From the NCBI GenBank assembly GCA_004292855.1, contig RDXN01000031.1, positions 1 to 64,000 of the forward strand: a DNA stretch of 64,000 bases, written 5' to 3'. Below are positions 1 to 64,000 of the stretch, in pieces. Numbering within the stretch: the first letter of the stretch is position 1; each line of letters begins with the position of its first letter. This DNA comes from Cytophagales bacterium (lineage in GTDB: Bacteria; Bacteroidota; Bacteroidia; Cytophagales; Spirosomataceae). A program made the translations under genes and the position numbers. A model generated the notes under the pieces. It made no database searches. It saw nothing but the letters and a program-made list of their open reading frames with translations, and was not told the origin of the DNA.

Positions 1-85
1 GAGTCGAAATGGGCTACCATTGGGGCTGGTTTTTTGTTGCTTGGTCGCTACAAATTTCCAGCCTTTTTTTTGCTTTCAAGTTTCA

Positions 86-1063
86 TCATGTCGAGTAATA
101 GCTAATATCAGTTAGGTTTCCTAAGTCGGCTGGCAAGGGGCCCGTCAAGCGATTGTTTTGCAAAAGAAATTGTTGCATTTGCTTACCATCTTTACCAAAA
201 CCTGATGGTATAGGTCCCGTAAGCTGATTATCTCCCAATCGTAGGATATCTAAGCGAGTCAATGCCGTGAGACCAACTGGAACAGTCCCGGTCAGTTGGT
301 TTCCTTCCAGATTTATCCCTCCTAGGTTTGTCAGATTGTCGATATCTTGAGGAATTATTCCAGTAAGCTGATTTTCAGATAGATCCAACCAGTTCAACCC
401 TGTCAGAGACGTTACCCCTGCCGGTATAATGCCAACGAGTTGATTGCCATTTAATCTCAAACTTACCATATTCTGGCATAGCGTGAGGCTGGCAGGGATA
501 TTACCTTGCAACTGGTTCTGAGCAAACCAGAAGGAAGTAGTCGTTTTCAATTGATGCAAGGAAGAAGGTAAAGTACCCTTTAACTGATTATTATCCAAGT
601 CAAGGAAAACAACTTGATTACGCCAGCAGACTATCCCATACCATCCACTACATGGCTCGCAATTAATCAGCCAGCCTGAATTGTTGGTCCAGTTTGGCCC
701 GTTGGTGGAGCGGTATAAATCCACTAACGGCAGGTAGTCCGGGTGAAGCGTGCTAGTCAGGGTAGCCGAGCGGGTGGCCGTGCAACCTGTGGCGGTGTTA
801 CTTGCCACAACGGTGTACTCGCCATCGACAGTCACGCTGACCACCGGGGAGGTGGTTTCCAGCACAAAATCGTTTGGGCCGGTGAATCGGTAGGATACGC
901 CCCCCGTGCAGGAGGTAGCTGCCGTGAGCGTCGCGCTCAGTTGCGAGCAGGAAAGGGCGTTGCTAACGGTTAACGAGACTGTGGGCGTTTGCGCCTGCGC
1001 ATGGACAAACGAGCTTAACCAAACCAGAAAAGCAAAAAGCAAATGGTTGCGTTGTGGGTGCAT
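86..1063 (-). CDS. Secreted leucine-rich-repeat protein, possibly C-terminally truncated
   Basis: Predicted exported surface protein of 325 aa. The start is placed at 1063 because a typical signal peptide (MHPQRNHLLFAFLVW... ending near HAQA) follows it; the frame is open further upstream but that part has no signal-like character. After an Ig/PKD-like stretch (about residues 28-105) comes a plant-type LRR cap (STNGPNW...CSGWYGIVC) and about seven 24-residue repeats of the LDLSENQLTGIIP type. Such repeats bind protein or glycan partners. The protein stops inside what should be a repeat (LTDISYYST) and lacks the T9SS sorting domain that secreted LRR proteins of this phylum often carry, so it may be shortened. 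It lies downstream of the tdk-porZ-kinase operon with a 74-bp gap. Base composition is visibly more AT-rich than its neighbours. Confidence 0.75.
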   Translation of the reverse strand: MHPQRNHLLFAFLVWLSSFVHAQAQTPTVSLTVSNALSCSQLSATLTAATSCTGGVSYRFTGPNDFVLETTSPVVSVTVDGEYTVVASNTATGCTATRSATLTSTLHPDYLPLVDLYRSTNGPNWTNNSGWLINCEPCSGWYGIVCWRNQVVFLDLDNNQLKGTLPSSLHQLKTTTSFWFAQNQLQGNIPASLTLCQNMVSLRLNGNQLVGIIPAGVTSLTGLNWLDLSENQLTGIIPQDIDNLTNLGGINLEGNQLTGTVPVGLTALTRLDILRLGDNQLTGPIPSGFGKDGKQMQQFLLQNNRLTGPLPADLGNLTDISYYST

Positions 1064-1137
1064 GATGTTGTGAATGATGGAATACTCAATCCACAATAAT
1101 ACACTGAAACAACAACCCAACAAAGCGTTACAAAAAC

Positions 1138-2157
1138 TTACCCCAGCATCCCCGCAGCCTTCTCCAGCAACGCCATTTTCTTTTTCAAACTCAGCGACAT
1201 AGGCAACTGTGCCAGGCCAATGAGCCTCCGCAGAATCTCAACGCCCGTGAACTGATGCAACAGCGTTTCGTCGAAGCCCGTTGGTCGGTCGTAGTTGGTC
1301 AATACGGTTTGGATGAGCGAGTCGGGTTGTTGACTCAGGTAGAGGTGCGCAAGCATCACGCCCAAATCGAACTCAGCGGGGCCGAAGAAGCAAAATTCGG
1401 GGTCGATCACCCTTACACCCGAAGCCGTGCGGAGCCACGAGCCGGGGTAGTAGTCGCCGTGAAGCAGGGTTGGGTCGGCCCCACGGTGGGTTTCGCCGAG
1501 GTAGACCGTGCCTAGTTGGGCGATGGCCTGTTTAAGGACTTCGTTCTGCTTGTACGGCATGGCAGCTTCCTGCAAACCCGGTTGAATGGTATCGAGGTCG
1601 AAGCCGTTGTGGGGCATGAACGGATACCGGAAAATATGCTCGTGGTTTAGGGTGCGCATGGCCCGGTTGGCGAAGGCCGGGTCGGGGGTGGCTTGGCGAA
1701 ACTGGTTGTGGAGCGTTTCGGCGTAGTGAATCAGGGCGTCGAGTTCGTCGGTGGTGAGCGTGACGCCGGGTTGGTAGAGGTTCATAAAATCGCTGGCCTC
1801 GCCCAGGTCCTGCATCACCAAAATATTGTGCTCCGGGTCGAGGTCGAACAGTTCGGGTTGCGCGGCATGGAGAGCGGGCACCTGCTGGGTTTTGCGATAG
1901 TATTGCCCTTCGATCACGGCGCGTTCGGCAGGGGCTGCGATGGTCGGGTATTTTTCGACGTACGGGCGCGACTGCTTCACGATAAATGACCGGCTTCCGG
2001 CCACGCTATCGAGCTTACCCGTTCGGACGCGAAGCGTGTAGTTCATATTGCCTTCGCCGGGCTTCTCGACGGAAACGACCCGCTCGTCGTCCACAATCCA
2101 GCCTCGGCAGGCCAAGTAGTGTCTAATCTGTTCAGGTTTTTGGGAATCTAAGTGCAT
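1138..2157 (-). CDS. Phosphotransferase of the APH / 5-methylthioribose kinase-like family
   Basis: Predicted cytoplasmic small-molecule kinase, 339 aa. The frame extends to 2517, but that part overlaps porZ and has no kinase-like sequence; ATG at 2157 gives a sensible N-terminus (MHLDSQKPEQIRHYL). Visible elements are the ATP-lysine region FIVKQSRPYVEKYP near residue 60, the hinge LVMQDLG near 130, the catalytic loop HGDYYPGS near 233, and VIDPEFCFFGPAEFDLG after it. A Ser where aminoglycoside kinases have Asn, together with the DPEF-FGP pattern, resembles methylthioribose kinase (MtnK). No other methionine-salvage gene is present nearby, so the substrate is uncertain. It follows porZ by 19 bp on the same strand, suggesting co-transcription. 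Confidence 0.7.
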   Translation of the reverse strand: MHLDSQKPEQIRHYLACRGWIVDDERVVSVEKPGEGNMNYTLRVRTGKLDSVAGSRSFIVKQSRPYVEKYPTIAAPAERAVIEGQYYRKTQQVPALHAAQPELFDLDPEHNILVMQDLGEASDFMNLYQPGVTLTTDELDALIHYAETLHNQFRQATPDPAFANRAMRTLNHEHIFRYPFMPHNGFDLDTIQPGLQEAAMPYKQNEVLKQAIAQLGTVYLGETHRGADPTLLHGDYYPGSWLRTASGVRVIDPEFCFFGPAEFDLGVMLAHLYLSQQPDSLIQTVLTNYDRPTGFDETLLHQFTGVEILRRLIGLAQLPMSLSLKKKMALLEKAAGMLG

Positions 2158-2176
2158 ACATTGAATGATTTTTGTA

Positions 2177-4498
2177 TCACCGCACAACCGCCAACTTACC
2201 AGCAATTCCTTCCTGACCGTCGGCGCGTACAACCACAACGAGATAAACGCCCGTTTGTGCCGACCGGCCCCGGTAGTCAACCAAATTCCAGCTTGCGGAC
2301 CCACCCTGCGCACGCGTTTCGTGGACCAACTGCCCGGCGGCATCCAGAAACTTGACCACGGCATTGTCGGTGAGGCCCCGCACCGACACCAAGCCCCCAA
2401 AATCGGGCCGGACGGGGTTAGGGAAAATGGTGATGCCCGTGAGCGCGTCGGCGGGTTCGGTCGCCACGCCCCCGTACGACACCAGCCCGCCCGATGTCGA
2501 AATGAACACGCGCCCACTCAGCGGTTCAATAGCCAGGGCGTTGATGTCGGTGCTGGGCAAGGGGCTATCGGCGGGGGCAAATCGGTTTTCGAGCGTGGTG
2601 CCGTCTGGCCCAAACCGATACAGGGCCGACTCGGTGGCAATCCACTTCCGGTTACCGCCGTCCACGGCCATCGCCGTGATGGTCTCCGTGCCGAGCAACC
2701 GACGACGCTCAAAAATCGGCGCATTGGACGACACGTTACCCGTCAACGCCCGCCCCGGATCGTCGAACACCGTCATGCCCCGGTCGGTGCCTACCCAGAT
2801 AAGGCCGTTTCGGTCTTTGGCGAGGGCCGTAATGGTATTGCCGGGCAGGTTACCATCGCCGGGGGCCGTCGAGAAATAGCGTTGCTGCCCGGTTTGGGGG
2901 TTAAAAACGAGCAACGAGCCGAACGTAAGCCGGAGCCACAGATTACCAAAATCGTCGGGGACAATCTGCGCGATGGGCACGTTGCCCAGGCGTGGAAACG
3001 ACGAAAATTGCCCGTTGGGTCGGCGCAGGTGCAAACTGGCACCAGCCCCAAACGGGGGGCTTGCCCCGATCCACAGATTCCCGTCGGCGTCGGTTGCCAG
3101 GGCCGTAACGAGCGGACTGATGGCAACGGGCAGGTTCATTCGCGTGGGTGGTTGGCCTTCGGTTTGGGTCCACAAACCGCCCCCGTAGCTGCCCAAATAC
3201 AGTCGCCCTTCACCGGAAAGATAAGCTGCCGAGTTGAATGGTTGCCCCAAACTCGCCAGCGGGTCACTTTGCCAGCGACCCGCCGAAACATCATATTGTT
3301 CAGATTCGGGTTGGGTAGCGGGCAGGTTGCGGTTGGTCAGGCGGTCGCCGGGAAGGGCTACAAGCCGGTTGGGGTAGGCAAACAGATTTTGAAACGAATC
3401 GGCATACGGCCCTGCGGGTGATACCCGCCGGAAACTACCGTTCGTGGCTTCGAGCAGGCCCGTTGTGGTGTCGGCGACCCAGGTGCGGGGACCGTCGGCC
3501 ACCACCTCGCAGGGTGTTTGTAGCAGCGTACCCGTGAAGGTTCCCGACCCCGGCACCGTCAGCACCGACTCACTAGCGTTGTTCTGCACGAACGTGCTGA
3601 TCCCCCCCTCAACTCGAAACACCCCCGCCCGGCCCGTGCTTGGCAGCGTGAGCGACCACGCCCCCCCTCGTTCGTACACGCCCCCGGCAGGTACATTGCC
3701 GCCCGCCGTGTTTACAGAGGCATATAGGTTGGGCGAAAGAGCCACGAGTTGGCTGGGGTTGAGCAACCGGCCATCTGTGGTGTTTACGGGCGCGGGTTGC
3801 CAGTTAGCCGGATCAGCCAGGTTGGTGGTGGGTGTTAACCGGATAGAGCGTATGCCCGGCAGTTGGGCAGTCAGTATGTGCAGGTTTTCGCCTAAAATCG
3901 TGCTTTGATACACGGGCGTAGGCAAGCCGTTAGTGAGGGGCGCGAAGTAGGTATTCCGAATTTCGTTGCGGCTTAGATCAAACTGGACCAGTCCAAAATC
4001 GGTGCTCAAATAGGCTGTATTGGCCAGGTGATGAATGTGGTTGATTCCCCTGAAGCCAATCGGAACGCGCTCGGCCGTGGCAATCGTGTTGATGTTCAGC
4101 ACCTCGCCCGGTTCGCCCGTGGGCGAGACACTCAGGAAGTCGATGTTGCCGGAGCGATACGCCAACAGCAAACGTGATTGGCTCGGCAGGGCTAGAATCC
4201 GGCTGATTGATACCTCACTCAGGCCATCGGCACGGGTAAGGAGGTGGGTTTCGCCGGTGGTTTTGTCGTACCGAAAAAAGCCGTTTCGAGTGGCGGCATA
4301 CACGTTTTGTCCAATCACCTCCACCGATTGCGCCGACCGATACGAGAAGTGGGTTTGCCAGGTACCGGGCTGGGCATTGCAGAGAACAGTGAGCAGTGAG
4401 CAGAGAACAGTGAGCAGTAATGATTTGGCAGTTGGCAGTTGGCAACTGGCATTTAGCGAGTCTCCGAAATCAAATAGCCCCCCTTTTCCCTTCTCCAT
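2177..4498 (-). CDS. porZ: PorZ-like type IX secretion system protein
   Basis: 773 aa, the usual size of PorZ, the T9SS surface component that helps present anionic LPS to the sortase. After the signal peptide, the segment GTWQTHFSYRSAQSVEVIG begins the first beta-propeller, and YRSGNIDFLS is typical of the family. A second propeller of two-component-regulator type (LWIGASPP, LIWVGTDRGMTVFDD, KWIATESALYRF) fills about residues 450-660. The C-terminus (ITIFPNPVRPDF... to GKLAVVR, about 690-773) is a T9SS sorting-type domain. The signal peptide core LLLTVLCSLLTVLCNA is encoded by a tandem DNA repeat (see the repeat at 4377). The start is 4 bp after the tdk stop, so the two genes are very likely co-transcribed. 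The assignment rests on overall architecture and recognised phrases. Confidence 0.82.
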   Translation of the reverse strand: MEKGKGGLFDFGDSLNASCQLPTAKSLLLTVLCSLLTVLCNAQPGTWQTHFSYRSAQSVEVIGQNVYAATRNGFFRYDKTTGETHLLTRADGLSEVSISRILALPSQSRLLLAYRSGNIDFLSVSPTGEPGEVLNINTIATAERVPIGFRGINHIHHLANTAYLSTDFGLVQFDLSRNEIRNTYFAPLTNGLPTPVYQSTILGENLHILTAQLPGIRSIRLTPTTNLADPANWQPAPVNTTDGRLLNPSQLVALSPNLYASVNTAGGNVPAGGVYERGGAWSLTLPSTGRAGVFRVEGGISTFVQNNASESVLTVPGSGTFTGTLLQTPCEVVADGPRTWVADTTTGLLEATNGSFRRVSPAGPYADSFQNLFAYPNRLVALPGDRLTNRNLPATQPESEQYDVSAGRWQSDPLASLGQPFNSAAYLSGEGRLYLGSYGGGLWTQTEGQPPTRMNLPVAISPLVTALATDADGNLWIGASPPFGAGASLHLRRPNGQFSSFPRLGNVPIAQIVPDDFGNLWLRLTFGSLLVFNPQTGQQRYFSTAPGDGNLPGNTITALAKDRNGLIWVGTDRGMTVFDDPGRALTGNVSSNAPIFERRRLLGTETITAMAVDGGNRKWIATESALYRFGPDGTTLENRFAPADSPLPSTDINALAIEPLSGRVFISTSGGLVSYGGVATEPADALTGITIFPNPVRPDFGGLVSVRGLTDNAVVKFLDAAGQLVHETRAQGGSASWNLVDYRGRSAQTGVYLVVVVRADGQEGIAGKLAVVR
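4377..4452. repeat. Simple-word repeat inside the porZ signal-peptide region
   Basis: A 19-bp direct repeat (4379-4397 and 4400-4418, GCAGAGAACAGTGAGCAGT) is followed by a second motif repeated as GGCAGTTGGCA/GTTGGCAACTGGCA. The same CAGTGAGCAGTGA vocabulary makes up the intergenic hairpin at 46490-46600. Here it is translated on the minus strand as the hydrophobic core of the PorZ signal peptide. Confidence 0.75.
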
Positions 4499-4502
4499 TC
4501 TC

Positions 4503-5132
4503 CTATTCGTTAAACATTTCCTTCCCTACACCGCTTAGTTCGCTCACGGCGTCGTCGCCGAGGTTGAAGCAACGGCGGCAACGGGCCTCATAGCTATCGG
4601 TTTCGCCGAGTAGAACACGCTCCTGCGAGGGCACCAACCGGTACGAATAATGGGCAATATCACCACAAACTACACAAATAGCATGAACCTTCGTCACGTA
4701 TTCGGCGATGGCCATCAGTTGGGGCATACAGCCGAATGGTTTCCCGGAAAAATCCATATCCAGCCCCGCCACAATAACGCGCTTCCCGGCGTTAGCCAAC
4801 TCGTCGCATACATCGACAATGGCTCCATCGAAAAACTGGGCTTCGTCGATACCCACCACATCGCACTCGCCCGTATGCAGGAGAATTTCGGCCGGGTTTC
4901 GTACCGGAATCGACTGAATCGACAAGGCACTGTGCGACACGATATCGGCCTCGTGGTAACGGGTGTCGATAGCCGGTTTCACGATCACAACGTGGAGTTT
5001 GGCGATGCGGGCACGGTTGAGTCGACGGATTAGCTCTTCGGTTTTCCCCGAAAACATGGAGCCACTAATTACCTCAAGCCAACCCGTTCGGGGGTGGGTC
5101 GATTCGCGCCGGGAAGCAGGTTCAATAAACAT
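4503..5132 (-). CDS. tdk: Thymidine kinase (TK1 type)
   Basis: Cytoplasmic salvage enzyme that phosphorylates thymidine to dTMP with ATP. At 209 aa it has the normal length. The P-loop [14 protein letters not shown] lies near residues 23-36, the Walker B/Q region [10 protein letters not shown] near 95, and a zinc-binding set near the C-terminus (CVVCGD and YEARCRRC) together with the lasso region. A short N-terminal extension ([17 protein letters not shown]) precedes the core. The porZ start is 4 bp downstream and the kinase-like gene follows that, so tdk is probably the first gene of a three-gene operon. Confidence 0.95.
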
Positions 5133-5343
5133 AAGCAGACGTTCGTTGTGGGGTTACGACAGGTTTAGGCACTAAATTTGCAAGGCTCCAAATTAGAAAC
5201 AGGTACGCTAGCTCAATAACTCTATCTGCTGAACGGGATTTATTTGATTTAGTCAAAAAAAAGCCCCTTTTTAGCATCTCTGTTGAGCTAGTCGGTCCAT
5301 ATGTTCCGCGTACAACCCTCTTACAAAGCAACGAGTTTTACCA

Positions 5344-6498
5344 ATGTCGAACAAGTTCCACCAAAGCGCCCTGACCGAATATACACGTTCGTATGCCCGT
5401 CGGGTTTGCGCCGATTTTTTTAGTAATCACACCTTTATCTCCGGCAAACAGATTTTAAACCTGACTCCCATCGGGCAGATAAATATGTTTATCGTGAGCA
5501 ATTTGTTCGACAAGTGGAAGACCGACGCCGAGAAGTTTCGTAGCCCCTACTTCGATTTTACGCACCCCGAAGTGGAAGAAGCCATGCGGGCGTTTATGAA
5601 TGTGGTGTCGCAACACATCGCCGTTCGGCGCGAACACCTCGAACCGATGCTGGCCGATGCCCTGCGCCGTACCCTGACGCTTATTTTCGACCCCCGCTAT
5701 TATTTCGACGATCTGCTCCGTAACCAACCCGACTTTACACTCACCTCCGACGCGGCCAAGCAGATTGTGCGCTACACGCAGATCAATAAGTTCGTACCGA
5801 CCTATTTGATGGAGCGCATGAACGGCAAACCGTTTATGTACGTGAACCAGGCTCTGAACTGTCTCGATGAAGTGCTGTCGCAACGGGGTCACGAATTGGA
5901 GCGATACGAACGATACGTGGCTATTTTGTCGGAGAAAGTACCGTTTGATTTGGGTTCGATGCTGCGTACATCGCCCGACTCGGGCAACGGCAGCCCGGCC
6001 CGCTCGTTTTTCGATACCGAACTCGACACAACACCGCCCGCTATTCCGAACACGGTGGCTGCGCCCACCAAACCAGTTATTGCCGAGAAAGCGGAACCCG
6101 TGGTTATCGACCGCCCGGAACCTGAACCAGCCCGAGCCGCTACCCCCGTAGCGCCCCCGCCAACGGCCCCCAAGCCTGCATACGAAGCTCCCCGCATGTC
6201 GCTCCAAATGACGCCCCAACCAGAAGAGCCGACGAGTGTGGCCGATGCGTTTCACCGGGCACCCATCGAGAGCATCGGCAAAAGCATCTCGCTAAACCAG
6301 AAGTTCCGGTTTATCAATCAGCTATTTAGCGGCAGTAGCACGGCCTACGCCCAAGCCGTTGAAGAGCTTGACCAAATGGAAAATTATGGTCAAGCCCTTG
6401 ATCTGATTTCGTATCGGTACGCCAGCCAATACCTCTGGGACATGAGTAGCGACGAAGTAAGCGAACTAGTCGAAATTCTGAAACGTCGGTTCGCATAA
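5344..6498 (+). CDS. Conserved unknown protein with proline-rich linker
   Basis: 384 aa, no signal peptide or membrane segment, function not recognised. The N-terminal part (about 1-205) is predicted alpha-helical, with phrases such as LFDKWKTDAEKFRSPYFDF and RREHLEPMLADALRRTL. It is followed by a long Pro/Ala/Glu-rich linker (about 215-300: EPEPARAATPVAPPPTAPKP) and a compact C-terminal helical domain (SLNQKFRFINQLFSGSSTAYAQ...SELVEILKRRF). In my reading that C-terminal KFRFINxLF module recurs in several Bacteroidota proteins of unknown role. The gene stands alone between tdk (divergent, 211-bp gap) and a perfect inverted repeat that begins at its stop codon. A scaffold or adaptor role is only a guess. 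Confidence 0.7.
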   Translation: MSNKFHQSALTEYTRSYARRVCADFFSNHTFISGKQILNLTPIGQINMFIVSNLFDKWKTDAEKFRSPYFDFTHPEVEEAMRAFMNVVSQHIAVRREHLEPMLADALRRTLTLIFDPRYYFDDLLRNQPDFTLTSDAAKQIVRYTQINKFVPTYLMERMNGKPFMYVNQALNCLDEVLSQRGHELERYERYVAILSEKVPFDLGSMLRTSPDSGNGSPARSFFDTELDTTPPAIPNTVAAPTKPVIAEKAEPVVIDRPEPEPARAATPVAPPPTAPKPAYEAPRMSLQMTPQPEEPTSVADAFHRAPIESIGKSISLNQKFRFINQLFSGSSTAYAQAVEELDQMENYGQALDLISYRYASQYLWDMSSDEVSELVEILKRRFA

Positions 6499-6590
6499 CC
6501 CTGCCAGTGGTCTGCAAGACCCTGGCAGTGGTTTGAAATAATCTCCATTATCAAACCACTGCCAGGGTCTTGCAGACCACTGGCAGGGTT
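6497..6590. repeat. Perfect 40-bp inverted repeat between convergent genes
   Basis: Arms 6497-6536 and 6551-6590 are exact reverse complements with a 14-bp loop. Each arm also contains internal palindromic words (CTGCCAG...CTGGCAG and GGTCTGCAAGACC), so it can fold on itself as well as with its partner. It begins at the stop of the upstream gene and ends 6 bp before the stop of the convergent DUF4249 gene. It may serve as a bidirectional terminator. Confidence 0.95.
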
Positions 6591-6595
6591 AACGT

Positions 6596-7489
6596 TCATC
6601 GCCGAATATTTTCACTTACGACCCGCACGGTGCGGCTTCTGACCGCCGAGGCCACAAAGAAGCCCGTTGCGGCCTTCCCTTTTGGGTTCACGTTCACAAT
6701 GTTGGTGGGCACATTGGCCGGGGGCGTTGCGAACAAACCGCCGTTCGTGATTTGTCCCTGCAATTCAATGAAAAAGTAAAACGCTTCGGGCGTAATAGAC
6801 TGAACCTCGACCTTCACCGTGTCGTTTCGTGCGTAAAATCGTTCGGGGTTGATGGCCTGCCGCAGAGGTCTGATAAACATCAGGCCATCCGTGTCGCTAC
6901 CTCCGCTGAACCCGGCATCAAAGAGCAAAATCAAGTCTGAGGGGCGATTTTGCAGTTGACCATTCCGAAAATAGCGAACGCGATAGAAGTCGGTGGCTCC
7001 GGGCAGGTCTTTGGCGTAATACTCCGCTTGAAACCCCCTTTCTTCTGAAACAGGGGTTATTCGCTCTTCTCTAAAAATAATCGAATCAATGGCGGGCACC
7101 CGGTTCATGCGCGAGACCGATACGTATTGTTGGCCCCCAAACTCAACGCCAAACTCGTAGCGTTCGCCAATGCGCCCAAGCGTGTCTTTTGTCGAAGCAG
7201 GTTTCCAAGTGTAATACCCATCGTTGTCGGGGTCAGTAAACTCAAAAATGCGACCCTTGCTGTCGCGCAGGCCCACGCGGGCACCCGTCGCGGGGATAGC
7301 CGGGCCGTTTTGCAGGTACGGAGCCGTTTGGGTGAGCCGGATGCGCTGCTCACCGGGTTGGTCGGTAATCCAGGCATCAACCGAAAGCTGCGATGGCCCC
7401 GTGTCGAGATCAGCGTCGATTACGGTTTCGCAGGATGAAAGCGCGAACGTGACGATGAGTGAAAAAGCGAAAATATATATTGATTTCAT
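6596..7489 (-). CDS. DUF4249 family lipoprotein
   Basis: 297 aa predicted outer-membrane lipoprotein. The N-terminus MKSIYIFAFSLIVTFALSSC ends in a lipobox with Cys at about residue 20, followed by ETVIDADLDTGPSQLSVDAWITD, the characteristic opening of DUF4249 proteins. The rest is predicted beta-rich (GARVGLRDSKGRIFEF, YEFGVEFGGQQYVS). In this phylum DUF4249 genes regularly follow a TonB-dependent receptor, as here (118 bp downstream of one on the same strand). The pair is therefore likely to work together at the outer membrane, with the lipoprotein as a surface accessory or ligand-capture subunit. The substrate cannot be read from the sequence. Confidence 0.88.
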   Translation of the reverse strand: MKSIYIFAFSLIVTFALSSCETVIDADLDTGPSQLSVDAWITDQPGEQRIRLTQTAPYLQNGPAIPATGARVGLRDSKGRIFEFTDPDNDGYYTWKPASTKDTLGRIGERYEFGVEFGGQQYVSVSRMNRVPAIDSIIFREERITPVSEERGFQAEYYAKDLPGATDFYRVRYFRNGQLQNRPSDLILLFDAGFSGGSDTDGLMFIRPLRQAINPERFYARNDTVKVEVQSITPEAFYFFIELQGQITNGGLFATPPANVPTNIVNVNPKGKAATGFFVASAVRSRTVRVVSENIRR

Positions 7490-7606
7490 GATTTTGATAG
7501 ATCAATGGAACGCAGATTGTTATGATTACGGTCCGCCGTCGCGGTTATGATTAGCTACGATTTCAGATGGAATCATAGAAATCAGCAGAATCACACGAAT
7601 CAGTGG

Positions 7607-10117
7607 TCAGAATTTAAAGTTGTACGTAACCGATGGAATCACCGTAGCGAAAACCGAGTACCGCACGGCCTGTGTGTTGTTGGTCACATTTAACCGGCGC
7701 GTGTCGCCCAGTTCGGTGCTACGCGGCACGTCGACGTAGGTAGGCGGCTCCTGCCGGAAAAATACCGAAAAGGGGTTCTTGCGGGCATACAGGTTATAAA
7801 CTGAGAACACCCAGCTATCCTCCTTTTTCTTGCCGGGGCGCACTTTACCTTTGAGCGTAGCAGCAAAGTCGAGCCGGTGATACACGGGAATCCGGTAGTT
7901 ATTCCGGGAATTTTCGGCGTTGTGAGGCACCACATACCCCTGATAATCAAACCGATTCGTTGGGAACGTAGCAGGCGTGCCACTGCTCACGACAAACGTG
8001 GTTGAGAAATTCCACCGCTTCGGCGATCCATCGCCCCGGCGCGGGTCAATCAGCAGCACCGTGTTGAGCGTATGCCGCCGGTCGAAGCGCGACGCAAACC
8101 AGTTGCCTCCGTTGATGCCCGTCACCTGCCGCTCGGTTTTGCCCAGCGTGTAGCTCACCCAGCCATTGACAACGCCTGTGTTCTTTTTCACAAAGAACTC
8201 GGCCCCGTAGGCCCGGCCTTTGCCCGCCAGCAAATCGCCTTCGAGGTATTTGTTCAGAAGCAGATCGGCCCCGTCGATATAATCGAGTTGGTTTTGCAGC
8301 CATTTGTAATACAATTCCACCGACACCTCGTAGGTGTTGTCGCGACCGTCTTTGAGGTTACGGAAGTAGCCCGCAGCAATCTGATCGGCAATTTGCGGTT
8401 TAATGTTGTTGGTCGATGGGGTCCAGACGTCGAGCGGGGTGGCGGCTGTCGTGTTCGATACCAGATGCAGGTATTGCGCCAGTCGATTATAGCTCATTTT
8501 CAACGAACTATTCTCCGTCAGCTCATACTTGGCCGAGAAGCGTGGTTCCCAATTGCCGTAGGTTTTGATGGTCTCGCCCCGGCTGTATTTGCGGGTTTGG
8601 CTCAGGATCGGGAACCGGCGTTGACCGGCGGGCATGTCGGTCTGAAACTCGTATGACTCGCCCGGCCCGATGTAGTTGAACAAGGAGTAACGCAGGCCAT
8701 ACTGCAACTGCAATCGGGACGATACCTGTTGTTCGTTGCCGATGTAGAGGGCGTTTTCGAGGGCGAATTTACTCTCCAGGCCAAACGAGCGCACTACCCC
8801 CGCACTGGCAGCGGTGGCCGTTCCCGGCTCGAAATCGTACAGAATACTCTGCCCGCCAAACGTAACGGTGTTATTTTTAAGGAACAGCGTGAAGTCGGGC
8901 TTGATACTGTAGTTGATAATTTTCGACTTCCAGCGGAAATAATCGTTCCGGTTCTCTTCCTTACGCTTCAAATCGGTGTCGAGCGTGTAATCGTAGTTGC
9001 TGTAGAAAGCCGTCGTGTTCAGAAACAATTTGTCGTTGAACACGTGATTCCAGCGCAACGAGGCCGTTTTGTTCCCCCAGTTGAACCCAAAATCGGAACC
9101 GAACACATCGCGACCCATATAACCCGACAGAAAGACCGTGTTTTTGTCGTTGATGCGGTAATTGGCTTTGGCCGTGAGGTCGTAGAAATAGAACGATGAG
9201 CCTTTCAAATCGCCCCGTAGAAACGGCTGCGCCAATACGTCGGCATAGGATCGGCGACCGGCCACGATAAACGAGCCTTTACCCTTAAACAAAGGCCGTT
9301 CGTATGATAAACGGCTGAATATTAAGCCAATACCACCATTCAGTTCCGGTTTTTTTGAGTTTCCTTCTTTCAGACGTACGTCTAGAATCGACGAAATCCG
9401 TCCGCCGTAGAGCGAGGGAATACCGCCTTTAATGAGTTTGACGTCCTTCACGGCATCGGGGTTGAAAACCGAGAAAAACCCGAACAGGTGTGAGGAATTG
9501 TACACCGGAGCTTCGTCGAGCAGGACCAGATTTTGGTCGATGTTACCGCCCCGCACGTTGAATCCGGTGGCCCCCTCGCCCACCGTTGTCACACCCGGCA
9601 AGAGTTGAATGGCCCGTACCACGTCGACCTCGCCCAGCAGGGCGGGCACTCGCTGAATGGTGCGAACGTCGATTTTATTGACCGACATTTCAATCTTTTT
9701 CACGTTGTCTTCTTCGCGGTCGGCTTTCACGACCACCTCCTGCAAGTCGCGGCCCTCTTCGGCGAGTTCGACATCGGTGCGAACATTCTGTGCGGAGAGT
9801 GTGACGGGAATCGTTTGCTTTTTGAAACCAACAAACGACACAACGAGGTTATAGCTTCCGGCGGGCAACGTTACGGCGTAAAAACCATAATTGTTGGTGA
9901 CGGCACCCGTGCCTGTCTCTTTTACGAAAACCGACACCCCAATCAGGCCTTCGCCGTTGTTCGCATCTTTTACATAACCACTGACCGTATATTGCGCATT
10001 GGCGACGGACGTTCGGGGTAGGCTGTTCTGGGCGGGAGTTTGAGCGCGGGCTACAGGGACGGTCAACAGCAGCAGACTTAATCCCAACAACCCCGCAGTA
10101 CGTACGGTTTGATTCAT
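7607..10117 (-). CDS. TonB-dependent receptor with carboxypeptidase-regulatory-like N-terminal domain
   Basis: 836 aa outer-membrane receptor for energised uptake. Start chosen at 10117 because a clean signal peptide (MNQTVRTAGLLGLSLLLLTV... to ARAQ) follows; the open frame reaches 10180. A carboxypeptidase-regulatory-like fold (VSGYVKDANNGEGLIGVSV, about 40-115) comes first. The plug follows, with GVTTVGEGATGFNVRGG and NLVLLDEAPVYNSSHLFGFF, then KLIKGGIPSLYGGRISSILD near residue 230. The rest is a barrel ending in the aromatic motif YNFKF. This type (no SusD partner, DUF4249 downstream) is common in Cytophagales. A TACTTTTG box lies upstream. Confidence 0.93.
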   Translation of the reverse strand: MNQTVRTAGLLGLSLLLLTVPVARAQTPAQNSLPRTSVANAQYTVSGYVKDANNGEGLIGVSVFVKETGTGAVTNNYGFYAVTLPAGSYNLVVSFVGFKKQTIPVTLSAQNVRTDVELAEEGRDLQEVVVKADREEDNVKKIEMSVNKIDVRTIQRVPALLGEVDVVRAIQLLPGVTTVGEGATGFNVRGGNIDQNLVLLDEAPVYNSSHLFGFFSVFNPDAVKDVKLIKGGIPSLYGGRISSILDVRLKEGNSKKPELNGGIGLIFSRLSYERPLFKGKGSFIVAGRRSYADVLAQPFLRGDLKGSSFYFYDLTAKANYRINDKNTVFLSGYMGRDVFGSDFGFNWGNKTASLRWNHVFNDKLFLNTTAFYSNYDYTLDTDLKRKEENRNDYFRWKSKIINYSIKPDFTLFLKNNTVTFGGQSILYDFEPGTATAASAGVVRSFGLESKFALENALYIGNEQQVSSRLQLQYGLRYSLFNYIGPGESYEFQTDMPAGQRRFPILSQTRKYSRGETIKTYGNWEPRFSAKYELTENSSLKMSYNRLAQYLHLVSNTTAATPLDVWTPSTNNIKPQIADQIAAGYFRNLKDGRDNTYEVSVELYYKWLQNQLDYIDGADLLLNKYLEGDLLAGKGRAYGAEFFVKKNTGVVNGWVSYTLGKTERQVTGINGGNWFASRFDRRHTLNTVLLIDPRRGDGSPKRWNFSTTFVVSSGTPATFPTNRFDYQGYVVPHNAENSRNNYRIPVYHRLDFAATLKGKVRPGKKKEDSWVFSVYNLYARKNPFSVFFRQEPPTYVDVPRSTELGDTRRLNVTNNTQAVRYSVFATVIPSVTYNFKF

Positions 10118-10177
10118 GTTTAGTCGAACCGCCAAAGCGGTTGTAATGGTTCTTTGTTCACTCTTTCTTAAACAACT

Positions 10178-10185
10178 CAAAAGTA
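10178..10185 (-). promoter_or_regulatory. Candidate -7 box for the TonB receptor
   Basis: On the minus strand TACTTTTG matches the Bacteroidota -7 consensus TAnnTTTG, about 60 bp before the chosen receptor start. A TTC rather than TTG sits at the expected -33 spacing, so it is weaker than the promoters at 48381 and 49091. Confidence 0.4.
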
Positions 10186-10316
10186 AGCCGGTTGATTATC
10201 CCAGAACCCATTAAATTGGACGAACCCGTGAAAATCGACCGTGAACGGTGTGCTGCATACGATAAAACAAGGACAACCCACATATCACTTACCCCCACGA
10301 CCTTCCAACTAACGAC

Positions 10317-11063
10317 ATGATCGAAATCAAAAACATCTCGAAAACCTTCGGCGACCGGACCATTCTGGACGATGTGAGTGCCGTTTTCAAACCCGGCACC
10401 ACCAGCCTGATTATTGGTGGTAGCGGCACCGGAAAAAGTGTTCTGCTGAAGTGTATGATCGGCCTCGTGAAGCCCGAAGCCGGGCAGGTTCTCTACGACG
10501 GGCGCGACTTTCTGAAAGGCGACGAAGAAACGATCAAGGCTATACGACGCGAAATGGGCGTATTGTTTCAGGGGTCGGCCCTATTCGATTCCAAGTCGGT
10601 GCGCGACAACGTGCGGTTCCCGCTCGACATGCTCACGAGCATGAGCGAGAGCGATAAGCGCGACCGGGCCGAGTTTTGCCTGCAACGGGTGGGCCTCGAA
10701 CAAGCCGCCGACCGGATGCCTTCAGAGATTTCCGGGGGGATGAAAAAGCGGGTAGGGATCGCCCGCGCCATCGTGATGAACCCCAAATACCTGTTCTGCG
10801 ACGAACCCAACTCCGGCCTCGACCCGCTCACCTCGATCAAAATTGACCAGTTAATTAAGGAGATCACCGATGAGTTCAACATCACCACCGTCGTGATTAC
10901 GCACGACATGAACTCGATGATGGAGATTGGCGAACAGATCACCTTCCTCTACCAGGGTCACAAACTTTGGGAGGGCGACAACACCACGATCACCAGCTCG
11001 ACCGTACCCGAATTGAACGAGTTTATCTACGCCAACAAGCTGCTGCGGGATATGGGGAAGTGA
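10317..11063 (+). CDS. ABC transporter ATPase, MlaF-like
   Basis: 248 aa cytoplasmic ATPase of the class that drives phospholipid/organic-solvent (Mla) transport. Walker A GGSGTGKS near residues 36-43, Q-loop LFQGSALFDS near 83, signature SGGMKKRVGIARAI near 140, Walker B YLFCDEPNSGLDP near 161 and H-loop ITHDMNS near 197. The GSALFDSKSV and GMKKRVGIAR wording is typical of MlaF. The permease (MlaE) and MCE protein (MlaD) that usually sit beside it are absent: upstream is a divergent TonB receptor and downstream an AT-rich acquired-looking stretch. The permease must be elsewhere, or an operon was broken here. Confidence 0.88.
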   Translation: MIEIKNISKTFGDRTILDDVSAVFKPGTTSLIIGGSGTGKSVLLKCMIGLVKPEAGQVLYDGRDFLKGDEETIKAIRREMGVLFQGSALFDSKSVRDNVRFPLDMLTSMSESDKRDRAEFCLQRVGLEQAADRMPSEISGGMKKRVGIARAIVMNPKYLFCDEPNSGLDPLTSIKIDQLIKEITDEFNITTVVITHDMNSMMEIGEQITFLYQGHKLWEGDNTTITSSTVPELNEFIYANKLLRDMGK

Positions 11064-11197
11064 GGAGCGAAAAGCAAACATACGTCTTAGGACCCGGTCG
11101 GGAAGTGAAAACTAAAACGTTTACGGAGTCACTTTCCGGTGAGAAAGTTCTGGTTGGTTTTGAGTGAGATACTGGAGGTTAAACTAATTTTTACCAA

Positions 11198-11953
11198 ATG
11201 CGACTGATTTACCTTTTGACTTCAATACTTTTTTTTCAATTCGACCTAATGGCCCAACAGACAGTTACAGATCAAAAGTTAAATGAACTTAGTGGTTATA
11301 AATACAGACACGTAACCGTCAATGCTGATTCATTGGACAATAAAATTCCAATCATAGTTGGTCTGCATTGGAGAGGTTCAACACCTGATGAGTTTGGGAA
11401 ATTTTTAAAGGACTTAAAATCACCAGTCAGGCTGATATTATTGCAAGGACAGTATCCAGATGATGAAGCAAATCATTCGTTTTTTAAGATTGTTCCTACA
11501 GACTACTACACTCTTCCGACTGACGAGAAGATGAAGATATTATTGCAAGAGGGGGAGAAATTAAGTGAGTTTATAAAAGCAATTACACACAAATACAAGC
11601 CTATAAAAAAACCTGTTATCATTGGAGCTTCACAAGGAGGTGATTTAAGTTATGTGATTGGTATTCGTTACAATAACCTTGTAAGTTTATCTTGTCCATT
11701 GCTTGCGACAATAGACAATCGCATTGTTAAACCTCTGAGTAAGAAATTACAAAGACAGATTTCCGAAATCGAAGTTTTCCACGGAATTGCGGACAAAATA
11801 GTATTGATAGATACTGTCAAACAACATGTTCAGGTTTTGAGAGATAGCAAATTCAAAGTGGATCTTCATTCTTACAAGGACAATACACATAGTATTTCTA
11901 ACAAAATGATGACAGAATTCACTGAACTAATTGACAGGCACTTGATAAACTAA
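11198..11953 (+). CDS. Secreted alpha/beta-hydrolase, AT-rich (likely acquired)
   Basis: 251 aa. A signal peptide (MRLIYLLTSILFFQFDLMAQ) is followed by an esterase-like fold: IIVGLHWRGSTPDEF is the oxyanion-strand region, GASQGGDLSYVIG near residue 148 is the nucleophile elbow (Ser in GxSxGG), and the later NTHSIS supplies a plausible catalytic His near 235, with GIADKIV in the usual acid region. It is therefore probably an esterase or lipase of the phospholipase/carboxylesterase type; the substrate is unknown. Codon use is markedly AT-rich compared with the GC-rich genes on both sides, as for the following toxin-antitoxin genes, suggesting horizontal acquisition. A hairpin follows it. Confidence 0.75.
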   Translation: MRLIYLLTSILFFQFDLMAQQTVTDQKLNELSGYKYRHVTVNADSLDNKIPIIVGLHWRGSTPDEFGKFLKDLKSPVRLILLQGQYPDDEANHSFFKIVPTDYYTLPTDEKMKILLQEGEKLSEFIKAITHKYKPIKKPVIIGASQGGDLSYVIGIRYNNLVSLSCPLLATIDNRIVKPLSKKLQRQISEIEVFHGIADKIVLIDTVKQHVQVLRDSKFKVDLHSYKDNTHSISNKMMTEFTELIDRHLIN

Positions 11954-11989
11954 ACCTCTTGTGAAAGAAAAGATTATTGCCGCCAACAT

Positions 11990-12019
11990 CCGAACTAAAA
12001 ATCCTTCAAGATTTTTCGG
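11990..12019. terminator. Hairpin after the hydrolase
   Basis: AAAAATC/GATTTTT arms (11997-12003 and 12010-12016) with a 6-nt loop, flanked by CCG/CGG. It lies between the hydrolase stop and the PIN gene. A terminator role is plausible because the 3' arm ends in a T-run. Confidence 0.5.
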
Positions 12020-12046
12020 TAAGCTTGGATAAATTTAATCGTGGAT

Positions 12047-12514
12047 ATGAAGCAAAGAATCTACATTGACACTTCGGTTGTTGGCGGTTATTTCGACGAT
12101 GAATTTTCGGCAGACACTATTCCGTTTTTTGACCGAGTAAAAAGCGGAGAAATTACAATAGTCATTTCGGATATCCTTGAAGCTGAGCTTTTAAGAGCAC
12201 CTGACTTTGTGAGCGAACTTTTGGCAAGTATGCCCGAATTGCACATCGAAAAAGTGAGACTTTCACCCGAAGCAACTGAGCTTGCCGACAAATATATTGA
12301 GGCAAAAGTTGTTGGAAAAACAAGCAGAGCCGACTGTCAACATATTGCTATTGCGACACTTTGTAACGCAGATGTTTTGGTAAGCTGGAACTTCAAACAC
12401 ATTGTAAATCTTGACAGAATTAGAGGTTACAATGGTATCAACTATCAAAATGGATACAAAATGATAGAAATCAGAACCCCAAAAGAGACAATGAAATATG
12501 GAAACGAAGACTAA
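12047..12514 (+). CDS. PIN-domain ribonuclease toxin
   Basis: 155 aa. The fold and acidic residues of PIN nucleases are visible: IYIDTSVVGGYF at the N-terminus (first Asp), DILEAELLRAP (Glu), SRADCQHIAIA (Asp) and NADVLVSWNFKHI near the C-terminus. A GTG at 12041 could also start it; ATG at 12047 is preferred. PIN toxins cleave RNA in toxin-antitoxin modules. The stop codon overlaps the start of a 62-aa acidic helical protein, so the order is toxin first, antitoxin second, the reverse of ordinary vapBC. AT-rich like the preceding hydrolase. Confidence 0.82.
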   Translation: MKQRIYIDTSVVGGYFDDEFSADTIPFFDRVKSGEITIVISDILEAELLRAPDFVSELLASMPELHIEKVRLSPEATELADKYIEAKVVGKTSRADCQHIAIATLCNADVLVSWNFKHIVNLDRIRGYNGINYQNGYKMIEIRTPKETMKYGNED

Positions 12515-12686
12515 CAAAACAGAAAAAAAGTTTGACGCAATCAAAACAATGCGTGAAATACGAGACAAAATAAGTCTTGAAATAATGGATATGACCTATG
12601 AGCAAGAGAGGACGTATTTGGACAAACTTCTCGCAAAAGAACAGGCAGAATCAAGCAACAATTTATACTTGCCTGCCCAAACGTAA
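12498..12686 (+). CDS. Small antitoxin-like protein partnered with the PIN toxin
   Basis: 62 aa, highly charged and predicted helical (KKFDAIKTMREIRDKISLEI, then MTYEQERTYLDKLLAKEQ). It overlaps the toxin reading frame by 17 bp, indicating translational coupling. Small proteins with the MREIRDKISxEI pattern are, to my knowledge, found beside PIN toxins, so an antitoxin role is likely, but no DNA-binding motif is evident. The gene is AT-rich, like its partner. Confidence 0.65.
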   Translation: METKTNKTEKKFDAIKTMREIRDKISLEIMDMTYEQERTYLDKLLAKEQAESSNNLYLPAQT

Positions 12687-12720
12687 AGAGCAGTCATTTC
12701 CTATTCTTTCAGAAGCTCAT

Positions 12721-12891
12721 TTAGCGTCCACTTGTCTTCACTAAATTCCGTTTGCTTTGCTCGGCTATCCACTTGAACTGCTCGATGAACTCCTCGGCAG
12801 GCATTAAGGGCTGCTGCGAGACTTTCCTGACCATTCGCTCGTTCCGCGCTTTGTGGTAGTCGTTCAATTCGATGGTTGGCGTCGTCTTCAT
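12721..12891 (-). CDS. Small 56-aa protein, possible antitoxin remnant
   Basis: An ATG-to-TAA frame of 56 codons plus stop (begins MKTTPTIELNDYHKARNERM, ends LVKTSGR). Its ATG overlaps the TGA of a 34-codon frame upstream (12992-12888) in an ATGA junction, a coupling typical of toxin-antitoxin pairs. The sequence is charged and helical; no family recognised. It lies in the only stretch here longer than 300 bp without a larger gene (12687-13000). It may be a real small gene or the surviving half of a decayed module. Confidence 0.4.
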   Translation of the reverse strand: MKTTPTIELNDYHKARNERMVRKVSQQPLMPAEEFIEQFKWIAEQSKRNLVKTSGR

Positions 12892-12992
12892 GCGATGAGG
12901 GGCTTGTAGTGTCGGCGGTCCGTCGCCACGGTACTAATCGGCACGGCTGTTAAGCTGTGAGAACAAGAAATAATTGGCCTCTTCGCGTCCAT
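12888..12992 (-). pseudogene. Possible 3' remnant of a PIN-type toxin gene
   Basis: A 34-codon frame begins at ATG 12992 and ends at a TGA that overlaps the next small ORF. Its last part (TAVPISTVATDRRHYKPLIA) resembles the C-terminal strand and helix of PIN toxins (ATxDRRHF type). Everything N-terminal of that is missing, since trpF occupies the DNA upstream. Low confidence because the match is short. Confidence 0.25.
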
Positions 12993-13011
12993 GCCGGTTA
13001 CTAACCGGCAT
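12991..13011. repeat. 21-bp palindrome across the trpF stop
   Basis: 10-bp perfect arms (ATGCCGGTTA / TAACCGGCAT) around one central base, spanning the trpF stop codon at 13001. It has no T-run, so a terminator is not certain. Confidence 0.6.
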
Positions 13012-13660
13012 TACCAACCACCGCAAAGAACGCTCTCAACTTCTCCGGGTCCAGGTTTCCGTTTGTACGGACGCCACTGCAAATATCGAGTCCGAAGGGA
13101 CGGACGGTCTCGATGGCCTCGCGGGCGTTTTCGGGTTTGAGGCCCCCGGCTAGAAACACCGGCACAGCAGAACTTTCTACAATTCGGCGACTCACCTGCC
13201 AGTTATGGACGCGGCCCGTACCGCCTAACTCCTTCACGGCCAACGACGGGTTACCCGAATCGAGCAGGAGCGCGTCGACGCCCTCGGCAACGGCGTTGAG
13301 GGCGTCGGTCAGGCTTTCGTCGCCCACAACGTGGATTACCTGAACGAGTTTCACGGCGGGAAGAGCCGCACGAATTTGGGCGTAGGTGCCTGATGGAACG
13401 GCATCTACGAGTTGAATGGTGTTGGCTCCGGTGCGTTGTTGGTGGGCTATAATGCCCTCGGCGGTGGTCTCGCTCGTGAGCATGAACGTGGCTACGGGCG
13501 GGGGCGTAAAGCGCACCACGGCAGCGGCCAATGAGTCGTCGATGACACCCGGCCCGCTCGGCATTGGCCCTACCAAACCGAGGGCGTCGGCCCCAGCGGC
13601 AATCGCCAGTTGAGCCTCTTCTAAACTGCTGATGCAGCAGACTTTAACGCGAGTACGCAT
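13001..13660 (-). CDS. trpF: Phosphoribosylanthranilate isomerase-like protein
   Basis: 219 aa (beta/alpha)8 barrel enzyme, the normal TrpF length; TrpF isomerises phosphoribosylanthranilate in tryptophan synthesis. Family signs are RVKVCCISSLEEAQLAIAAGADALG at the N-terminus, ALLLDSGNPS near residue 133 with the general-acid Asp, PVFLAGGLKPENAREAI near 168 and GLDICSGVRTNG near 190 (phosphate-binding loop). The usual KxCGIT motif reads KVCCIS, keeping the catalytic Cys position. No other trp gene is in the window, so it is an isolated copy that could be a TrpF-like paralog with another substrate. Confidence 0.82.
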   Translation of the reverse strand: MRTRVKVCCISSLEEAQLAIAAGADALGLVGPMPSGPGVIDDSLAAAVVRFTPPPVATFMLTSETTAEGIIAHQQRTGANTIQLVDAVPSGTYAQIRAALPAVKLVQVIHVVGDESLTDALNAVAEGVDALLLDSGNPSLAVKELGGTGRVHNWQVSRRIVESSAVPVFLAGGLKPENAREAIETVRPFGLDICSGVRTNGNLDPEKLRAFFAVVGNAG

Positions 13661-13705
13661 AACAGAATGGTAATTTTTCCCGCAAAATAGCTCAATTTAG
13701 TGAAT

Positions 13706-13783
13706 GGATGCCGGACGTTGGACGTTAGACAATGAATATTGGACGACTTGTGGTAGCATTATTTTGTCCAACGTCCAGCATCC
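13706..13783. repeat. Inverted repeat between trpF and the MFS gene
   Basis: Arms 13706-13723 and 13766-13783 (18 bp, one mismatch; GGATGCCGGACGTTGGAC type), with partial echoes (GGACGTTAGAC, AATATTGGAC) inside and outside. It lies in the divergent gap upstream of both genes, so it is not simply a terminator. Confidence 0.8.
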
Positions 13784-13803
13784 AATATCTAACATCTTCT
13801 TGA

Positions 13804-15042
13804 ATGGCTGACCCCTACGCATCGCTTCGCATACCCGATTTCCGCTATTTTATTATGAACAGCTTCCTGCTCACAGCCACCCTGCTGATTCAGGAAGTAT
13901 TGCTCGGTTACGAACTCTACAAGATCACCCACGACCCGCTGGCCCTGGGTCTGGTTGGCCTGGCCGAAGCGGTTCCGTTTATCCTGGTTTCGCTCTTTGG
14001 CGGGCACCTCGCCGACCGGCGCGATAAGAAACGCATCCTGCAAATCAGTCTGTTCGTGATTATGCTGGGGTCGGTGGTGCTGTATCTGGCGTTTCGGCCC
14101 GCCCTCGAAGACAAACTGACGCTCAGTTCACGACTAACGTTGATCTACGGCGTTATTATGCTCATCGGCACGGCACGGGGGTTTTATTCGCCTGCCAGTT
14201 CGTCGCTCAAGCCGTTTCTGGTGCCGCGCGAATTGTACCCCAACTCGGCGACCTGGAGCAGTTCGTTCTGGCAGGCTGGGGCTATTGCCGGGCCGGGTAT
14301 CGCGGGGTTTCTGTATAGCTGGCTGGGGCTGGATAACGCCCTGCTGGTCGTGATCGGCCTGTTTGGGGTGTGTTTTTTGTTGTTGTCGCTCGTCAATAAC
14401 CGCCCGGTCGTGGTCGATACGGATGCGCAGCCGTTGGGATTTTGGGACAGTCTGAAAGAAGGATTCCAGTTTGTGTTCAAGACCAAGATTGTGTTTTACG
14501 CCATCTCGCTCGACCTGTTTTCGGTCTTGTTCGGGGGCGTCGTGGCTATCTTACCCGTGTTTGCCGAAGACATTCTGAAAGTCGGGGCCGAGGGGCTGGG
14601 CTTTTTGCGGGCCGCTCCCTCGGTGGGGGCCGTGACCACGATGCTCGTGATGGCCAAATACCCGCCCACCCACAACGCCTGGCGCAACATGCTGCTAGCC
14701 GTGGCCGGTTTCGGCGTGGCTACGCTCGTGTTCGCCGTCTCGACCGATTTCTATCTCTCGCTCGTGATGCTCGCCCTAACCGGCGCGTTCGACAGTGTGA
14801 GTGTGATTATTCGCCAAACCATACTCCAGATTTTCCCGCCCGATCACATGCGGGGCCGTGTTGCCGCCGTAAATGGTATCTTCGTCAGTTCGTCTAATGA
14901 AATCGGCGCGTTCGAGTCGGGGTTGGCCGCACGGCTGTTCGGCACGGTCCCCTCGGTGGTGCTGGGCGGGGTAGTCACGATGGTCGTCGTCACCTACGTG
15001 TATGTAAAATCGAAGGATTTGTTTTCAGTACGGTTGTCGTAA
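13804..15042 (+). CDS. MFS exporter (EntS/MFS_3-like)
   Basis: 412 aa with about 12 predicted membrane segments. The loop motif GGHLADRRDKKRILQ near residues 60-75 is MFS motif A. The later text (GFLYSWLGLDNALLVVIGLFG, LFGGVVAILPVFAEDILKVG, ADHMRG-type RGRVAAVNGIFVSSSNEIGAFESG) matches MFS_3 transporters, a group that includes enterobactin exporter EntS and drug exporters. The start MADPYASLRIPDFRYF is typical for the group. The stop overlaps the ATG of the helicase gene (TAATG), so the two are translationally coupled, though a functional link is not obvious. Confidence 0.88.
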   Translation: MADPYASLRIPDFRYFIMNSFLLTATLLIQEVLLGYELYKITHDPLALGLVGLAEAVPFILVSLFGGHLADRRDKKRILQISLFVIMLGSVVLYLAFRPALEDKLTLSSRLTLIYGVIMLIGTARGFYSPASSSLKPFLVPRELYPNSATWSSSFWQAGAIAGPGIAGFLYSWLGLDNALLVVIGLFGVCFLLLSLVNNRPVVVDTDAQPLGFWDSLKEGFQFVFKTKIVFYAISLDLFSVLFGGVVAILPVFAEDILKVGAEGLGFLRAAPSVGAVTTMLVMAKYPPTHNAWRNMLLAVAGFGVATLVFAVSTDFYLSLVMLALTGAFDSVSVIIRQTILQIFPPDHMRGRVAAVNGIFVSSSNEIGAFESGLAARLFGTVPSVVLGGVVTMVVVTYVYVKSKDLFSVRLS

Positions 15043-18000
15043 TGTTCGCTATCTATTCCTCGTCCGCTGGCTCAGGTAAAACCTACACCCTGACCAAAGA
15101 ATACCTCAAACTGGCTCTGAAACCGGGTGAGCAGCCGAACTATTACCGGCATATTCTGGCGGTGACCTTCACCAACGCGGCTGCCAACGAGATGAAAAGC
15201 CGCATTCTGGAGCAACTGCGGGCCATCGCCACCAACGACCCGACCTCCATGATCGACGTGTTGACCGAGGAGTTGAGTGGCCTTGCCACAGGCACCGACG
15301 CCCACGAAATTGAGAAGGGGCGCGTGGCAAAACGGGCCGCCGAAGTGTTCCGGTCCATCCTGCACGGCTACTCCGATTTTTCGGTGACCACCATCGACAG
15401 TTTCACCCAGCGCGTGGTCATGGCCTTCACCGACGAGTTGGGTCTCCCCTACTCGTTTGAGGTCGAAATGGACACCGAGGCCGTGCTGGAACTGGCCGTT
15501 GATAACCTGATTGAGAAGGCCGGAGCCGACCAAATGGACGAGATCACGGACGTGCTCAAGCAGTATTACCGCGAAACAGCCGCCGAAGGCGAAAGCTGGC
15601 AAAACCTGTCGGTGGTGCTGAGCAAGTTTGGTAATCACCTCACCTCCGATCAGTATTACGATGCCGTGCAGGGCGTTCAGCAGTTGACGCCCACCGCCAT
15701 CCGCTCCATGCGCGAACGGATGCTGACCTACACAAAAGAGGTGCAGGCCGAGATTATAGCGGCTGGTCAATCGGCCTGGGATGAGATTACGGGCGCAGGC
15801 TTGTCGGAGGTCGATTTTACCTACGGCAAATCGGGTGTGGGCGGTTATATTCAGGGAATTGCCAACGGCGACTGGCGCAAAGAATCGGGCAAACGGGTGA
15901 GCGACGCCATGAATGAGGGGGCCTGGTACGGCAAAAAGACGCCCGGTGGCGTGCAGGCCCTCATCGACGGCATGGCCGACCACTTGTGTTCGTGCTTACA
16001 GACCATCGAGTCTCTGCGCGAGGAGCGATTGAGTCAGGTGGTCCTGTTTGAGTGCCTGACCCCGCACCTGCAAAAACTTGCCCTGTTGAAGCAAATCCGG
16101 GTGGAATTCGACGACCTGTTGCGGAAGGATGGGCGGGTGCATATTTCGGAGTTCAACAAGCGGATTCTGAACATCGTGGCCACCGAACCCGTGCCGTTTT
16201 TGTACGAACGACTCGGCACGAAGTACCACCACATTCTGATCGACGAGTTTCAGGATACCTCCAAACTACAATTCGCCAACCTATTGCCCCTGCTCGACAA
16301 TGCCCTGTCGTCAGGCCATTACAATTTGGCCGTGGGCGATGGCAAACAGGCGATTTATCGGTTCCGGGGGGGCGATATGGACCAGATTGTAGCCCTGCAT
16401 CGCAAAGACATTCCGACCCTACAAAAGGCCCACACACGGCCCAATGCACCGGAAGAGTCGTTCACCGCCGAGCGTATCGGGATGCTCGAAGAACATCTGA
16501 ACGACAAGGTTCTGGACACCAACTGGCGCAGCGCGGAGCCGATTGTACGGTTCAACAACGGCTTTTTCGAGTTTGCAGCTCGCCGGTTCGAGGCCACGCA
16601 CGGCAAGATCACGGATGTGTTCGACACGGCACAGCAGTTCCACCAAAAACCCTCGCCCAAAGCCCGCACGGTAGGCCATGTGCAGATCGACTTTGTTCGG
16701 AAACCCGACACGGCCACCGACCTCGGCGAGGATTCGACTGACCTGACGGGCGTGATGCTCACCCAGACCATCGAACACCTGAATCAGGCGTTGGCCGACG
16801 GCTATCGGTATCGCGACATTGCCATCTTGTGTCGCAAAAAAGACCACGCCAAAGCCCTCGCTAACGAATTGAATGCGCGGGGTATTCCGCTCGTATCAGC
16901 CGATTCGCTCTCGCTGCAATACGCCGACTCGGTGCGGCTCGTGGTCACGCTCATGCAGGTACTCATGCGCCCCGACCAGGTGCTGATGCGCTACGAACTG
17001 CTGTACCTCTACAGCCGCGTGGTGCGGGGCCTGCTCCCCGACGAGACCCTCACCAACGAACTCCGCGCCGTGGCCGAATCCGACGACCCCGACGCGGTGT
17101 ACCGCTACCTTCAGGGCTTCGGGCACGACATTGACCCGCATAAGCTACGGCAGCTAAACGCCTACGAATTAGGCGAGAAGCTGATGCATCAGTTTGGCCT
17201 CTACAACCGGGCCGAAGATGCGCCGTTCCTGTACCGGTTCCTGGACGAAGTCCTGACGTTCAGCCACAAACAGAGCGGACACCTGGCCGATTTCCTGTTG
17301 TATTGGGCCAACGCCCAGCAGAAAGTGTCGGTGGGTGAGGCCGCCAACACCAACGCCGTGAGCATCCAGACCATCCACAAATCGAAGGGGCTGGAGTACC
17401 CTGTTGTGATTATCCCGTTTGCCAATTGGTCGGTGGCCCCGATGGGCGATTTGTGGCTCGATCTGGCCCCGGTGGCGTCAGAGTTTTTCCAGCACACCCT
17501 CGGCACGGGCGAGATTATGCGGCTCAACCACGCGCCTGTCCGAATCAGCGCGAAGCTCGAAAACCTGCCTAACGGCCTGTATCAGCAATATCAGGAAGAA
17601 TTGACCCGCTCGTTTCTCGAAAACATGAACCTGCTTTACGTGGCCTTCACCCGCCCCACGGATCGGCTCTACGTGATTGGGCAACACATGGAGTGGCACA
17701 AGAAAGACCCGCAAAAAACGGTTAGCTATTGGCTGCATCAGTATCTCGACAGCGACGAGGCCCGCGCCCTCGGCTGCGGCTGGCGCGAGGACCAAAGCAG
17801 CTACGTGCTCTCGCTCTGCCCCGATGCCTTCGACCACCACAAGGGCGACCATTATACCGACGAAATTGTGCTGGATGAGGTCGTGAGTGGCCACCGCAAA
17901 CAGGAACTCCAGCTTCGGCGGCAGGCCGACCGGGTGTTCGACGTCCGCACGTTTGAGCGCACCCGCGACCGCGACAAAAAGCTTGTGGCAGCTCTAAGCC

Positions 18001-18386
18001 TGATCAAAGGACCAAACGACGTCGACAAAACGCTCCGCCAACTCGTAAGCGAGGGCCTTGTGCGCCGGGCCGAAACCGACGATCTGCGTTCGCACCTTGC
18101 CCAAATCGTGATGCACCCCGACCTGCTCGACGTGTTCGACGCCAAACTCCGCATCGACACCGACCGGAGCGTGTTGAGTCGGCAGCAGCTACACGGTGCC
18201 CCCCACCGCGTGGTGCATCGCCCCGACGACCTGGTTCTGGTACAATACGCAAGCGTGCCGAGCATCGCCGACAAAGACGCGAGCAGCCTCCGCTACTTTG
18301 TGGATTTGTACCGCCAAATGGGCTACGGCCAAGTGGAGGGACGGCTGGTGTATCTGGCCGAGAAGCCGTATGTAGTAATTGTCTAG
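15042..18386 (+). CDS. AddA/RecB-like UvrD superfamily helicase with apparently inactive nuclease domain
   Basis: 1114 aa cytoplasmic SF1 helicase for double-strand-break processing. Motif I SSAGSGKTYTLTKEY (residues 6-20), Ia TFTNAAANEMKSRI, II ILIDEFQDTSKLQF near 400, III VGDGKQAIYRFRGGD near 435, V HKSKGLEYPVVIIP near 780, VI NLLYVAFTRPTDRLYV near 865. RecB-like C-termini normally carry a DYKTG nuclease motif after the RPD strand; here (about 1055-1075) the text is RPDDLVLVQYASVPS, so the catalytic Asp/Lys appear lost although the following helix (RYFVDLYRQMGYGQVEG) is kept. No AddB gene is adjacent. The stop shares a CTAG with the convergent higA stop. Confidence 0.88.
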   Translation: MFAIYSSSAGSGKTYTLTKEYLKLALKPGEQPNYYRHILAVTFTNAAANEMKSRILEQLRAIATNDPTSMIDVLTEELSGLATGTDAHEIEKGRVAKRAAEVFRSILHGYSDFSVTTIDSFTQRVVMAFTDELGLPYSFEVEMDTEAVLELAVDNLIEKAGADQMDEITDVLKQYYRETAAEGESWQNLSVVLSKFGNHLTSDQYYDAVQGVQQLTPTAIRSMRERMLTYTKEVQAEIIAAGQSAWDEITGAGLSEVDFTYGKSGVGGYIQGIANGDWRKESGKRVSDAMNEGAWYGKKTPGGVQALIDGMADHLCSCLQTIESLREERLSQVVLFECLTPHLQKLALLKQIRVEFDDLLRKDGRVHISEFNKRILNIVATEPVPFLYERLGTKYHHILIDEFQDTSKLQFANLLPLLDNALSSGHYNLAVGDGKQAIYRFRGGDMDQIVALHRKDIPTLQKAHTRPNAPEESFTAERIGMLEEHLNDKVLDTNWRSAEPIVRFNNGFFEFAARRFEATHGKITDVFDTAQQFHQKPSPKARTVGHVQIDFVRKPDTATDLGEDSTDLTGVMLTQTIEHLNQALADGYRYRDIAILCRKKDHAKALANELNARGIPLVSADSLSLQYADSVRLVVTLMQVLMRPDQVLMRYELLYLYSRVVRGLLPDETLTNELRAVAESDDPDAVYRYLQGFGHDIDPHKLRQLNAYELGEKLMHQFGLYNRAEDAPFLYRFLDEVLTFSHKQSGHLADFLLYWANAQQKVSVGEAANTNAVSIQTIHKSKGLEYPVVIIPFANWSVAPMGDLWLDLAPVASEFFQHTLGTGEIMRLNHAPVRISAKLENLPNGLYQQYQEELTRSFLENMNLLYVAFTRPTDRLYVIGQHMEWHKKDPQKTVSYWLHQYLDSDEARALGCGWREDQSSYVLSLCPDAFDHHKGDHYTDEIVLDEVVSGHRKQELQLRRQADRVFDVRTFERTRDRDKKLVAALSLIKGPNDVDKTLRQLVSEGLVRRAETDDLRSHLAQIVMHPDLLDVFDAKLRIDTDRSVLSRQQLHGAPHRVVHRPDDLVLVQYASVPSIADKDASSLRYFVDLYRQMGYGQVEGRLVYLAEKPYVVIV

Positions 18387-18739
18387 ATGGTCTCCAGAAT
18401 AAAATTACCGTCAATGCCCAGCTTCTCATGAAGCCGTTTGGCCAGTTCGAGGGTTGGCTTTCGCTTACCAGTCAATAATTCAGAAACGCGCGATGCTTCC
18501 ACACCCAAAAGGACTGCTAAGTCTTTCTGTTTCAGGCGCATTTCGTACATTTTTAGTTCGATCATGGCCGTCAATGTGGTCGGCTTAGGGAAAGCTATAA
18601 ATGCTTGCTCATAAGCCTGAATGGCTTCGGCTAACTGGCGGGCTTGTGCCTGTAATTGGGGGTCGTCGCCCATCCGGGCAACTAATCCGTCGAACTGTTC
18701 AAAAGCGTTCTTGTAGTCGGTTTCGTTGAGGAGTTTCAT
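18383..18739 (-). CDS. higA: HigA-type antitoxin, XRE family
   Basis: 118 aa. The C-terminal half is a Cro/C1 helix-turn-helix (MRLKQKDLAVLLGVEASRVSELLTGKRKPTLELAKRLHEKLGI, read in two parts at about 68-112). The N-terminal half is helical (YKNAFEQFDGLVARM) as in the HigA subgroup paired with HigB_toxin proteins. It overlaps the toxin stop by 4 bp (ATGA). It neutralises the toxin and should repress the operon. Its stop overlaps the stop of the convergent helicase gene. Confidence 0.9.
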   Translation of the reverse strand: MKLLNETDYKNAFEQFDGLVARMGDDPQLQAQARQLAEAIQAYEQAFIAFPKPTTLTAMIELKMYEMRLKQKDLAVLLGVEASRVSELLTGKRKPTLELAKRLHEKLGIDGNFILETI

Positions 18740-19041
18740 GGCTTGTAGTCAACTGTTTTAGCGTCGAGTTTATCGTACTCGGCATGGGTGCCAACAAACT
18801 TGATATAGATTGTGCGAATGCTAAACAAAATGGAAACGATCAGTCGATACCTGTTACCCCGAATGTTGAAAACAAACCGCTCATTGCCAACATAGTCGAC
18901 CGAATTGAACTGCATCCGAACTTCTGCTATATTCGCCCAGTCAGCAACCGATACCACATCGTACCATTCCATTAACGCAACCAACGCATCAGGATGTTTC
19001 TCCGCATAGCGCGTTAAGGCCGCTTTCGCAATAATTACCAT
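18736..19041 (-). CDS. higB: HigB-type mRNA interferase toxin
   Basis: 101 aa from ATG 19041 (MVIIAKAALTRYAEKHPDA), which matches the usual beginning of HigB_toxin family members (MRVIxKxxLxxFxxxHPDA). The frame is open to 19104 but that would run into the divergent aldehyde dehydrogenase gene. FNIRGNRYRLIVSI and KFVGTHAEYDKLDA are the conserved RelE-like core and C-terminal motif. HigB cleaves translated mRNA at the ribosome. It is transcribed before higA with an ATGA overlap and shares a 49-bp divergent promoter region with the dehydrogenase. Confidence 0.92.
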   Translation of the reverse strand: MVIIAKAALTRYAEKHPDALVALMEWYDVVSVADWANIAEVRMQFNSVDYVGNERFVFNIRGNRYRLIVSILFSIRTIYIKFVGTHAEYDKLDAKTVDYKP

Positions 19042-19090
19042 CACACAAAAATGGGAATAAAAATCCATATATTGTAATTTTCGTCCCACT

Positions 19091-20497
19091 ATGCACATCC
19101 GCAACCCCCGAACAGGCCAAGCCGATTATACCATCTCGCCCCCCAATCCTGCCCAAATTACCGATTTGGTGAACCAGTTTCGCCTTGCCCAAATCGACTG
19201 GCTAGCCCTTGGCGTCGAAGGTCGTGTTGAGGCTATGCAGGCCTGGAAAAACGCGCTCGAACGGTACAAGGAGGCCATCATCGACGCCCTTACCACCGAC
19301 ACCGGACGCCGGAACGAAACCCTGCTCGAACTCGACGTGGTGCTCAAATCGATTGATCGCTGGTGCGGCATCGCCCGCCAATTTTTCGCGCCCCCCAGCC
19401 AGCGAGTGTCGTCGATTCCGTTTATTAGTATCGAGCAGGACTTGGTTCCCTACGCCGTAGTGGGCGTGATCAGTCCCTGGAATTTCCCATTGCTCCTGTC
19501 GGTGATCGACACCATTCCGGCTCTGCTGGCGGGTTGCGCGGTGGTCGTCAAACCGAGCGAGGTAACACCCCGGTTCATCCGGCCCCTGCTGCAAACCATT
19601 GCTGAGGTGCCCGCGCTGGCAAAGGTCTTCACCTACCTGGAGGGGGCGGGCGAAACCGGGGCCGCGCTGGTCGAATCCTGCGATCTGATCTGCTTCACGG
19701 GCAGCACCGCCACCGGAAAACGGGTCTACAAACAGGCCTCCGAGCGGTTTGTGCCGGTTTTTCTGGAACTGGGCGGCAAAGATGCGGCCCTCGTGTTCGA
19801 GGGAGCCGACCTCGACCGGGCAAGCTCGGCCCTGCTCTGGGGATCGGTTGTGAACACGGGTCAATCGTGTTTGAGTATTGAGCGAATCTACGTGCAGGAC
19901 ACCATCTACGAAGAGTTTGTTAAACGCCTGATCGACAAAACCGAGGAAATCAAACTTGCCTATCCGACTGTTTCCGACGGGCATCTTGGCCCTGTCATTT
20001 CGGACAAACAGGTCGATATTATCAACGAGCATTTGGTCGATGCCATCGCAAAGGGAGCCATCCTGCAAACCGGCGAACCGGGCTGCGTAAAACTAGGCGG
20101 GGGCCACTATTGCCGCCCGACCGTGCTGACAAACGTGAATCACTCCATGAAGGTCATGACCGACGAAACCTTCGGCCCCGTTATGCCCATTATGCCCTTC
20201 CGCGACGAAGACGAAGCCATTGCCCTGGCCAACGGAACCATCTACGGCCTGAGCGGGGCCGTGTTTGCAGGCAACACCGAGGAGGCCATTCGCATTGCCC
20301 GCCGGATGCAGTGCGGAGCCGTGAGTATCAACGATGCGGCCCTGACCGCCATCATGCACGAAGGTGAAAAAAACTCGTTCAAACTGTCGGGCATTGGCGG
20401 CACACGCATGGGACCGTCGGCCATCAAGCGGTTCATGCGGCAAAAAGCTTACCTGATCAAAACCGCCGGTATACCCTCGCCGTGGTGGTTTGGGTAA
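19091..20497 (+). CDS. NAD(P)-dependent aldehyde dehydrogenase
   Basis: 468 aa cytosolic enzyme that oxidises aldehydes to carboxylic acids. The cofactor region VVGVISPWNFPLLL lies near 117-130, FTGSTATGKRVY near 200, the general base Glu226 in LELGGKD, and the nucleophile Cys260 in NTGQSCLSIERIYV. The closing region ETFGPVMPIMPF near 360 is also standard. The preferred substrate cannot be stated; the SLSIER context is seen in broad-range succinate-semialdehyde/aliphatic aldehyde enzymes. It runs divergently from higBA and convergently with the sulfatase (5-bp gap between stops). Confidence 0.93.
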   Translation: MHIRNPRTGQADYTISPPNPAQITDLVNQFRLAQIDWLALGVEGRVEAMQAWKNALERYKEAIIDALTTDTGRRNETLLELDVVLKSIDRWCGIARQFFAPPSQRVSSIPFISIEQDLVPYAVVGVISPWNFPLLLSVIDTIPALLAGCAVVVKPSEVTPRFIRPLLQTIAEVPALAKVFTYLEGAGETGAALVESCDLICFTGSTATGKRVYKQASERFVPVFLELGGKDAALVFEGADLDRASSALLWGSVVNTGQSCLSIERIYVQDTIYEEFVKRLIDKTEEIKLAYPTVSDGHLGPVISDKQVDIINEHLVDAIAKGAILQTGEPGCVKLGGGHYCRPTVLTNVNHSMKVMTDETFGPVMPIMPFRDEDEAIALANGTIYGLSGAVFAGNTEEAIRIARRMQCGAVSINDAALTAIMHEGEKNSFKLSGIGGTRMGPSAIKRFMRQKAYLIKTAGIPSPWWFG

Positions 20498-20502
20498 CGT
20501 AT

Positions 20503-21990
20503 TTATTTCGCTGAAGCCGTACCCGGAACCGTGCCGACTGGTCGGCGGTTGAGGCCGGGACTTTTAGTCAGGTCGTCGCCGAGGTCTTCGCGGGCGGTGT
20601 TAGCCAGTGCCTGTAGTTCAGTCACAATGTCGGGGAATTGGGCCTGCACGTCGTAGCGTTCGCCGGGGTCGCGCTGTAGGTTAAACAGGGCCAGCGGATG
20701 CGGGTGATTTTCGACGTTTTTGCCCGGAAAACCGTCCATGCCTGCCGGATGCGCGTGGTAGGTGCGGCCCGGATGCGGCAACACCAGCTTCCACTCGCCA
20801 CGCCGGACGGCTTCGAGATTGTTTTTGCCGTAGTAATAATAAAAATTGGTACGGGGCGATTGGGCCGTTTTCCCCAACAGCAAGCCCGACAAATCGTGTC
20901 CATCAATACGGCGGTCGGGCAGGGTGGCCCCCGTCAGTTTGGCCACGGTCGGGTAGATGTCGATGGTCGAGCTAAGTTCATTGCAAACTGCCCCGGCGGG
21001 CATTGTGCCCGTCCAGCGCATCACGCACGGCACCCGATTGCCCCCCTCGTAGGTGGTGCCCTTTCCCTCGCGCAGGCCCGCCGTGGAGCCTGCGTGATTC
21101 CCGAAATTGTACCAGGGGCCGTTGTCGCTCGTCACGATCACGAGCGTGTTTTTGTCCAGTCCGTTGGCTTTCAAAGCCCTCATAATTTCGCCCACCGACC
21201 AGTCAATCTCGGTAATAACGTCGCCGTAAAGGCCATGTTTGGTTTTGCCCCGGAATGCCGCCGAAGCCGCAATCGGCACGTGGGGCATGGGGTTGGGTAA
21301 ATACATGAAGAATGGCTTACGTTTGTTTCGCTGGATAAAATCAACGGCTTTCCGGGTAAGAAGTCCCGTTATTTCAGACTGATCGTCAAGGGTTTGCACC
21401 AGCTTCAGCGTGTCTTCGTTGACATACAGCGGCAGGGCCGAAAACCGGTTTTTGGGTGAATTGGGGTCGGTATTTGGCTTCCCATCGTAGCCCGTAGGCC
21501 ACATGTCGTTGGAGTATGGAATGCCTACATACTCATCAAAACCGTGTTTGCGAGGCATAAAATGCGGGTTATCGCCCAGGTGCCACTTTCCGAAAATACC
21601 TGTTGCATAGCCCCGGCTTTTGAGCAGTTCGGCCATCGTAGTCTCGTCGTGGTTCAGGCCGGTTTGCGAGCGCGGAAACAGGGCACCATACATGCCTATC
21701 CGGTTCGGATAACAACCCGTCATCAAGCCCGTACGCGAGGCCGTGCAAACAGGTTGTGCCGACAGGAAATTGGTAAAGCGCATGCCTTCGGCAGCAAGCC
21801 GGTCGATATTGGGGGTTTGGTAGCCCGTAGCCCCAAAACACGACAAATCGCCGTAGCCCATGTCATCCATAAAGAGCAGGACAATGTTGGGGGGCGATTG
21901 GGGGGCTGTCCAGGTGGAGGCTGGGCGCAGGGAAAACAGGCTTATCGACAACACGACTAACAAGCCAAACGGAAGGGCAAACGATTTCAT
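20503..21990 (-). CDS. Secreted type I sulfatase
   Basis: 495 aa exported arylsulfatase-type enzyme. A signal peptide/anchor (MKSFALPFGLLVVLSISLFS) is followed by NIVLLFMDDMGYGDLSCFG with the paired metal-binding Asp residues. The sulfatase signature CTASRTGLMTG places the residue matured to formylglycine at Cys82. FGKWHLGD supplies the conserved Lys/His and VIVTSDNGPWYNFGNHAG the second metal site (Asp-Asn). It needs a formylglycine-generating enzyme, not present in this window. No polysaccharide-utilisation genes adjoin it. It starts 23 bp after the XRE regulator gene and may be co-transcribed with it. Confidence 0.93.
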   Translation of the reverse strand: MKSFALPFGLLVVLSISLFSLRPASTWTAPQSPPNIVLLFMDDMGYGDLSCFGATGYQTPNIDRLAAEGMRFTNFLSAQPVCTASRTGLMTGCYPNRIGMYGALFPRSQTGLNHDETTMAELLKSRGYATGIFGKWHLGDNPHFMPRKHGFDEYVGIPYSNDMWPTGYDGKPNTDPNSPKNRFSALPLYVNEDTLKLVQTLDDQSEITGLLTRKAVDFIQRNKRKPFFMYLPNPMPHVPIAASAAFRGKTKHGLYGDVITEIDWSVGEIMRALKANGLDKNTLVIVTSDNGPWYNFGNHAGSTAGLREGKGTTYEGGNRVPCVMRWTGTMPAGAVCNELSSTIDIYPTVAKLTGATLPDRRIDGHDLSGLLLGKTAQSPRTNFYYYYGKNNLEAVRRGEWKLVLPHPGRTYHAHPAGMDGFPGKNVENHPHPLALFNLQRDPGERYDVQAQFPDIVTELQALANTAREDLGDDLTKSPGLNRRPVGTVPGTASAK

Positions 21991-22013
21991 AGACGCAGGT
22001 TTAGGATGTGTTT

Positions 22014-23243
22014 TTAGTTAATTCGCTCCACTTCAAACCGCATTTCCTCGACCAATTGCCGCATGCGGTCGAGGTTGGGGGCGGGTTCGGGGAGTTGCTG
22101 GCTGAAAAACGCCTTCACTTCCCACATTTCGCGCACCTCCTTAAGCGGCATCTCGCGACTGGGTACGGTGGGGCGGTCGGCGGTCAGAAGCAGGGTTCCT
22201 TTAATTTTCACCTGGTTAAATACCCGTCGGCAGATCAGCCCCTGTGGCGTCATGAGCACATACAATTTACCGTCAGCAATGTCGAACCAGTTGCGCACAA
22301 ACTGCCCGACCAGCAACGCACCGGGCATTGGAAAATCGGCGTCGGCCTCGAACGCCCGGTAGTGTCCCACGGGTAAGGTTGGCAGGCGTAGCGAGGGCAG
22401 GCGATTAATGTATTCGTGCTGGGTGTGCCGCTGCCCATACTCACCAAATTGATATTGCATCACAAGTGGTATCGACGGCAAACTGCTGTCGTCGCGCGGG
22501 TTAGAACCGGTTGGGGCAGGGGCTTGCTCAAACGCGTTGTTGAACGTGAGCGGTTCTGGTGCGGGTTGCCGAGCCGGTTGGGGCGGGGCTACGTGTGCGC
22601 GGTTTTCAGGCGCGGGGGGTGGCGTTGCCGGACGAACCTCAAACGGAACACGGTCGGCAGAGGGGGCCGGATTCGAAGCCTGACCGGGCCGTACGGGGTC
22701 GCCTATCTGAGGGATTTCAAACGGCACCGGGGCGCGGTCGGGCATCCGGTCGCGGTCCGACGTGTCGGCGGGTTGCGGGCCAGCGGGGGGGGGCACTGCG
22801 GTGGGTGCTCTGTAGTATTTTTCCAGAACCGAGGCCAACGGTTTCGGCACGTCGGTGAGGTCGGGCCGCGTTCGGTCGGGGACGGTGTTTGTACCGAGCA
22901 GGGGTTCGTCCGAAAACAGCCGGTCGTCGTCGGTATTGGGCTGGGGTTCGCGGAAAATCGAGCGCGACGGAATGCCGTTGCCGCTGCCCGAATCCCGGCT
23001 CCCGCGATCAAACGAGAGATTGGGCGTTTCGCGCAGTTTGCGTAAATCCTGCCGCTGCAAATTCTCAACCGAGACGTTGAACGACTTCGCGATGGCAATC
23101 ATGTTGTTGGGGTTCGGGTTGGCGCGGGCCTCCTCATAGGCACCCACCAACGACCGTTTGATACCCAATCGGCGGGCAAATTGTTCCTGGGTCAGTCCGT
23201 TGAGTTTCCGTAAATACCGGATATTCTCGCTCACAAGGCTCAT
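22014..23243 (-). CDS. XRE-family regulator with proline-rich linker and degenerate S24-like domain
   Basis: 409 aa. Residues 1-60 are a Cro/C1 helix-turn-helix (NIRYLRKLNGLTQEQFARRL, IKRSLVGAYEEARANP). A long Pro/Arg/Asp-rich linker (about 75-265) follows. The C-terminal part (about 275-360: GHYRAFEADADFPMPGALLV, GKLYVLMTPQGLICRRV) has the layout of the LexA/CI S24 domain, but where GDSM-type Ser and the Lys are expected it reads ADADFPMP and CRRV. It is therefore probably a non-cleaving dimerisation or sensing domain. A C-terminal helix follows. Upstream TTGCTAAA repeats suggest autoregulation. Confidence 0.8.
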   Translation of the reverse strand: MSLVSENIRYLRKLNGLTQEQFARRLGIKRSLVGAYEEARANPNPNNMIAIAKSFNVSVENLQRQDLRKLRETPNLSFDRGSRDSGSGNGIPSRSIFREPQPNTDDDRLFSDEPLLGTNTVPDRTRPDLTDVPKPLASVLEKYYRAPTAVPPPAGPQPADTSDRDRMPDRAPVPFEIPQIGDPVRPGQASNPAPSADRVPFEVRPATPPPAPENRAHVAPPQPARQPAPEPLTFNNAFEQAPAPTGSNPRDDSSLPSIPLVMQYQFGEYGQRHTQHEYINRLPSLRLPTLPVGHYRAFEADADFPMPGALLVGQFVRNWFDIADGKLYVLMTPQGLICRRVFNQVKIKGTLLLTADRPTVPSREMPLKEVREMWEVKAFFSQQLPEPAPNLDRMRQLVEEMRFEVERIN

Positions 23244-23252
23244 AAAGGGCGA

Positions 23253-23290
23253 TTGCTAAAAAATTTAGTAAACATACATAATTTGCTAAA
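23253..23290. promoter_or_regulatory. Candidate autoregulatory operator of the XRE regulator
   Basis: TTGCTAAA occurs at 23253-23260 and again at 23283-23290, 30 bp apart (close to three helical turns), with TTTAGTAAA at 23264-23272 in opposite orientation. It sits 10-47 bp upstream of the regulator start, where an XRE protein would bind to control its own gene. Confidence 0.45.
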
Positions 23291-23356
23291 TCAATTGACA
23301 CGGCATTCAACCGTCTTTTTTTTGTACTTTTCGGACTCATTCGTTGATCGCGGGGT

Positions 23357-23480
23357 TTTGTCATCCCAGTTTTGTCATCCCGAGGAACGAGGGATCTACT
23401 TCTGATACTCTCAAGTTGCGTACAGTGGAAGTAGATCCCTCGTTCCTCGGGATGACAAAAGGTTTCTCGGGATGACAAAA
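23357..23480. repeat. Nested inverted repeat (GTCATCCCGAGG family)
   Basis: Perfect 33-bp arms at 23370-23402 and 23428-23460, flanked by partial outer copies (TTTTGTCATCCC at about 23357 and GGGATGACAAAA ending at 23480). The dehydrogenase frame is open through the right arm, but that is not considered coding. The GTCATCCCGAGGAACGAGGGA word is, to my knowledge, a common intergenic repeat in Bacteroidota. Confidence 0.93.
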
Positions 23481-23507
23481 TCGTTTCTCCCTTATCTGAG
23501 CAATAAC

Positions 23508-24941
23508 ATGATTACTTCACAGCCCATAGTCTCCTCACAAGCAACTGATATTCAGGCTATTTTTGACAAACAGCGTCGGTATGCTCAGCAGATGGCTCTG
23601 ACTACTGCCGCCGAACGGATTGAGCGTATTCAACGGATTTTGCGGTGGACCGAAAATCACGAAGCGGAGCTGATGCAGGCCATGCACGCCGACTTTCGGA
23701 AACCAGCCGCCGAGGTACTTTTGGGCGATTTAGGCGCGTTGATCTACGAAATCAAGCATACCTGCAAGAACCTCAAAAGCTGGATGAAGCCAAAGCGGGT
23801 GCCAACGCCCCTGCCGCTCATCGGTACTACGGGTCAGGTGTGGCACGAACCCAAAGGAAACGTCCTGATTATTTCACCCTGGAACTACCCGTTTGGCCTG
23901 GCTCTGAAGCCTCTCGTGACGGCCATTTCGGCGGGAAACGTGGCCATTATCAAACCCTCCGAAATGACGCCCAACGTGTCACGAATCATAAACATGATGA
24001 TTTCGGAGTTGTTTTCACCGGAGGAAGTGGCTGTTTTTGAGGGCGATGCTTCGGTAGCTACCCAACTGCTCGAATTGCCATTCAACCACATTTTTTTCAC
24101 GGGTAGCCCCGCCGTCGGCAAGGTTGTGATGACGGCTGCGGCCAAACATTTGGCCTCCGTTACGCTCGAACTGGGCGGCAAATCGCCCGTAATTGTGGAC
24201 GAAACGGCGAATATCCAATCAGCCGCCGAGCAGATTGCGTGGGGCAAATTCTTCAATAATGGCCAAACCTGCATTGCGCCCGACTATCTGCTCGTGCATG
24301 AGTCGGTGAAAGAGCCGTTTATGCAGGCGTTCCGGGCGTCGGTGACCAAGATGTACGGAGCCGAGGGGCCAACCGTCGCCAAATCGGTCGATTACTGTCG
24401 GATTGTGAACGGGCGGCATTTCCAACGCGTCCGGCACCTAATCGACGATGCCGTTCAGCAGGGTGCGCAAATCACACTCGGGGGCCAAACCGACGAGTCC
24501 GATAACTACATTGCTCCCACGGTGGTCGAGAACGTGACCGATACTATGGCGATTATGCAGGAAGAGATTTTTGGGCCGGTGTTGCCCGTTGTCTCCTACC
24601 ACGACCGCGACGAGGCTCTGCGAGCCATTAACAGCCGCGAAAAACCCCTGGCCCTGTATATTCAAAGCAAGTCGCGCCAAAATATCAATTACATCATGGA
24701 GCGCACCTCAGCAGGCGACACGGTGATTAACGACCTGATGTGGCAATTTGGGCATATGGAGATTCCGTTTGGCGGGGTCAACAACAGCGGCATCGGCAAA
24801 GCCAACGGCTATTTTGGTTTTCAGGAATTCTCGAACCAACGGGGCGTTATCCGGCGCGATTTCGGTACCTCGAAATTCATCTACCCGCCTTATTCAGACA
24901 AGATCAAAAAGCTGATTAGTTTTTTGGTGAAGAAGCTGTAA
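23508..24941 (+). CDS. Aldehyde dehydrogenase, ALDH3 type
   Basis: 477 aa. Start at 23508 (MITSQPIVSSQ) rather than 23472, since the earlier frame lies in an intergenic repeat. Cofactor region LIISPWNYPFGLAL near 115, FFTGSPAVGKVV near 195, general base Glu221 in LELGGKSP, nucleophile Cys255 in NNGQTCIAPDY. The words KSVDYCRIVNGRHFQR and FGGVNNSGIGKANGYFGF are typical of class 3 / fatty aldehyde dehydrogenases (AlkH, coniferyl aldehyde type), and the C-terminal hydrophobic tail (KKLISFLVKKL) may associate with membrane. Likely oxidises long-chain or aromatic aldehydes. Confidence 0.92.
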   Translation: MITSQPIVSSQATDIQAIFDKQRRYAQQMALTTAAERIERIQRILRWTENHEAELMQAMHADFRKPAAEVLLGDLGALIYEIKHTCKNLKSWMKPKRVPTPLPLIGTTGQVWHEPKGNVLIISPWNYPFGLALKPLVTAISAGNVAIIKPSEMTPNVSRIINMMISELFSPEEVAVFEGDASVATQLLELPFNHIFFTGSPAVGKVVMTAAAKHLASVTLELGGKSPVIVDETANIQSAAEQIAWGKFFNNGQTCIAPDYLLVHESVKEPFMQAFRASVTKMYGAEGPTVAKSVDYCRIVNGRHFQRVRHLIDDAVQQGAQITLGGQTDESDNYIAPTVVENVTDTMAIMQEEIFGPVLPVVSYHDRDEALRAINSREKPLALYIQSKSRQNINYIMERTSAGDTVINDLMWQFGHMEIPFGGVNNSGIGKANGYFGFQEFSNQRGVIRRDFGTSKFIYPPYSDKIKKLISFLVKKL

Positions 24942-25109
24942 CCCCAGCAGGGTGGCATGTTGATAGAAAAATCGAAGTATTCACCCCAACGATAGCCCCA
25001 TCGGGGCAGCATGTAAAAAAGCTCGTCAAACTAACCATATCGCCCCGATGGGGCTGTGTTGTTTTGCTACACTATTTTGTTGCTATTGACATGACACCCC
25101 GCTGGGGTT
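24940..25109. repeat. REP/BIME-like composite element, copy 1
   Basis: Four short units in nested inverted order. Outer units at 24940-24968 and 25080-25109 (CCCCAGC-GGGGT palindromes with a CATGTTGATAG / CATGTCAATAG tail); inner units at 24993-25014 and 25041-25055 (GCCCCATCGGGGC palindrome). The element begins at the dehydrogenase stop codon. Related copies lie at 30588 and 61792. Confidence 0.85.
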
Positions 25110-25132
25110 CAGCAATGACTACTCCAATGTCA

Positions 25133-25705
25133 TCAAAACTTGTACCCCAAACCTACTCCTGCCACTGAACTTTGACCAGCCCGCCCCAGATTGGCTAAGG
25201 AGAAGCGGGCATTTACAGCCAACTGCCTGAAGAGCGAAAACTCAAGCTCCCCTGTGAAATGGTGACCCACGTTAAGTTCATCAATTGTTTCGATGAATAC
25301 CAAAGGGGGCGCACTTGGATTGAATCCCCAAATGACACTGGTAACATTTTGATCCCGACGATGCCATAAGGAAGGGCCTCCACCAATTCTTGCAGCAAAC
25401 AAAGGGCTTTTTATCAAATCGAAAAATATAGTCAGGTCGAAAGTGGTTCGCTCACGGGGGCGTAATATTCGATCTATGTAGTCATTTCTATTCTCTACCT
25501 TCATGTACCCTACCGTACTCGCAAGCACAATCCGGTCATTGGCAACGTGACGGGCATAGCGCACGGTTGGCCGGAGGCCAAGGTCATCAGGGGCATCGAG
25601 ACTCATGTAGTCGACACCAAACTGAATTGAGTTTTTGAGTCGAACAGTCTGTGCCAAAGAGGCATTGGTGAATATCAGAAGAGCAAAGAGTAGATAGATT
25701 TTCAT
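25133..25705 (-). CDS. Small outer-membrane beta-barrel protein, unknown role
   Basis: 190 aa. A signal peptide (MKIYLLFALLIFTNASLAQ) is followed by alternating strands and ends GQSSVAGVGLGYKF, the usual terminal aromatic strand of a small outer-membrane barrel. Strand-like phrases include SIQFGVDYMSL and HHFTGELEFSLFRQLAVNARF. No family name can be given. It is transcribed divergently from the large metallopeptidase/barrel gene across a 101-bp gap, with a well-spaced TTG / TATATTGG promoter on its own strand. Confidence 0.75.
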   Translation of the reverse strand: MKIYLLFALLIFTNASLAQTVRLKNSIQFGVDYMSLDAPDDLGLRPTVRYARHVANDRIVLASTVGYMKVENRNDYIDRILRPRERTTFDLTIFFDLIKSPLFAARIGGGPSLWHRRDQNVTSVIWGFNPSAPPLVFIETIDELNVGHHFTGELEFSLFRQLAVNARFSLANLGRAGQSSVAGVGLGYKF

Positions 25706-25749
25706 GGTATTTGGCGAGGGAAACGGGATGTGAGATAGGTAAAATCAAG

Positions 25750-25780
25750 CCAATATAGTAAACAGTTTCAAGCGGGTCAA
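25750..25780 (-). promoter_or_regulatory. Candidate promoter of the small barrel gene
   Basis: On the minus strand a TTG (25778-25780) is followed after 20 bp by TATATTGG (25750-25757), one mismatch from the Bacteroidota -7 consensus TAnnTTTG at the right spacing. Confidence 0.45.
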
Positions 25781-25806
25781 TCGGTTTTCTTCGTTACTTA
25801 GGGGCT

Positions 25807-28746
25807 ATGACCTCCAGAACCCGCTTTTTGTCTTTATTGGCCTTGTTACCCCTGTTGTCGGTGTCGGCCCAAACATTACCTGTTCTCGATCAAAATCCGG
25901 CTAATCTGCGCTGGTATCGCATCCAAACACCCAACTTTTCGGTCATCTATCCCGAAGGCTTCGGAACGCAGGCCCAACGCACAGCCCGCACCCTCGAAGG
26001 CCTCTATGAACCCGTGAGCGCGACGTTGGGTCGAAAGCCCCGCCGGGTGCCGATCCTGTTGCAAAACCAGACAAGCATCAGTAACGGATTTGTGACGCTC
26101 ACACCCCGGCGGTCGGAGTTTTTTACCACGCCCCCACAAGACCCGTTCCTGCTCGGCACCTCCGACTGGCTCAACCTGCTGGCCGTTCACGAGTATCGGC
26201 ACGTGGTGCAGTTCGAGAAGGCGCAGCAGGGCTTTGGTAAGGTGCTGTTTAAGTTGTTTGGTTATAATGCGCTTGCCCTAGCCACCATCGGGGTTCCCGA
26301 CTGGTTTTCGGAGGGCGACGCCGTGGGCGTAGAAACCGCACTGGGCCAAAGCGGGCGCGGACGGTTTCCGCATTTCGACATGGAGTACCGGGCTAACCTG
26401 CTGGCGGGCAAGCGATTCAGTTATAACAAGTCGGTGGGGGGATCGTTTCGCGACAACGTGCCGGACCACTACAAACTCGGCTATCTGATGACTACCAATC
26501 TCCGGCGCGAGAACGGGGCCGATGGCTGGAGTCGTGTCCTCAACAGTTACTACAACCGCTTCCCCCTACCATTTTCCTTCTCCGAAAGTGTGAAAACTGT
26601 GACCGGCAAACGAGTCGACTCGCTTTACATACGCACCGTCGACGATGTGACCGAGACCTGGGCTAAACAGCGCGAGGGTCTCAAATTCACCCCCGCGACG
26701 GCCTTAGCCGTGCAGCCCGAAAAGGGCGTGTTTACCAATTATCAGTACCCACAGTACGTCTCGGACAGCACGGTGTTGGCGGTGAAAAGCGGCCTGGGCG
26801 ACATTAGCCAACTGGTAATGCTCCGGCGCAACGGCACCGAAAAAAAGGTGTTCGTGCAGGGGCTTTTCAACGATGCCGACATGCTTTCGGTGAATGCCGG
26901 GCGGGCCGTTTGGGTTGAGTTCCGCTCGCACCCGCGCTGGACACAAAAAATCTGGTCCGAAATCCGCTCCCTCGACCTGACTACGGGCAGGCAGACGCGC
27001 ATGACCAACCAAACGCGTTACAATGCCGTCGCTCTCTCGCCCGATGGATTCAGTTTGGCAGTTGTTGAGCATTTAGAAAACTACAAGACCCGGCTGGTAA
27101 TACTCGACGCCGAAACGGGCAAGGTGAAACAAACACTCCCCAACCCGTTCAACGATTTTTACCTGCATCCGCGCTGGTCCGACGACAGTAAGAGCATCGT
27201 GGCCGTGGCCCTGAACGATGGCAAAAAGACCCTTCAGCGCATCGACGCCACCACTGGTCAACGAACCGATTTGCTGCCCGCCCAAAACCGCAACATCAGC
27301 CACCCGCAACCCTGGGGCAGTTACGTGCTGTATAATTCGCCCCAGTCGGGCATCGACAACGTGTATGCCGTCGATACACGCAATGGACGCACGTTTCAGG
27401 TGACCTCGCGCTCACTGGGAGCCTTCCACGCGGCCATTTCGGCGAATGGCAAAACACTGGCTTACCACGACTTTTCGGCAGACGGTCACCGCGTCGTGGA
27501 AACCCCGCTCGACCCGAGTACCTGGACCCCGTCTATCGACGTGCCCGACCGCTCGGTGCGGTATTTTGGGCCATTGATCCAACAGGAACCCGGCCTGGCG
27601 CAGGCGCGTCGTGCCCTCGCCGACTCCACCGCCCCGCCGACTCAACAGACCACCCCGACGCCCTACGATACCACCCGTTACCGCCGACTGGCCCACGCCC
27701 TGAACATCTACGGCTGGGGGCCGCTGTTCTCATCGTCGGGGCAGGAACTGACCCTCAGCATCGACTCGCAGGATTTGCTCGGCACCAGTCAAGTTTCGGT
27801 GGGCTACACCTATAATCAAGCCGAGAAAGTGGGCAACCTGTTCGCCAATTTGAGTTATCAGGGGCTTTTCCCCATTTTTGATCTGAGTCTGGAGCGGGGC
27901 AACCGCAACACATCTGTCTATTTAGATAGACGGCTTCCGCTCGATGCAGACAGTTTGCGCTCAGACCGTTGGCAGTATAATTCGCTGTCGGCGGGGGTTC
28001 GACTGCCGTTCCGATTCACGCAGTCGAAATACAACCAGAATCTAACGCTCTCGGCCTATTACAATCTGATTCGGGTAACGGGTTACGATTTGCCCTTTTC
28101 GCCCATCAATGAGGTCGGTTCAGCGGGGATACTCAACGCCATGACCTACGGGTTTACGTACTCGCACCTACTCAAGCAAAATAAGCGTGATGTTAACCCG
28201 CCCTGGGGCCAAATCCTGACGTTCACCTGGAAAACAACGCCCTTCGGTGGCGCGTTGCGGGGCGAACAACTGAGCTTGCAGACAAATCTGTTTTTTCCGG
28301 GATTCATGAAACATCATTCCCTTCGGCTACGGGGAGGCTACCAGCAACAGTTTCAGGATACCTACCGGTTTTCGCCCGCCACATTCTACCCACGGGGCCA
28401 ATTATACACGAGCTTCGACAAGCTCACCGTGGGCGGAGCCGAATACCGCCTGCCCATCGCCGACATGCATTTGGACCTGGGACGCGTGGCCTACGTTCAA
28501 CGAATCAAGGGCGGGGTATTTTTTGATGCAGCACAGGGCCAACTCGAAGTGCCGCAGATCGTGAACAACCGGTTTGTGGGGTTCCAGACCGAACGGCGCA
28601 ATCTAGCCAGTGTTGGGGCCGATTTGTCGTTCGTTTTCAACGTGTTGCGGCTCCGACTGCCGTTTGAAGTGGGCGCGCGCTTTGTTTATTCGCTCAACAC
28701 GAACAAGTACGAAATTCAGCCCCTTGTCCTGGATATTGGCTTTTAA
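25807..28746 (+). CDS. Predicted outer-membrane metallopeptidase: gluzincin + PD40 propeller + beta-barrel
   Basis: 979 aa with a signal peptide (to about residue 21, VSAQ). The segment WYRIQTPNFSVIYPEG opens a peptidase-MA-like fold; HEYRH (His128, Glu129, His132) is an HExxH zinc site, and VPDWFSEGDAVGVE supplies Glu169 as third ligand in the usual WxxEG context. Residues about 300-560 hold TolB/PD40-type blades (MTNQTRYNAVALSPDGFSL, HPRWSDDSKSIVAVAL). From about 620 the sequence becomes an Omp85-like beta-barrel (PPWGQILTFTWKTTPFGG, LRLRGGYQQQF) and ends QPLVLDIGF. This suggests a protease held at the cell surface or periplasmic face by its own barrel. It stands divergent from a small barrel gene. 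Catalytic residues are intact by eye. Confidence 0.8.
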   Translation: MTSRTRFLSLLALLPLLSVSAQTLPVLDQNPANLRWYRIQTPNFSVIYPEGFGTQAQRTARTLEGLYEPVSATLGRKPRRVPILLQNQTSISNGFVTLTPRRSEFFTTPPQDPFLLGTSDWLNLLAVHEYRHVVQFEKAQQGFGKVLFKLFGYNALALATIGVPDWFSEGDAVGVETALGQSGRGRFPHFDMEYRANLLAGKRFSYNKSVGGSFRDNVPDHYKLGYLMTTNLRRENGADGWSRVLNSYYNRFPLPFSFSESVKTVTGKRVDSLYIRTVDDVTETWAKQREGLKFTPATALAVQPEKGVFTNYQYPQYVSDSTVLAVKSGLGDISQLVMLRRNGTEKKVFVQGLFNDADMLSVNAGRAVWVEFRSHPRWTQKIWSEIRSLDLTTGRQTRMTNQTRYNAVALSPDGFSLAVVEHLENYKTRLVILDAETGKVKQTLPNPFNDFYLHPRWSDDSKSIVAVALNDGKKTLQRIDATTGQRTDLLPAQNRNISHPQPWGSYVLYNSPQSGIDNVYAVDTRNGRTFQVTSRSLGAFHAAISANGKTLAYHDFSADGHRVVETPLDPSTWTPSIDVPDRSVRYFGPLIQQEPGLAQARRALADSTAPPTQQTTPTPYDTTRYRRLAHALNIYGWGPLFSSSGQELTLSIDSQDLLGTSQVSVGYTYNQAEKVGNLFANLSYQGLFPIFDLSLERGNRNTSVYLDRRLPLDADSLRSDRWQYNSLSAGVRLPFRFTQSKYNQNLTLSAYYNLIRVTGYDLPFSPINEVGSAGILNAMTYGFTYSHLLKQNKRDVNPPWGQILTFTWKTTPFGGALRGEQLSLQTNLFFPGFMKHHSLRLRGGYQQQFQDTYRFSPATFYPRGQLYTSFDKLTVGGAEYRLPIADMHLDLGRVAYVQRIKGGVFFDAAQGQLEVPQIVNNRFVGFQTERRNLASVGADLSFVFNVLRLRLPFEVGARFVYSLNTNKYEIQPLVLDIGF

Positions 28747-28747
28747 C

Positions 28748-30565
28748 CTATTGCTTCACGACCCGCAAAACGGTCTTTTGTCCGTCAACTATCAACTCGG
28801 CAAAATACACGCCGGGAGCAGCCCCACGAGCAGCCCAAACCGACCGATGCTCCCCCGCCAACTGCCCTGCGTTGACCAACCGCGTCACTTCGCGCCCATT
28901 CAGATCAGTGATGCGGAGCGACACCTCCGCCGGGCGCGTGAGGGTGTAACGGAGTTCGGTTTCGCCTGAAAACGGGTTGGGCGCGTTGACAAACTGGGTC
29001 GCCAAAACAGGTTCCTGTGCCGTAACTAATTGGCTTTGAACGGTGTTCGACGGGTTGCTCTCGTTGTGGAGCCGGTCGAGCGTTGTCACCACGTAGGTGT
29101 AGGTCACGCCCGGCTTTAGGTCATTATCAACAAATTGCGTGGTTGCATCGGGCGTGATGGCCCGGATGTTGGCGGCTGTGTTCCGGTCGCCAGCGGTGTT
29201 ACCCTCGAACCGGTACACGACAAACTGCCAAATCGGTGGCGGAAAATTTGGTGCGACAGAGCCGGTCAACACCTTCCAGCGCAGATCGACCGTATTGTTG
29301 GTGACAGTGGCTGTCAGATCGGTAGGTTGGGGCGGGTTAGGGGCCGCCTTCCAGGGCATCGCGGGGCGCAGGGCGGGGCGGGCGTAGAAGTTGGTTCGTA
29401 GCGAGTCGCGCAGGCCGAGGGGGTTTCGGTTTAGTGAGGTGGTGTTGTAGAAGATACTCCCCTGAATGCCGGGAGTTTGACGATTCAGGCGGAGTTGAGT
29501 AGGCATCTGATTCGGTTGCTGCCAACCCGCCGGTTCGCCCGAAGCCCCCACTCGATAGGCCGCCTGACCGATGTACAGGTGCCGCCCATTGGCCGACTGC
29601 ATCACAGCGTTCCACCACGGCACCAAAACCCCGTAATCAGCGGCTGCGTTGCCAATATGCCAGTAGAGTTGGGGGGCAATATAATCGAGCCAACCCGCCT
29701 GAATCCACGTCCGGGAATCGGCAAAAATTTCGTTATACCCCTGCAAACCGCTCGTGGCCGAGCCGTTGGGTTGGGCCGTGGTGCGGTTCTGCCAGATACC
29801 AAACGGCGAAATACCAAACTTGACCCAGGGTTTCACGGCCCGGATGCTGTCGGAGACCTGTTTAACCAGTAAATTCACGTTATCGCGACGCCAGTCGGCC
29901 CGGTTGGTCAGGCCCCGGTTGTGCCGCACAAATGTCGAGTCGTCGTTAAACGATTGGCCCGTCACGGGGTAGGGATAAAAATAATCATCAAAATGGACCC
30001 CGTCGATGTCGTATCGGCGCACTACGTCCATAATCACGCTCGTCACGTACTGCCGAACGTCGGGCAGGCCGGGGTTCAGAATCCGCAGGTTCGCTTGTGC
30101 CAGGAGCCATTCGGGTTTGCGCCGGACTACGTGCGTGGGGTCAAGATTGGCGGTGGTGATGTTGGTAACGGCGCGGTAGGGGTTGAACCAAGCATGAAAT
30201 TCCAGTCCCCGTTTGCGGCATTCAGCGATCATAAACGCCAGCGGGTCGTAACCGGGCGATTGGCCCTGTTTGCCCGTGAGCACCTCGGCCCAGGGTTCGA
30301 GCGTGCTGGGGTAGAGCGCGTCGCATACGCTACGTACCTGCACCACCACGGCGTTCATACCGGCTTGCTGATGGCTGTTCAGAATAGCAACCAGTTCGGC
30401 CTGTTGTTGGGCAGCCGTTAGGGTTTTGCTGCTTGGCCAGTCAATATTGCCCACCGTAGCGACCCAGGCCCCGCGAAACTCGCGTTTGGGCTGAGCGTGG
30501 GCGGGATCCAGGCAAAGAATGAATAGGAGTAGTACGGTACTTTGTAAGAATAGAAAGTGTTTCAT
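28748..30565 (-). CDS. GHL10-type glycoside hydrolase (DUF187) with FnIII and T9SS sorting domain
   Basis: 605 aa exported enzyme. A signal peptide (to about residue 24, AHAQ) is followed by REFRGAWVATVGNIDWPS, the hallmark start of glycosyl-hydrolase-like family 10. Barrel strands include GMNAVVVQVR, GLEFHAWFNPYR, DIDGVHFDDYFYPYP and VKFGISPFGIW. A fibronectin-type III domain (about 410-510: PTDLTATVTNNTVDLRW) and a type A T9SS C-terminal domain (NAPNPFSGETELRYTL... to VLRVVKQ) complete it, so export is through T9SS with surface attachment or release. Family members act on peptidoglycan or glucan-like substrates; the target here is unknown. Confidence 0.9.
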   Translation of the reverse strand: MKHFLFLQSTVLLLFILCLDPAHAQPKREFRGAWVATVGNIDWPSSKTLTAAQQQAELVAILNSHQQAGMNAVVVQVRSVCDALYPSTLEPWAEVLTGKQGQSPGYDPLAFMIAECRKRGLEFHAWFNPYRAVTNITTANLDPTHVVRRKPEWLLAQANLRILNPGLPDVRQYVTSVIMDVVRRYDIDGVHFDDYFYPYPVTGQSFNDDSTFVRHNRGLTNRADWRRDNVNLLVKQVSDSIRAVKPWVKFGISPFGIWQNRTTAQPNGSATSGLQGYNEIFADSRTWIQAGWLDYIAPQLYWHIGNAAADYGVLVPWWNAVMQSANGRHLYIGQAAYRVGASGEPAGWQQPNQMPTQLRLNRQTPGIQGSIFYNTTSLNRNPLGLRDSLRTNFYARPALRPAMPWKAAPNPPQPTDLTATVTNNTVDLRWKVLTGSVAPNFPPPIWQFVVYRFEGNTAGDRNTAANIRAITPDATTQFVDNDLKPGVTYTYVVTTLDRLHNESNPSNTVQSQLVTAQEPVLATQFVNAPNPFSGETELRYTLTRPAEVSLRITDLNGREVTRLVNAGQLAGEHRSVWAARGAAPGVYFAELIVDGQKTVLRVVKQ

Positions 30566-30587
30566 GCAGCAAGTTCAAGGCACTTTA

Positions 30588-30698
30588 TAGCCCCATCGGG
30601 GCGACATGTTAATAGAGTCAAGTTTGAAATTGTAATTTTAGCCCCATCGGGGCGGCATGTTAAAGGGGTAGCTGTAAACATGCCGCCCCGATGGGGCT
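30588..30698. repeat. REP/BIME-like composite element, copy 2
   Basis: A perfect 22-bp inverted pair at 30640-30661 and 30677-30698 (AGCCCCATCGGGGC palindrome plus GGCATGTT tail, 15-bp loop), preceded by a third unit in direct orientation at 30588-30620 (palindrome plus GACATGTTAATAGA). It lies between the GHL10 gene and folD, both on the minus strand. Confidence 0.9.
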
Positions 30699-30753
30699 GA
30701 AGTTCAACGTTGTCGCGTTGGAGTTTCGCTTTTATCTCGCCGATCATCGCCCG

Positions 30754-31635
30754 CTACGAATAAACCTCCCGTTTCGCAGCCTTCACGGTGTTCTGCATGA
30801 GCGAGCAGATCGTCATCAGGCCAACGCCCCCCGGAACGGGCGTGATGTAGCCCGCTTTGGGGGCAACGCTCTCAAAATCGACGTCGCCCCGGAGGGCGAA
30901 ACCGCTCTTTTTTGTGGCGTCAGGCACTTTTTCCAGCCCCACGTCGATTACAACGGCCCCTTCCTTCACCATGTCGGCGGTAACGAATCCGGGCCGACCG
31001 AGGGCCGCAATCAGGATGTCGGCGGAGCGGCAAATGTCGGGCAGGTTCTGGGTTTTGGAGTGAGTGAGCGTAACGGTACAGTTGCCGGGGTACTCGTTTC
31101 GTTGCATCAAAATCGACATCGGCAGGCCGACAATCTGCGAACGACCCACCACCACGCAATGCTTGCCGCTCGTTTCGATCTCGTAACGTTTCAGCATCTC
31201 CAAAATACCCTGTGGCGTGGCCGAAATATAACACGGCAAGCCCTTTGCCATGCGGCCAATGTTAGTCGGGTGGAACCCATCGACGTCTTTGGCCGGGGCA
31301 ATGGTCTCCATCACACGGTCGGGGTTGACGTGTTTGGGCAGGGGAAGCTGCACAATCAGGCCATCCATGTCGGGGTTGTTGTTCACGTCGCGAACGGCCT
31401 GTAGAAGTTGCTCTTCGGTCACGTCATCGTCGAACCGGATCAGGGTCGAGTGCATGCCCACCTCCTCGCAGCTTTTCATTTTGCTGGCTACATAGGTCTC
31501 GGAGCGGCCCGCATTACCCACCAAAATAGCAACCAAATGGGGAATCTTGCCGCCGTCGGCCTTGATCTGTGCGACCTCAATCGCGATTTCTGACTTAATC
31601 TGAGAAGAAAGGAATTTACCGTCCAGAAGTTGCAT
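30754..31635 (-). CDS. folD: Methylenetetrahydrofolate dehydrogenase / methenyltetrahydrofolate cyclohydrolase
   Basis: 293 aa bifunctional cytosolic enzyme of one-carbon metabolism, interconverting methylene-, methenyl- and formyl-tetrahydrofolate. Start at 31635 ([17 protein letters not shown]) gives the normal length; the frame is open to 31692 but reads as junk. The substrate motif [14 protein letters not shown] near 50 contains the catalytic Tyr and Lys; [15 protein letters not shown], then [11 protein letters not shown] near 125, and the NADP motif [16 protein letters not shown] near 162. C-terminal [18 protein letters not shown] is the family signature. Confidence 0.97.
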
Positions 31636-31707
31636 GGAGCTTTGAGCTTGGGCGCATGGAGTAGTTGGCTTGCGCCCGACAAAACTACGCAAAGAATTTG
31701 CACGAGG

Positions 31708-32091
31708 CTAAACGACAGGTTTTTGACCGAATCTATCGAAATAACCGCCCACCCAAAGAGCAAGGGGAATAAGCAGACTGACTAAAGCAGCCAGCGACGA
31801 ACGTTCCCAAAATGAATGTCCATGGCTAATATGGACTGCCAGTCCCCCTACCGCGTAGGGCCACAGTAGTACAAGTGCTAATGCCCGAAAGCGAGGAATC
31901 CACAACCCGATTACCCCTATCAGTTCAGTGATGCCAATAAATCGTTGCCAATTTGATCCGTAACCAATAGCGGACATGTTATCGACCATCTCTTTTGCAC
32001 TAAAGGTTTTCAGACCACCGGCTACGACAAAGATCAGACTGATTAATCCCAGTAGTCCATACACAATTATTTGTTTCCAGTTCATCGTCAT
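31708..32091 (-). CDS. DoxX-like membrane protein
   Basis: 127 aa with four predicted membrane helices (MNWKQIIVYGLLGLISLIFVV, then GITELIGVIGLWIPRF, ALALVLLWPYAVGGLAVHI, LAALVSLLIPLALWVGGY; cited as fragments). The segment GLKTFSAKEMVDNMSAIG and the conserved GITELIGV place it in the DoxX family of small integral membrane proteins linked to redox or quinone chemistry. Start at 32091 (MTMNWKQ); ATG 32085 also possible. It is divergent from an hxlR-type regulator, a common pairing in which the regulator controls the DoxX gene. Confidence 0.85.
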   Translation of the reverse strand: MTMNWKQIIVYGLLGLISLIFVVAGGLKTFSAKEMVDNMSAIGYGSNWQRFIGITELIGVIGLWIPRFRALALVLLWPYAVGGLAVHISHGHSFWERSSLAALVSLLIPLALWVGGYFDRFGQKPVV

Positions 32092-32129
32092 TTTTTTTAA
32101 TGTTGCTGGCAAAGTAATAATCTATGCTA

Positions 32130-32143
32130 TACTTTTACAAGTA
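32130..32143. promoter_or_regulatory. Candidate HxlR operator
   Basis: TACTTTTACAAGTA is a perfect 5-bp inverted repeat (TACTT/AAGTA) with a 4-bp spacer in the 102-bp gap between doxX and hxlR. It resembles sites bound by HxlR/YodB-type regulators and is placed to control both genes. A second AGTAT-rich segment lies at about 32160-32182. Confidence 0.5.
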
Positions 32144-32193
32144 GGCACACAAATGTATATCAGTATCATTTAGTATAGTAAAACAGACAATCA

Positions 32194-32538
32194 ATGAGTT
32201 GCGAACTAGAGAAAAATGGCCACCATTGCCCTATCCGCTCAACAATCGAAATATTGAGCGGCAAGTGGAAGTTTTTTATCCTGTATGCCCTGTTCAAAGG
32301 CACCCTGCGTTTTAAAGAATTAGAACGTCAGGTAGAGGGAATTTCACCCCGAATGTTAGTCAAAGAGTTGAAAGAGCTGGAACAATATGGAATTATCACG
32401 CGCACCGTTTATGCCGAAGTACCGCCCAGAGTTGAGTACACACTGACCGAACGGGGAAGAGGTTTACAAAGTGTACTGCTAGCCATGAAAGATTGGGAGG
32501 AGAACTATTTGCTAACCCCTACTCCTCCCCTCGGCTAA
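32194..32538 (+). CDS. HxlR-family transcriptional regulator
   Basis: 114 aa winged-helix protein. The opening Cys-containing segment (MSCELEKNGHHCPIRSTIEI, two Cys) is typical of redox- or electrophile-sensing HxlR proteins. SGKWKFFILYALFKGTLRF and GISPRMLVKELKELEQYGII are the family core, and PRVEYTLTERGRGLQSVL the wing and C-terminal helix. It probably represses the divergent doxX gene. Its last 27 bp overlap the 3' end of the convergent double ATPase gene. Confidence 0.92.
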   Translation: MSCELEKNGHHCPIRSTIEILSGKWKFFILYALFKGTLRFKELERQVEGISPRMLVKELKELEQYGIITRTVYAEVPPRVEYTLTERGRGLQSVLLAMKDWEENYLLTPTPPLG

Positions 32539-33978
32539 CCGCAACGTATGCGTGATGCTTTCGGGCAACTCATCGGGGTAGTGCGTTACGTAGATAAGGG
32601 TAAGATCAGGATTCAGATTGCACCGTTCGTCGATCAGTCGGCGGAACTGCTCCGTGTGCGGGGCGTCGAGTCCCTGCGTAGGTTCGTCCAGGATGAGCAG
32701 GGGCGGATTTTTGACCAACGCACGCCCCAACAACGCCCACCGCTGTTGCCCGGCCGACAGTCCCGATAAGGGCACCTCGCGCACATCCCACAGATTGAGC
32801 GCGTGAAGCTGGGCCTCAACCTGAGCCGTTTGTTCCGGGGTTAGCTTCCGAAACAAGCCCATCGTGTCGAACAGGCCCGACGCAACCACCTTGAAAACAG
32901 GCGTTTGCCGGGGGAAAAACAAATGCAATTCGGGCGAGACATGGCCAATACGTTGTTTGATAGACCAGATGCTTTCGCCCGTTCCGCGCTTACGACCAAA
33001 CAGGGTCAGGTCGTTGGCATACGCCTGCGGATTGTCGGCAGTGATTAGACTCAGGAGCGTACTTTTGCCGGAGCCGTTTGGGCCCAACAAGGCCCACCTC
33101 TCCCCTTCCCAAACTGTCCAATCAACCCCATCCAGCACCGTTTTTTCCCCGTAACGAACCGTGATTTGGTGCATTTGGATAAGGGGGGAGGAAGAGGAGG
33201 AAAGGGAAGAAGGGGAGCGGTCCGACGGGTCGGAGGGGGAGTGAGCCGGGAGTTTTTTGTCTCCTTCATCCCTTTCTTCCCCCTCCGACCCTCCCCCCAT
33301 AACAAACCTATCCGTCACACAATCCGGCACGTCGCGTTCATCGAGTACCATTACGAGCGACATGTTCGTCTTGGTTATTTGGTTAAGAACCAGATGCAAT
33401 TGAGCGCGGCTTTCAGCGTCAAGGCCTGAAAACGGGTTGTCGAGCAACAACACGCGGGGGCGTCTCAGCAGCGAACGGGCGAGCAACGTCCGGCGGGTTT
33501 CGCCGTTGGAGAGCGAGGTCAATCGCCGGTCAAGCAAGTGGGAGATGCGGAGTTGGCTGGCTGTTTCCCGAAGCCATTGTTTTTCGTAGGCAGGCGGAGG
33601 CAGTGCGACCGAAGCCGGGTCTGTTGTGCCGACGGGGCGCACTTGGTTCTGGAGCAAATCGCGGACCGTTGGCGCGTCGTCCTGCGTTTGGGTATTGAAC
33701 CGCTGCTGGTAAAACTGAGCCGCCCCGGCCACCCGCCAATCGAACGAATAATCGCGGGCCACGAGTTCAACTTCGGTTTTGAGCGGGCCAACCGGATGCA
33801 GCAACTGCCCGCTCGAAAGCGTCATTTTGCCCGCCAGCGCATCCAGAAACAGGCTTTTACCGGAACCAGCCGGCCCCATAATAGCCCAGTGTTCGTTGGC
33901 GTTGAGGGTCCAGTTGAGGTCTGTCAGGGCAAAGCCGTTTGGTCGACGGAGGTGGGCATGTAGAAATTGTAAGAGCAT
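32512..33978 (-). CDS. Tandem ABC ATPase (ModF/PhrA-like)
   Basis: 488 aa soluble protein with two ABC domains and no membrane segment. First domain: Walker A GPAGSGKSLFLDALAG near residue 40, signature LSNGETRRTLLARSL, Walker B VLLLDNPFSGLD. Second domain: WALLGPNGSGKSTLLSLI near 300, signature LSAGQQRWALLGRALV and LLILDEPTQGLDAPH. Start at 33978 (MLLQFLHAHLRRP). The linker between domains (Gly/Glu/Asp then Pro/Ser-rich, KLPAHSPSDPSDRSPSS) is encoded by a low-complexity inverted repeat. ModF-type proteins are linked with molybdate, but no mod genes are nearby, so its role is open. Confidence 0.85.
   Translation of the reverse strand: MLLQFLHAHLRRPNGFALTDLNWTLNANEHWAIMGPAGSGKSLFLDALAGKMTLSSGQLLHPVGPLKTEVELVARDYSFDWRVAGAAQFYQQRFNTQTQDDAPTVRDLLQNQVRPVGTTDPASVALPPPAYEKQWLRETASQLRISHLLDRRLTSLSNGETRRTLLARSLLRRPRVLLLDNPFSGLDAESRAQLHLVLNQITKTNMSLVMVLDERDVPDCVTDRFVMGGGSEGEERDEGDKKLPAHSPSDPSDRSPSSLSSSSSPLIQMHQITVRYGEKTVLDGVDWTVWEGERWALLGPNGSGKSTLLSLITADNPQAYANDLTLFGRKRGTGESIWSIKQRIGHVSPELHLFFPRQTPVFKVVASGLFDTMGLFRKLTPEQTAQVEAQLHALNLWDVREVPLSGLSAGQQRWALLGRALVKNPPLLILDEPTQGLDAPHTEQFRRLIDERCNLNPDLTLIYVTHYPDELPESITHTLRLAEGRSRG
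33195..33300. repeat. Purine/pyrimidine-biased inverted repeat inside the ABC linker
   Basis: 13-bp arms GGGTCGGAGGGGG and CCCCCTCCGACCC (about 33226-33240 and 33280-33294) within a strongly strand-biased stretch (GGAAGAGGAGGAAAGGGAAG on one side, CTTCATCCCTTTCTTCCCCC on the other). It is translated as the ATPase linker. Confidence 0.7.
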
Positions 33979-34013
33979 TTTGCGTATTTTTCGGGCACTA
34001 ACATACAACACGC

Positions 34014-34997
34014 ATGGGTTTATTCGACTTTATCCGCAATGAGTTCGTCGAGGTTATCGACTGGGTCGACAATAGCACCGACACGGTGATCTGGAAATTT
34101 CCTGACAACGGCAACAACATCAAGTACGGGGCGCAACTCACCGTGCGCGAATCGCAGGTGGCCGTGTTCATCAACGAGGGCAAACTGGCCGACGTGTATG
34201 GGCCGGGCCGTTACGAACTGACAACCCAGAACATGCCCATTCTGACCACGTTACGCTCGTGGAAAATGGGTTTCGAGTCGCCGTTCAAAGTCGATGTCTA
34301 TTTCGTATCGACCCGGCAGTTTACCAATCTCAAATGGGGCACCCAAAACCCGATTATCATCCGCGACCCCGAACTGAAACAGGTACGGGTTCGGGCGTTC
34401 GGGGTGTTTGCCCTGCGCGTAACCGATGCCGGGAAACTTATTCGCGAACTTGCCGGTACAACCCCCGTCGTACGTATCGGCGATGTGGAAGACCAACTCC
34501 GCTCGGCTATTATCACCCACTTTTCTGACGCCGTGGCCGAAGCCGGGATCTCGGTGTTCGATATGGCCCGCAACTACCGCGAGTTGGGCGACAATCTGCT
34601 GCCCCTCTTGCAGGAACATTTTACGGGTTACGGCCTCGAACTCACCCGGTTCTACATCGAAAACACCAGCCTGCCGCCCGAAGTCGAAGCATTTTTGGAC
34701 AAGACCACCCAAATGAACATGACGGGCGATATGGCTCGTTTTCAGCAGTTTCAGGCGGGCATGGCCCTCGAAGAAGCCGCTGAAAACGGGGGTGGCGCGG
34801 GTCAGGCGATTCTGATGGGTGGCCTGGGCAACTTCATGCAATCGGCCAACGTTCCCACGCCCGGTGCAGCAGTCCCAAAGGAGGACAAAACGCAAATTAT
34901 GGAACTCCTCAAGCAACTGGGCGAACTGAAAACCGCCGGAATTTTGACCGAGGAGGAGTTTGCGGCCAAAAAAGCTGATCTCTTAGCCCGGCTTTAA
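34014..34997 (+). CDS. SPFH-domain protein with C-terminal SHOCT motif
   Basis: 327 aa. The N-terminus (MGLFDFIRNEFVEVIDWVDN) followed by VRESQVAVFINEGKLADVYGPGRYEL is the virion-core/YdjI-like branch of SPFH (band 7) proteins. The body runs to about residue 240 (DMARNYRELGDNLLPLLQEHFTGYGLEL, read as DMARNYRELG then FTGYGLELTRFYIENTSLP). A Gly/Ala-rich link precedes a SHOCT helix pair (LLKQLGELKTAGILTEEEF). Such proteins assemble as membrane-associated rings. It overlaps the next gene, a zinc-ribbon membrane protein, by 1 bp, a pairing that implies a joint membrane-stress or scaffold function. Confidence 0.88.
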   Translation: MGLFDFIRNEFVEVIDWVDNSTDTVIWKFPDNGNNIKYGAQLTVRESQVAVFINEGKLADVYGPGRYELTTQNMPILTTLRSWKMGFESPFKVDVYFVSTRQFTNLKWGTQNPIIIRDPELKQVRVRAFGVFALRVTDAGKLIRELAGTTPVVRIGDVEDQLRSAIITHFSDAVAEAGISVFDMARNYRELGDNLLPLLQEHFTGYGLELTRFYIENTSLPPEVEAFLDKTTQMNMTGDMARFQQFQAGMALEEAAENGGGAGQAILMGGLGNFMQSANVPTPGAAVPKEDKTQIMELLKQLGELKTAGILTEEEFAAKKADLLARL

Positions 34998-36103
34998 TGG
35001 AATCACCGTTTGCCGGACCATCCGATTTTGTAGCTGCGCCCTGCACCCAATGCGGGGCGCAACTGACGTTCTCAGCCGACAAGCAGCAACTCAGTTGCGG
35101 CCACTGCGGCAATGGTCAACCCCTGCCGTTTACCAAGAGTCGAATTGTCGAGAACCCGCTTTCGTTTCGGGTAGAGGGTGACGGTTTGCCTCAAGCCCCC
35201 ACGGAAGAAAAGCGGCTGTTTACTTGTGGCAATTGCGGAGCTAAAACGCAGATCAACCTCGACGTTCCCACGCTCACCTGCGCGTTCTGCGGCTCCCGGA
35301 GCGTAAACCCCGATGCTCAAAAAACCCGGCTCGTCGAACCCGCCGGGGTGTTGCCGTTCCGAATCTCGCGGGCTGCTGCCCAGGAACGCTTCAAAGACTG
35401 GGTCGGCACCGATTGGCTGTCCCCCTCCGACCTCAAAGACGGGGCCATGCTCGACAATCTGCATGGCATCTACATTCCTTACTGGACGTTCGATGCCCGC
35501 GCCGAATCGAGTTGGTCGGGCGAAGCCGGGTTCCATTATTTTGTGTCGGTGCAAACCCAAAACAGCAACGGGCAAACGGTTACGCAACAGCAACAAAAAA
35601 CGCGCTGGGAATATCGGTCGGGGCATCATTCGGCCACCTACGACGACCTGCTGCTGATGGCCTCGCGCCGATTGACCCAACAGGAAGATTCCGTTAGCGA
35701 CGTGAGCCACTACGACATGACGGGCGTCGTTGACTACGACCCGCGCTTTTTGCTGGGCTGGGAGGCCGAGGTCTACAGCATCGACCTCGGCGAAAGCACC
35801 CGCAAAGCCGAAGAGCAGCTTCGCGAACGCGAGCATCAGGCCTGCGCCAATCAGCTTGGAGGTGACACTCAGCGAGGCCTAAATGTAAACACCAGCCTGA
35901 GCGAACAGACATTCAAACACCTGCTGTTGCCTCTCTGGATTTGCGCTTACACCTACAACGGCAAACTCTACCGGTTCCTGGTGAATGGCCAAACCGGGCA
36001 GGTAGCGGGCGAGCGGCCCAAATCGTGGATCAAAATCGCGTTGCTGGTACTGGCCCTGTTGGCGTTTATGGGCGTGTTGTATTGGTTTGCCAGCAAGAAG
36101 TAA
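34997..36103 (+). CDS. Zinc-ribbon membrane protein partnered with SPFH protein
   Basis: 368 aa. Two zinc ribbons begin the protein: CTQCGAQLTF...LSCGHCG (about 14-37) and FTCGNCGAKTQI...LTCAFCGSRS (about 74-98). The middle contains FRISRAAAQERFKDWVG, GIYIPYWTFDARAESSWSG and a beta-rich portion, then LLLPLWICAYTYNGKLYRFLVNGQTGQVAG, quoted in parts, and a single C-terminal membrane helix (IALLVLALLAFMGVLYWF). This layout matches replication-protein/YdjJ-like zinc ribbon proteins encoded next to SPFH genes. Likely membrane-anchored with the ribbons in the cytoplasm; the biochemical role is not known. Confidence 0.8.
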   Translation: MESPFAGPSDFVAAPCTQCGAQLTFSADKQQLSCGHCGNGQPLPFTKSRIVENPLSFRVEGDGLPQAPTEEKRLFTCGNCGAKTQINLDVPTLTCAFCGSRSVNPDAQKTRLVEPAGVLPFRISRAAAQERFKDWVGTDWLSPSDLKDGAMLDNLHGIYIPYWTFDARAESSWSGEAGFHYFVSVQTQNSNGQTVTQQQQKTRWEYRSGHHSATYDDLLLMASRRLTQQEDSVSDVSHYDMTGVVDYDPRFLLGWEAEVYSIDLGESTRKAEEQLREREHQACANQLGGDTQRGLNVNTSLSEQTFKHLLLPLWICAYTYNGKLYRFLVNGQTGQVAGERPKSWIKIALLVLALLAFMGVLYWFASKK

Positions 36104-36108
36104 AGGCC

Positions 36109-36150
36109 AACATAGAGACGCCGGACCTCACAGCCCGGCGTCTCTATGTT
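36109..36150. terminator. Hairpin between convergent genes
   Basis: Perfect 16-bp arms (36109-36124 and 36135-36150, AACATAGAGACGCCGG type) with a 10-nt loop, 5 bp after the zinc-ribbon gene stop and 20 bp from the acsA stop. It is a likely bidirectional terminator and resembles another intergenic repeat family. Confidence 0.7.
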
Positions 36151-36169
36151 CGTCAGCATGACAAAGAAA

Positions 36170-38071
36170 CTACACCGCTCCCGCCTTTATCTCCTCTACC
36201 ACTGCCGGATCGAGGAGGGTAGTGGTGTCGCCGAGGTTGGACGTGTCGCCCTCGGCGATTTTGCGCAGGATTCGGCGCATGATTTTGCCAGAGCGTGTTT
36301 TGGGCAGGCCCGTGACGAACTGGATTTTGTCGGGTTTGGCGATGGGACCAATCACGCGGCTCACCGTCGCCAGAATGTCGCGTTTAGTCAGGTCGGCGTC
36401 GTGTCCGTCGGGAAGTTGATCGGTGATCACGTAGGCGTAAATGCCCTGCCCTTTGATGTCGTGGGGGTAGCCCACGACTGCACTCTCCACCACACCCGTG
36501 TGCATGTTAATCGCGTTTTCGACCTCTGCCGTGCCGATGCGGTGCCCCGATACGTTGAGTACATCGTCCACACGGCCCGTGATGCGGTAGTAGCCGTCTT
36601 CGTCGCGGAGGCAACCGTCGCCCGTAAAGTAGAGGCCGGGGTAGGTTGAGAAATAGGTTTGGCGGCAGCGTTCGTGGTCGCCGTAGGTAGTGCGCAGGAT
36701 GCCCGGCCACGGAAACTTCATACAGAGATTCCCCGACACGCCATTCCCCTCAATTATCTTCCCGTTTTCATCCACAAGCACCGGCTGAACGCCCGGCAGG
36801 GGCAACGTGGCGTAGGTCGGTTTGGTTTTGGTGATCCCGGCGATAGGCGAAATCAGTATGCCCCCGTTTTCGGTTTGCCACCACGTATCGACAATGGGGC
36901 AATTGTTCTTTCCAATGTTATCGTCGTACCAGTGCCAGGCTTCGGCGTTAATGGGTTCGCCCACGGAACCAAGCACCTGCAAACTGCTCAGATCGTATTT
37001 CTGAACGGGTTCCAGCCCGAAGCTCATCAGCGAGCGAATCGCCGTTGGGGCCGTGTACAAGATGTTCACCTGGTGCTTATCGACAATCTCCCAGAACCGC
37101 CCGGCGTCGGGGTAGGTCGGGACACCCTCGAACAAGAGCGTAGTGGCCCCGTTGGCGAGTGGGCCATATACGATATAGCTGTGGCCCGTAATCCAGCCGA
37201 TGTCAGCCGTGCAGAAATGAACCTGGTTCTCCTTGTATTGAAACACGTTCGAGAACGTATAGGCCGAATAGACCATATAGCCCCCGCAGGTATGCACCAC
37301 GCCTTTGGGCTTGCCTGTTGAGCCGGAGGTGTAGAGAATAAACAGCATGTCTTCGGCGTCCATCTCCTCAGCAGGGCAGTCGGCGGTGACCTGCTTGAGT
37401 TCCTGCTCCATCCATACGTCGCGGCCTTTGAGCATGGCAACAGGCGTGCGGGTGCGGGTCATCACAATCACGCGCTCTACGCTCGGGCAACCGATCAGGG
37501 CATCATCGACCACACTCTTGAGTGGAATCTCTTTCCCGCCCCGAAAGGCCCCATCCGACGTAATGACCAGTTTGCACTGGGCATCGTTGATCCGGTCGGC
37601 GATGCTCTGGGCAGAAAAACCGCCAAACACCACCGAGTGAACGGCCCCAATGCGGGCACAGGCCAACACAGCAATGGCCAGTTCGGGCACCATCGGCATG
37701 TAGATGCAGATGCGGTCGCCTTTTCGCACGCCGTTGCGTTTGAGCACATTGGCCATCCGACACACCTGATCGTGAAGCATCCGGTAGGTGAGCGTAACGC
37801 CTGCTTCATGGGGATCATTGGGTTCCCAAATAATAGCGGGTTGGTCGCCACGGGTAGCCAAATGCCGGTCGAGGCAGTTTTCGGTAATGTTCAACTTCCC
37901 ACCGATGAACCACTTTACGTTCGGTTCGTCGAAGTTCCATTGCAGGGTTTTGGTCCAGGGTTTTCGCCAGTGGAAGTTCTGCGCTACCTCGGCCCAAAAG
38001 GCTTCGGGGTCCTCTACGCTTTTCTGGTAAGCGGCCTGGTATTCGTCAAAGGTTTGGATTTGGTAATTCAT
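36170..38071 (-). CDS. acsA: Acetyl-CoA synthetase
   Basis: 633 aa AMP-forming enzyme activating acetate to acetyl-CoA, of normal length. [16 protein letters not shown] near 150, the P-loop [19 protein letters not shown] near 262, the acetyl-specific [13 protein letters not shown] near 405 (with the Trp), [20 protein letters not shown] near 500, and [18 protein letters not shown] near the C-terminus with the Lys that acetylation controls in this family. It is the last gene of a same-strand cluster after rpn and prpE (20-bp gap to rpn). Confidence 0.96.
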
Positions 38072-38091
38072 GTAAAAACTGAATGGCTGTG

Positions 38092-38970
38092 TTACATCTT
38101 ATTTTGCTGAACCTGCCGAACAAAGTCGACGGACACATCCGCTATCTCGGCAATCTGTTCAACCGTCAACGACATTTTGGTTAGAAGACCTCGCACGAAT
38201 CGGATTTGTGCTTTTTGCTCACCTCTTGCTTCGCCACGAGCTTCCCCGCGTGCTTCTCCACGAGCTTCCCCGCGTGCTTCCCCGCGTGCTTCTCCTTTTT
38301 TCAAACCTCGTAAGTAAAGCACGTCCCGCTCCTCACTAAAAAACTGTGCAATGCTGTCCATGACCTCTTCTAATGTTGTGTTTAAACTTCGTAACTGTGC
38401 TAGAATGCGCAACTGATTGAATCGTCTTTTAAACGTAAAATCGCCTTCCGCCGTTTCTTGGATTCGACGAATAATCTGCGTGATCGTTTTGGCGGGGTCA
38501 TTATCTCGAAAATCCCCCAAAATAGCCAGGATGATCTCTTCGGGTTCGTCCGAATTTAAGAAAACTTGATAGTCCAACTGGGCAAATGCAATCATTCTGT
38601 ACCGGAATTGCATCCAAAGACTATCTAAACTGACCTTCATTTTAGGTTTTTCAGCACCAAGATACAGCACAAACTGCTCCACAGGCAGCTTATATTTTCG
38701 CTCCAGCATAACGTAATATTCTGCCATTCGATAGACCATTTCCGGCTCGTCTACGAGTTGAAATTCAATATGGAGTACAAAAACCTTACCTGTATCGTCG
38801 GTAATTTTTTTGAGTACATCCGGCTTGCGCTCTTTAGTATGTTGAAGGTCATCGGGTAACTCTTCCGTTTCGACCGCGTTAATGCCAAGCACCGTCCGAA
38901 TCAGGCCCGGAATCACTGCTTCAAGGTTTTCCCTAAATATCTTGTCGTATTGACTCGTCTGCTTCGCCAT
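38092..38970 (-). CDS. Rpn/PDDEXK_2 family nuclease (transposase-like) with EARG repeats
   Basis: 292 aa. The N-terminal half is a PD-(D/E)xK fold: [28 protein letters not shown] with the Asp, and VFVLHIEFQ giving the ExQ pattern of this family; [17 protein letters not shown] is also characteristic. The C-terminus holds six tandem EARG repeats (about residues 226-252, charged helix) and a small helical domain ([21 protein letters not shown]). Rpn proteins promote recombination and some act in phage defence. Its ATG overlaps the prpE stop (TAATG), so it sits inside the acs operon. Its composition is more AT-rich than either flanking synthetase gene. Confidence 0.87.
38215..38295 (-). repeat. 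Tandem 12-bp coding repeat (EARG)
   Basis: Six near-identical 12-bp units encode EARG repeats in the nuclease gene. Such arrays change copy number readily by slippage. The repeat is in frame, so expansion or contraction would not disrupt the protein. Confidence 0.9.
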
Positions 38971-40880
38971 TAGCTTCTTGTAATTCCACTATGGTTCAGC
39001 ATCACTCGAATTTCATCTAAAATCATTGGATCATCAATGGTCGATGGCACTGTAAACGACTCGCCATCAGCGATCTGCCGGATGGTTTTGCGCAAGATTT
39101 TACCCGACCGCGTTTTGGGCAGGCGTTTCACAATCACGGCTTGCCGGAAATAAGCTACCGCGCCAATCTTCTCCCGAATCATAGCGACCAGTTCGGTTTC
39201 GACCGAGCGGGAGGTATCCAGCCAATCGTCTTTCAGGACTACGAACCCCACGGGACGTTGGCCGCGCAGTTCGTCGGCGATGCCCACTACGGCGCACTCG
39301 GCTACGGCGGGGTGCGCGCTTACGATCTCTTCCATTTCGCCCGTTGAAAGTCGGTGGCCGGCCACGTTGATCACATCGTCCACGCGGCCCATGATGAACA
39401 CGTAGCCGTCGGCGTCGCGGTAGCCGCCATCGCCGGAGAGGTAGTAGCCCGGAAACCGGTCGAGGTAGGCTTGCCGGAAGCGTTCGGGGTCTCGCCAGAG
39501 GGTGGGCGTAAAGCCAGGGGGGAGGGGCAGTTTCAGGCACACGTAGCCTTCTTCGTTCGGGCCAAGTGGTTCGCCCGCTTCGTTCAGGATCTGTAAATCG
39601 TAGCCCGGCACCGGCAACGACGACGACCCCGCTTTAACCAGCACCGGCCCCAAGCCCATCGGATTCGCCACCATTGGCCAGCCCGATTCGGTTTGCCACC
39701 AATGGTCGATGATGGGCACGCCCGTCAGGTCGCCCAGCCAGTTGAGCGTGGGCGGGTCGCAGCGTTCGCCCGCCACAAAAATCGTTTCGAGCGACGACTG
39801 ATCGTATCCTTGACGGAGTCGCCCTTCAGGGTCTTCTTTCTTGATGGCCCGGAACGCGGTGGGGGCCGTGAAGAATACCTTCACGCGGTGGTCCTGAATA
39901 ACTCGCCAGTACGTCCCGGCGTCGGGCGTACGGACAGGTTTACCCTCAAACAAAATGGCCGTGCAGCCCCCAATCAAGGTTCCGTACACAATGTAGCAAT
40001 GCCCTACGGCCCAGCCCAAGTCCGACGCGGCCCAGAACACATCGCCCGGCTCGACATTGTAAATGGCCTTGAGGCTGTATTTCAGGGCTACGGCATGACC
40101 ACCGTTGTCGCGAACGATGCCTTTGGGTTTGCCAGTCGTGCCGGAGGTGTACAAAATATACAGCGGGTCGGTAGCCCGCACGGGAATCCATCCGGCGGGG
40201 TCGGCCTGCCGCACAACGCTTGCCCAGTCGATGTCGCGCCCAGCCTGCAACTCGGCCGTGCATTGGGGCCGTTGCAGAATCAGGCAGTAATCAGGTTGAT
40301 GCTCGGCCAGGCGGATAGCCTCGTCCAGCAAGGGTTTATACGGAATCACCCGGTCGAACTCAATGCCGCAGGAGGCCGACAGAATCACCTTTGGTTGGGC
40401 GTCATTGATGCGCAGGGCCAGTTCGTGGGGGGCAAACCCACCAAACACCACCGAATGGACCGCTCCCAGGCGCGCACAGGCCAGCATGGCAAAGGCGGCT
40501 TCGGGCACCATTGGCAGGTAGATAACCACCGTATCGCCGTAACCAACCCCCAACTGCCGCAACGCCCCGGCAACCTGCGCTACTTCGGTTTGCAGGTCGC
40601 GGTAGGTGTAACGACGGACTGTACGCGTCACGGGCGAGTCGTAAATCAGGGCTATCTGATCGCCCCGACCCTGCTCTACGTGGTAATCGACGGCGGCATA
40701 ACAGGTATTCATCATACCGTCGGCATACCAACGGGTAAGTCCATTTTCGTCCTTGGAAAGAATGTCCGTAGGGAACTCAACCCACGGTATGGCGCGGGCC
40801 TGATCGGTCCAGAACCCGACCGGATCGGTCAGGCTGCGGTTGTACGCTTCGGTGTAAGGGTTTAGTACAGAATCAATCAT
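38970..40880 (-). CDS. prpE: Propionyl-CoA synthetase
   Basis: 636 aa AMP-forming acyl-CoA synthetase. The P-loop LYTSGTTGKPKGIVRDNGGH near 243 with RDNGGH is diagnostic of the PrpE/ACSS3 branch rather than AcsA; YNRSLTDPVGFWTDQA opens the protein in the usual way, WWQTESGWPMVAN lies near 395, YYLSGDGGYRDADGYVFIMGR near 490 and the Lys motif TRSGKILRKTIRQIADG near 600. It activates propionate (and possibly acetate). It is coupled by a TAATG overlap to the nuclease gene downstream, with a membrane protein and an MHS symporter upstream on the same strand. Confidence 0.93.
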   Translation of the reverse strand: MIDSVLNPYTEAYNRSLTDPVGFWTDQARAIPWVEFPTDILSKDENGLTRWYADGMMNTCYAAVDYHVEQGRGDQIALIYDSPVTRTVRRYTYRDLQTEVAQVAGALRQLGVGYGDTVVIYLPMVPEAAFAMLACARLGAVHSVVFGGFAPHELALRINDAQPKVILSASCGIEFDRVIPYKPLLDEAIRLAEHQPDYCLILQRPQCTAELQAGRDIDWASVVRQADPAGWIPVRATDPLYILYTSGTTGKPKGIVRDNGGHAVALKYSLKAIYNVEPGDVFWAASDLGWAVGHCYIVYGTLIGGCTAILFEGKPVRTPDAGTYWRVIQDHRVKVFFTAPTAFRAIKKEDPEGRLRQGYDQSSLETIFVAGERCDPPTLNWLGDLTGVPIIDHWWQTESGWPMVANPMGLGPVLVKAGSSSLPVPGYDLQILNEAGEPLGPNEEGYVCLKLPLPPGFTPTLWRDPERFRQAYLDRFPGYYLSGDGGYRDADGYVFIMGRVDDVINVAGHRLSTGEMEEIVSAHPAVAECAVVGIADELRGQRPVGFVVLKDDWLDTSRSVETELVAMIREKIGAVAYFRQAVIVKRLPKTRSGKILRKTIRQIADGESFTVPSTIDDPMILDEIRVMLNHSGITRS

Positions 40881-40958
40881 CGTACAATTCTACGGCTTTT
40901 CGGCATAGACCCGCGTACACGCTTCACTCAACCAGCTCATTTTTTCAATCTTCCGGGC

Positions 40959-41186
40959 TTAGTTTGTCTCATCGTTGTATTCGCCCTGTAGCGCGTATAG
41001 ACCGAACGTGACCAGCCCGCCCACGATAATTGGCATCAACACAAATACGATGATAATACCGAATACGAGGTCGTCCGTTTTACCCGATGTCAATTTGGGA
41101 ATACCCAGGGCTGTTATGCCATAATAGCCAGACAATGCGGCCAGGCCCAGCCACACGAGGCCAAGAAGTCGTTTAATTGTATTCAT
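40959..41186 (-). CDS. Small two-helix membrane protein (DUF6814-like)
   Basis: 75 aa with two predicted membrane segments (LLGLVWLGLAALSGYYGITAL and FGIIIVFVLMPIIVGGLVTF, cited approximately). It begins 6 bp after the stop of the MHS transporter gene. Small proteins of this type accompany MHS-type symporters in Bacteroidota and I believe they are named DUF6814; that name is from memory. A role as an accessory subunit of the transporter is likely from position only. Confidence 0.7.
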   Translation of the reverse strand: MNTIKRLLGLVWLGLAALSGYYGITALGIPKLTSGKTDDLVFGIIIVFVLMPIIVGGLVTFGLYALQGEYNDETN

Positions 41187-41192
41187 GATTTC

Positions 41193-42779
41193 TTACTCCT
41201 CGGCAGCAACCGGGCGATTCTTGATGTAAAACAAACCAATAGTGAAACTCACAGCGGCCACAATAATCGGATACCAGAGACCCTCCAGATACGGCGTTGC
41301 GTAGGGCAGAGCCTCGCTTGCTTTCTCGGCAGCCATATTGGCTTCTTTTGCGCCCGTTGCCAAATACGTAGCCACGGCAGGAAGCAGACCACCAAACACC
41401 CCGTTTCCAATATGATACGGAAGCGACATCGAGGTGTAACGAATCTTGGTCGGGAACATCTCCACCAGGAAGGCCGCAATTGGGCCGTACACCATCGTCA
41501 CGAAGAACACCTGAATAAACACCAACCAGATCAGCGTCCAGCGGTCGTCGTCGTTGATGCTGACGGTCTTTTTCACCTCGGCCTTTGCGGGTTCGGCGTT
41601 GGGATCAGCCGCGATTTTGAGCTTGGTAACTTCGGTCAGTTTCGTACCGTCGGTGTACTCCTTCTTCACGGTTTTCGTCATAATAGAAGCCTCCGCCACC
41701 TTCGGGTTAGCCATTACCACCGAATCCTTAATGGTAGCCGCCGTTATTTCCTGCTTGTTCGCGAGGTTCGTGGCCTGATACATGCGCTCGTAGATCGGGC
41801 GATAGGCCACAAGGGCAACCAACATACCAGCCAGCATGATGCCTTTGCGACCAATGCGATCCGACAGCCAGCCAAACAGCACAAAAAACGGCGTTGCCAT
41901 CAGCAAGGCGATACTCATCAGGCCGTCGGCCTGAAGGGCGTCGACATTGCACACCGTTTTGATGAAGCTCATGGCGTAGAACTGGCCTGTATACCAAACG
42001 ACACCCTGCCCCATCGTAGCTCCAAACAAGGCCAGCAACACAAACTTGAAGTTGAATTTGTTGCCAAAACTCTCTTTAAGCGGGTTAGTCGAGGTTTTGC
42101 CCTCGGCTTTCACCTTCGCAAACAGGGGCGACTCGTGCATGTTGCGCCGGATGATATACGACACACCCACCATCAGAATCGACACCCAGAACGGAACCCG
42201 CCAGCCCCAATCGTCGAAGGCCTCTTTGCTCATCGACGTACGAGTGAGCAGAATCACGATCAGCGACACAAACAAACCCGCCGTTGCCGTAATCTGAATC
42301 CAGGAAGTCCAAAAGCCCCGACCCTCAGCAGGCGAATGTTCAGCTACATAGGTAGCGGCCCCGCCATATTCGCCACCGAGCGCGAGACCCTGCAACAGAC
42401 GCAACACCAGCACCAACAGCGGGGCCATAAAGCCGATGGTCTCATAATCGGGCACCAAACCAATGAGAAAAGTAGCCCCGCCCATGAGCAGGAGCGTGAC
42501 CATAAAGGTGTATTTACGGCCAATCAAATCGCCAAGTCGCCCGAAGAAAAGGGCACCAAAAGGCCGGACCACAAAACCAGCGGCAAAGGTGGCCAGTGTA
42601 CTTAGAAAGGCGGCTGTAGAATTGCCTTCAGGGAAAAACTTGGTGGCCAGGATGGTCGCCAGCGAACCAAAGATGTAGAAATCGTACCACTCAATGAGTG
42701 TTCCGACTGAGGAGGCCCCGATCACATTCACTAAAGACCGGGTGTTGCTCTTTTTTTGCGTTTGATGTTCAGAAATCAT
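41193..42779 (-). CDS. MFS symporter, metabolite:H+ (MHS) type
   Basis: 528 aa, 12 predicted membrane helices, MFS motif A GRLGDLIGRKYTFMV near residue 82, and ALGGEYGGAATYVAEHSP near 130, characteristic of MHS sugar/organic-acid symporters (ProP, KgtP, ShiA class). An unusually long hydrophilic insert (about 335-420: ANKQEITAATIKDSVVMANP to VKKTVSINDDDR, quoted in parts) separates two helices in the C-terminal half. Placed upstream of prpE and acsA on the same strand, it is a good candidate for uptake of acetate, propionate or related acids. A hairpin lies just before the start codon. Confidence 0.88.
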   Translation of the reverse strand: MISEHQTQKKSNTRSLVNVIGASSVGTLIEWYDFYIFGSLATILATKFFPEGNSTAAFLSTLATFAAGFVVRPFGALFFGRLGDLIGRKYTFMVTLLLMGGATFLIGLVPDYETIGFMAPLLVLVLRLLQGLALGGEYGGAATYVAEHSPAEGRGFWTSWIQITATAGLFVSLIVILLTRTSMSKEAFDDWGWRVPFWVSILMVGVSYIIRRNMHESPLFAKVKAEGKTSTNPLKESFGNKFNFKFVLLALFGATMGQGVVWYTGQFYAMSFIKTVCNVDALQADGLMSIALLMATPFFVLFGWLSDRIGRKGIMLAGMLVALVAYRPIYERMYQATNLANKQEITAATIKDSVVMANPKVAEASIMTKTVKKEYTDGTKLTEVTKLKIAADPNAEPAKAEVKKTVSINDDDRWTLIWLVFIQVFFVTMVYGPIAAFLVEMFPTKIRYTSMSLPYHIGNGVFGGLLPAVATYLATGAKEANMAAEKASEALPYATPYLEGLWYPIIVAAVSFTIGLFYIKNRPVAAEE

Positions 42780-42780
42780 G

Positions 42781-42822
42781 GCAAGGGGTTTCCCAAAACT
42801 GATAATTTAAGAAACCCCCTGC
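42781..42822 (-). promoter_or_regulatory. Hairpin directly upstream of the MHS transporter start
   Basis: 12-bp arms (42781-42792 and 42811-42822, GGGGTTTC/GAAACCCC type, one mismatch) end 2 bp before the transporter ATG on the minus strand, after the SulP gene. It could end SulP transcripts or hide the transporter ribosome-binding site; no T-run follows in the minus direction. Confidence 0.45.
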
Positions 42823-42849
42823 GCTATTTTACTCTTTCGTAGACTCCAT

Positions 42850-44463
42850 TCATTCAACCAACACCTCTTTAATAGGGGCAATTTTGGGCAATTTACGCTT
42901 GTCTTTGCGTACGTCGCGGAGTTCGTACTGGATTCCCTGCGCTTTCGCTACTTGTTTAAAATCATAGAGCATGTTGAAAATGTCGTGGTCGATAAAATGG
43001 GCATTTGCGCCATCGACCACCACCTGATCGCCCGGTTGCAAGCTTCGGAGGGTCTCTTTTAGTTGCGGTTTGCTCAGGAAGTACAAATCCTTGAGCATCT
43101 TGATTTCGATAGCTTTTCCTTTACGCGTTACCTGAATGGTCGACTGCGAATTGGTATAGAGAACAAACAAAATACCAACTACGGCCCCGATGCCAATCCC
43201 AATCAGCAAATCGGTAAAAATAATCCCTAACACCGTGATAATGAACGGAATAAACTGACTAATACCATCATTGAAAATGTTCTTAAAAATAGCAGGCTTG
43301 GCCAGTTTGTAGCCTACCATAATCAGGATTGCCGCCAGGCACGATAACGGAATGTAGTTGAGCAACGACCCCGCAGCAAACACCGCCGTTGCCAGCAGTA
43401 CCCCGTGCGTAATGGTCGACACGCGGGTTTTGGCCCCCCCAAACACGTTGGCCGAGGTGCGCACCACCACCGATGTTACGGGTAAACCGCCCAACAAGCC
43501 CGATACCATGTTGCCGATCCCCTGCGCAATCAATTCCTGATTGGGCGATGATACCCGCCGTTGCTCATCCAACTGATCGGCGGCTTCCAGGTTCAAGAGG
43601 GTTTCTAAACTGGCGACCACCGCAATGGTGGCCCCGACAGCCCAAACCCGTGGGTTCGTGAATGCCGAGAAATCGGGGAACGTAAAAATAGACCACCAGG
43701 GTTTATCGGTGGCCACGGTCGGAATCTGAACCATGTGCTGATGAGCCGTATCGCCCATGTACCATTCGGGTTTGAACACCCGAAAGGCCTCGTTTAGGGC
43801 AATGCCCACAAAAACGACCATCAGGGCCGCAGGCAAGTTCTTAAAAAATCGCCAGCCCCGCCCGGCCAGTCGTTCCCAGCCAATCAGGATCGCAAGCGAG
43901 ACTGTACTAATGATAACCGCCCCTATACTAGCCGTTTCGAAGGCCCTGTAAATTTCAGACAAGGTGTTTTCGCCATCAGCCAGTTGTTGAAACTCAAATT
44001 CGCCTTCGTAATCGTTATCGCGGCCCAGCGCGTGCGGAATCTGTTTGAGTACAATAACAATACCAATGGCCACAAGCATGCCTTTGATAACGCTGTCGGG
44101 GAAGAAACTGCTCAGTTTGCCCGCCCGGAGCAGTCCCATGCCGAGTTGAATGACACCAGCCAGCACAACACCGCACAGAAATATCTCGTAGGCCCCTACC
44201 TTTGTGATGGCGTCGGCCACGATAACGGCCAAACCAGCCGCTGGGCCGCTCACGCTCATTTCGGACCCGGACAATAGGCCCACAACAAGGCCGCCAATGA
44301 TGCCCGCCACAAGGCCCGAAAACAAGGGAGCACCCGAAGCCAGTGCAATGCCTAAACAAAGTGGGAGAGCCACTAAAAATACGGAAAGCCCGGCAGGCAG
44401 GTCGTAGCGTAGCAAACCAGGGGAATAGTGGGTGAGCGTACGAAACGGATTAACTTTTTGCAT
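42850..44463 (-). CDS. SulP-family anion transporter with STAS domain
   Basis: 537 aa. The core LRYDLPAGLSVFLVALPLCLG starts the transmembrane region (about 12-14 helices). Family motifs include ASGAPLFSGLVAGIIGGLVVG, GPAAGLAVIVADA, and ANVFGGAKTRVSTI near 320. A short C-terminal STAS domain (about 455-520: LRSLQPGDQVVVDGANAHFID) completes it. SulP proteins move sulfate, bicarbonate or organic anions; with no sulfur genes nearby, bicarbonate or a carboxylate is possible. It lies upstream of the MHS symporter on the same strand with a 70-bp gap. Confidence 0.92.
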   Translation of the reverse strand: MQKVNPFRTLTHYSPGLLRYDLPAGLSVFLVALPLCLGIALASGAPLFSGLVAGIIGGLVVGLLSGSEMSVSGPAAGLAVIVADAITKVGAYEIFLCGVVLAGVIQLGMGLLRAGKLSSFFPDSVIKGMLVAIGIVIVLKQIPHALGRDNDYEGEFEFQQLADGENTLSEIYRAFETASIGAVIISTVSLAILIGWERLAGRGWRFFKNLPAALMVVFVGIALNEAFRVFKPEWYMGDTAHQHMVQIPTVATDKPWWSIFTFPDFSAFTNPRVWAVGATIAVVASLETLLNLEAADQLDEQRRVSSPNQELIAQGIGNMVSGLLGGLPVTSVVVRTSANVFGGAKTRVSTITHGVLLATAVFAAGSLLNYIPLSCLAAILIMVGYKLAKPAIFKNIFNDGISQFIPFIITVLGIIFTDLLIGIGIGAVVGILFVLYTNSQSTIQVTRKGKAIEIKMLKDLYFLSKPQLKETLRSLQPGDQVVVDGANAHFIDHDIFNMLYDFKQVAKAQGIQYELRDVRKDKRKLPKIAPIKEVLVE

Positions 44464-44545
44464 AATAGAATACGTTCAGAGAATCGAAGTGGTTACAGTT
44501 CTAAACCACAAATCTAAAACAGGAGAAACGTAAAAAAAGTCTTGC

Positions 44546-45826
44546 TTGAATACCATTTCAGACAAAATACCCCTCACAACGGTCGAGAAGGCATTTATTG
44601 CTGCCAACGCCCAAACAAATCTACAGGCGTTGCTGCTCAAACAGTCGGGGAGCAACGGCCTTGATTTGAAAAAGCTGGCGGTTCAGATCGCGGCTCGCCA
44701 ACGCCTGCGCCACAAACTGCCTACGTGGGTAGCCAACCCCGACCTGGTGTTTCCGCAAACGGTATCGGTGGAGCAGGCATCGTCGGAGCAAACCGCCAGG
44801 TATAAGGCCGGCGTGGTCGCTAAAACCACGTCGACACCGCCCGCTCACCTGATCGACGGAACCGGGGGCATGGGTGTCGACACATGGGCGTTTGCGGGGG
44901 TCGCCCAACGCGTAACCTACCTGGAGCGCGATGCCGACCTGGCTCAACTGGCTCAACACAACCTCCCTCTGCTTGGTTGTACAAACGCGACAGTGCTGAA
45001 CACCCAATCCGACCTGTTTCTGACCTCGTTGACAGCCCCCGTCGATTGGATCTACCTCGACCCCGCCCGGCGCGATAGCCGGGGGGCGCGGGTGGCCCAA
45101 CTCGATGCCTGCGAACCCAACGTGGTGGCCTGGTGGCCCATGCTACAAGCCAGATCAACGCATATTTTGCTCAAAACGGCACCTCTGATCGATCTGGAGG
45201 CAACAATCCGACAGCTACCGAACATCCAGGCCATTCACGTGGTGGCGGTGCAACACGAAGTGAAAGAGGTGTTGTTTGTGGCGGGCACCGGGCCAATCCT
45301 CCCCGACGATATCCTGATCACTGCTGTGGATATGACCTCAACGGGCGAGGTAACGTTCACGTTCCGACGGGCCGACGAACGGTCTGTTTCTGTACCGCTG
45401 CGTGATCCTGCACAGTATCTTTACGAACCCAACGCGGCTATTTTGAAAGCGGGGGCATTTCGGGCAGTAGCGGCTCGGTTTGGACTGACTAAACTAGCCG
45501 CCCACAGCCATCTATACACATCAGAAACGCTCATAAATGCTTTTCCCGGTCGAACATTCCGGGTCGAAGCGGTCTGTAAACCAAGCCGTTCCGAACTACA
45601 GGCTTACGTTCCTACCCTCAAAGCCAACCTGACTGTGCGAAATTTTCCGCAGACGGTTGAAGACCTCCGCAAAAAATTGAGTCTAAAGGAGGGCGGAGAT
45701 CAGTATGTATTTGCTACCACGCTCCAAAACGGCGACAAACGATTGCTGGTCACGAGCAAAGTGGCGTCAGATCGGATTATCACTAACTTTACCCCAAACA
45801 CAATCCCACGAGAACAAAACCAATGA
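44546..45826 (+). CDS. Class I SAM methyltransferase with THUMP-like domain
   Basis: 426 aa. The start is TTG at 44546: an in-frame stop lies 15 bp upstream and no suitable ATG exists, while family members begin in this position (LTTVEKAFIAANAQTNLQAL). The central Rossmann region includes HLIDGTGGMGVDTWAFAG near 95 (SAM binding), VTYLERDADLAQLA, and DWIYLDPARRDSRGARV near 170 with the DPAR catalytic-type motif of nucleic-acid methyltransferases. C-terminal PSRSELQAYVPTLKANLTVRNF is the THUMP-like ferredoxin fold. RNA methylation is likely; the target is unknown. It overlaps the next gene by 4 bp. Confidence 0.87.
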   Translation: MNTISDKIPLTTVEKAFIAANAQTNLQALLLKQSGSNGLDLKKLAVQIAARQRLRHKLPTWVANPDLVFPQTVSVEQASSEQTARYKAGVVAKTTSTPPAHLIDGTGGMGVDTWAFAGVAQRVTYLERDADLAQLAQHNLPLLGCTNATVLNTQSDLFLTSLTAPVDWIYLDPARRDSRGARVAQLDACEPNVVAWWPMLQARSTHILLKTAPLIDLEATIRQLPNIQAIHVVAVQHEVKEVLFVAGTGPILPDDILITAVDMTSTGEVTFTFRRADERSVSVPLRDPAQYLYEPNAAILKAGAFRAVAARFGLTKLAAHSHLYTSETLINAFPGRTFRVEAVCKPSRSELQAYVPTLKANLTVRNFPQTVEDLRKKLSLKEGGDQYVFATTLQNGDKRLLVTSKVASDRIITNFTPNTIPREQNQ

Positions 45827-46494
45827 GAACGATTCTAAATTTCATCCTGCTGACACTATTGAGTCTCAGCACCTATGCACAAACCGTGTATGCAACCGAA
45901 CAAACCGTCGACAAGGTCAAGGTGCCCGGATTAGCCCTCACGCTGCCCATCGACGAAAAATCCGTTGACCGCGAGTGGGAACCCTTTCTGCGAACGCTCG
46001 GCCGACCCAATTCATCACGGGGTGTTTATCGGGTCGCAAACGCCGACATCCGGGCCATTTCTGCCGAACCTATTAACATGGTGAGTGAGGTGAAAGGCAA
46101 CAAAACATCAACTACCGTTTTTGCTGCGTTCGATCTGGGCAGCGGTAATTTCGTAAAATCGGGGGATGCTGCGTATGCGGCCGCCGAGACATTCCTGAAG
46201 GATTTTGCCACCAAAGCCGTCTATAACGCAACGGTTCGGGGGGCCGAAGACGCTTTGAGCGAGTCACAGAAAAACCACCAGAAGATGGTGCAGAAAGGCG
46301 AGCGTCTCCAACGTGATATCGAGCGAAACAAACGTGAGAAAGAAAAGCTGCTTAAAAACATCGACGAAAACGCCAAGGAACTTGAGCAACTCACAAAAGA
46401 CGTTGCCACAAACAAGACCGACCAAACCACCGCCCTCACCGATATGGACGCCAAGATGAAAAATGTTGAAACGGTGAAGGGGAAAAAACAGTGA
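45823..46494 (+). CDS. Exported coiled-coil protein of unknown function
   Basis: 223 aa. A signal peptide (MRTILNFILLTLLSLSTYAQ) is followed by a compact domain (about 25-140: LTLPIDEKSVDREWEPFLRTLG, cited in part) and a long charged coiled coil (about 145-223: KNHQKMVQKGERLQRDIERNKREKEKLLK, cited in part). It starts within the ATGA overlap at the methyltransferase stop, so the two are co-translated. Probably periplasmic. No family name is recognised. Confidence 0.75.
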   Translation: MRTILNFILLTLLSLSTYAQTVYATEQTVDKVKVPGLALTLPIDEKSVDREWEPFLRTLGRPNSSRGVYRVANADIRAISAEPINMVSEVKGNKTSTTVFAAFDLGSGNFVKSGDAAYAAAETFLKDFATKAVYNATVRGAEDALSESQKNHQKMVQKGERLQRDIERNKREKEKLLKNIDENAKELEQLTKDVATNKTDQTTALTDMDAKMKNVETVKGKKQ

Positions 46495-46600
46495 GCAGTG
46501 AACAGTGAACAGATAACAGATAACAGTAAGCAGATTCCTAGCTGTTGGCTGTTATCTGTTCACTGCTCACTGTTATCTGTTCATTGTTATCTGCTCGCTG
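46490..46600. repeat. Simple-word inverted repeat (CAGTGAGCAGTGAACAG family)
   Basis: Between convergent genes, repeats of GTGAACAGTGAACAGATAAC and of its complement (GTTATCTGTTCACTG) form a long imperfect hairpin around AGATTCCTAGCTG. The same word set occurs in the porZ signal-peptide repeat at 4377. It may act as a bidirectional terminator. Confidence 0.85.
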
Positions 46601-47620
46601 TTAAAGCGATTTTCTGACAATCAACCGAAACGGATTTTCTATGTGTTGGGGCGTGTTACCCAGTACAAGTTCGGCAGCCGTATAACCCATACCCGCAAAA
46701 TCGGTCGACATCACGGTGATGCCATCGAGCAACAGTTCTTTCAACAGTGTTTCGTTATACGACAGAATACCAACCTCCTCTCCTACCTGAAAGTCAGTTT
46801 CTTTGATTTTTTTTATGACGGAATAGAGGTCTTCCTCCATCAGATTGATATAGGCATACCCCGCTTTGACTTCCTCTTTCTCCATATCGGGCAGCACACG
46901 TCCCTCGAACCGATGCTCGTAGCAAAACCGGTAAAACCCACTCAAAATAGCACGAGGCAGGTACGTGTTAACGGGAAATAGAATATTTAACGTGGTGTAT
47001 TTTCGGAGTAAGGGCAGGGCCTCGCCCAACGCCGACATCAGGTCTTTTTCGAAGTTCTGATACACCGCCGAGTAGTTGCCGGTTACGCCCTCCACCAGCT
47101 TATCGAGCACCACTAATTTGTGTTTGGGCAACCGGTCGATCAACCGAACGGCCTGCTCGTCGCGGTCGTAGAAATGGGCAATCACCACGTAGTGCGTGTA
47201 GCCCTGATTATGTCGTTCGAGCAGGTCCGCAAACTGCTTGTAATCATTATTGTAGATATAGAAGTCAATGCTCGCGTCGGTTCCAAGCCGCTCGACAAAC
47301 GCATCATAAATCATTTTTTTGTGGGCACTGAGCTTGTTGAACAGGAGCAGAATTTTCAGGTTTCGGCCCAACCGGGTGTGGTTAATATAATACCCCTTAC
47401 CCTGCACCGATTGAATTATTTCGTTCTCTTTGAGCAAATCATACGCCTTTTCAACGGTGCCTTTCGCGACATCGAAATGAGCGCAAAGCTCATAAATTGA
47501 CGGTAGCTTCTCGCCGGGAACGATGTCATGGTTTTCGATACCCGACACAATCGAGTTGTAAATCTGTACGTACTTCGGGGTCGGCAAAAAGTCGTTTATG
47601 GCAATATGGTCGAGTATCAT
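46601..47620 (-). CDS. GntR-type regulator with LacI-like sensor domain
   Basis: 339 aa. An N-terminal GntR winged helix (about 15-80: YVQIYNSIVSGIENHDIVPG, EKLPSIYELCAHFDVAKGTV, VQGKGYYINH) is fused to a periplasmic-binding-protein-like sensor domain (about 90-335), with ILLLFNKLSAHKKMIYDAF, VVIAHFYDRD, VVLDKLVEGV and VEVGILSYNETLLKELLL-type strands. Such regulators usually respond to a sugar, but no transport or sugar genes adjoin it. It is divergent from the first of the two tandem barrel genes (151-bp gap). Confidence 0.87.
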   Translation of the reverse strand: MILDHIAINDFLPTPKYVQIYNSIVSGIENHDIVPGEKLPSIYELCAHFDVAKGTVEKAYDLLKENEIIQSVQGKGYYINHTRLGRNLKILLLFNKLSAHKKMIYDAFVERLGTDASIDFYIYNNDYKQFADLLERHNQGYTHYVVIAHFYDRDEQAVRLIDRLPKHKLVVLDKLVEGVTGNYSAVYQNFEKDLMSALGEALPLLRKYTTLNILFPVNTYLPRAILSGFYRFCYEHRFEGRVLPDMEKEEVKAGYAYINLMEEDLYSVIKKIKETDFQVGEEVGILSYNETLLKELLLDGITVMSTDFAGMGYTAAELVLGNTPQHIENPFRLIVRKSL

Positions 47621-47771
47621 TTATGTATCTATCTAGTAGCTATCAGACAACAAAAACCAAAAGAAATTCATGCCTAAACGGAGTTTTATGCGTCTAAAAA
47701 GGGAGCAGGTAGTCAAAGAGCTTTTTAGCCCCTCAACAAAGTTTGCTCAACATCCTCTCTAATGCCCGTTT

Positions 47772-48356
47772 ATGAAGCTTTTTTTTACGCTAATTTGTTG
47801 CCTGTGGTCGGTACTGTGCGTTGCTCAAGAGTTTAAACCGTTCAAAGTTAATACATCCATCGGGTATGCCCGCCCCGCCCGTTCTACGTCGGCAGGGGGG
47901 GTGTTAATTGGCGTTGAGCCGAAATACGGTCTTTCGGATCATCTCGATATCGGTCTTCGCATCGAAGGTGCCATTATGGGTCGTACGCTGGAACTACTCA
48001 ACTGGGCCTCCGAGACACGCCTTCAGTTTTCAGGCTCTTACGTTCTAACAGGCACTTACCTCTTCACCACAACCGATTTTCGACCGTATGCCGGACTTGG
48101 CGTTGGGTTTTTCCGAACGGGGGGCATGCGTCTCGGCGAAGATCAGAGTATTCTCCTGTCGGCTTCGCACAAACCGGGTGGCATGGTTCGAGCTGGTTTC
48201 AAATACGATCATTTTAACTTTGGCCTCGATTATAATATTGTTCCAACAAGCAAGTATCTAATGGATGTTGCGCCCGCCAAAACGGCCACGGCGAAGTCAT
48301 TCAACTCGTATCTCGGTGTCCGTATTGGGTTCGATATTGGTGGCGGCTGGTATTAA
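47772..48356 (+). CDS. Outer-membrane beta-barrel protein, paralog A
   Basis: 194 aa with a signal peptide (MKLFFTLICCLWSVLCVAQ). The repeated opening EFKPFKVNTSIGYARP and the later GVEPKYGLSDHLDIGLRIEGAIMGR are shared almost word for word with the next gene. It ends GVRIGFDIGGGWY. A small eight-strand barrel of unknown role, formed by tandem duplication with 48476-49063. Confidence 0.82.
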   Translation: MKLFFTLICCLWSVLCVAQEFKPFKVNTSIGYARPARSTSAGGVLIGVEPKYGLSDHLDIGLRIEGAIMGRTLELLNWASETRLQFSGSYVLTGTYLFTTTDFRPYAGLGVGFFRTGGMRLGEDQSILLSASHKPGGMVRAGFKYDHFNFGLDYNIVPTSKYLMDVAPAKTATAKSFNSYLGVRIGFDIGGGWY

Positions 48357-48380
48357 ATCGACGATACATTAATAAACAAT

Positions 48381-48409
48381 TTGACATATCCGTATAAAAA
48401 CTATCTTTG
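48381..48409 (+). promoter_or_regulatory. Promoter of paralog B
   Basis: TTG at 48381-48383 and TATCTTTG at 48402-48409 match the Bacteroidota -33/-7 consensus with about 18 bp between. A CTCATG...CATGAG inverted repeat (48418-48434) follows and may regulate. The element is 67 bp before the start codon. Confidence 0.7.
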
Positions 48410-48475
48410 CCGTTGAACTCATGAACGGCATGAGATTTATCGTACAATCCATTCATTATCTAACCATTCTTTTTT

Positions 48476-49063
48476 ATGAAAAGAGTATTCACACTCGTGC
48501 TGGGTTTGCTGGCCTTTGGAGCTACTGCCCAGGATTTCAAACCATTTAAAGTGAACACGTCACTTGGCTTCGCGAAACCAGGCGGGGCTGGCTCGTCAGG
48601 GGGTATTTTGTTCGCCGTAGAACCCAAATACAGCCTGAACGACCAACTGGAAGTAGGTTTGCGGATGGAGGGGGCTATTATGGGCCGCGCGGTAGAAGTA
48701 AATGGTGAGTTGGATGGTGCCGAAATTAAGCTTGCCGGTTCGTATGTGTTGACGGGCAACTACTTCTTCACCGTTTCGCAATTTCGGCCCTACGCTGGGG
48801 TTGGCGTGGGTTTGTACTCAACGGGGGGCGTCGGTGGAGGCAGTAACTCAAACGTCGACCTCGAAGCATCTCGTAAACTTGGTGCAATGGGTCGGGTTGG
48901 TTTCAAATACGGTCACCTGAACGTGGCGGCTGAGTACAATTACGTGCCTTCGACCAAGTACACCGTCAATCTAAACAACACGACTGCCGCAGCCGCAAAG
49001 TCGCAAAACTCGTACATCGGCATCAAGCTTGGCGTTGATATTGGCGGGGGTTGGTACGAGTAG
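48476..49063 (+). CDS. Outer-membrane beta-barrel protein, paralog B
   Basis: 195 aa with a signal peptide (MKRVFTLVLGLLAFGATAQ) and the same plan as paralog A (DFKPFKVNTSLGFAKPGG, VEPKYSLNDQLEVGLRMEGA, LTGNYFFTVSQFRPYAGVG; end GVDIGGGWYE). About 120 bp separate the two, with an independent promoter. A recent tandem duplication is likely. Confidence 0.85.
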   Translation: MKRVFTLVLGLLAFGATAQDFKPFKVNTSLGFAKPGGAGSSGGILFAVEPKYSLNDQLEVGLRMEGAIMGRAVEVNGELDGAEIKLAGSYVLTGNYFFTVSQFRPYAGVGVGLYSTGGVGGGSNSNVDLEASRKLGAMGRVGFKYGHLNVAAEYNYVPSTKYTVNLNNTTAAAAKSQNSYIGIKLGVDIGGGWYE

Positions 49064-49090
49064 GCCCATCCACAACGAGCCAAAACCGAA

Positions 49091-49121
49091 TTGGTCAGAA
49101 CGGTCTTGGGCGGTATCTTTG
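49091..49121 (+). promoter_or_regulatory. Promoter of hisC-like gene
   Basis: TTG at 49091-49093, 20 bp, then TATCTTTG at 49114-49121: a strong match to the Bacteroidota consensus, about 20 bp before the start codon at 49142. The leader would be very short. Confidence 0.7.
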
Positions 49122-49141
49122 CGTCAACGACTGACTGACGA

Positions 49142-50260
49142 ATGCGTACATTTCAATTTGCCAATTTATTACGGCCTCATATTTTAACGCTCTCTCCTTA
49201 CTCGTCGGCTCGTGACGAGTACACGGGTAAGGAAGGTGTTTTTCTTGACGCCAACGAAAATCCACTCGGTTCGGCACTCCGGGCTTCAACTACCAGCCCC
49301 GGGCAGTATAACCGCTACCCCGACCCCTATCAATCGGCGATTAAAGAACGTCTGGCACCCATCAAGGGCGTGCGTCCCGGCCAGATTTTCCTGGGCAACG
49401 GCTCCGACGAACCCATCGACCTGCTCATTCGGGCCACCTGTACCCCCGGCCAAACCGACTCTATTCTGATCCTGCCCCCCACCTACGGCATGTATGAGGT
49501 ATCGGCTACGATCAACGACGTTCGGCTTATCAAGGTGCCGTTGACCCCCGATTTCCATCTCGACGTCGAGGCCGTAATCGCAGCTATTGAGCCAACAACC
49601 AAAATTATCTGGCTTTGTTCGCCCAACAATCCGTCGGGTAATCAGCTTGACTCCGGCGCGATTCGGCAGGTGATTGAAGCGGCAACCCACGCGGTTGTGG
49701 TTGTCGACGAAGCCTATATCGACTTCGCTCAGGGGCCATCGTGGACCACGGAACTCGACCGCTACCCGAACCTGATCGTCCTGCAAACGTTTTCGAAAGC
49801 CTGGGGATTAGCTGCACTTCGGTTGGGCATGTGTTTTGCGTCGGAAGAGATTGTTCGGGTGTTGAACAAGATTAAGCCACCCTACAATATTTCGGCCCCT
49901 ACGCAGGCTCTGGGTCTGGAAGCTCTCGACAATGTAGCACAAAAAGACGCAATGGTCGCCGAGATCCTGGCCGAACGAGCCGTTTTGGTTGAGCAGCTAC
50001 GTCCTCTCTCCATCGTTGAACAGGTATATCCCACCGACGCCAATTTTGTGCTGGTGCGTTTTACAGATGCGAAGGCTATTTTCGAGTACCTTATCAACAA
50101 ACAGGTTATTGTGCGCGACCGCTCGAAGGTTATGCTTTGCGCGGGATGCCTGCGTATTTCGGTCGGAACCCGGCCCGAAAACGAGGTACTTTTGGCCCAT
50201 TTGCAACAGTATGCCAACTCAGCACGTTTGTCGGTTAACGCCGACGCATTAACTCACTAA
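49142..50260 (+). CDS. hisC: Histidinol-phosphate aminotransferase
   Basis: 372 aa PLP enzyme transferring an amino group to imidazole-acetol phosphate in histidine synthesis. DANENPLGS near residue 38, YPDPYQSAIKERLA near 60, GNGSDEPIDLLIRA near 83, SPNNPSGNQLD near 160, VVDEAYIDFA near 187, and Lys219 in FSKAWGLAALRLGM carries PLP. Length and motifs fit HisC well. Other his genes are absent from this window, so the copy is separate from the main operon or belongs to a phenylalanine/tyrosine-specific paralog. Confidence 0.9.
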   Translation: MRTFQFANLLRPHILTLSPYSSARDEYTGKEGVFLDANENPLGSALRASTTSPGQYNRYPDPYQSAIKERLAPIKGVRPGQIFLGNGSDEPIDLLIRATCTPGQTDSILILPPTYGMYEVSATINDVRLIKVPLTPDFHLDVEAVIAAIEPTTKIIWLCSPNNPSGNQLDSGAIRQVIEAATHAVVVVDEAYIDFAQGPSWTTELDRYPNLIVLQTFSKAWGLAALRLGMCFASEEIVRVLNKIKPPYNISAPTQALGLEALDNVAQKDAMVAEILAERAVLVEQLRPLSIVEQVYPTDANFVLVRFTDAKAIFEYLINKQVIVRDRSKVMLCAGCLRISVGTRPENEVLLAHLQQYANSARLSVNADALTH

Positions 50261-50319
50261 TTTACCTACCATTAACACTGTACCGGGGTCTTGTTACTCC
50301 TGATTAACCCTGTGCTTTT

Positions 50320-50868
50320 ATGCAACTCTCTGTTCGTAAACTGCTTCTGTGTAGTACCCTCGTGCTCCTGGGATTAGCCCCGGTGAGTAGCGTTTTCGCT
50401 CAATACAACAACTGGGCCGTTGGTTTTCGGCTAGGCGAACCGTCGGGCGTTAATGTTCGCAAATACTTCCGCGATACGCACGCGTTCGATATTAATTTCG
50501 GAACGTACGGCGGCCTGTATGGTAATAACCGCGAATACCGACAGGGCCGCTACCAAAGTATAGGCTGGACCTTACAAGGTCATTATTTGTGGCACGCCCG
50601 TTTGTTTGGCAAAGACACGTTCCGGGCGCATTACGGCTTTGGGGGGCAAGTAAACCGTCGGCGGTATTACCCCGATAACTTGCGCGGTCAGCGAACGGAC
50701 TATATTGCAGAAATCTCCCTCGGCGGATCAGCAGTGGCAGGAGTTGAGTATTTCGTTCCAGACAAACCATTCTCTGTTTTTCTGGAGACAGGTCTATACG
50801 TGGAAGTTCTGCCCGCTCCACTGTTTATGAACGTGCAGTCGGGGCTGGGGTTACGGTATAATTTTTAG
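50320..50868 (+). CDS. Small outer-membrane protein, unknown role
   Basis: 182 aa with a signal peptide (to about residue 28, VFAQ). The remainder is a predicted beta-barrel: NNWAVGFRLGEPSGVNVRKY, YQSIGWTLQGHYLWHARL, VEVLPAPLFMNVQSGLGLRY, ending RYNF. LGEPSGVNVRKYF is a recurrent phrase among small Bacteroidota barrels. Two bases separate its stop from the next gene's ATG, so co-transcription with the dehydratase is likely, without an obvious functional link. Confidence 0.78.
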   Translation: MQLSVRKLLLCSTLVLLGLAPVSSVFAQYNNWAVGFRLGEPSGVNVRKYFRDTHAFDINFGTYGGLYGNNREYRQGRYQSIGWTLQGHYLWHARLFGKDTFRAHYGFGGQVNRRRYYPDNLRGQRTDYIAEISLGGSAVAGVEYFVPDKPFSVFLETGLYVEVLPAPLFMNVQSGLGLRYNF

Positions 50869-50869
50869 T

Positions 50870-51814
50870 ATGAACGCCCAAACCATTCAGGCCGCACACG
50901 ACCGGATTCGCTCGTACATTCACCGGACACCCGTTCTGACCAACCGAACAATCGACGCGCTTGCAGGTGCCGAGATTCATTTTAAGTGCGAGAACTTCCA
51001 GAAAATAGGGGCCTTTAAAGCCCGTGGGGGCCTCAACGCCGTGTTGCAGCTTTCGCCCGACGAACGCCGGGCGGGCATCGTTACGCATTCGTCGGGCAAC
51101 CATGCGCAGGCCATTGCCTATGCCGCCAAGCAGGTAAACGTCAGGGCGTACATTGTGATGCCCAGCACGGCCCCGCAGGTGAAGAAAGACGCCGTGCGCG
51201 ACTACGGTGCCGAGGTAATCGAGTGCGAACCCATTTTGGTAGCCCGCGAACAGGGCGTGCGGGATGTGATTGCCCGCACCGGGGCCGCCCTCGTTCACCC
51301 CTTCGACGACGACCGGGTGATTGCCGGACAAGCCACAGCGGCCAAAGAATTAATTGAAGATGCGGGCATCGACCGGGCATTCGACTGGATTCTGGCCCCG
51401 GTGGGTGGGGGTGGTTTGTTGAGCGGTACGGCCTTGTCGAGCCACTTTTTCTCACCGACTACGAAGGTCATGGCGGGCGAACCCGAAGGAGCCGCCGATG
51501 CTGTGCTGTCGTTCGCGAGTGGGCGTGTGGAGTCGGCTCCGTACATCAATACAATCGCCGATGGCTTATTGACGAACCTCAGCGACCGTACATTGGCAAT
51601 TATTCGTCAGCATGTTACGGCCATCAAGACGGTGTCGGACCCGGAGATTATCGCGGCCATGCGACTGGTTTGGGAGCGGATGAAAATCATTATTGAACCT
51701 TCGTGCGCGGTCCCGTTGGCCGTCGTTTTGAAACATAGAGACCAGTTTGTGGGTCAGAAAGTCGGAATCATTTTAACCGGCGGGAATGTTGATTTAGGGA
51801 AACTACCGTTCTGA
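50870..51814 (+). CDS. PLP-dependent threonine/serine dehydratase
   Basis: 314 aa fold-type II enzyme. The PLP lysine lies in KCENFQKIGAFKARGG near residue 47, SSGNHAQAIAYAAKQ near 78 binds the substrate carboxylate, and VGGGGLLSGTALS near 180 binds the PLP phosphate. The size and lack of a C-terminal ACT domain match the catabolic threonine dehydratase / serine racemase group rather than the long regulated IlvA. C-terminal VPLAVVLK and GIILTGGNVDLGKLPF are usual for the group. It follows the small OMP gene with a 1-bp gap. Confidence 0.9.
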   Translation: MNAQTIQAAHDRIRSYIHRTPVLTNRTIDALAGAEIHFKCENFQKIGAFKARGGLNAVLQLSPDERRAGIVTHSSGNHAQAIAYAAKQVNVRAYIVMPSTAPQVKKDAVRDYGAEVIECEPILVAREQGVRDVIARTGAALVHPFDDDRVIAGQATAAKELIEDAGIDRAFDWILAPVGGGGLLSGTALSSHFFSPTTKVMAGEPEGAADAVLSFASGRVESAPYINTIADGLLTNLSDRTLAIIRQHVTAIKTVSDPEIIAAMRLVWERMKIIIEPSCAVPLAVVLKHRDQFVGQKVGIILTGGNVDLGKLPF

Positions 51815-51818
51815 AATT

Positions 51819-51925
51819 GATTGGAACGCGGATGACGCGGGTGCTACGCAGCGCGAATTTTCACTAATTTAAAAAATCCGTGTGAATCCGCGCTGCGTAG
51901 CACCCGCATCATCCGCGTTCCAATC
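51819..51925. repeat. 37-bp inverted repeat
   Basis: Arms 51819-51855 and 51889-51925 pair with a single mismatch (GGAACGCGGATGACGCGGGT family), loop about 33 bp. It lies between the dehydratase and the nitrilase genes on the same strand, ending 10 bp before the nitrilase start. It is another intergenic hairpin family of this genome. Confidence 0.93.
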
Positions 51926-51935
51926 CACATTGATT

Positions 51936-52808
51936 ATGGCGAGAAAGATAAACATTGGCCTGGTTCAGATGGCCTGTTCGGCAGATACCGAAGCCAACAT
52001 ACAGAAGGCCATTGCGGGCATTCGCGAGGCCGCACAGAAGGGCGCACAGATCGTTTGTTTGCAGGAGCTATTTCGGTCGCTGTACTTCTGCGACGTTGAA
52101 GATCACCATAATTTTAGTTTGGCCGAGGCCATTCCCGGCCCCACCACCGAGCGAATGGCCGAGGTGGCAAAGGCCTGCAATGTGGTCGTGATTGCCTCCC
52201 TGTTCGAGAAACGGGCGCAGGGTCTTTACCACAACACCACCGCCGTACTCGACGCCGATGGAACCTATCTGGGCAAGTACCGCAAGATGCACATCCCCGA
52301 CGATCCGGGTTATTACGAAAAATTCTATTTCACTCCGGGCGATTTGGGCTACAAGGTGTTCGACACGAAAGTGGCCAAGATAGGGGTGCTGATCTGTTGG
52401 GACCAATGGTATCCCGAAGCAGCCCGGATTACGTCGCTGATGGGAGCCGAGGTGTTGTTTTACCCGACCGCTATCGGCTGGGATACGAACGAAACCGACC
52501 CCAAAGCAAACGACGAGCAATACAGTGCCTGGCAAACGATTCAGCGGAGCCACGCCATTGCCAACGGGGTGCCGGTGGTATCGGTGAACCGGGTCGGGCG
52601 CGAGGCCGATCAGCAGTTTTGGGGTGGCTCATTTGTGACCAACGCGTTTGGTTCGTTGTTGTATCTGGCTCCGCATGAGGAGGAGGTAGTGCATGTGCAG
52701 GAGATAGACCTCGATCAGTCGGACCGCTACCGAACTACGTGGCCCTATTTCCGCGACCGACGCATTGACTCGTATCAGCCCATTACGAAGCGATATATTG
52801 ACGAATAG
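51936..52808 (+). CDS. Carbon-nitrogen hydrolase, N-carbamoylputrescine amidase-like
   Basis: 290 aa. Start at 51936 (MARKINIGLVQMACSADTEA); the frame extends into the upstream repeat but is not used. The nitrilase triad is visible: Glu in VCLQELFRSLYFC near 45, Lys in KYRKMHIPDDPG near 117, and Cys154 in GVLICWDQWYPEAARI. LYHNTTAVLDADGTYLGKYR and PGYYEKFYFTPGDLG match AguB. No agmatine deiminase partner is adjacent here: the next gene is an unrelated exported protein. Deamidation of N-carbamoylputrescine to putrescine is the likely activity. Confidence 0.87.
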   Translation: MARKINIGLVQMACSADTEANIQKAIAGIREAAQKGAQIVCLQELFRSLYFCDVEDHHNFSLAEAIPGPTTERMAEVAKACNVVVIASLFEKRAQGLYHNTTAVLDADGTYLGKYRKMHIPDDPGYYEKFYFTPGDLGYKVFDTKVAKIGVLICWDQWYPEAARITSLMGAEVLFYPTAIGWDTNETDPKANDEQYSAWQTIQRSHAIANGVPVVSVNRVGREADQQFWGGSFVTNAFGSLLYLAPHEEEVVHVQEIDLDQSDRYRTTWPYFRDRRIDSYQPITKRYIDE

Positions 52809-52811
52809 TTT

Positions 52812-54419
52812 ATGAAGATCGCCCTACTCACTACCGCCTTTGCCGCTATGCTGGGCGGTTTTTTCTTCTTCAAACAAAGCGAGCGAGGGGCACCAGCAGC
52901 CGTCGGGTTGGTTATGCAACAGCCGTTGCCTAAACTAACGCCCTTAATTCCTACGCCCCGCGCCAGTTTCCGGCCCACTACGCGCAAGGGGTTCTGGAAC
53001 GTCGATGTGGTAGGTGATTTTCAATTGCCCTCAACAAAAGCCCTCATTTTCTCGGCGGCAGGGCGCAATCTGCATGTCGATTACGCCTGGGATAAGTTGT
53101 TTCAGCGGGGGTTTTCGGCCATCGACCAAACCCGGATGGTGGCCGGTAAAGAAGTCTGGACGGAGGGGTTTCCCCCTCGTAACTGGACGAGTCGTCTGAA
53201 GCCGAGTCAACGCTCGCTAACGCTGTATCAAAACTACTTCACGCAGGAGGCATTCGGGTTGGGTTGGGCACGCAATAGCGAGCAGGCCCGCGAGACCTGG
53301 TATCGACGGTCGGACCGGGACCGGCAGGCCCGTCGGACGGTGTATCAGGCAGGCACCGAGCTACAGGGGCAGTGTGTTAACTACAACGACTGCCCGAATG
53401 GTGGCATGAAGAACACGAACGGATTTGTGATTTTCGACATCGAAAACGATGGCACCTCAGCAGGCAATCAGCAGGAACACGCCAATTTGTACGTGATGTT
53501 GTCCAAAACGGTGAAAGAAAACGCCATGTCGTACACCCAACTGGGGTCCATTACGCCCGTGCCGCATAACAGTTTTGGCTATTCGCGGGCATCGGACTAC
53601 ACCACCGGGGCCGAGTGGCTCTGGAACAAACCGGCAGCACACACCAGCAACAGTCGGCAACGTGGTATGCCCGACGAGATCGTTGGCAAATCCTTCGCCG
53701 ACTACATGGATCTGGCCATGCCCGGCACGTATTACCTCTATCCCGAACTTGATTACAGCATTCGCCATAACGCCGATGATGCCCGGCATTGGCTGGCCGC
53801 GTTGTTGGGCGAGCAGGAAGTAAATATGGCCCTGACCACCAAACGCCGGATGGCCTGGCAATGGTTATTCAACACCCAAAACGGCGATTTCCCGAATAGC
53901 GCGAAAGCCTCAAATCCCGCCCCGCCTGCCATTGCGGAGGGTATGGGGGTGTTTTACTGGTTTACAGGTGCTTACGGTGCGTTGTTTTGGGACGATCATA
54001 ACCGGCTCCTTCCCGATCAGCCCTCCCCCACCGACCCCGGCCAGCAAGGTTTAGGCAACGACCGAAATTACGCCTGTTACGAGCACTACCTGCATGGTCT
54101 TTGGCGATTGTTTAAACACCACGGCGACCTGTTCAATGGCCGTGAGACCTATCTGAACCAGAATACTGAATGTTCGTTTGACGGAGGCCGTACGTGGTAC
54201 AACCACAATGCCAATCAGCTTAAAACCCGCTCGTTGCCGTTTGTACGGGCCATTGTCAACGGCGATCAGATTTTGGTTAGTGCTACCATGCCCTACGCGC
54301 GCCCAACGGAGCAAACAAGTGTACTGGTCCGGTATGTGCAAAACGGCTATCGGTTCTACAGTCAGGTGAACCTAAAAGGCGACGAAATCTTCCTGGGGCG
54401 GGCTACGATGGGGCGGTGA
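52812..54419 (+). CDS. Unrecognised exported protein
   Basis: 535 aa, starting 3 bp after the nitrilase stop. The N-terminus (MKIALLTTAFAAMLGGFFFF) is a signal anchor or signal peptide. The body is rich in Trp, Tyr and Asn, with phrases such as WTEGFPPRNWTSRL, GLGWARNSEQARETWYRRSD, QCVNYNDCPNGG, DIENDGTSAGNQQEHANLYV and YYLYPELDYSIRHNADDARH (about residues 115, 165, 205, 225 and 330). The Trp-rich YACYEHYLHGLWRLFKHHGD near 425 and acidic residues recall carbohydrate-active enzymes, but no known family can be named. Its position next to aguB-like gene implies shared expression, not function. Confidence 0.65.
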   Translation: MKIALLTTAFAAMLGGFFFFKQSERGAPAAVGLVMQQPLPKLTPLIPTPRASFRPTTRKGFWNVDVVGDFQLPSTKALIFSAAGRNLHVDYAWDKLFQRGFSAIDQTRMVAGKEVWTEGFPPRNWTSRLKPSQRSLTLYQNYFTQEAFGLGWARNSEQARETWYRRSDRDRQARRTVYQAGTELQGQCVNYNDCPNGGMKNTNGFVIFDIENDGTSAGNQQEHANLYVMLSKTVKENAMSYTQLGSITPVPHNSFGYSRASDYTTGAEWLWNKPAAHTSNSRQRGMPDEIVGKSFADYMDLAMPGTYYLYPELDYSIRHNADDARHWLAALLGEQEVNMALTTKRRMAWQWLFNTQNGDFPNSAKASNPAPPAIAEGMGVFYWFTGAYGALFWDDHNRLLPDQPSPTDPGQQGLGNDRNYACYEHYLHGLWRLFKHHGDLFNGRETYLNQNTECSFDGGRTWYNHNANQLKTRSLPFVRAIVNGDQILVSATMPYARPTEQTSVLVRYVQNGYRFYSQVNLKGDEIFLGRATMGR

Positions 54420-54421
54420 AT

Positions 54422-54838
54422 TTATTGCCACTCAAACGCGCCAACCTTCTCACGCACAACCGCCGAAACCGACGCGGGCGTGCGCGTGGCAGGGTCCGTG
54501 TTGACGTAAATAATTTCACCCGACACCAATAGCTGATCTGCTCGGAAAATGGCTAACTCAAACTGGATGCTGCTTGTGCCGATGCGCCCCACCCGAACGC
54601 CAATACGTAACTCATCGTCGAACAGAGCAGGGGCGTGGTAGTCGAGCGTGGCTTTGCGGACGTAGAACTCACCCCCAATTGCTGCCGGATCAGAGAAACG
54701 TAGGCCCAGATGCCGGAAATATTCGGTGATACCCACATCGAAGTAGTTCAGGTAATGACCATTGAACACAACCTGATACGGATCGACCTCGGACCATCGA
54801 ACCCGTAAGGGATGGAAAAAACGAAACGAGTGCGTCAT
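54422..54838 (-). CDS. Acyl-CoA thioesterase (4HBT, YbgC/FadM type)
   Basis: 138 aa hot-dog-fold enzyme. Start at 54838 (MTHSFRFFHPLRVRW), the typical opening for this family; the frame reaches 54865 without good reason. The catalytic-type segment VDPYQVVFNGHYLNYFDVG near residue 20 (quoted to its limit) matches the D-x-x-x-V-x-N-x-x-Y pattern. FYVRKATLDYHAPALFDDEL follows. It hydrolyses acyl-CoA thioesters. The stop is 2 bp from the convergent exported protein stop; a TATCTTTG box sits about 24 bp upstream. Confidence 0.88.
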   Translation of the reverse strand: MTHSFRFFHPLRVRWSEVDPYQVVFNGHYLNYFDVGITEYFRHLGLRFSDPAAIGGEFYVRKATLDYHAPALFDDELRIGVRVGRIGTSSIQFELAIFRADQLLVSGEIIYVNTDPATRTPASVSAVVREKVGAFEWQ

Positions 54839-54861
54839 CGGAAAAACGAGTAAACAAACGG

Positions 54862-54869
54862 CCAAAGAT
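54862..54869 (-). promoter_or_regulatory. Candidate -7 box of the thioesterase gene
   Basis: TATCTTTG on the minus strand, about 24 bp upstream of the thioesterase start, back-to-back with a second TATCTTTG at 54883 on the plus strand. No clear -33 TTG is visible. Confidence 0.5.
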
Positions 54870-54882
54870 ACGCCCGCGTGTT

Positions 54883-54890
54883 TATCTTTG
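54883..54890 (+). promoter_or_regulatory. Candidate -7 box of the GH13-like gene, leaderless
   Basis: TATCTTTG on the plus strand ends 5 bp before the ATG at 54896. If used, the transcript would begin at or next to the start codon. No clear -33 TTG is visible, so this is tentative. Confidence 0.4.
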
Positions 54891-54895
54891 TCATT

Positions 54896-56860
54896 ATGCC
54901 TACCTCAATACCCACTCTGCAAGCCAACTGGCAACAACACTTTACGGCCCACCTCGACCAGTTCCAGTCGGGGCAGCGGTCGTACGTTACGGGCCTGTTG
55001 CCACAAACCGCCGTTAATTTCTCGGTTTACCAAACGCTCGAAATTCTGCACAAACGGCTGGGTAATGACAAACTTAAACAAGCACTCGACCCGAACGAGA
55101 CAGTCCCCAGCCCTGCCGTTGCCGAACCCAACAGCACCTGGCTGAAGAAGGCAAACATGGTGGGCGTTAACGTCCGCACAGTGGGTTCGTTTTGGAACGT
55201 GGTCAATTATACGCTCACACTGCCCGCCTGCCACGACAGCATTCACCTGCTGCCCGTTTGGGAACCGGGCGTAGTGGGCAGCCTCTACGGGATGGTTAGC
55301 TGGCAGATCAACCCCGAATTTTTTAGTATTGATTTGGCCCGGTTCGTGCCCGCGCTCGACACGGTCGAGAAGCAGTTAAAAGTGACCGTAAACCTGCTCC
55401 ACGCGCTCGGACGAACCGTGGGCATGGACGTGATCCCGCACACCGACCGATTCTCCGAAATGGCTCTGGTTCACCCCGATTTGTTTGAGTGGGTGCATCG
55501 CGAGGGGTTCCGGCTCGTCGATCACACCGAGAATGTCTATCGGCATGTCGAAGAGGTGATCTGGCAATTTCTGAAGCAAAAAGGAGCCGCCGATGGCACA
55601 CCGTTGTCGTTTACGAAGGAGGTGTTCTTCGGCTCGAATATTCCCCTGCTAACCGACGAGCAACGCCACTCGATCTTGTTCGGACCGGCGGGCGACTACA
55701 CCGGGCGGCTCATCCGTCGGCTTAAACTCATTAGCCACCTCACGGCACAGGGCTTTGAGACCCTTCCGATGACAATGGCCCCACCCTACCGGGGGTTACA
55801 TATAGTGCCCGATGAGTACGTGACCGACGAATATGGCCAAATCTGGTATCAATATGGCTTCAACCGGCCCGAACCCATGTCGCGGGTGTTTGGCCCACTT
55901 ACCCGGTACAAGTTTTATCACACAAAAGAGGACAACCTGAACTGGGAGCTGGATTTTGAGCAGCCCAACACGCCCGCCTGGACCTACCTGAACGAGCGGT
56001 ATTTAGCCTGTCAGCGGAGCTACAACTTCGATTTCATGCGGGGCGATATGGCCCACGTTCAACTGCGGGCATCTGGCGTGCCTGCCAATCCGGGCGATTT
56101 TTATGACCCGCTGCGGGCCGTGAAACATTACGTGCAACGGCAGGGCGTGCCGCACTTTGCGTTCTTTGCCGAGACGTTTCTGGCCCCGCCCAACACGATG
56201 GCCTACGGCAACGAACCCGACCACCTCGAAGCCATCGACGCCGACTCGACCCTGGGCGACATTCAGTCGTGTGTGGTGGGGACGCCCCTGTTTCAGAAAC
56301 GATTCAGCGACTACGACGAGTGGCTACGAACGCGCCGATTCGCGCCCAACTTCACGGTTATCACCGCCGACAAAGACGACCCCCGATTCGACGAGTTTTA
56401 CCGGACTGGCAACCTATTCCGCTATTTTGTGGCCCTGTTCCTGACCGACATGCCGAGTTACGTGTCGCTTGGGTTTGAGGTGCGCAACCTACACCACCAG
56501 CGCGGAGCCAACGAGGAATACACCAAGTTGTACGTGTTTCAGATCAACGACGATGGGGAGATCGACAAGGTAACCCACGGGCCGTATCAATGGGGTGAAA
56601 ACGCCGAGCAGTTCGAGGCCATCAGTCGCATCCGTACGTTTGCCGAGAGTATTTGGTCGGGCATTGCAGGCAAGGCCGTGCGCTGGATCGTGGAGCCGGG
56701 CCGGGCCGATCACATCGCCTGGACCCACACCGAAGCCCCCGAATATGGGTTCGTGGCGGGTATGACCAAAACGCCCCCCGACGCCATCAAGGGCATGCCT
56801 GCGGGGTATTTGACCTTTGAGGAAGGAAACTGCCGGGTTTATAAACTGAAAGTTGGCTAA
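54896..56860 (+). CDS. GH13-like alpha-amylase superfamily protein, unusual
   Basis: 654 aa, start at 54896 (MPTSIPTLQANWQQHF) rather than a GTG at 54878. GSLYGMVSWQINPEFFSIDL and ALGRTVGMDVIPHTDRFSEM near 175 recall the first conserved region of the amylase superfamily, and SYNFDFMRGDMAHVQLR near 385 has an R-x-D-like nucleophile region. FAFFAETFLAPPNTM near 425 could supply the acid/base Glu, but the classical regions are too diverged to place with certainty. No signal peptide, so cytoplasmic. The family name is inferred. It is divergent from the thioesterase and upstream of a toxin-antitoxin pair. Confidence 0.65.
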   Translation: MPTSIPTLQANWQQHFTAHLDQFQSGQRSYVTGLLPQTAVNFSVYQTLEILHKRLGNDKLKQALDPNETVPSPAVAEPNSTWLKKANMVGVNVRTVGSFWNVVNYTLTLPACHDSIHLLPVWEPGVVGSLYGMVSWQINPEFFSIDLARFVPALDTVEKQLKVTVNLLHALGRTVGMDVIPHTDRFSEMALVHPDLFEWVHREGFRLVDHTENVYRHVEEVIWQFLKQKGAADGTPLSFTKEVFFGSNIPLLTDEQRHSILFGPAGDYTGRLIRRLKLISHLTAQGFETLPMTMAPPYRGLHIVPDEYVTDEYGQIWYQYGFNRPEPMSRVFGPLTRYKFYHTKEDNLNWELDFEQPNTPAWTYLNERYLACQRSYNFDFMRGDMAHVQLRASGVPANPGDFYDPLRAVKHYVQRQGVPHFAFFAETFLAPPNTMAYGNEPDHLEAIDADSTLGDIQSCVVGTPLFQKRFSDYDEWLRTRRFAPNFTVITADKDDPRFDEFYRTGNLFRYFVALFLTDMPSYVSLGFEVRNLHHQRGANEEYTKLYVFQINDDGEIDKVTHGPYQWGENAEQFEAISRIRTFAESIWSGIAGKAVRWIVEPGRADHIAWTHTEAPEYGFVAGMTKTPPDAIKGMPAGYLTFEEGNCRVYKLKVG

Positions 56861-56909
56861 GCCACGTATAAAATTTAAAAAATAAATACGTATTAGTAAT
56901 GCGCTTCCG

Positions 56910-56917
56910 TATATTTG
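56910..56917 (+). promoter_or_regulatory. Candidate -7 box of the toxin-antitoxin operon
   Basis: TATATTTG matches TAnnTTTG, 17 bp before the antitoxin start codon at 56935. A TACGTATTAG-like imperfect palindrome just upstream (around 56887) could be an antitoxin operator. No clear TTG at -33. Confidence 0.45.
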
Positions 56918-56934
56918 CTTAAACACAGCGTAAA

Positions 56935-57183
56935 ATGAATACGAAACTTACCCTGACGATAGAACACTCAGTTATCGAAGAGGCCAAAAAGTATGCTCGA
57001 AAGAGAGAAAGAAGTTTGTCTGATTTGATTGAGAATTATCTAAAAGCCTTAATCAGGGAGACGACAATCGAAAAAGACGAACTGACGCCAACGGTTAAAT
57101 CACTGCGAGGCTCGTTTAAACTCTCTGAGAAGATTGACTATAAAAACGAACTTGCTGATCGTTTATCCGAAAAGTATTTGTGA
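56935..57183 (+). CDS. DUF6364-type ribbon-helix-helix antitoxin
   Basis: 82 aa. MNTKLTLTIEHSVIEEAKKY and KRERSLSDLIENYLKALIR form a ribbon-helix-helix-like DNA-binding unit, typical of DUF6364 antitoxins paired with PIN toxins. The C-terminal part (KSLRGSFKLSEKIDYKNELA) is the toxin-binding tail. Its TGA overlaps the toxin ATG (TGATG). AT-rich compared with flanking genes, as expected of a mobile addiction module. Confidence 0.88.
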   Translation: MNTKLTLTIEHSVIEEAKKYARKRERSLSDLIENYLKALIRETTIEKDELTPTVKSLRGSFKLSEKIDYKNELADRLSEKYL

Positions 57184-57620
57184 TGGAAAAAATTCTCATT
57201 GATACGGACGTCGTTCTTGACTTCTTTTTCGACAGAGAACCTTTCGCGGAAGATGCCTCTAAAATTTTGAGCCTCTGTGAACGAGGAGTGGTTAGAGGAT
57301 TCATAACACCCGTACTGATTAGCAATGTTTATTATCTACTACGCAAAACGGCGAAACACGAGAAAGTGATTGGGAGCCTAAAAACCCTATTAACGATTGT
57401 TGCAGTAGCGGTCATAGACAAAGAAACCGTTTTGACTGCTCTAAACTCAACATTTACTGACTTTGAAGATGCCTTACAAAACTTTGCAGCTCAAAGCGAA
57501 CGGGATATTGAAGTCATTATTACGCGAAATACCAAAGACTATAAATGGAGCAGTTTGTCGGTAATGACCCCCGAATCCTATCTGAGAGCACTTGATGGTG
57601 TGTCAACTAATTTGAAATAA
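57183..57620 (+). CDS. PIN-domain toxin
   Basis: 145 aa, start ATG 57183 (the GTG at 57180 is less likely). IDTDVVLDFFFDREPFAEDA at the N-terminus provides the first acidic residues of the PIN nuclease site, and FEDALQNFAAQSERDIEVII near 100 with TRNTKDYKWSSLSVMTP the rest. It should cleave RNA, restrained by the upstream RHH antitoxin, to which it is translationally coupled. The next gene begins 8 bp later on the same strand. Confidence 0.9.
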   Translation: MEKILIDTDVVLDFFFDREPFAEDASKILSLCERGVVRGFITPVLISNVYYLLRKTAKHEKVIGSLKTLLTIVAVAVIDKETVLTALNSTFTDFEDALQNFAAQSERDIEVIITRNTKDYKWSSLSVMTPESYLRALDGVSTNLK

Positions 57621-57628
57621 CTTTTTCG

Positions 57629-58681
57629 GTGAACAGCGATTTTCTGGCAGGCAACCTCCGCGACGGCCTCAACTTCTTCTCGAAGCTAACCCCCAAGCGC
57701 ACAGCGAATGCGCTCAAGGTGCTGTGGAGCTACTACCGTTCCCGGCGTGGATTCGCCCGGCAAACGGGCCGGGCCGAAGCTTGGGGCCTACCGATGTCAG
57801 TCTCGTTCGAGCCGACTACTTCGTGCAACCTGCGCTGCCCTGAGTGCCCAAGCGGCCTACGCTCGTTCACGCGGCCCACGGGTATGTTAGGTGAGGAATT
57901 ATACAAACGCACCATCGACGAACTACACGAAACCCTGCTCTATTTGATTTTCTATTTTCAAGGTGAACCATATCTGCACCCGCAGTTTCTGGATCTGGTT
58001 CGGTACGCGACAGACCGTAACATCTACACGGCAACCAGCACCAACGCTCATTATTTAACTGATGCTAACGCCCAAAAAACTGTCGAGTCGGGATTAGATC
58101 GGCTGATTATCAGCATCGACGGCACCACGCAGGACGTGTATGAGCAATACCGGGTAGGGGGCAAACTGGAAAAGGTTCTGGAAGGCACGCGCAACATTGT
58201 GAAGTGGAAACAGGCCTTAAAATCGCGTACGCCCCATGTGGTGTTTCAGTTTCTGGTAGTACGCCCCAACGAGCATCAAATTGCCGAGGTCAAGCAACTT
58301 GCCCGTTCGCTTGGCGTTGACGAGGTGGCCCTTAAAACCGCCCAGATTTACGAGTACGAACAGGGTAATGCGCTCATTCCCACCCTCGATGAGTACAGTC
58401 GTTACGCTCCTCAGTCCGACGGGACCTACGCGATCAAAAATGGTTTTGGCGACCACTGCTGGAAAATGTGGCACTCATGCGTCATCACCTGGGATGGGCT
58501 GGTGGTTCCCTGCTGTTTCGATAAAGACGCTCACCACCGCATGGGCGACCTCCAACAGCAGTCGTTCCGCGAACTCTGGCAAAGCCCGGCCTACAACGAC
58601 TTCCGCCAAACCCTCCTGCGCTCCCGTTCCGAAATCGACATGTGCCGCAACTGCACCGAAGGCACAAAGGTCTGGGCCTAG
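57629..58681 (+). CDS. Radical SAM / SPASM domain protein
   Basis: 350 aa. GTG start at 57629 (MNSDFLAGNLRDGLNFFSKL); no ATG is available before the radical SAM core and family members have a similar N-terminal helix. The cluster motif TTSCNLRCPECPSGL places Cys66, Cys70 and Cys73; LYLIFYFQGEPYLHPQF and LDRLIISIDGTTQDVYEQYR are the usual SAM-barrel features. A C-terminal SPASM region (CWKMWHSCVITWDGLVVPCC and a final MCRNCTEG) binds a second iron-sulfur cluster. Such proteins often modify peptides or sugars; no small peptide substrate gene was found beside it. Confidence 0.9.
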   Translation: MNSDFLAGNLRDGLNFFSKLTPKRTANALKVLWSYYRSRRGFARQTGRAEAWGLPMSVSFEPTTSCNLRCPECPSGLRSFTRPTGMLGEELYKRTIDELHETLLYLIFYFQGEPYLHPQFLDLVRYATDRNIYTATSTNAHYLTDANAQKTVESGLDRLIISIDGTTQDVYEQYRVGGKLEKVLEGTRNIVKWKQALKSRTPHVVFQFLVVRPNEHQIAEVKQLARSLGVDEVALKTAQIYEYEQGNALIPTLDEYSRYAPQSDGTYAIKNGFGDHCWKMWHSCVITWDGLVVPCCFDKDAHHRMGDLQQQSFRELWQSPAYNDFRQTLLRSRSEIDMCRNCTEGTKVWA

Positions 58682-58685
58682 GTCC

Positions 58686-58831
58686 AATGAGCGAATGAGT
58701 GAATTAGTGATTAAGTGAATGCTGAAAAGCTTTCTTTTTCTGCTTTCTTTGCTTGAATTTGTAGTGTTCAAGATGAATGAGCAAATTGGCTTAAGCATTC
58801 ACTCAATCACTAATTCACTCATTCGCTTATT
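58686..58831. repeat. 38-bp inverted repeat (AATGAGCGAATGAGTGAATT family)
   Basis: Arms 58686-58723 and 58794-58831 pair with two mismatches. It fills the gap between the radical SAM and alpha-E genes and ends 5 bp before the latter's start, where it could hide the ribosome-binding site or terminate the upstream transcript. Confidence 0.9.
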
Positions 58832-58836
58832 GATAT

Positions 58837-59796
58837 ATGCTATCCCGCGTTGCCAACTCGATTTACTGGATGAACCGCTATGTGGAGCGGGCCGAAAATT
58901 ACGCTCGCTTCATGAGCGTCAACTTCAATCTGGCTCTCGACCTGCCTCCCAATATCACCCAGCAATGGGAACCGCTTTTAATTGCCACTGCCGATAACTA
59001 TCTGTTTTACAAGTATTTCACAGAACCTTCAGCAGACAACGTCATCGAGTTTCTGACCTTCGACAAACGGAACCCGAACTCCATTGTGTCGTCGTTGAGC
59101 AACGCCCGCGAGAACGCCCGTACGGTACGCGAAACCATATCAAAAGAAATGTGGGAAAACCTGAACCAGTTGTACCTGATGGTGCGCGATGCGGGTCAAC
59201 AACACGCCGATTGGCCGCAAAGCCGGATGCAGGATTTTCTGGCCGACGTGCGCAATGGAACCCAGCTATTTTACGGCGTTATCGACGCCACTATCACCCG
59301 CAACGAAGCGTGGCATTTTGGGCGATTGGGGCGATTTCAGGAGCGGGCCGATAAAACCTCACGCTTTCTGGACGTGAAATATTTTACCCTTTTTTCTGAA
59401 GATGAAGATGGTTCAACGCTCGATTTGATGATCTGGACATCGGTGCTGAAGTCGGTGTCGGCTTACAACATGTACCGGCAGCAACATCGACAATTGTTGC
59501 CCGAAAATATCATTAACTTCCTGATTCTGGACAAGTTATTTCCTCGGTCGGTAGCCCACTGCATCAGGCAGGCGGAGTTATCGCTGTACGAAATTTCGTG
59601 CAACAACGCAGCCAACGGCCACACCAACCCCGCCGAACGAGCCATGAGCAAGCTCCGGGCCGAACTTGAATTTACCGAAACCACCGACATCGTAAGTCGG
59701 GGCCTGCACAAGTATCTCGATCAGTTTCAGATCAAAGGCAACGAAGTGGGTAAGGCCATCTACGAAACGTATTTCGATTTGAAGCCTGTGGAATGA
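58837..59796 (+). CDS. Alpha-E domain-containing protein (DUF403)
   Basis: 319 aa, all-helical. MLSRVANSIYWMNRYVERAE is the diagnostic opening, followed by NYARFMSVNFNLALDLP, ENARTVRETISKEMWENLN and QERADKTSRFLDVKYF, the standard alpha-E motifs. It usually sits next to a circularly permuted ATP-grasp protein and a transglutaminase-like protein, forming a peptide-ligase-type system. Neither is here: its neighbours are a radical SAM protein and an outer-membrane protein. Hence its partners must be elsewhere or it has been separated from the cluster. Confidence 0.92.
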   Translation: MLSRVANSIYWMNRYVERAENYARFMSVNFNLALDLPPNITQQWEPLLIATADNYLFYKYFTEPSADNVIEFLTFDKRNPNSIVSSLSNARENARTVRETISKEMWENLNQLYLMVRDAGQQHADWPQSRMQDFLADVRNGTQLFYGVIDATITRNEAWHFGRLGRFQERADKTSRFLDVKYFTLFSEDEDGSTLDLMIWTSVLKSVSAYNMYRQQHRQLLPENIINFLILDKLFPRSVAHCIRQAELSLYEISCNNAANGHTNPAERAMSKLRAELEFTETTDIVSRGLHKYLDQFQIKGNEVGKAIYETYFDLKPVE

Positions 59797-59818
59797 ATGG
59801 CCCGCAACGGCGGACCGT

Positions 59819-60595
59819 TCAATTGAAAAACGGCAGGGTTACAGCTACGAACGGCATTCCGACGCGGTGCCGATAGCGTCTGTTGCCATCAGTAGGCCGA
59901 ATATCCCGATCACGAATGTACATCTCGGCCGTTTGCCATTGATAGCCCGCCTTGATGGCCAAGCGTTGATTAATGCGTACACGAGCGTATAGTTCGGCAG
60001 CCAGATTTCCAATATCGTTGTCGCCCAGGAGCCGGACATTCACGCCGGTTGGCCGGAATCGTTGGAACCGACGATCACCTGTGAACGTATACGTTGTGTC
60101 GCCATTAGGCCCTGCAGTAGTGTATCTTCCCGACGACGAAATGACCCGCCCGACGCGCGTTTTGCCAAACGCCAGCCCAAATACATCGGCACTGCCCCCC
60201 AGATCGACCGGCCCCAGATGAACCTCGGCCCGCACACCGAAATTGATGGATGTGTTGGTCACGTAATCAAATCGAACCGTATCAATATTGGTTGCTTTTA
60301 GCGCGGGGCCCAGGGCGTCGAAGCCAGTTGCCCCACGGGTGAGGTTGGCCGGAGCGGTGTAAAAATTCAGGTTATCGCCGTGAAACTTGGCCAGGCGAGC
60401 CGTCCAGCCAACAGATACCAGCCGCTTTCGTCCCCCAATGTTAAGGAGCTGAAAATACGTGAGTGCAGGCACATAGTTGTCTTTTTTGAAGGCAAATCCA
60501 GCGTCGAGTCCACTGCCTACCCGACTGGGAATGGGATTCTGTGCCTGAGCTGTAAACGCCACAAAGCCGAGTAAAATACAGATATAGTGTTTCAT
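59819..60595 (-). CDS. Outer-membrane beta-barrel protein, unknown
   Basis: 258 aa with a signal peptide (MKHYICILLGFVAFTAQAQ). The following part is strand-rich: SRVGSGLDAGFAFKKDNYVP, NTSINFGVRAEVHLGPVDLG, GVNVRLLGDNDIGNLAAELY and AIKAGYQWQTAEMYIRDRD, ending MPFVAVTLPFFN. A barrel of unknown role. A TATATTTG -7 box lies 24-31 bp upstream on the minus strand (60619-60626). Confidence 0.78.
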   Translation of the reverse strand: MKHYICILLGFVAFTAQAQNPIPSRVGSGLDAGFAFKKDNYVPALTYFQLLNIGGRKRLVSVGWTARLAKFHGDNLNFYTAPANLTRGATGFDALGPALKATNIDTVRFDYVTNTSINFGVRAEVHLGPVDLGGSADVFGLAFGKTRVGRVISSSGRYTTAGPNGDTTYTFTGDRRFQRFRPTGVNVRLLGDNDIGNLAAELYARVRINQRLAIKAGYQWQTAEMYIRDRDIRPTDGNRRYRHRVGMPFVAVTLPFFN

Positions 60596-60618
60596 GAATG
60601 GGTCATTTCGTTACCCGA

Positions 60619-60626
60619 CAAATATA
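60619..60626 (-). promoter_or_regulatory. Candidate -7 box for the OMP gene
   Basis: TATATTTG on the minus strand matches TAnnTTTG, about 24 bp before the start codon. The -33 TTG is not clear. Confidence 0.4.
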
Positions 60627-60734
60627 ACGTCAATCACTATCTATGCCCTAGATAAACTTAGCAAACCGCCAACATAGAAAACAAAACATTAGCTATCTAC
60701 TTCTGTTGAGTTTATAGATTATCGACTCAATTGT

Positions 60735-61766
60735 ATGGCGTCATCAACGAATAATTCAGCCTGGCTATGGGGCCTCGCGGGCTTGGGAGCTGTTTTGGCT
60801 ACGCGGGCTATCCTACGGAACAGCCGCAACATTGACTTTAGCGGTAAAACCATAATTATAACAGGCGGTTCACGCGGACTTGGTCTTGTATTGGCTCGTC
60901 AGTTAGCCCAGAAAGGAGCAAATTTAGCCATTTGCGCCCGCGACCCTTACGAGCTTGACCGTGCTAAGTCGGAACTGGAGCAACTGGGCACTTGCGTGTT
61001 TACACACGAGTGCGACCTGACCAAAAAAGAAGACATCGAGCGATTCGTTTCGGCAACCCGCCTGGAGCTTGGTCCTGTCGATGTGCTCATCAACAACGCG
61101 GGCGTTATCATGGTAACGCCGTTTGACAATACCACCGAAGACGATTTTCGGGATGCGCTCGACACCAATTTCTGGGCCGCTTACCACATGATTCAGGCCG
61201 TGTTGCCCGATATGCGGAGTCGGCGGGCGGGGCGTATTGTCAACGTGGCATCGTTTGGGGGCAAGGTTGCAGCCCCACACCTGTCGCCCTACGTAACGAG
61301 CAAATTTGCGTTGGTCGGCTTCTCCGAAAGCATCCGGGCCGAGTTGAAAAAGGATGGTATTTACGTGACCACCATTTGCCCCGGTCTCATCCGCACGGGT
61401 AGCCCCCGCAATGCCTACGTGAAGGGGCAGCACGAAAAGGAATATGCCTGGTTCAAGATTGGCGATTCGTTGCCGGGCCTGACTACGAGTGCCGAAGACT
61501 GTGCGGCCCAAATTATCGACGCCTGTCAACACGGTGAAGCCGAGCGCATTGTGACATTTACAGCTAAGCTTGGCACCTTTTTACAAGGCTTATCGCCTAA
61601 CCTCATGGCCGAAACGCTCACCATCATCAACGATCTTCTCCCCGACCCCAGTATCGCAGGCAACCAACGGGCTATAGGAGCCAGTAAAGAAACGCCTATG
61701 AGTCGGTCTGTCTTAGCCTCGCTTACTGATGAGGCTGCGGAAAAGAATAATCAGGTGCCGGTTTGA
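60735..61766 (+). CDS. Short-chain dehydrogenase/reductase with N-terminal membrane helix
   Basis: 343 aa. A membrane-anchor-like N-terminus (SAWLWGLAGLGAVLATRAI) precedes a Rossmann fold: IITGGSRGLGLVLARQLA with the NAD(P) Gly motif, ICARDPYELDRAKSEL, VLINNAGVIMV near 115, and the catalytic triad in NVASFGGKVAAPHLSPYVTS plus K (Ser, then Tyr-x-x-x-Lys). C-terminal helices follow to VPV. Substrate unknown; related SDRs act on lipids, retinoids or polyols. The anchor suggests a membrane substrate. Confidence 0.88.
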   Translation: MASSTNNSAWLWGLAGLGAVLATRAILRNSRNIDFSGKTIIITGGSRGLGLVLARQLAQKGANLAICARDPYELDRAKSELEQLGTCVFTHECDLTKKEDIERFVSATRLELGPVDVLINNAGVIMVTPFDNTTEDDFRDALDTNFWAAYHMIQAVLPDMRSRRAGRIVNVASFGGKVAAPHLSPYVTSKFALVGFSESIRAELKKDGIYVTTICPGLIRTGSPRNAYVKGQHEKEYAWFKIGDSLPGLTTSAEDCAAQIIDACQHGEAERIVTFTAKLGTFLQGLSPNLMAETLTIINDLLPDPSIAGNQRAIGASKETPMSRSVLASLTDEAAEKNNQVPV

Positions 61767-61791
61767 GAAAGCTGATATTATGTTGACTTTA

Positions 61792-61954
61792 CAACTCCGT
61801 AGGAGTGTCATGTTAGTAGAATCGAAATACCCTTTGTAAAAGTAGCCCCATCGGGGCGGCATGTAGCGAAGTTGTCCTTTTACATGTCGCCCCGATGGGG
61901 CTATATACTAATCAATGCACACTTTTTTCCTATTGACATGACGCCCCTACAGGG
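61792..61954. repeat. REP/BIME-like composite element, copy 3
   Basis: Inner arms 61843-61865 and 61881-61903 (23 bp, one mismatch; palindrome GCCCCATCGGGGC then CATGTA). Outer units about 61795-61821 and 61927-61954 with different stems (CTCCGTAGGAG; CCCTACAGGG) but the same GTCATGTTAGTAGAA / TTGACATGAC tail. It lies between the convergent SDR and mutS genes. Confidence 0.88.
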
Positions 61955-61985
61955 CTTAGATGCGGGGAGCATGAAAATAACTCCA

Positions 61986-64000
61986 TTATTCCACCAATCG
62001 TGCTAACTCGCTCAATTTCAGCAACGCTTCAATAGGCGTCAGTCGGTTGATGTCGATGCCTTTGAGCTTTTCCTTGATGGCCTCGGAGCGGGGATCGCCC
62101 GATTCGATGATGCGGAGGGCCAATTCGCGCTCCTGACCACCGGCTTCGCGGATGGCCTCTTTGTTGCCCTCGCGGCTGTGCGAGGCTTCGAGTTGTTTCA
62201 GGATTTGCCCTGCCCGACTCACGACCGAGGGCGGCATTCCGGCCATTTGCGCTACGTGAATACCAAACGAGTGTTCAGAACCGCCTTCTTTCAGTTTGCG
62301 CAGAAAAATCACTTTGTTGCCCAACTCCTTCACCGACACGTTGAAATTACGAATGCGCGGATTGTCAGTAGCCAAATCGTTCAATTCATGGTAGTGGGTC
62401 GCAAAGAGCGTTTTGGGGCGGCAATCCAACGAGTTGTGTAGAAACTCGGTGATGGCCCAGGCAATCGACACACCGTCGTAGGTACTTGTACCCCGCCCAA
62501 TTTCGTCCATCAGCACCAGGCTGCGTTCGCTCAGGTTGTTCAGGATACTCGCAGTCTCGGTCATCTCGACCATAAACGTGCTTTCGCCCCGCGAGAGGTT
62601 ATCCGAGGCCCCAACCCGCGTGAAAATCTTGTCGACCAACCCAATTTCGGCCCCCGACGCGGGTACAAAACTTCCCGCCTGCGCCATCAGCACGATCAGG
62701 GCTACCTGCCGCAACAGGGCCGACTTACCCGCCATGTTGGGGCCGGTGATGATGATAATCTGCTGCGTTTCGTCGTCCAGATACACATCATTCGGGACAT
62801 AGGGTTCGCCGGGGGGCAGTTGCTGCTCAATAACGGCGTGCCGCCCGTCCTTGATACTAAGAGCTTTGCCCTCATTAATCGTGGGGCGCACGTACTTGTT
62901 TCGCAGGGCCACCCGCGCAAACGACGACAGTACGTCGAGCACCGACACTACGCGGGCGTTCTGCTGAATGGCCCCGACATATTCGCCAGCAGCTTGCACC
63001 AGTTCGGTGTACATCCGCGACTCAATGGCAGAAATCTGATCCTCAGCGTTCAGAATTTTGTCTTCGTATTCCTTCAGTTCAGGCGTGATGTAGCGTTCGG
63101 CATTGACGAGCGTCTGCTTACGAATCCAGTCGTCGGGCACGCGGTCTTTGTGAGCGTTGGTCACTTCGAGGTAATACCCGAACACCTTGTTGAAGTTGAT
63201 CTTGAGCGAACTGATACCCGTGCGGGCAATCTCGCGTTCCTGCAACTGATTCAGGTAATCTTTACCCGTAAAGGCCAGCGCGTGTAGCTCGTCAAGTTCC
63301 GGGTCGATGCCCGATTTAATCATGCCGCCCTGATTTGACAGCACCGGCGGATCGTCGCGGAGTTCGGCCTCGATTCGGTCAAGCAGGAAAGCTACCGGGT
63401 TAAGCTGATCGGCGTATTTTTTGAGCGAAGGCGAGTCCGGTTGTTGATTCATCGCGTTGATCAACAACTCCTTAATCGGCCAAATATGCTGGAGCGACCG
63501 TTTCAACTGCACCATCTCGCGCGGGTTTATCCGCCGAACGGCCACTTTGGAAATCAGGCGTTCGAGGTCACCAATTTGCTTTAGGTGGCCTATGAGTTCA
63601 TCGAGCAATTCGGTGTCATCGTGCAGGAGCGTAACCATGCTCAATCGCTCGTCGATCAACGATTTCTCTTTCAATGGCAACATAAGCCATTTCCGCATCA
63701 GGCGCGCGCCCATCGGCGTCACCGATTGGTCGAGAATCTGAATCAGCGGCACCCCTCCGTCCTGTTGGGCAGCTACGAGTTCGAGGTTGCGGATCGTGAA
63801 GCGGTCGAGCCAAACGTATTTATCTTCTTCGAGCCGGGTGATACGCGTAATGTGCTGAAGATCTTTATGTTCGGTCTCGTTCAGGTAGTGCAGAATTACA
63901 CCCGCAGAAATAATTCCGTCGGGCAGGCCCTCAATGCCAAACCCCTTGAGGGAGGTAGTCTGAAAATGTTGCTTGAGGTAATTGTACCCAAAATCGTAAG
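61986..64000 (-). CDS. mutS: DNA mismatch repair protein MutS, N-terminus beyond window
   Basis: About 671 C-terminal residues are in the window; the frame runs off at 64000, so the start (and the mismatch-recognition domain) lies outside. Readable parts are the connector/lever region (DRFTIRNLELV, then MGARLMRKWLMLPLKEKSLI), the ATPase domain with GPNMAGKSALLRQVA (Walker A), then VEMTETASILNNLSERSLVL and DEIGRGTSTYDG (Walker B and signature), and FATHYHELNDLA. A GTG at 63750-63752 is internal. MutS binds mismatches and starts repair with MutL. Confidence 0.97.
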   Translation of the reverse strand, partial: YDFGYNYLKQHFQTTSLKGFGIEGLPDGIISAGVILHYLNETEHKDLQHITRITRLEEDKYVWLDRFTIRNLELVAAQQDGGVPLIQILDQSVTPMGARLMRKWLMLPLKEKSLIDERLSMVTLLHDDTELLDELIGHLKQIGDLERLISKVAVRRINPREMVQLKRSLQHIWPIKELLINAMNQQPDSPSLKKYADQLNPVAFLLDRIEAELRDDPPVLSNQGGMIKSGIDPELDELHALAFTGKDYLNQLQEREIARTGISSLKINFNKVFGYYLEVTNAHKDRVPDDWIRKQTLVNAERYITPELKEYEDKILNAEDQISAIESRMYTELVQAAGEYVGAIQQNARVVSVLDVLSSFARVALRNKYVRPTINEGKALSIKDGRHAVIEQQLPPGEPYVPNDVYLDDETQQIIIITGPNMAGKSALLRQVALIVLMAQAGSFVPASGAEIGLVDKIFTRVGASDNLSRGESTFMVEMTETASILNNLSERSLVLMDEIGRGTSTYDGVSIAWAITEFLHNSLDCRPKTLFATHYHELNDLATDNPRIRNFNVSVKELGNKVIFLRKLKEGGSEHSFGIHVAQMAGMPPSVVSRAGQILKQLEASHSREGNKEAIREAGGQERELALRIIESGDPRSEAIKEKLKGIDINRLTPIEALLKLSELARLVE

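Follow-up and report, generated by a model that had tools for sequence, protein, structure and literature searches.

Fusions between enzymes and Omp85 proteins are poorly characterised, and little is known about outer-membrane proteolytic quality control in Bacteroidota. PF00149 is a family that we take to comprise metallophosphatases rather than proteases. It is this family that defines the separate 'Metallo' subfamily of Omp85-metalloproteases in the available part of the account by Heinz and Lithgow (2014; PMC4104836). The accessible sections of PMC11116518 place the enzyme domain of PlpD only in the periplasm, and BepA, according to the available text of PMC13067283, is a zinc protease of the M48 family that acts on outer-membrane proteins at BAM. 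No description of a peptidase-propeller-barrel fusion was found in the literature searched, most subscription papers lying outside its reach, and a word search of the accessible text of PMC3482391 found nothing.

The window analysed here, a stretch of 64,000 nucleotides from a Cytophagales bacterium, contains a gene (25807..28746, + strand) for a protein of 979 aa. Its parts are a signal peptide, a peptidase domain of gluzincin type, a propeller like that of TolB and a C-terminal barrel predicted to have 16 strands and to resemble BamA. The coordinates are those of the original prediction, and the open reading frame, the HExxH motif at H128/E129/H132 and the WxSEG context of E169 are all present as it described them. 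Relatives were sorted into window-type proteins (group A, n = 48 including the window protein), distant relatives (group F, n = 20), a third branch (Bo, n = 27) and a sister branch (Bb, n = 22), with B denoting Bo and Bb together. Rank and variety in the match lists guided the choice of the 20 F loci and of 19 additional B loci, whose sites had not been looked at beforehand. L048 of Spirosoma telluris, whose reading frame is cut to 610 aa, was left out of the 48.

The N-terminal domain and its candidate zinc site

A signal peptide, judged by eye, spans residues 1-21 (25807..25869, +). The next residue, Q22, is identical in 68/68 aligned proteins, the window protein among them, and its position agrees with the Q-rule that the available part of PMC5837995 sets out for signal peptidase I substrates of Bacteroidetes.

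The domain that follows (residues 23-300; 25873..26706, +) is assigned to the gluzincin type (peptidase MA) from its conserved site and from a separate fold model of low confidence. It carries the HExxH motif as HEYRH (H128-E129-Y-R-H132; 26188..26202, +), and E169 (26311..26313, +), the putative third zinc ligand, lies in a PxWxxEGxA context that reads PDWFSEGDA in the window protein. Y222 (26470..26472, +) may, from its spacing, correspond to the known transition-state tyrosine of gluzincins. H128, E129, H132, P164, E169, G170, A172, Y222 and G225 are invariant in all 68 aligned proteins (window included), which is more than chance would give since the mean pairwise identity of the domain is 43% among the 48 proteins of group A. 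R184 is found in 68/68 proteins in one alignment; in another it is present in 12/20 F proteins and absent from B, and it is therefore given no weight here.

The window protein has no match to PF13485 (Peptidase_MA_2), a family that matches 8/20 F proteins at E <= 0.01; when three of these were rescanned, one lay over the cut-off (33.4 vs 32.4) and two just under it (31.1 and 32.1). A PF13485 search of the window's own genome gave two weak matches, neither of them the gene at 25807-28746. Profile-profile comparison connects the N-domains of the branches (pairwise E-values of 1.7e-39 for A-F, 4e-11 for A-Bo and 3e-8 for A-Bb), with a control that is not clean, as the N-domain also matched the propeller region at 5e-4 over 37 columns at the overlap edge of the two cuts.

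Modelled alone, the domain is poorly predicted (pLDDT 54.8), and Foldseek with this model gave no match at E <= 0.001 (best 2.8e-3). The 50 fold matches listed, their type judged from titles and chain lengths, are M30, M9 and M1 type chains (Z 8.5-11.8, rmsd 3.9-7.2 Å, 8-14% identity), including two TFIID chains that are presumably M1-like TAF2. That the conserved site serves a non-peptidase hydrolase or metal sensing is highly improbable, given that HExxH...EG...Y is the gluzincin pattern and that all listed fold matches except the two TFIID chains are peptidases.

Propeller, linker and predicted barrel

The structure model of the full protein, built from a 19-sequence alignment, is of moderate quality (mean pLDDT 68.8, pTM 0.56). 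A Pfam scan of the window protein gave no peptidase and no Omp85 match, and sequence and profile searches of the PDB returned propeller-type chains only, with no metallopeptidase and no barrel. The three-part architecture that had been proposed is upheld by sequence and model, and so is the conserved zinc-type site.

The TolB-like beta-propeller (residues 310-567; 26734..27507, +) is recognised both in the model and by sequence. Model residues 301-572 align with Escherichia coli TolB at Z 23.8 (242 residues, 2.9 Å) and with the TolB crystal structure 1crz at Z 23.6, and the TolB chain 7mx5 was matched at 1.3e-7 by sequence search and at 2.4e-20 by profile search. The window protein misses the threshold of the NCBIfam TolB family TIGR02800 (45.2 bits vs a cut-off of 343). 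PD40, the blade type originally suggested, appears in Pfam only below the cut-off. Behind the propeller lies a Pro/Thr-rich linker (residues 576-635; 27532..27711, +), which is mostly low-confidence in the model and has the lowest mean identity (21%); no POTRA was recognised in the window protein with this linker so modelled.

The C-terminal part (residues 638-977; 27718..28737, +) is predicted to form a 16-strand Omp85-type barrel; structure prediction, the check proposed at the outset, favours a barrel in the window's branch. The model resembles Deinococcus radiodurans BamA (Z 21.8, 302 residues, 3.5 Å) and E. coli TamA (Z 21.0). Profiles link it to Omp85 by a chain through relatives: when the barrel profile of group A was set directly against Omp85 with hhalign, without realignment, the result was not significant (E 0.24 and 0.12), addition of the F sequences gave 0.0014 over 45 columns, and the pairwise E-values of the indirect chain are 1.7e-20 for A-F, 2.1e-5 over 69 columns for F-Omp85 and 1.2e-17 for B-Omp85. 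At 0.01, PF01103 is absent from the window protein and from 34 window-type members and matches 1/20 distant ones. P862-R863-G864 (28390..28398, +), between strands 11 and 12, occupies the place of the Omp85 loop-6 motif, (V/I)RG(F/Y), which reads PRGQ in the window protein.

Sequence comparison indicates that all domains are under purifying selection, with dN/dS against Rudanella paleaurantiibacter of 0.10 for the N-domain, 0.10 for the propeller and 0.11 for the barrel, estimates that are only rough because dS is 1.3-1.9.

Dead-site sister branch, distribution and genomic context

All five residues H128, E129, H132, E169 and Y222 are kept in A (48/48), F (20/20) and Bo (27/27), so that Y222, for example, is present in 95/95 proteins of these branches and in 0/22 of Bb. 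In Bb the five-residue site is lost throughout (22/22): 16 proteins have none of these residues left, and six have one. The expectation that homologs would conserve HExxH and the glutamate holds, then, for three branches and fails for the sister. P164, W166, G170 and G225 are retained in 22/22 Bb proteins, and the loss of the site residues beside these retained positions suggests that the five are functional rather than structural. Bb proteins have the same domain layout as the window protein, and one of them is encoded in the window's own genome. This dead sister went undetected when that genome was searched with the window protein, and tallies made with a single protein are accordingly lower bounds; in genome tallies, the first two to three candidates per genome were scored. 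The motif HExxH..EG..Y also occurs in an active-type paralogue, F8 (30/30 loci, namely the 30 highest-ranking among 77 genomes), and locus L225 keeps it.

That a whole architecture with a dead site persists in 22/22 sampled genomes of the class implies that the scaffold is of use even where catalysis is lost. It could be argued from this that a non-proteolytic role dominates in the window protein too, its barrel acting in insertion or assembly in the manner of BamA, its N-domain and propeller serving mainly for docking, and catalysis being secondary; an assembly role has been proposed for WD40-Omp85 proteins by Heinz et al. (available part of PMC4104836). We regard this as rather unlikely, as no examined protein of the window's branch or of the other active-type branches has lost the site. 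The loop-6 motif is moreover looser in A (R 38/48, G 45/48) and F (R 11/20, G 14/20) than in Bo and Bb together (R 49/49, G 47/49), which argues against an insertase function for group A. Separately, BamM or another subunit of the recently described Bacteroidota BAM complexes was considered as an identity and rejected: BamM is a PPI-fold surface lipoprotein in the accessible part of PMC12611786, and 'peptidase' occurs 0 times in the accessible text of PMC12578637.

Far from being peculiar to the source organism, the three-part fusion forms a large family with members across the phylum. Strong, nearly full-length matches to the window protein occur in at least 30 of 296 genomes, a patchy presence that sets the window-type gene apart from core housekeeping factors, and a scan of viral contigs found no relative. 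The divergent neighbour at 25133-25705 (- strand), described originally as a small barrel, has no Pfam or NCBIfam match and does not recur beside 19 named relatives. A conserved operon for the window type was considered and rejected: over the window and the 19 named relatives, no neighbour family is present at more than 9/20 loci, and the recurring families are confined to close relatives. Among 20 diverse window-type loci no neighbour recurs in more than five, so the neighbourhood gives no genetic hint of clients.

Gene order does connect related proteins with the type IX secretion system (T9SS). In 63/72 genomes that carry both genes, F8 is found downstream of porU, in the same orientation and at a distance of 4.1-6.0 kb, and PorV and an inactive M6 protein lie between them in the stretches read (20 operon stretches were chosen: 12 linked, 4 not linked and 4 without PorU). 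No description of this link was found in the literature searched. As a sister gene inside the porU-porV operon, F8 may be a missing component of the T9SS. In the window genome's order, 8/10 genomes have Bb at 2.5-3.6 kb from porU; in the same class outside that order, Bb is near porU in 0/9 genomes with PorU over the cut-off. By extension, the window protein might act in the periplasm on T9SS machinery or on its cargo, processing or maturing them, a role that the operon-linked paralogue may also have. The window-type gene itself points the other way: PorU is over the cut-off in 16/24 genomes with the gene and does not reach it in 8/24 (three of these with weaker matches), and in 0/16 PorU genomes is the gene near porU (on another contig in 13, at >=90.8 kb in 3). 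An accessory role of this kind is thus given a low probability, and T9SS membership of the window gene was rejected for want of a tie to PorU by linkage or co-occurrence.

Proposed function and comparison with known systems

Both the N- and the C-terminus of an Omp85 barrel are periplasmic. Together with the published periplasmic location of the PlpD enzyme domain, this topology would by analogy favour the periplasm over the cell surface for the peptidase domain. The original prediction had left the surface as one option, and export through the barrel was once proposed for PlpD (type Vd) under the older patatin-Omp85 model outlined in the available part of PMC4104836. Such export has little probability here: the PlpD domain is reported to stay periplasmic (accessible sections of PMC11116518), and passage through the barrel would require the peptidase domain and propeller, more than 500 residues, to unfold.

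With slightly better than even confidence, we favour a zinc endopeptidase that is anchored in the outer membrane and has its catalytic domain on the periplasmic side. The protein would be exported by Sec and lose its signal peptide, after which the Omp85-type barrel would insert in the outer membrane and the linker would keep the propeller and peptidase domain just under it. The propeller may dock a partner or deliver a client chain to a zinc site in which H128, H132 and E169 would be ligands, E129 the base and Y222 the stabiliser of the transition state. Clients would likely be exported or outer-membrane proteins, handled in quality control or maturation as by BepA at BAM in E. coli. The gene is a testable protease candidate: its presumed catalytic residues are defined, and its own genome supplies a natural comparison with a dead site.

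Among known peptidases, the best fold matches of the N-domain are the gluzincins lugdulysin M30 (7bb8), M9 collagenases and M1 aminopeptidases, with which it has HExxH, Glu and Tyr in common; to our knowledge, none of these carries a propeller and a barrel. TolB shares the propeller fold and has neither peptidase domain nor barrel. The likeness to BepA, a soluble protein with a TPR domain and without barrel or propeller, is a proposed analogy. PlpD, as described in the available sections of PMC11116518, likewise joins an N-terminal enzyme domain to a C-terminal Omp85 barrel, but its enzyme is a patatin-like phospholipase and it has one POTRA, forms a homodimer and lacks a propeller. In the available part of PMC4104836, the WD40-Omp85 subfamily joins a TolB-like propeller at the N-terminus to an Omp85 barrel behind it, with no POTRA and no peptidase domain named ('peptidase' occurs 0 times in that text); the window protein has, by predicted fold, the propeller and Omp85 barrel that characterise this subfamily.

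Domain organisation and conservation of the window protein

The window gene, called as an open reading frame at 25807-28746 on the + strand, encodes a 979-aa protein that is organised, from N- to C-terminus, into a signal peptide (stopping by eye ahead of Q22), a putative zinc-site domain (N-domain), a propeller, a Pro/Thr-rich linker and a C-terminal barrel. The zinc-site domain carries HEYRH at residues 128-132 and the motif PDWFSEGDA, which contains E169. Elsewhere in the window, a GHL10 glycosyl hydrolase-like protein (28748-30565, - strand) ends in a type IX secretion (T9SS) sorting tail (35.9 bits vs 23), and two related, putative aldehyde-dehydrogenase-like genes lie near each other (19091-20497 and 23472-24941).

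A survey of 296 genomes across the phylum gave a match at E <= 0.001 in 165; the match is strong and almost full-length in 30, including the window genome (E <= 3.8e-67; loci L001-L030). The closest relative found is that of Rudanella paleaurantiibacter, with 75-76% identity and a whole-gene dN/dS of 0.12, a rough value given that dS (1.5) is close to saturation. One scan located 19 window-type loci in named genomes of Rudanella, Spirosoma, Larkinella, Arsenicibacter and Hymenobacter; a gene that appears by sequence to be aldehyde-dehydrogenase-like is upstream in 8 of these 19. The Spirosoma telluris copy (L048:5983-7806) has a frame of only 610 aa, through assembly error or decay.

An alignment of 48 window-type proteins (the window protein included, the shortened L048 omitted) and 20 more distant ones revealed twelve residues that are invariant in 68/68 proteins: Q22, N93, W121, H128, E129, H132, P164, E169, G170, A172, Y222 and G225. 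Mean pairwise identity among the 48 is highest in the N-domain (43%), followed by the propeller (32%), barrel (31%) and linker (21%).

Predicted fold and Omp85 homology

The AlphaFold2 model of the window protein, built with 19 sequences in the alignment, has a mean pLDDT of 68.8 and a pTM of 0.56. Its propeller resembles TolB (Z 23.8, 242 residues, 2.9 A), and its 16-stranded barrel resembles BamA of D. radiodurans (Z 21.8, 302 residues, 3.5 A), TamA (Z 21.0) and the E. coli BamA entries (Z 19.0-20.9). Loop 6 of Omp85 proteins bears an RG(F/Y) motif, and P862-R863-G864 is found at the corresponding site between strands 11 and 12 of the model. The N-domain modelled separately was poor (pLDDT 54.8) and gave no Foldseek match at E <= 0.001 (best 2.8e-3); apart from one TFIID chain, the 50 matches listed are zinc peptidases of M1, M9 and similar types. 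In a second fold comparison (VIA), the matches listed include the M30 peptidase lugdulysin (Z 11.8), M9 collagenases, M1 aminopeptidases and two TFIID chains, which we take to be the M1-like TAF2. The modelled N-domain thus supports, rather than proves, a gluzincin fold.

With the Pfam Omp85 model, the window protein gives no match at E <= 1 and none of 34 window-type members gives one at 0.01; of the 20 distant relatives, 1 is matched. By profile comparison, with E-values that are pairwise and hence optimistic, the window-type barrel is not significantly similar to 16 Omp85 barrels from the same order (E 0.24; negative control 0.58), whereas a chain through relatives holds: window-type to distant relatives, 1.7e-20; distant relatives to Omp85, 2.1e-5 over 69 columns; and the B family, a related group of 49 aligned proteins, to Omp85, 1.2e-17 over 149 columns (negative control for the chain, 0.73). 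The assignment of the window-type barrel to Omp85 is accordingly based on the predicted fold and on intermediate relatives.

A sister branch without the zinc site

A search of the window's own genome with the Omp85 domain located a 1113-codon frame (L079:1780-5118, equivalent to G000:C26:28279-31617) with the same layout as the window protein, carrying HDVSM where HExxH is expected and PDWFMPG where PxWxxEG is expected. The two proteins match weakly by BLASTP (5e-4), and N-domain profiles align almost end to end between window-type and dead-site proteins (3e-8) and between the dead-site and active-type members of B (1.1e-56). Matches to this dead sister at E <= 0.001 occur in 135/198 genomes, a count that takes in other branches.

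The zinc motif is missing in all 22 B members from the window's class and present in all 27 from the rest of the phylum. In a 117-protein tree the 22 dead-site proteins form one branch (Bb; support 1.0), sister to the 27 active-type proteins (support 0.80), so that a single loss of the zinc site is the simplest reading. H128, E129, H132, E169 and Y222 are retained in 95/95 window-type, distant and active-type B proteins; none of the five is left in 16 Bb proteins and one is left in 6, while P164, W166, G170 and G225 are unchanged in 22/22. This contrast is the main evidence that the five residues probably serve catalysis. One dead-site sister, L086 in genome G111, has an in-frame TAA inside its match.

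Linkage of related branches to type IX secretion genes

F8 is a separate branch of the same tree (support 0.999). Its 8 members, 1030-1125 aa long, all have an active-type site, as do 30/30 further loci, which are the 30 top-ranking matches to F8. Matches to F8 (E <= 2.4e-94) occur in 77/198 genomes, leaving out the own genome's weak match to the window gene, and PorU (NF033707 over cut-off) in 136/198. Where both are present, F8 shares the strand of porU and lies 4.1-6.0 kb downstream of it in 63/72 genomes, the other nine having the genes on different contigs (7) or far off (2); 5 genomes have F8 without over-cut-off PorU, and 64 have PorU without F8.

Twenty F8 stretches were chosen (12 porU-linked, 4 unlinked, 4 without PorU over cut-off), with genes named by NCBIfam for two loci and through clustering for the others. 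An inactive M6-like protein (NF052323) is encoded in 12/12 linked stretches, immediately ahead of F8 in 11, and in 0/4 unlinked stretches; PorV is found in 11/12 linked stretches. The order porU-porV-inactive M6-F8 is exemplified by L226:2961-15533, and porV-inactive M6-F8 is retained in all four stretches without PorU over cut-off (L242-L245). In 16/20 stretches F8 is followed, immediately in 15, by an unnamed gene that encodes about 250-550 aa; a 315-aa example (L226:14589-15533) has no NCBIfam match.

Within the window's order, Bb and porU are 2.5-3.6 kb apart in 8/10 genomes, and the other two are from the window's own family; elsewhere in the class, Bb is near porU in 0/9 genomes with over-cut-off PorU. 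Examples near porU are L178-L182, with PorU and PorV names assigned for L178 and L182. No paper on a porU link of F8 or Bb was found in a search that covered little subscription literature.

A T9SS label was rejected for the window gene itself: PorU over cut-off is found in 16 of 24 sampled genomes with a window-type gene and absent from 8 (three with weaker matches), the two genes, where both exist, are on different contigs in 13 genomes and separated by no less than 90.8 kb in 3, and no neighbour is shared by more than 5 of 20 diverse window-type loci.

PF00149 is presumably a metallophosphatase family. Heinz and Lithgow (2014) used it to define a metalloprotease-Omp85 subfamily separate from their WD40-Omp85 subfamily (PMC4104836), which the PlpD paper also mentions, following them (PMC11116518). 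They described WD40-Omp85 proteins, which they likened to a BamA-BamB fusion, and the family of the window protein was thus already known in outline; the word 'peptidase' is absent from the accessible part of their text (PMC4104836). What is new, within the literature searched, is the conserved peptidase site, the loss of that site throughout one branch, and the association of another branch with the porU-porV operon.

The N-terminal parts of Omp85 proteins are periplasmic. The barrel would anchor the enzyme beneath the outer membrane, and the propeller adjoining the zinc site suggests a possible role in docking or feeding of clients. In the well-studied enzyme-Omp85 fusion PlpD, the enzyme stays in the periplasm (PMC11116518), as may be the case for the window protein. 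BepA, a zinc protease that can police outer-membrane proteins at the membrane itself (PMC13067283), may by analogy be a model for the role of the window protein.
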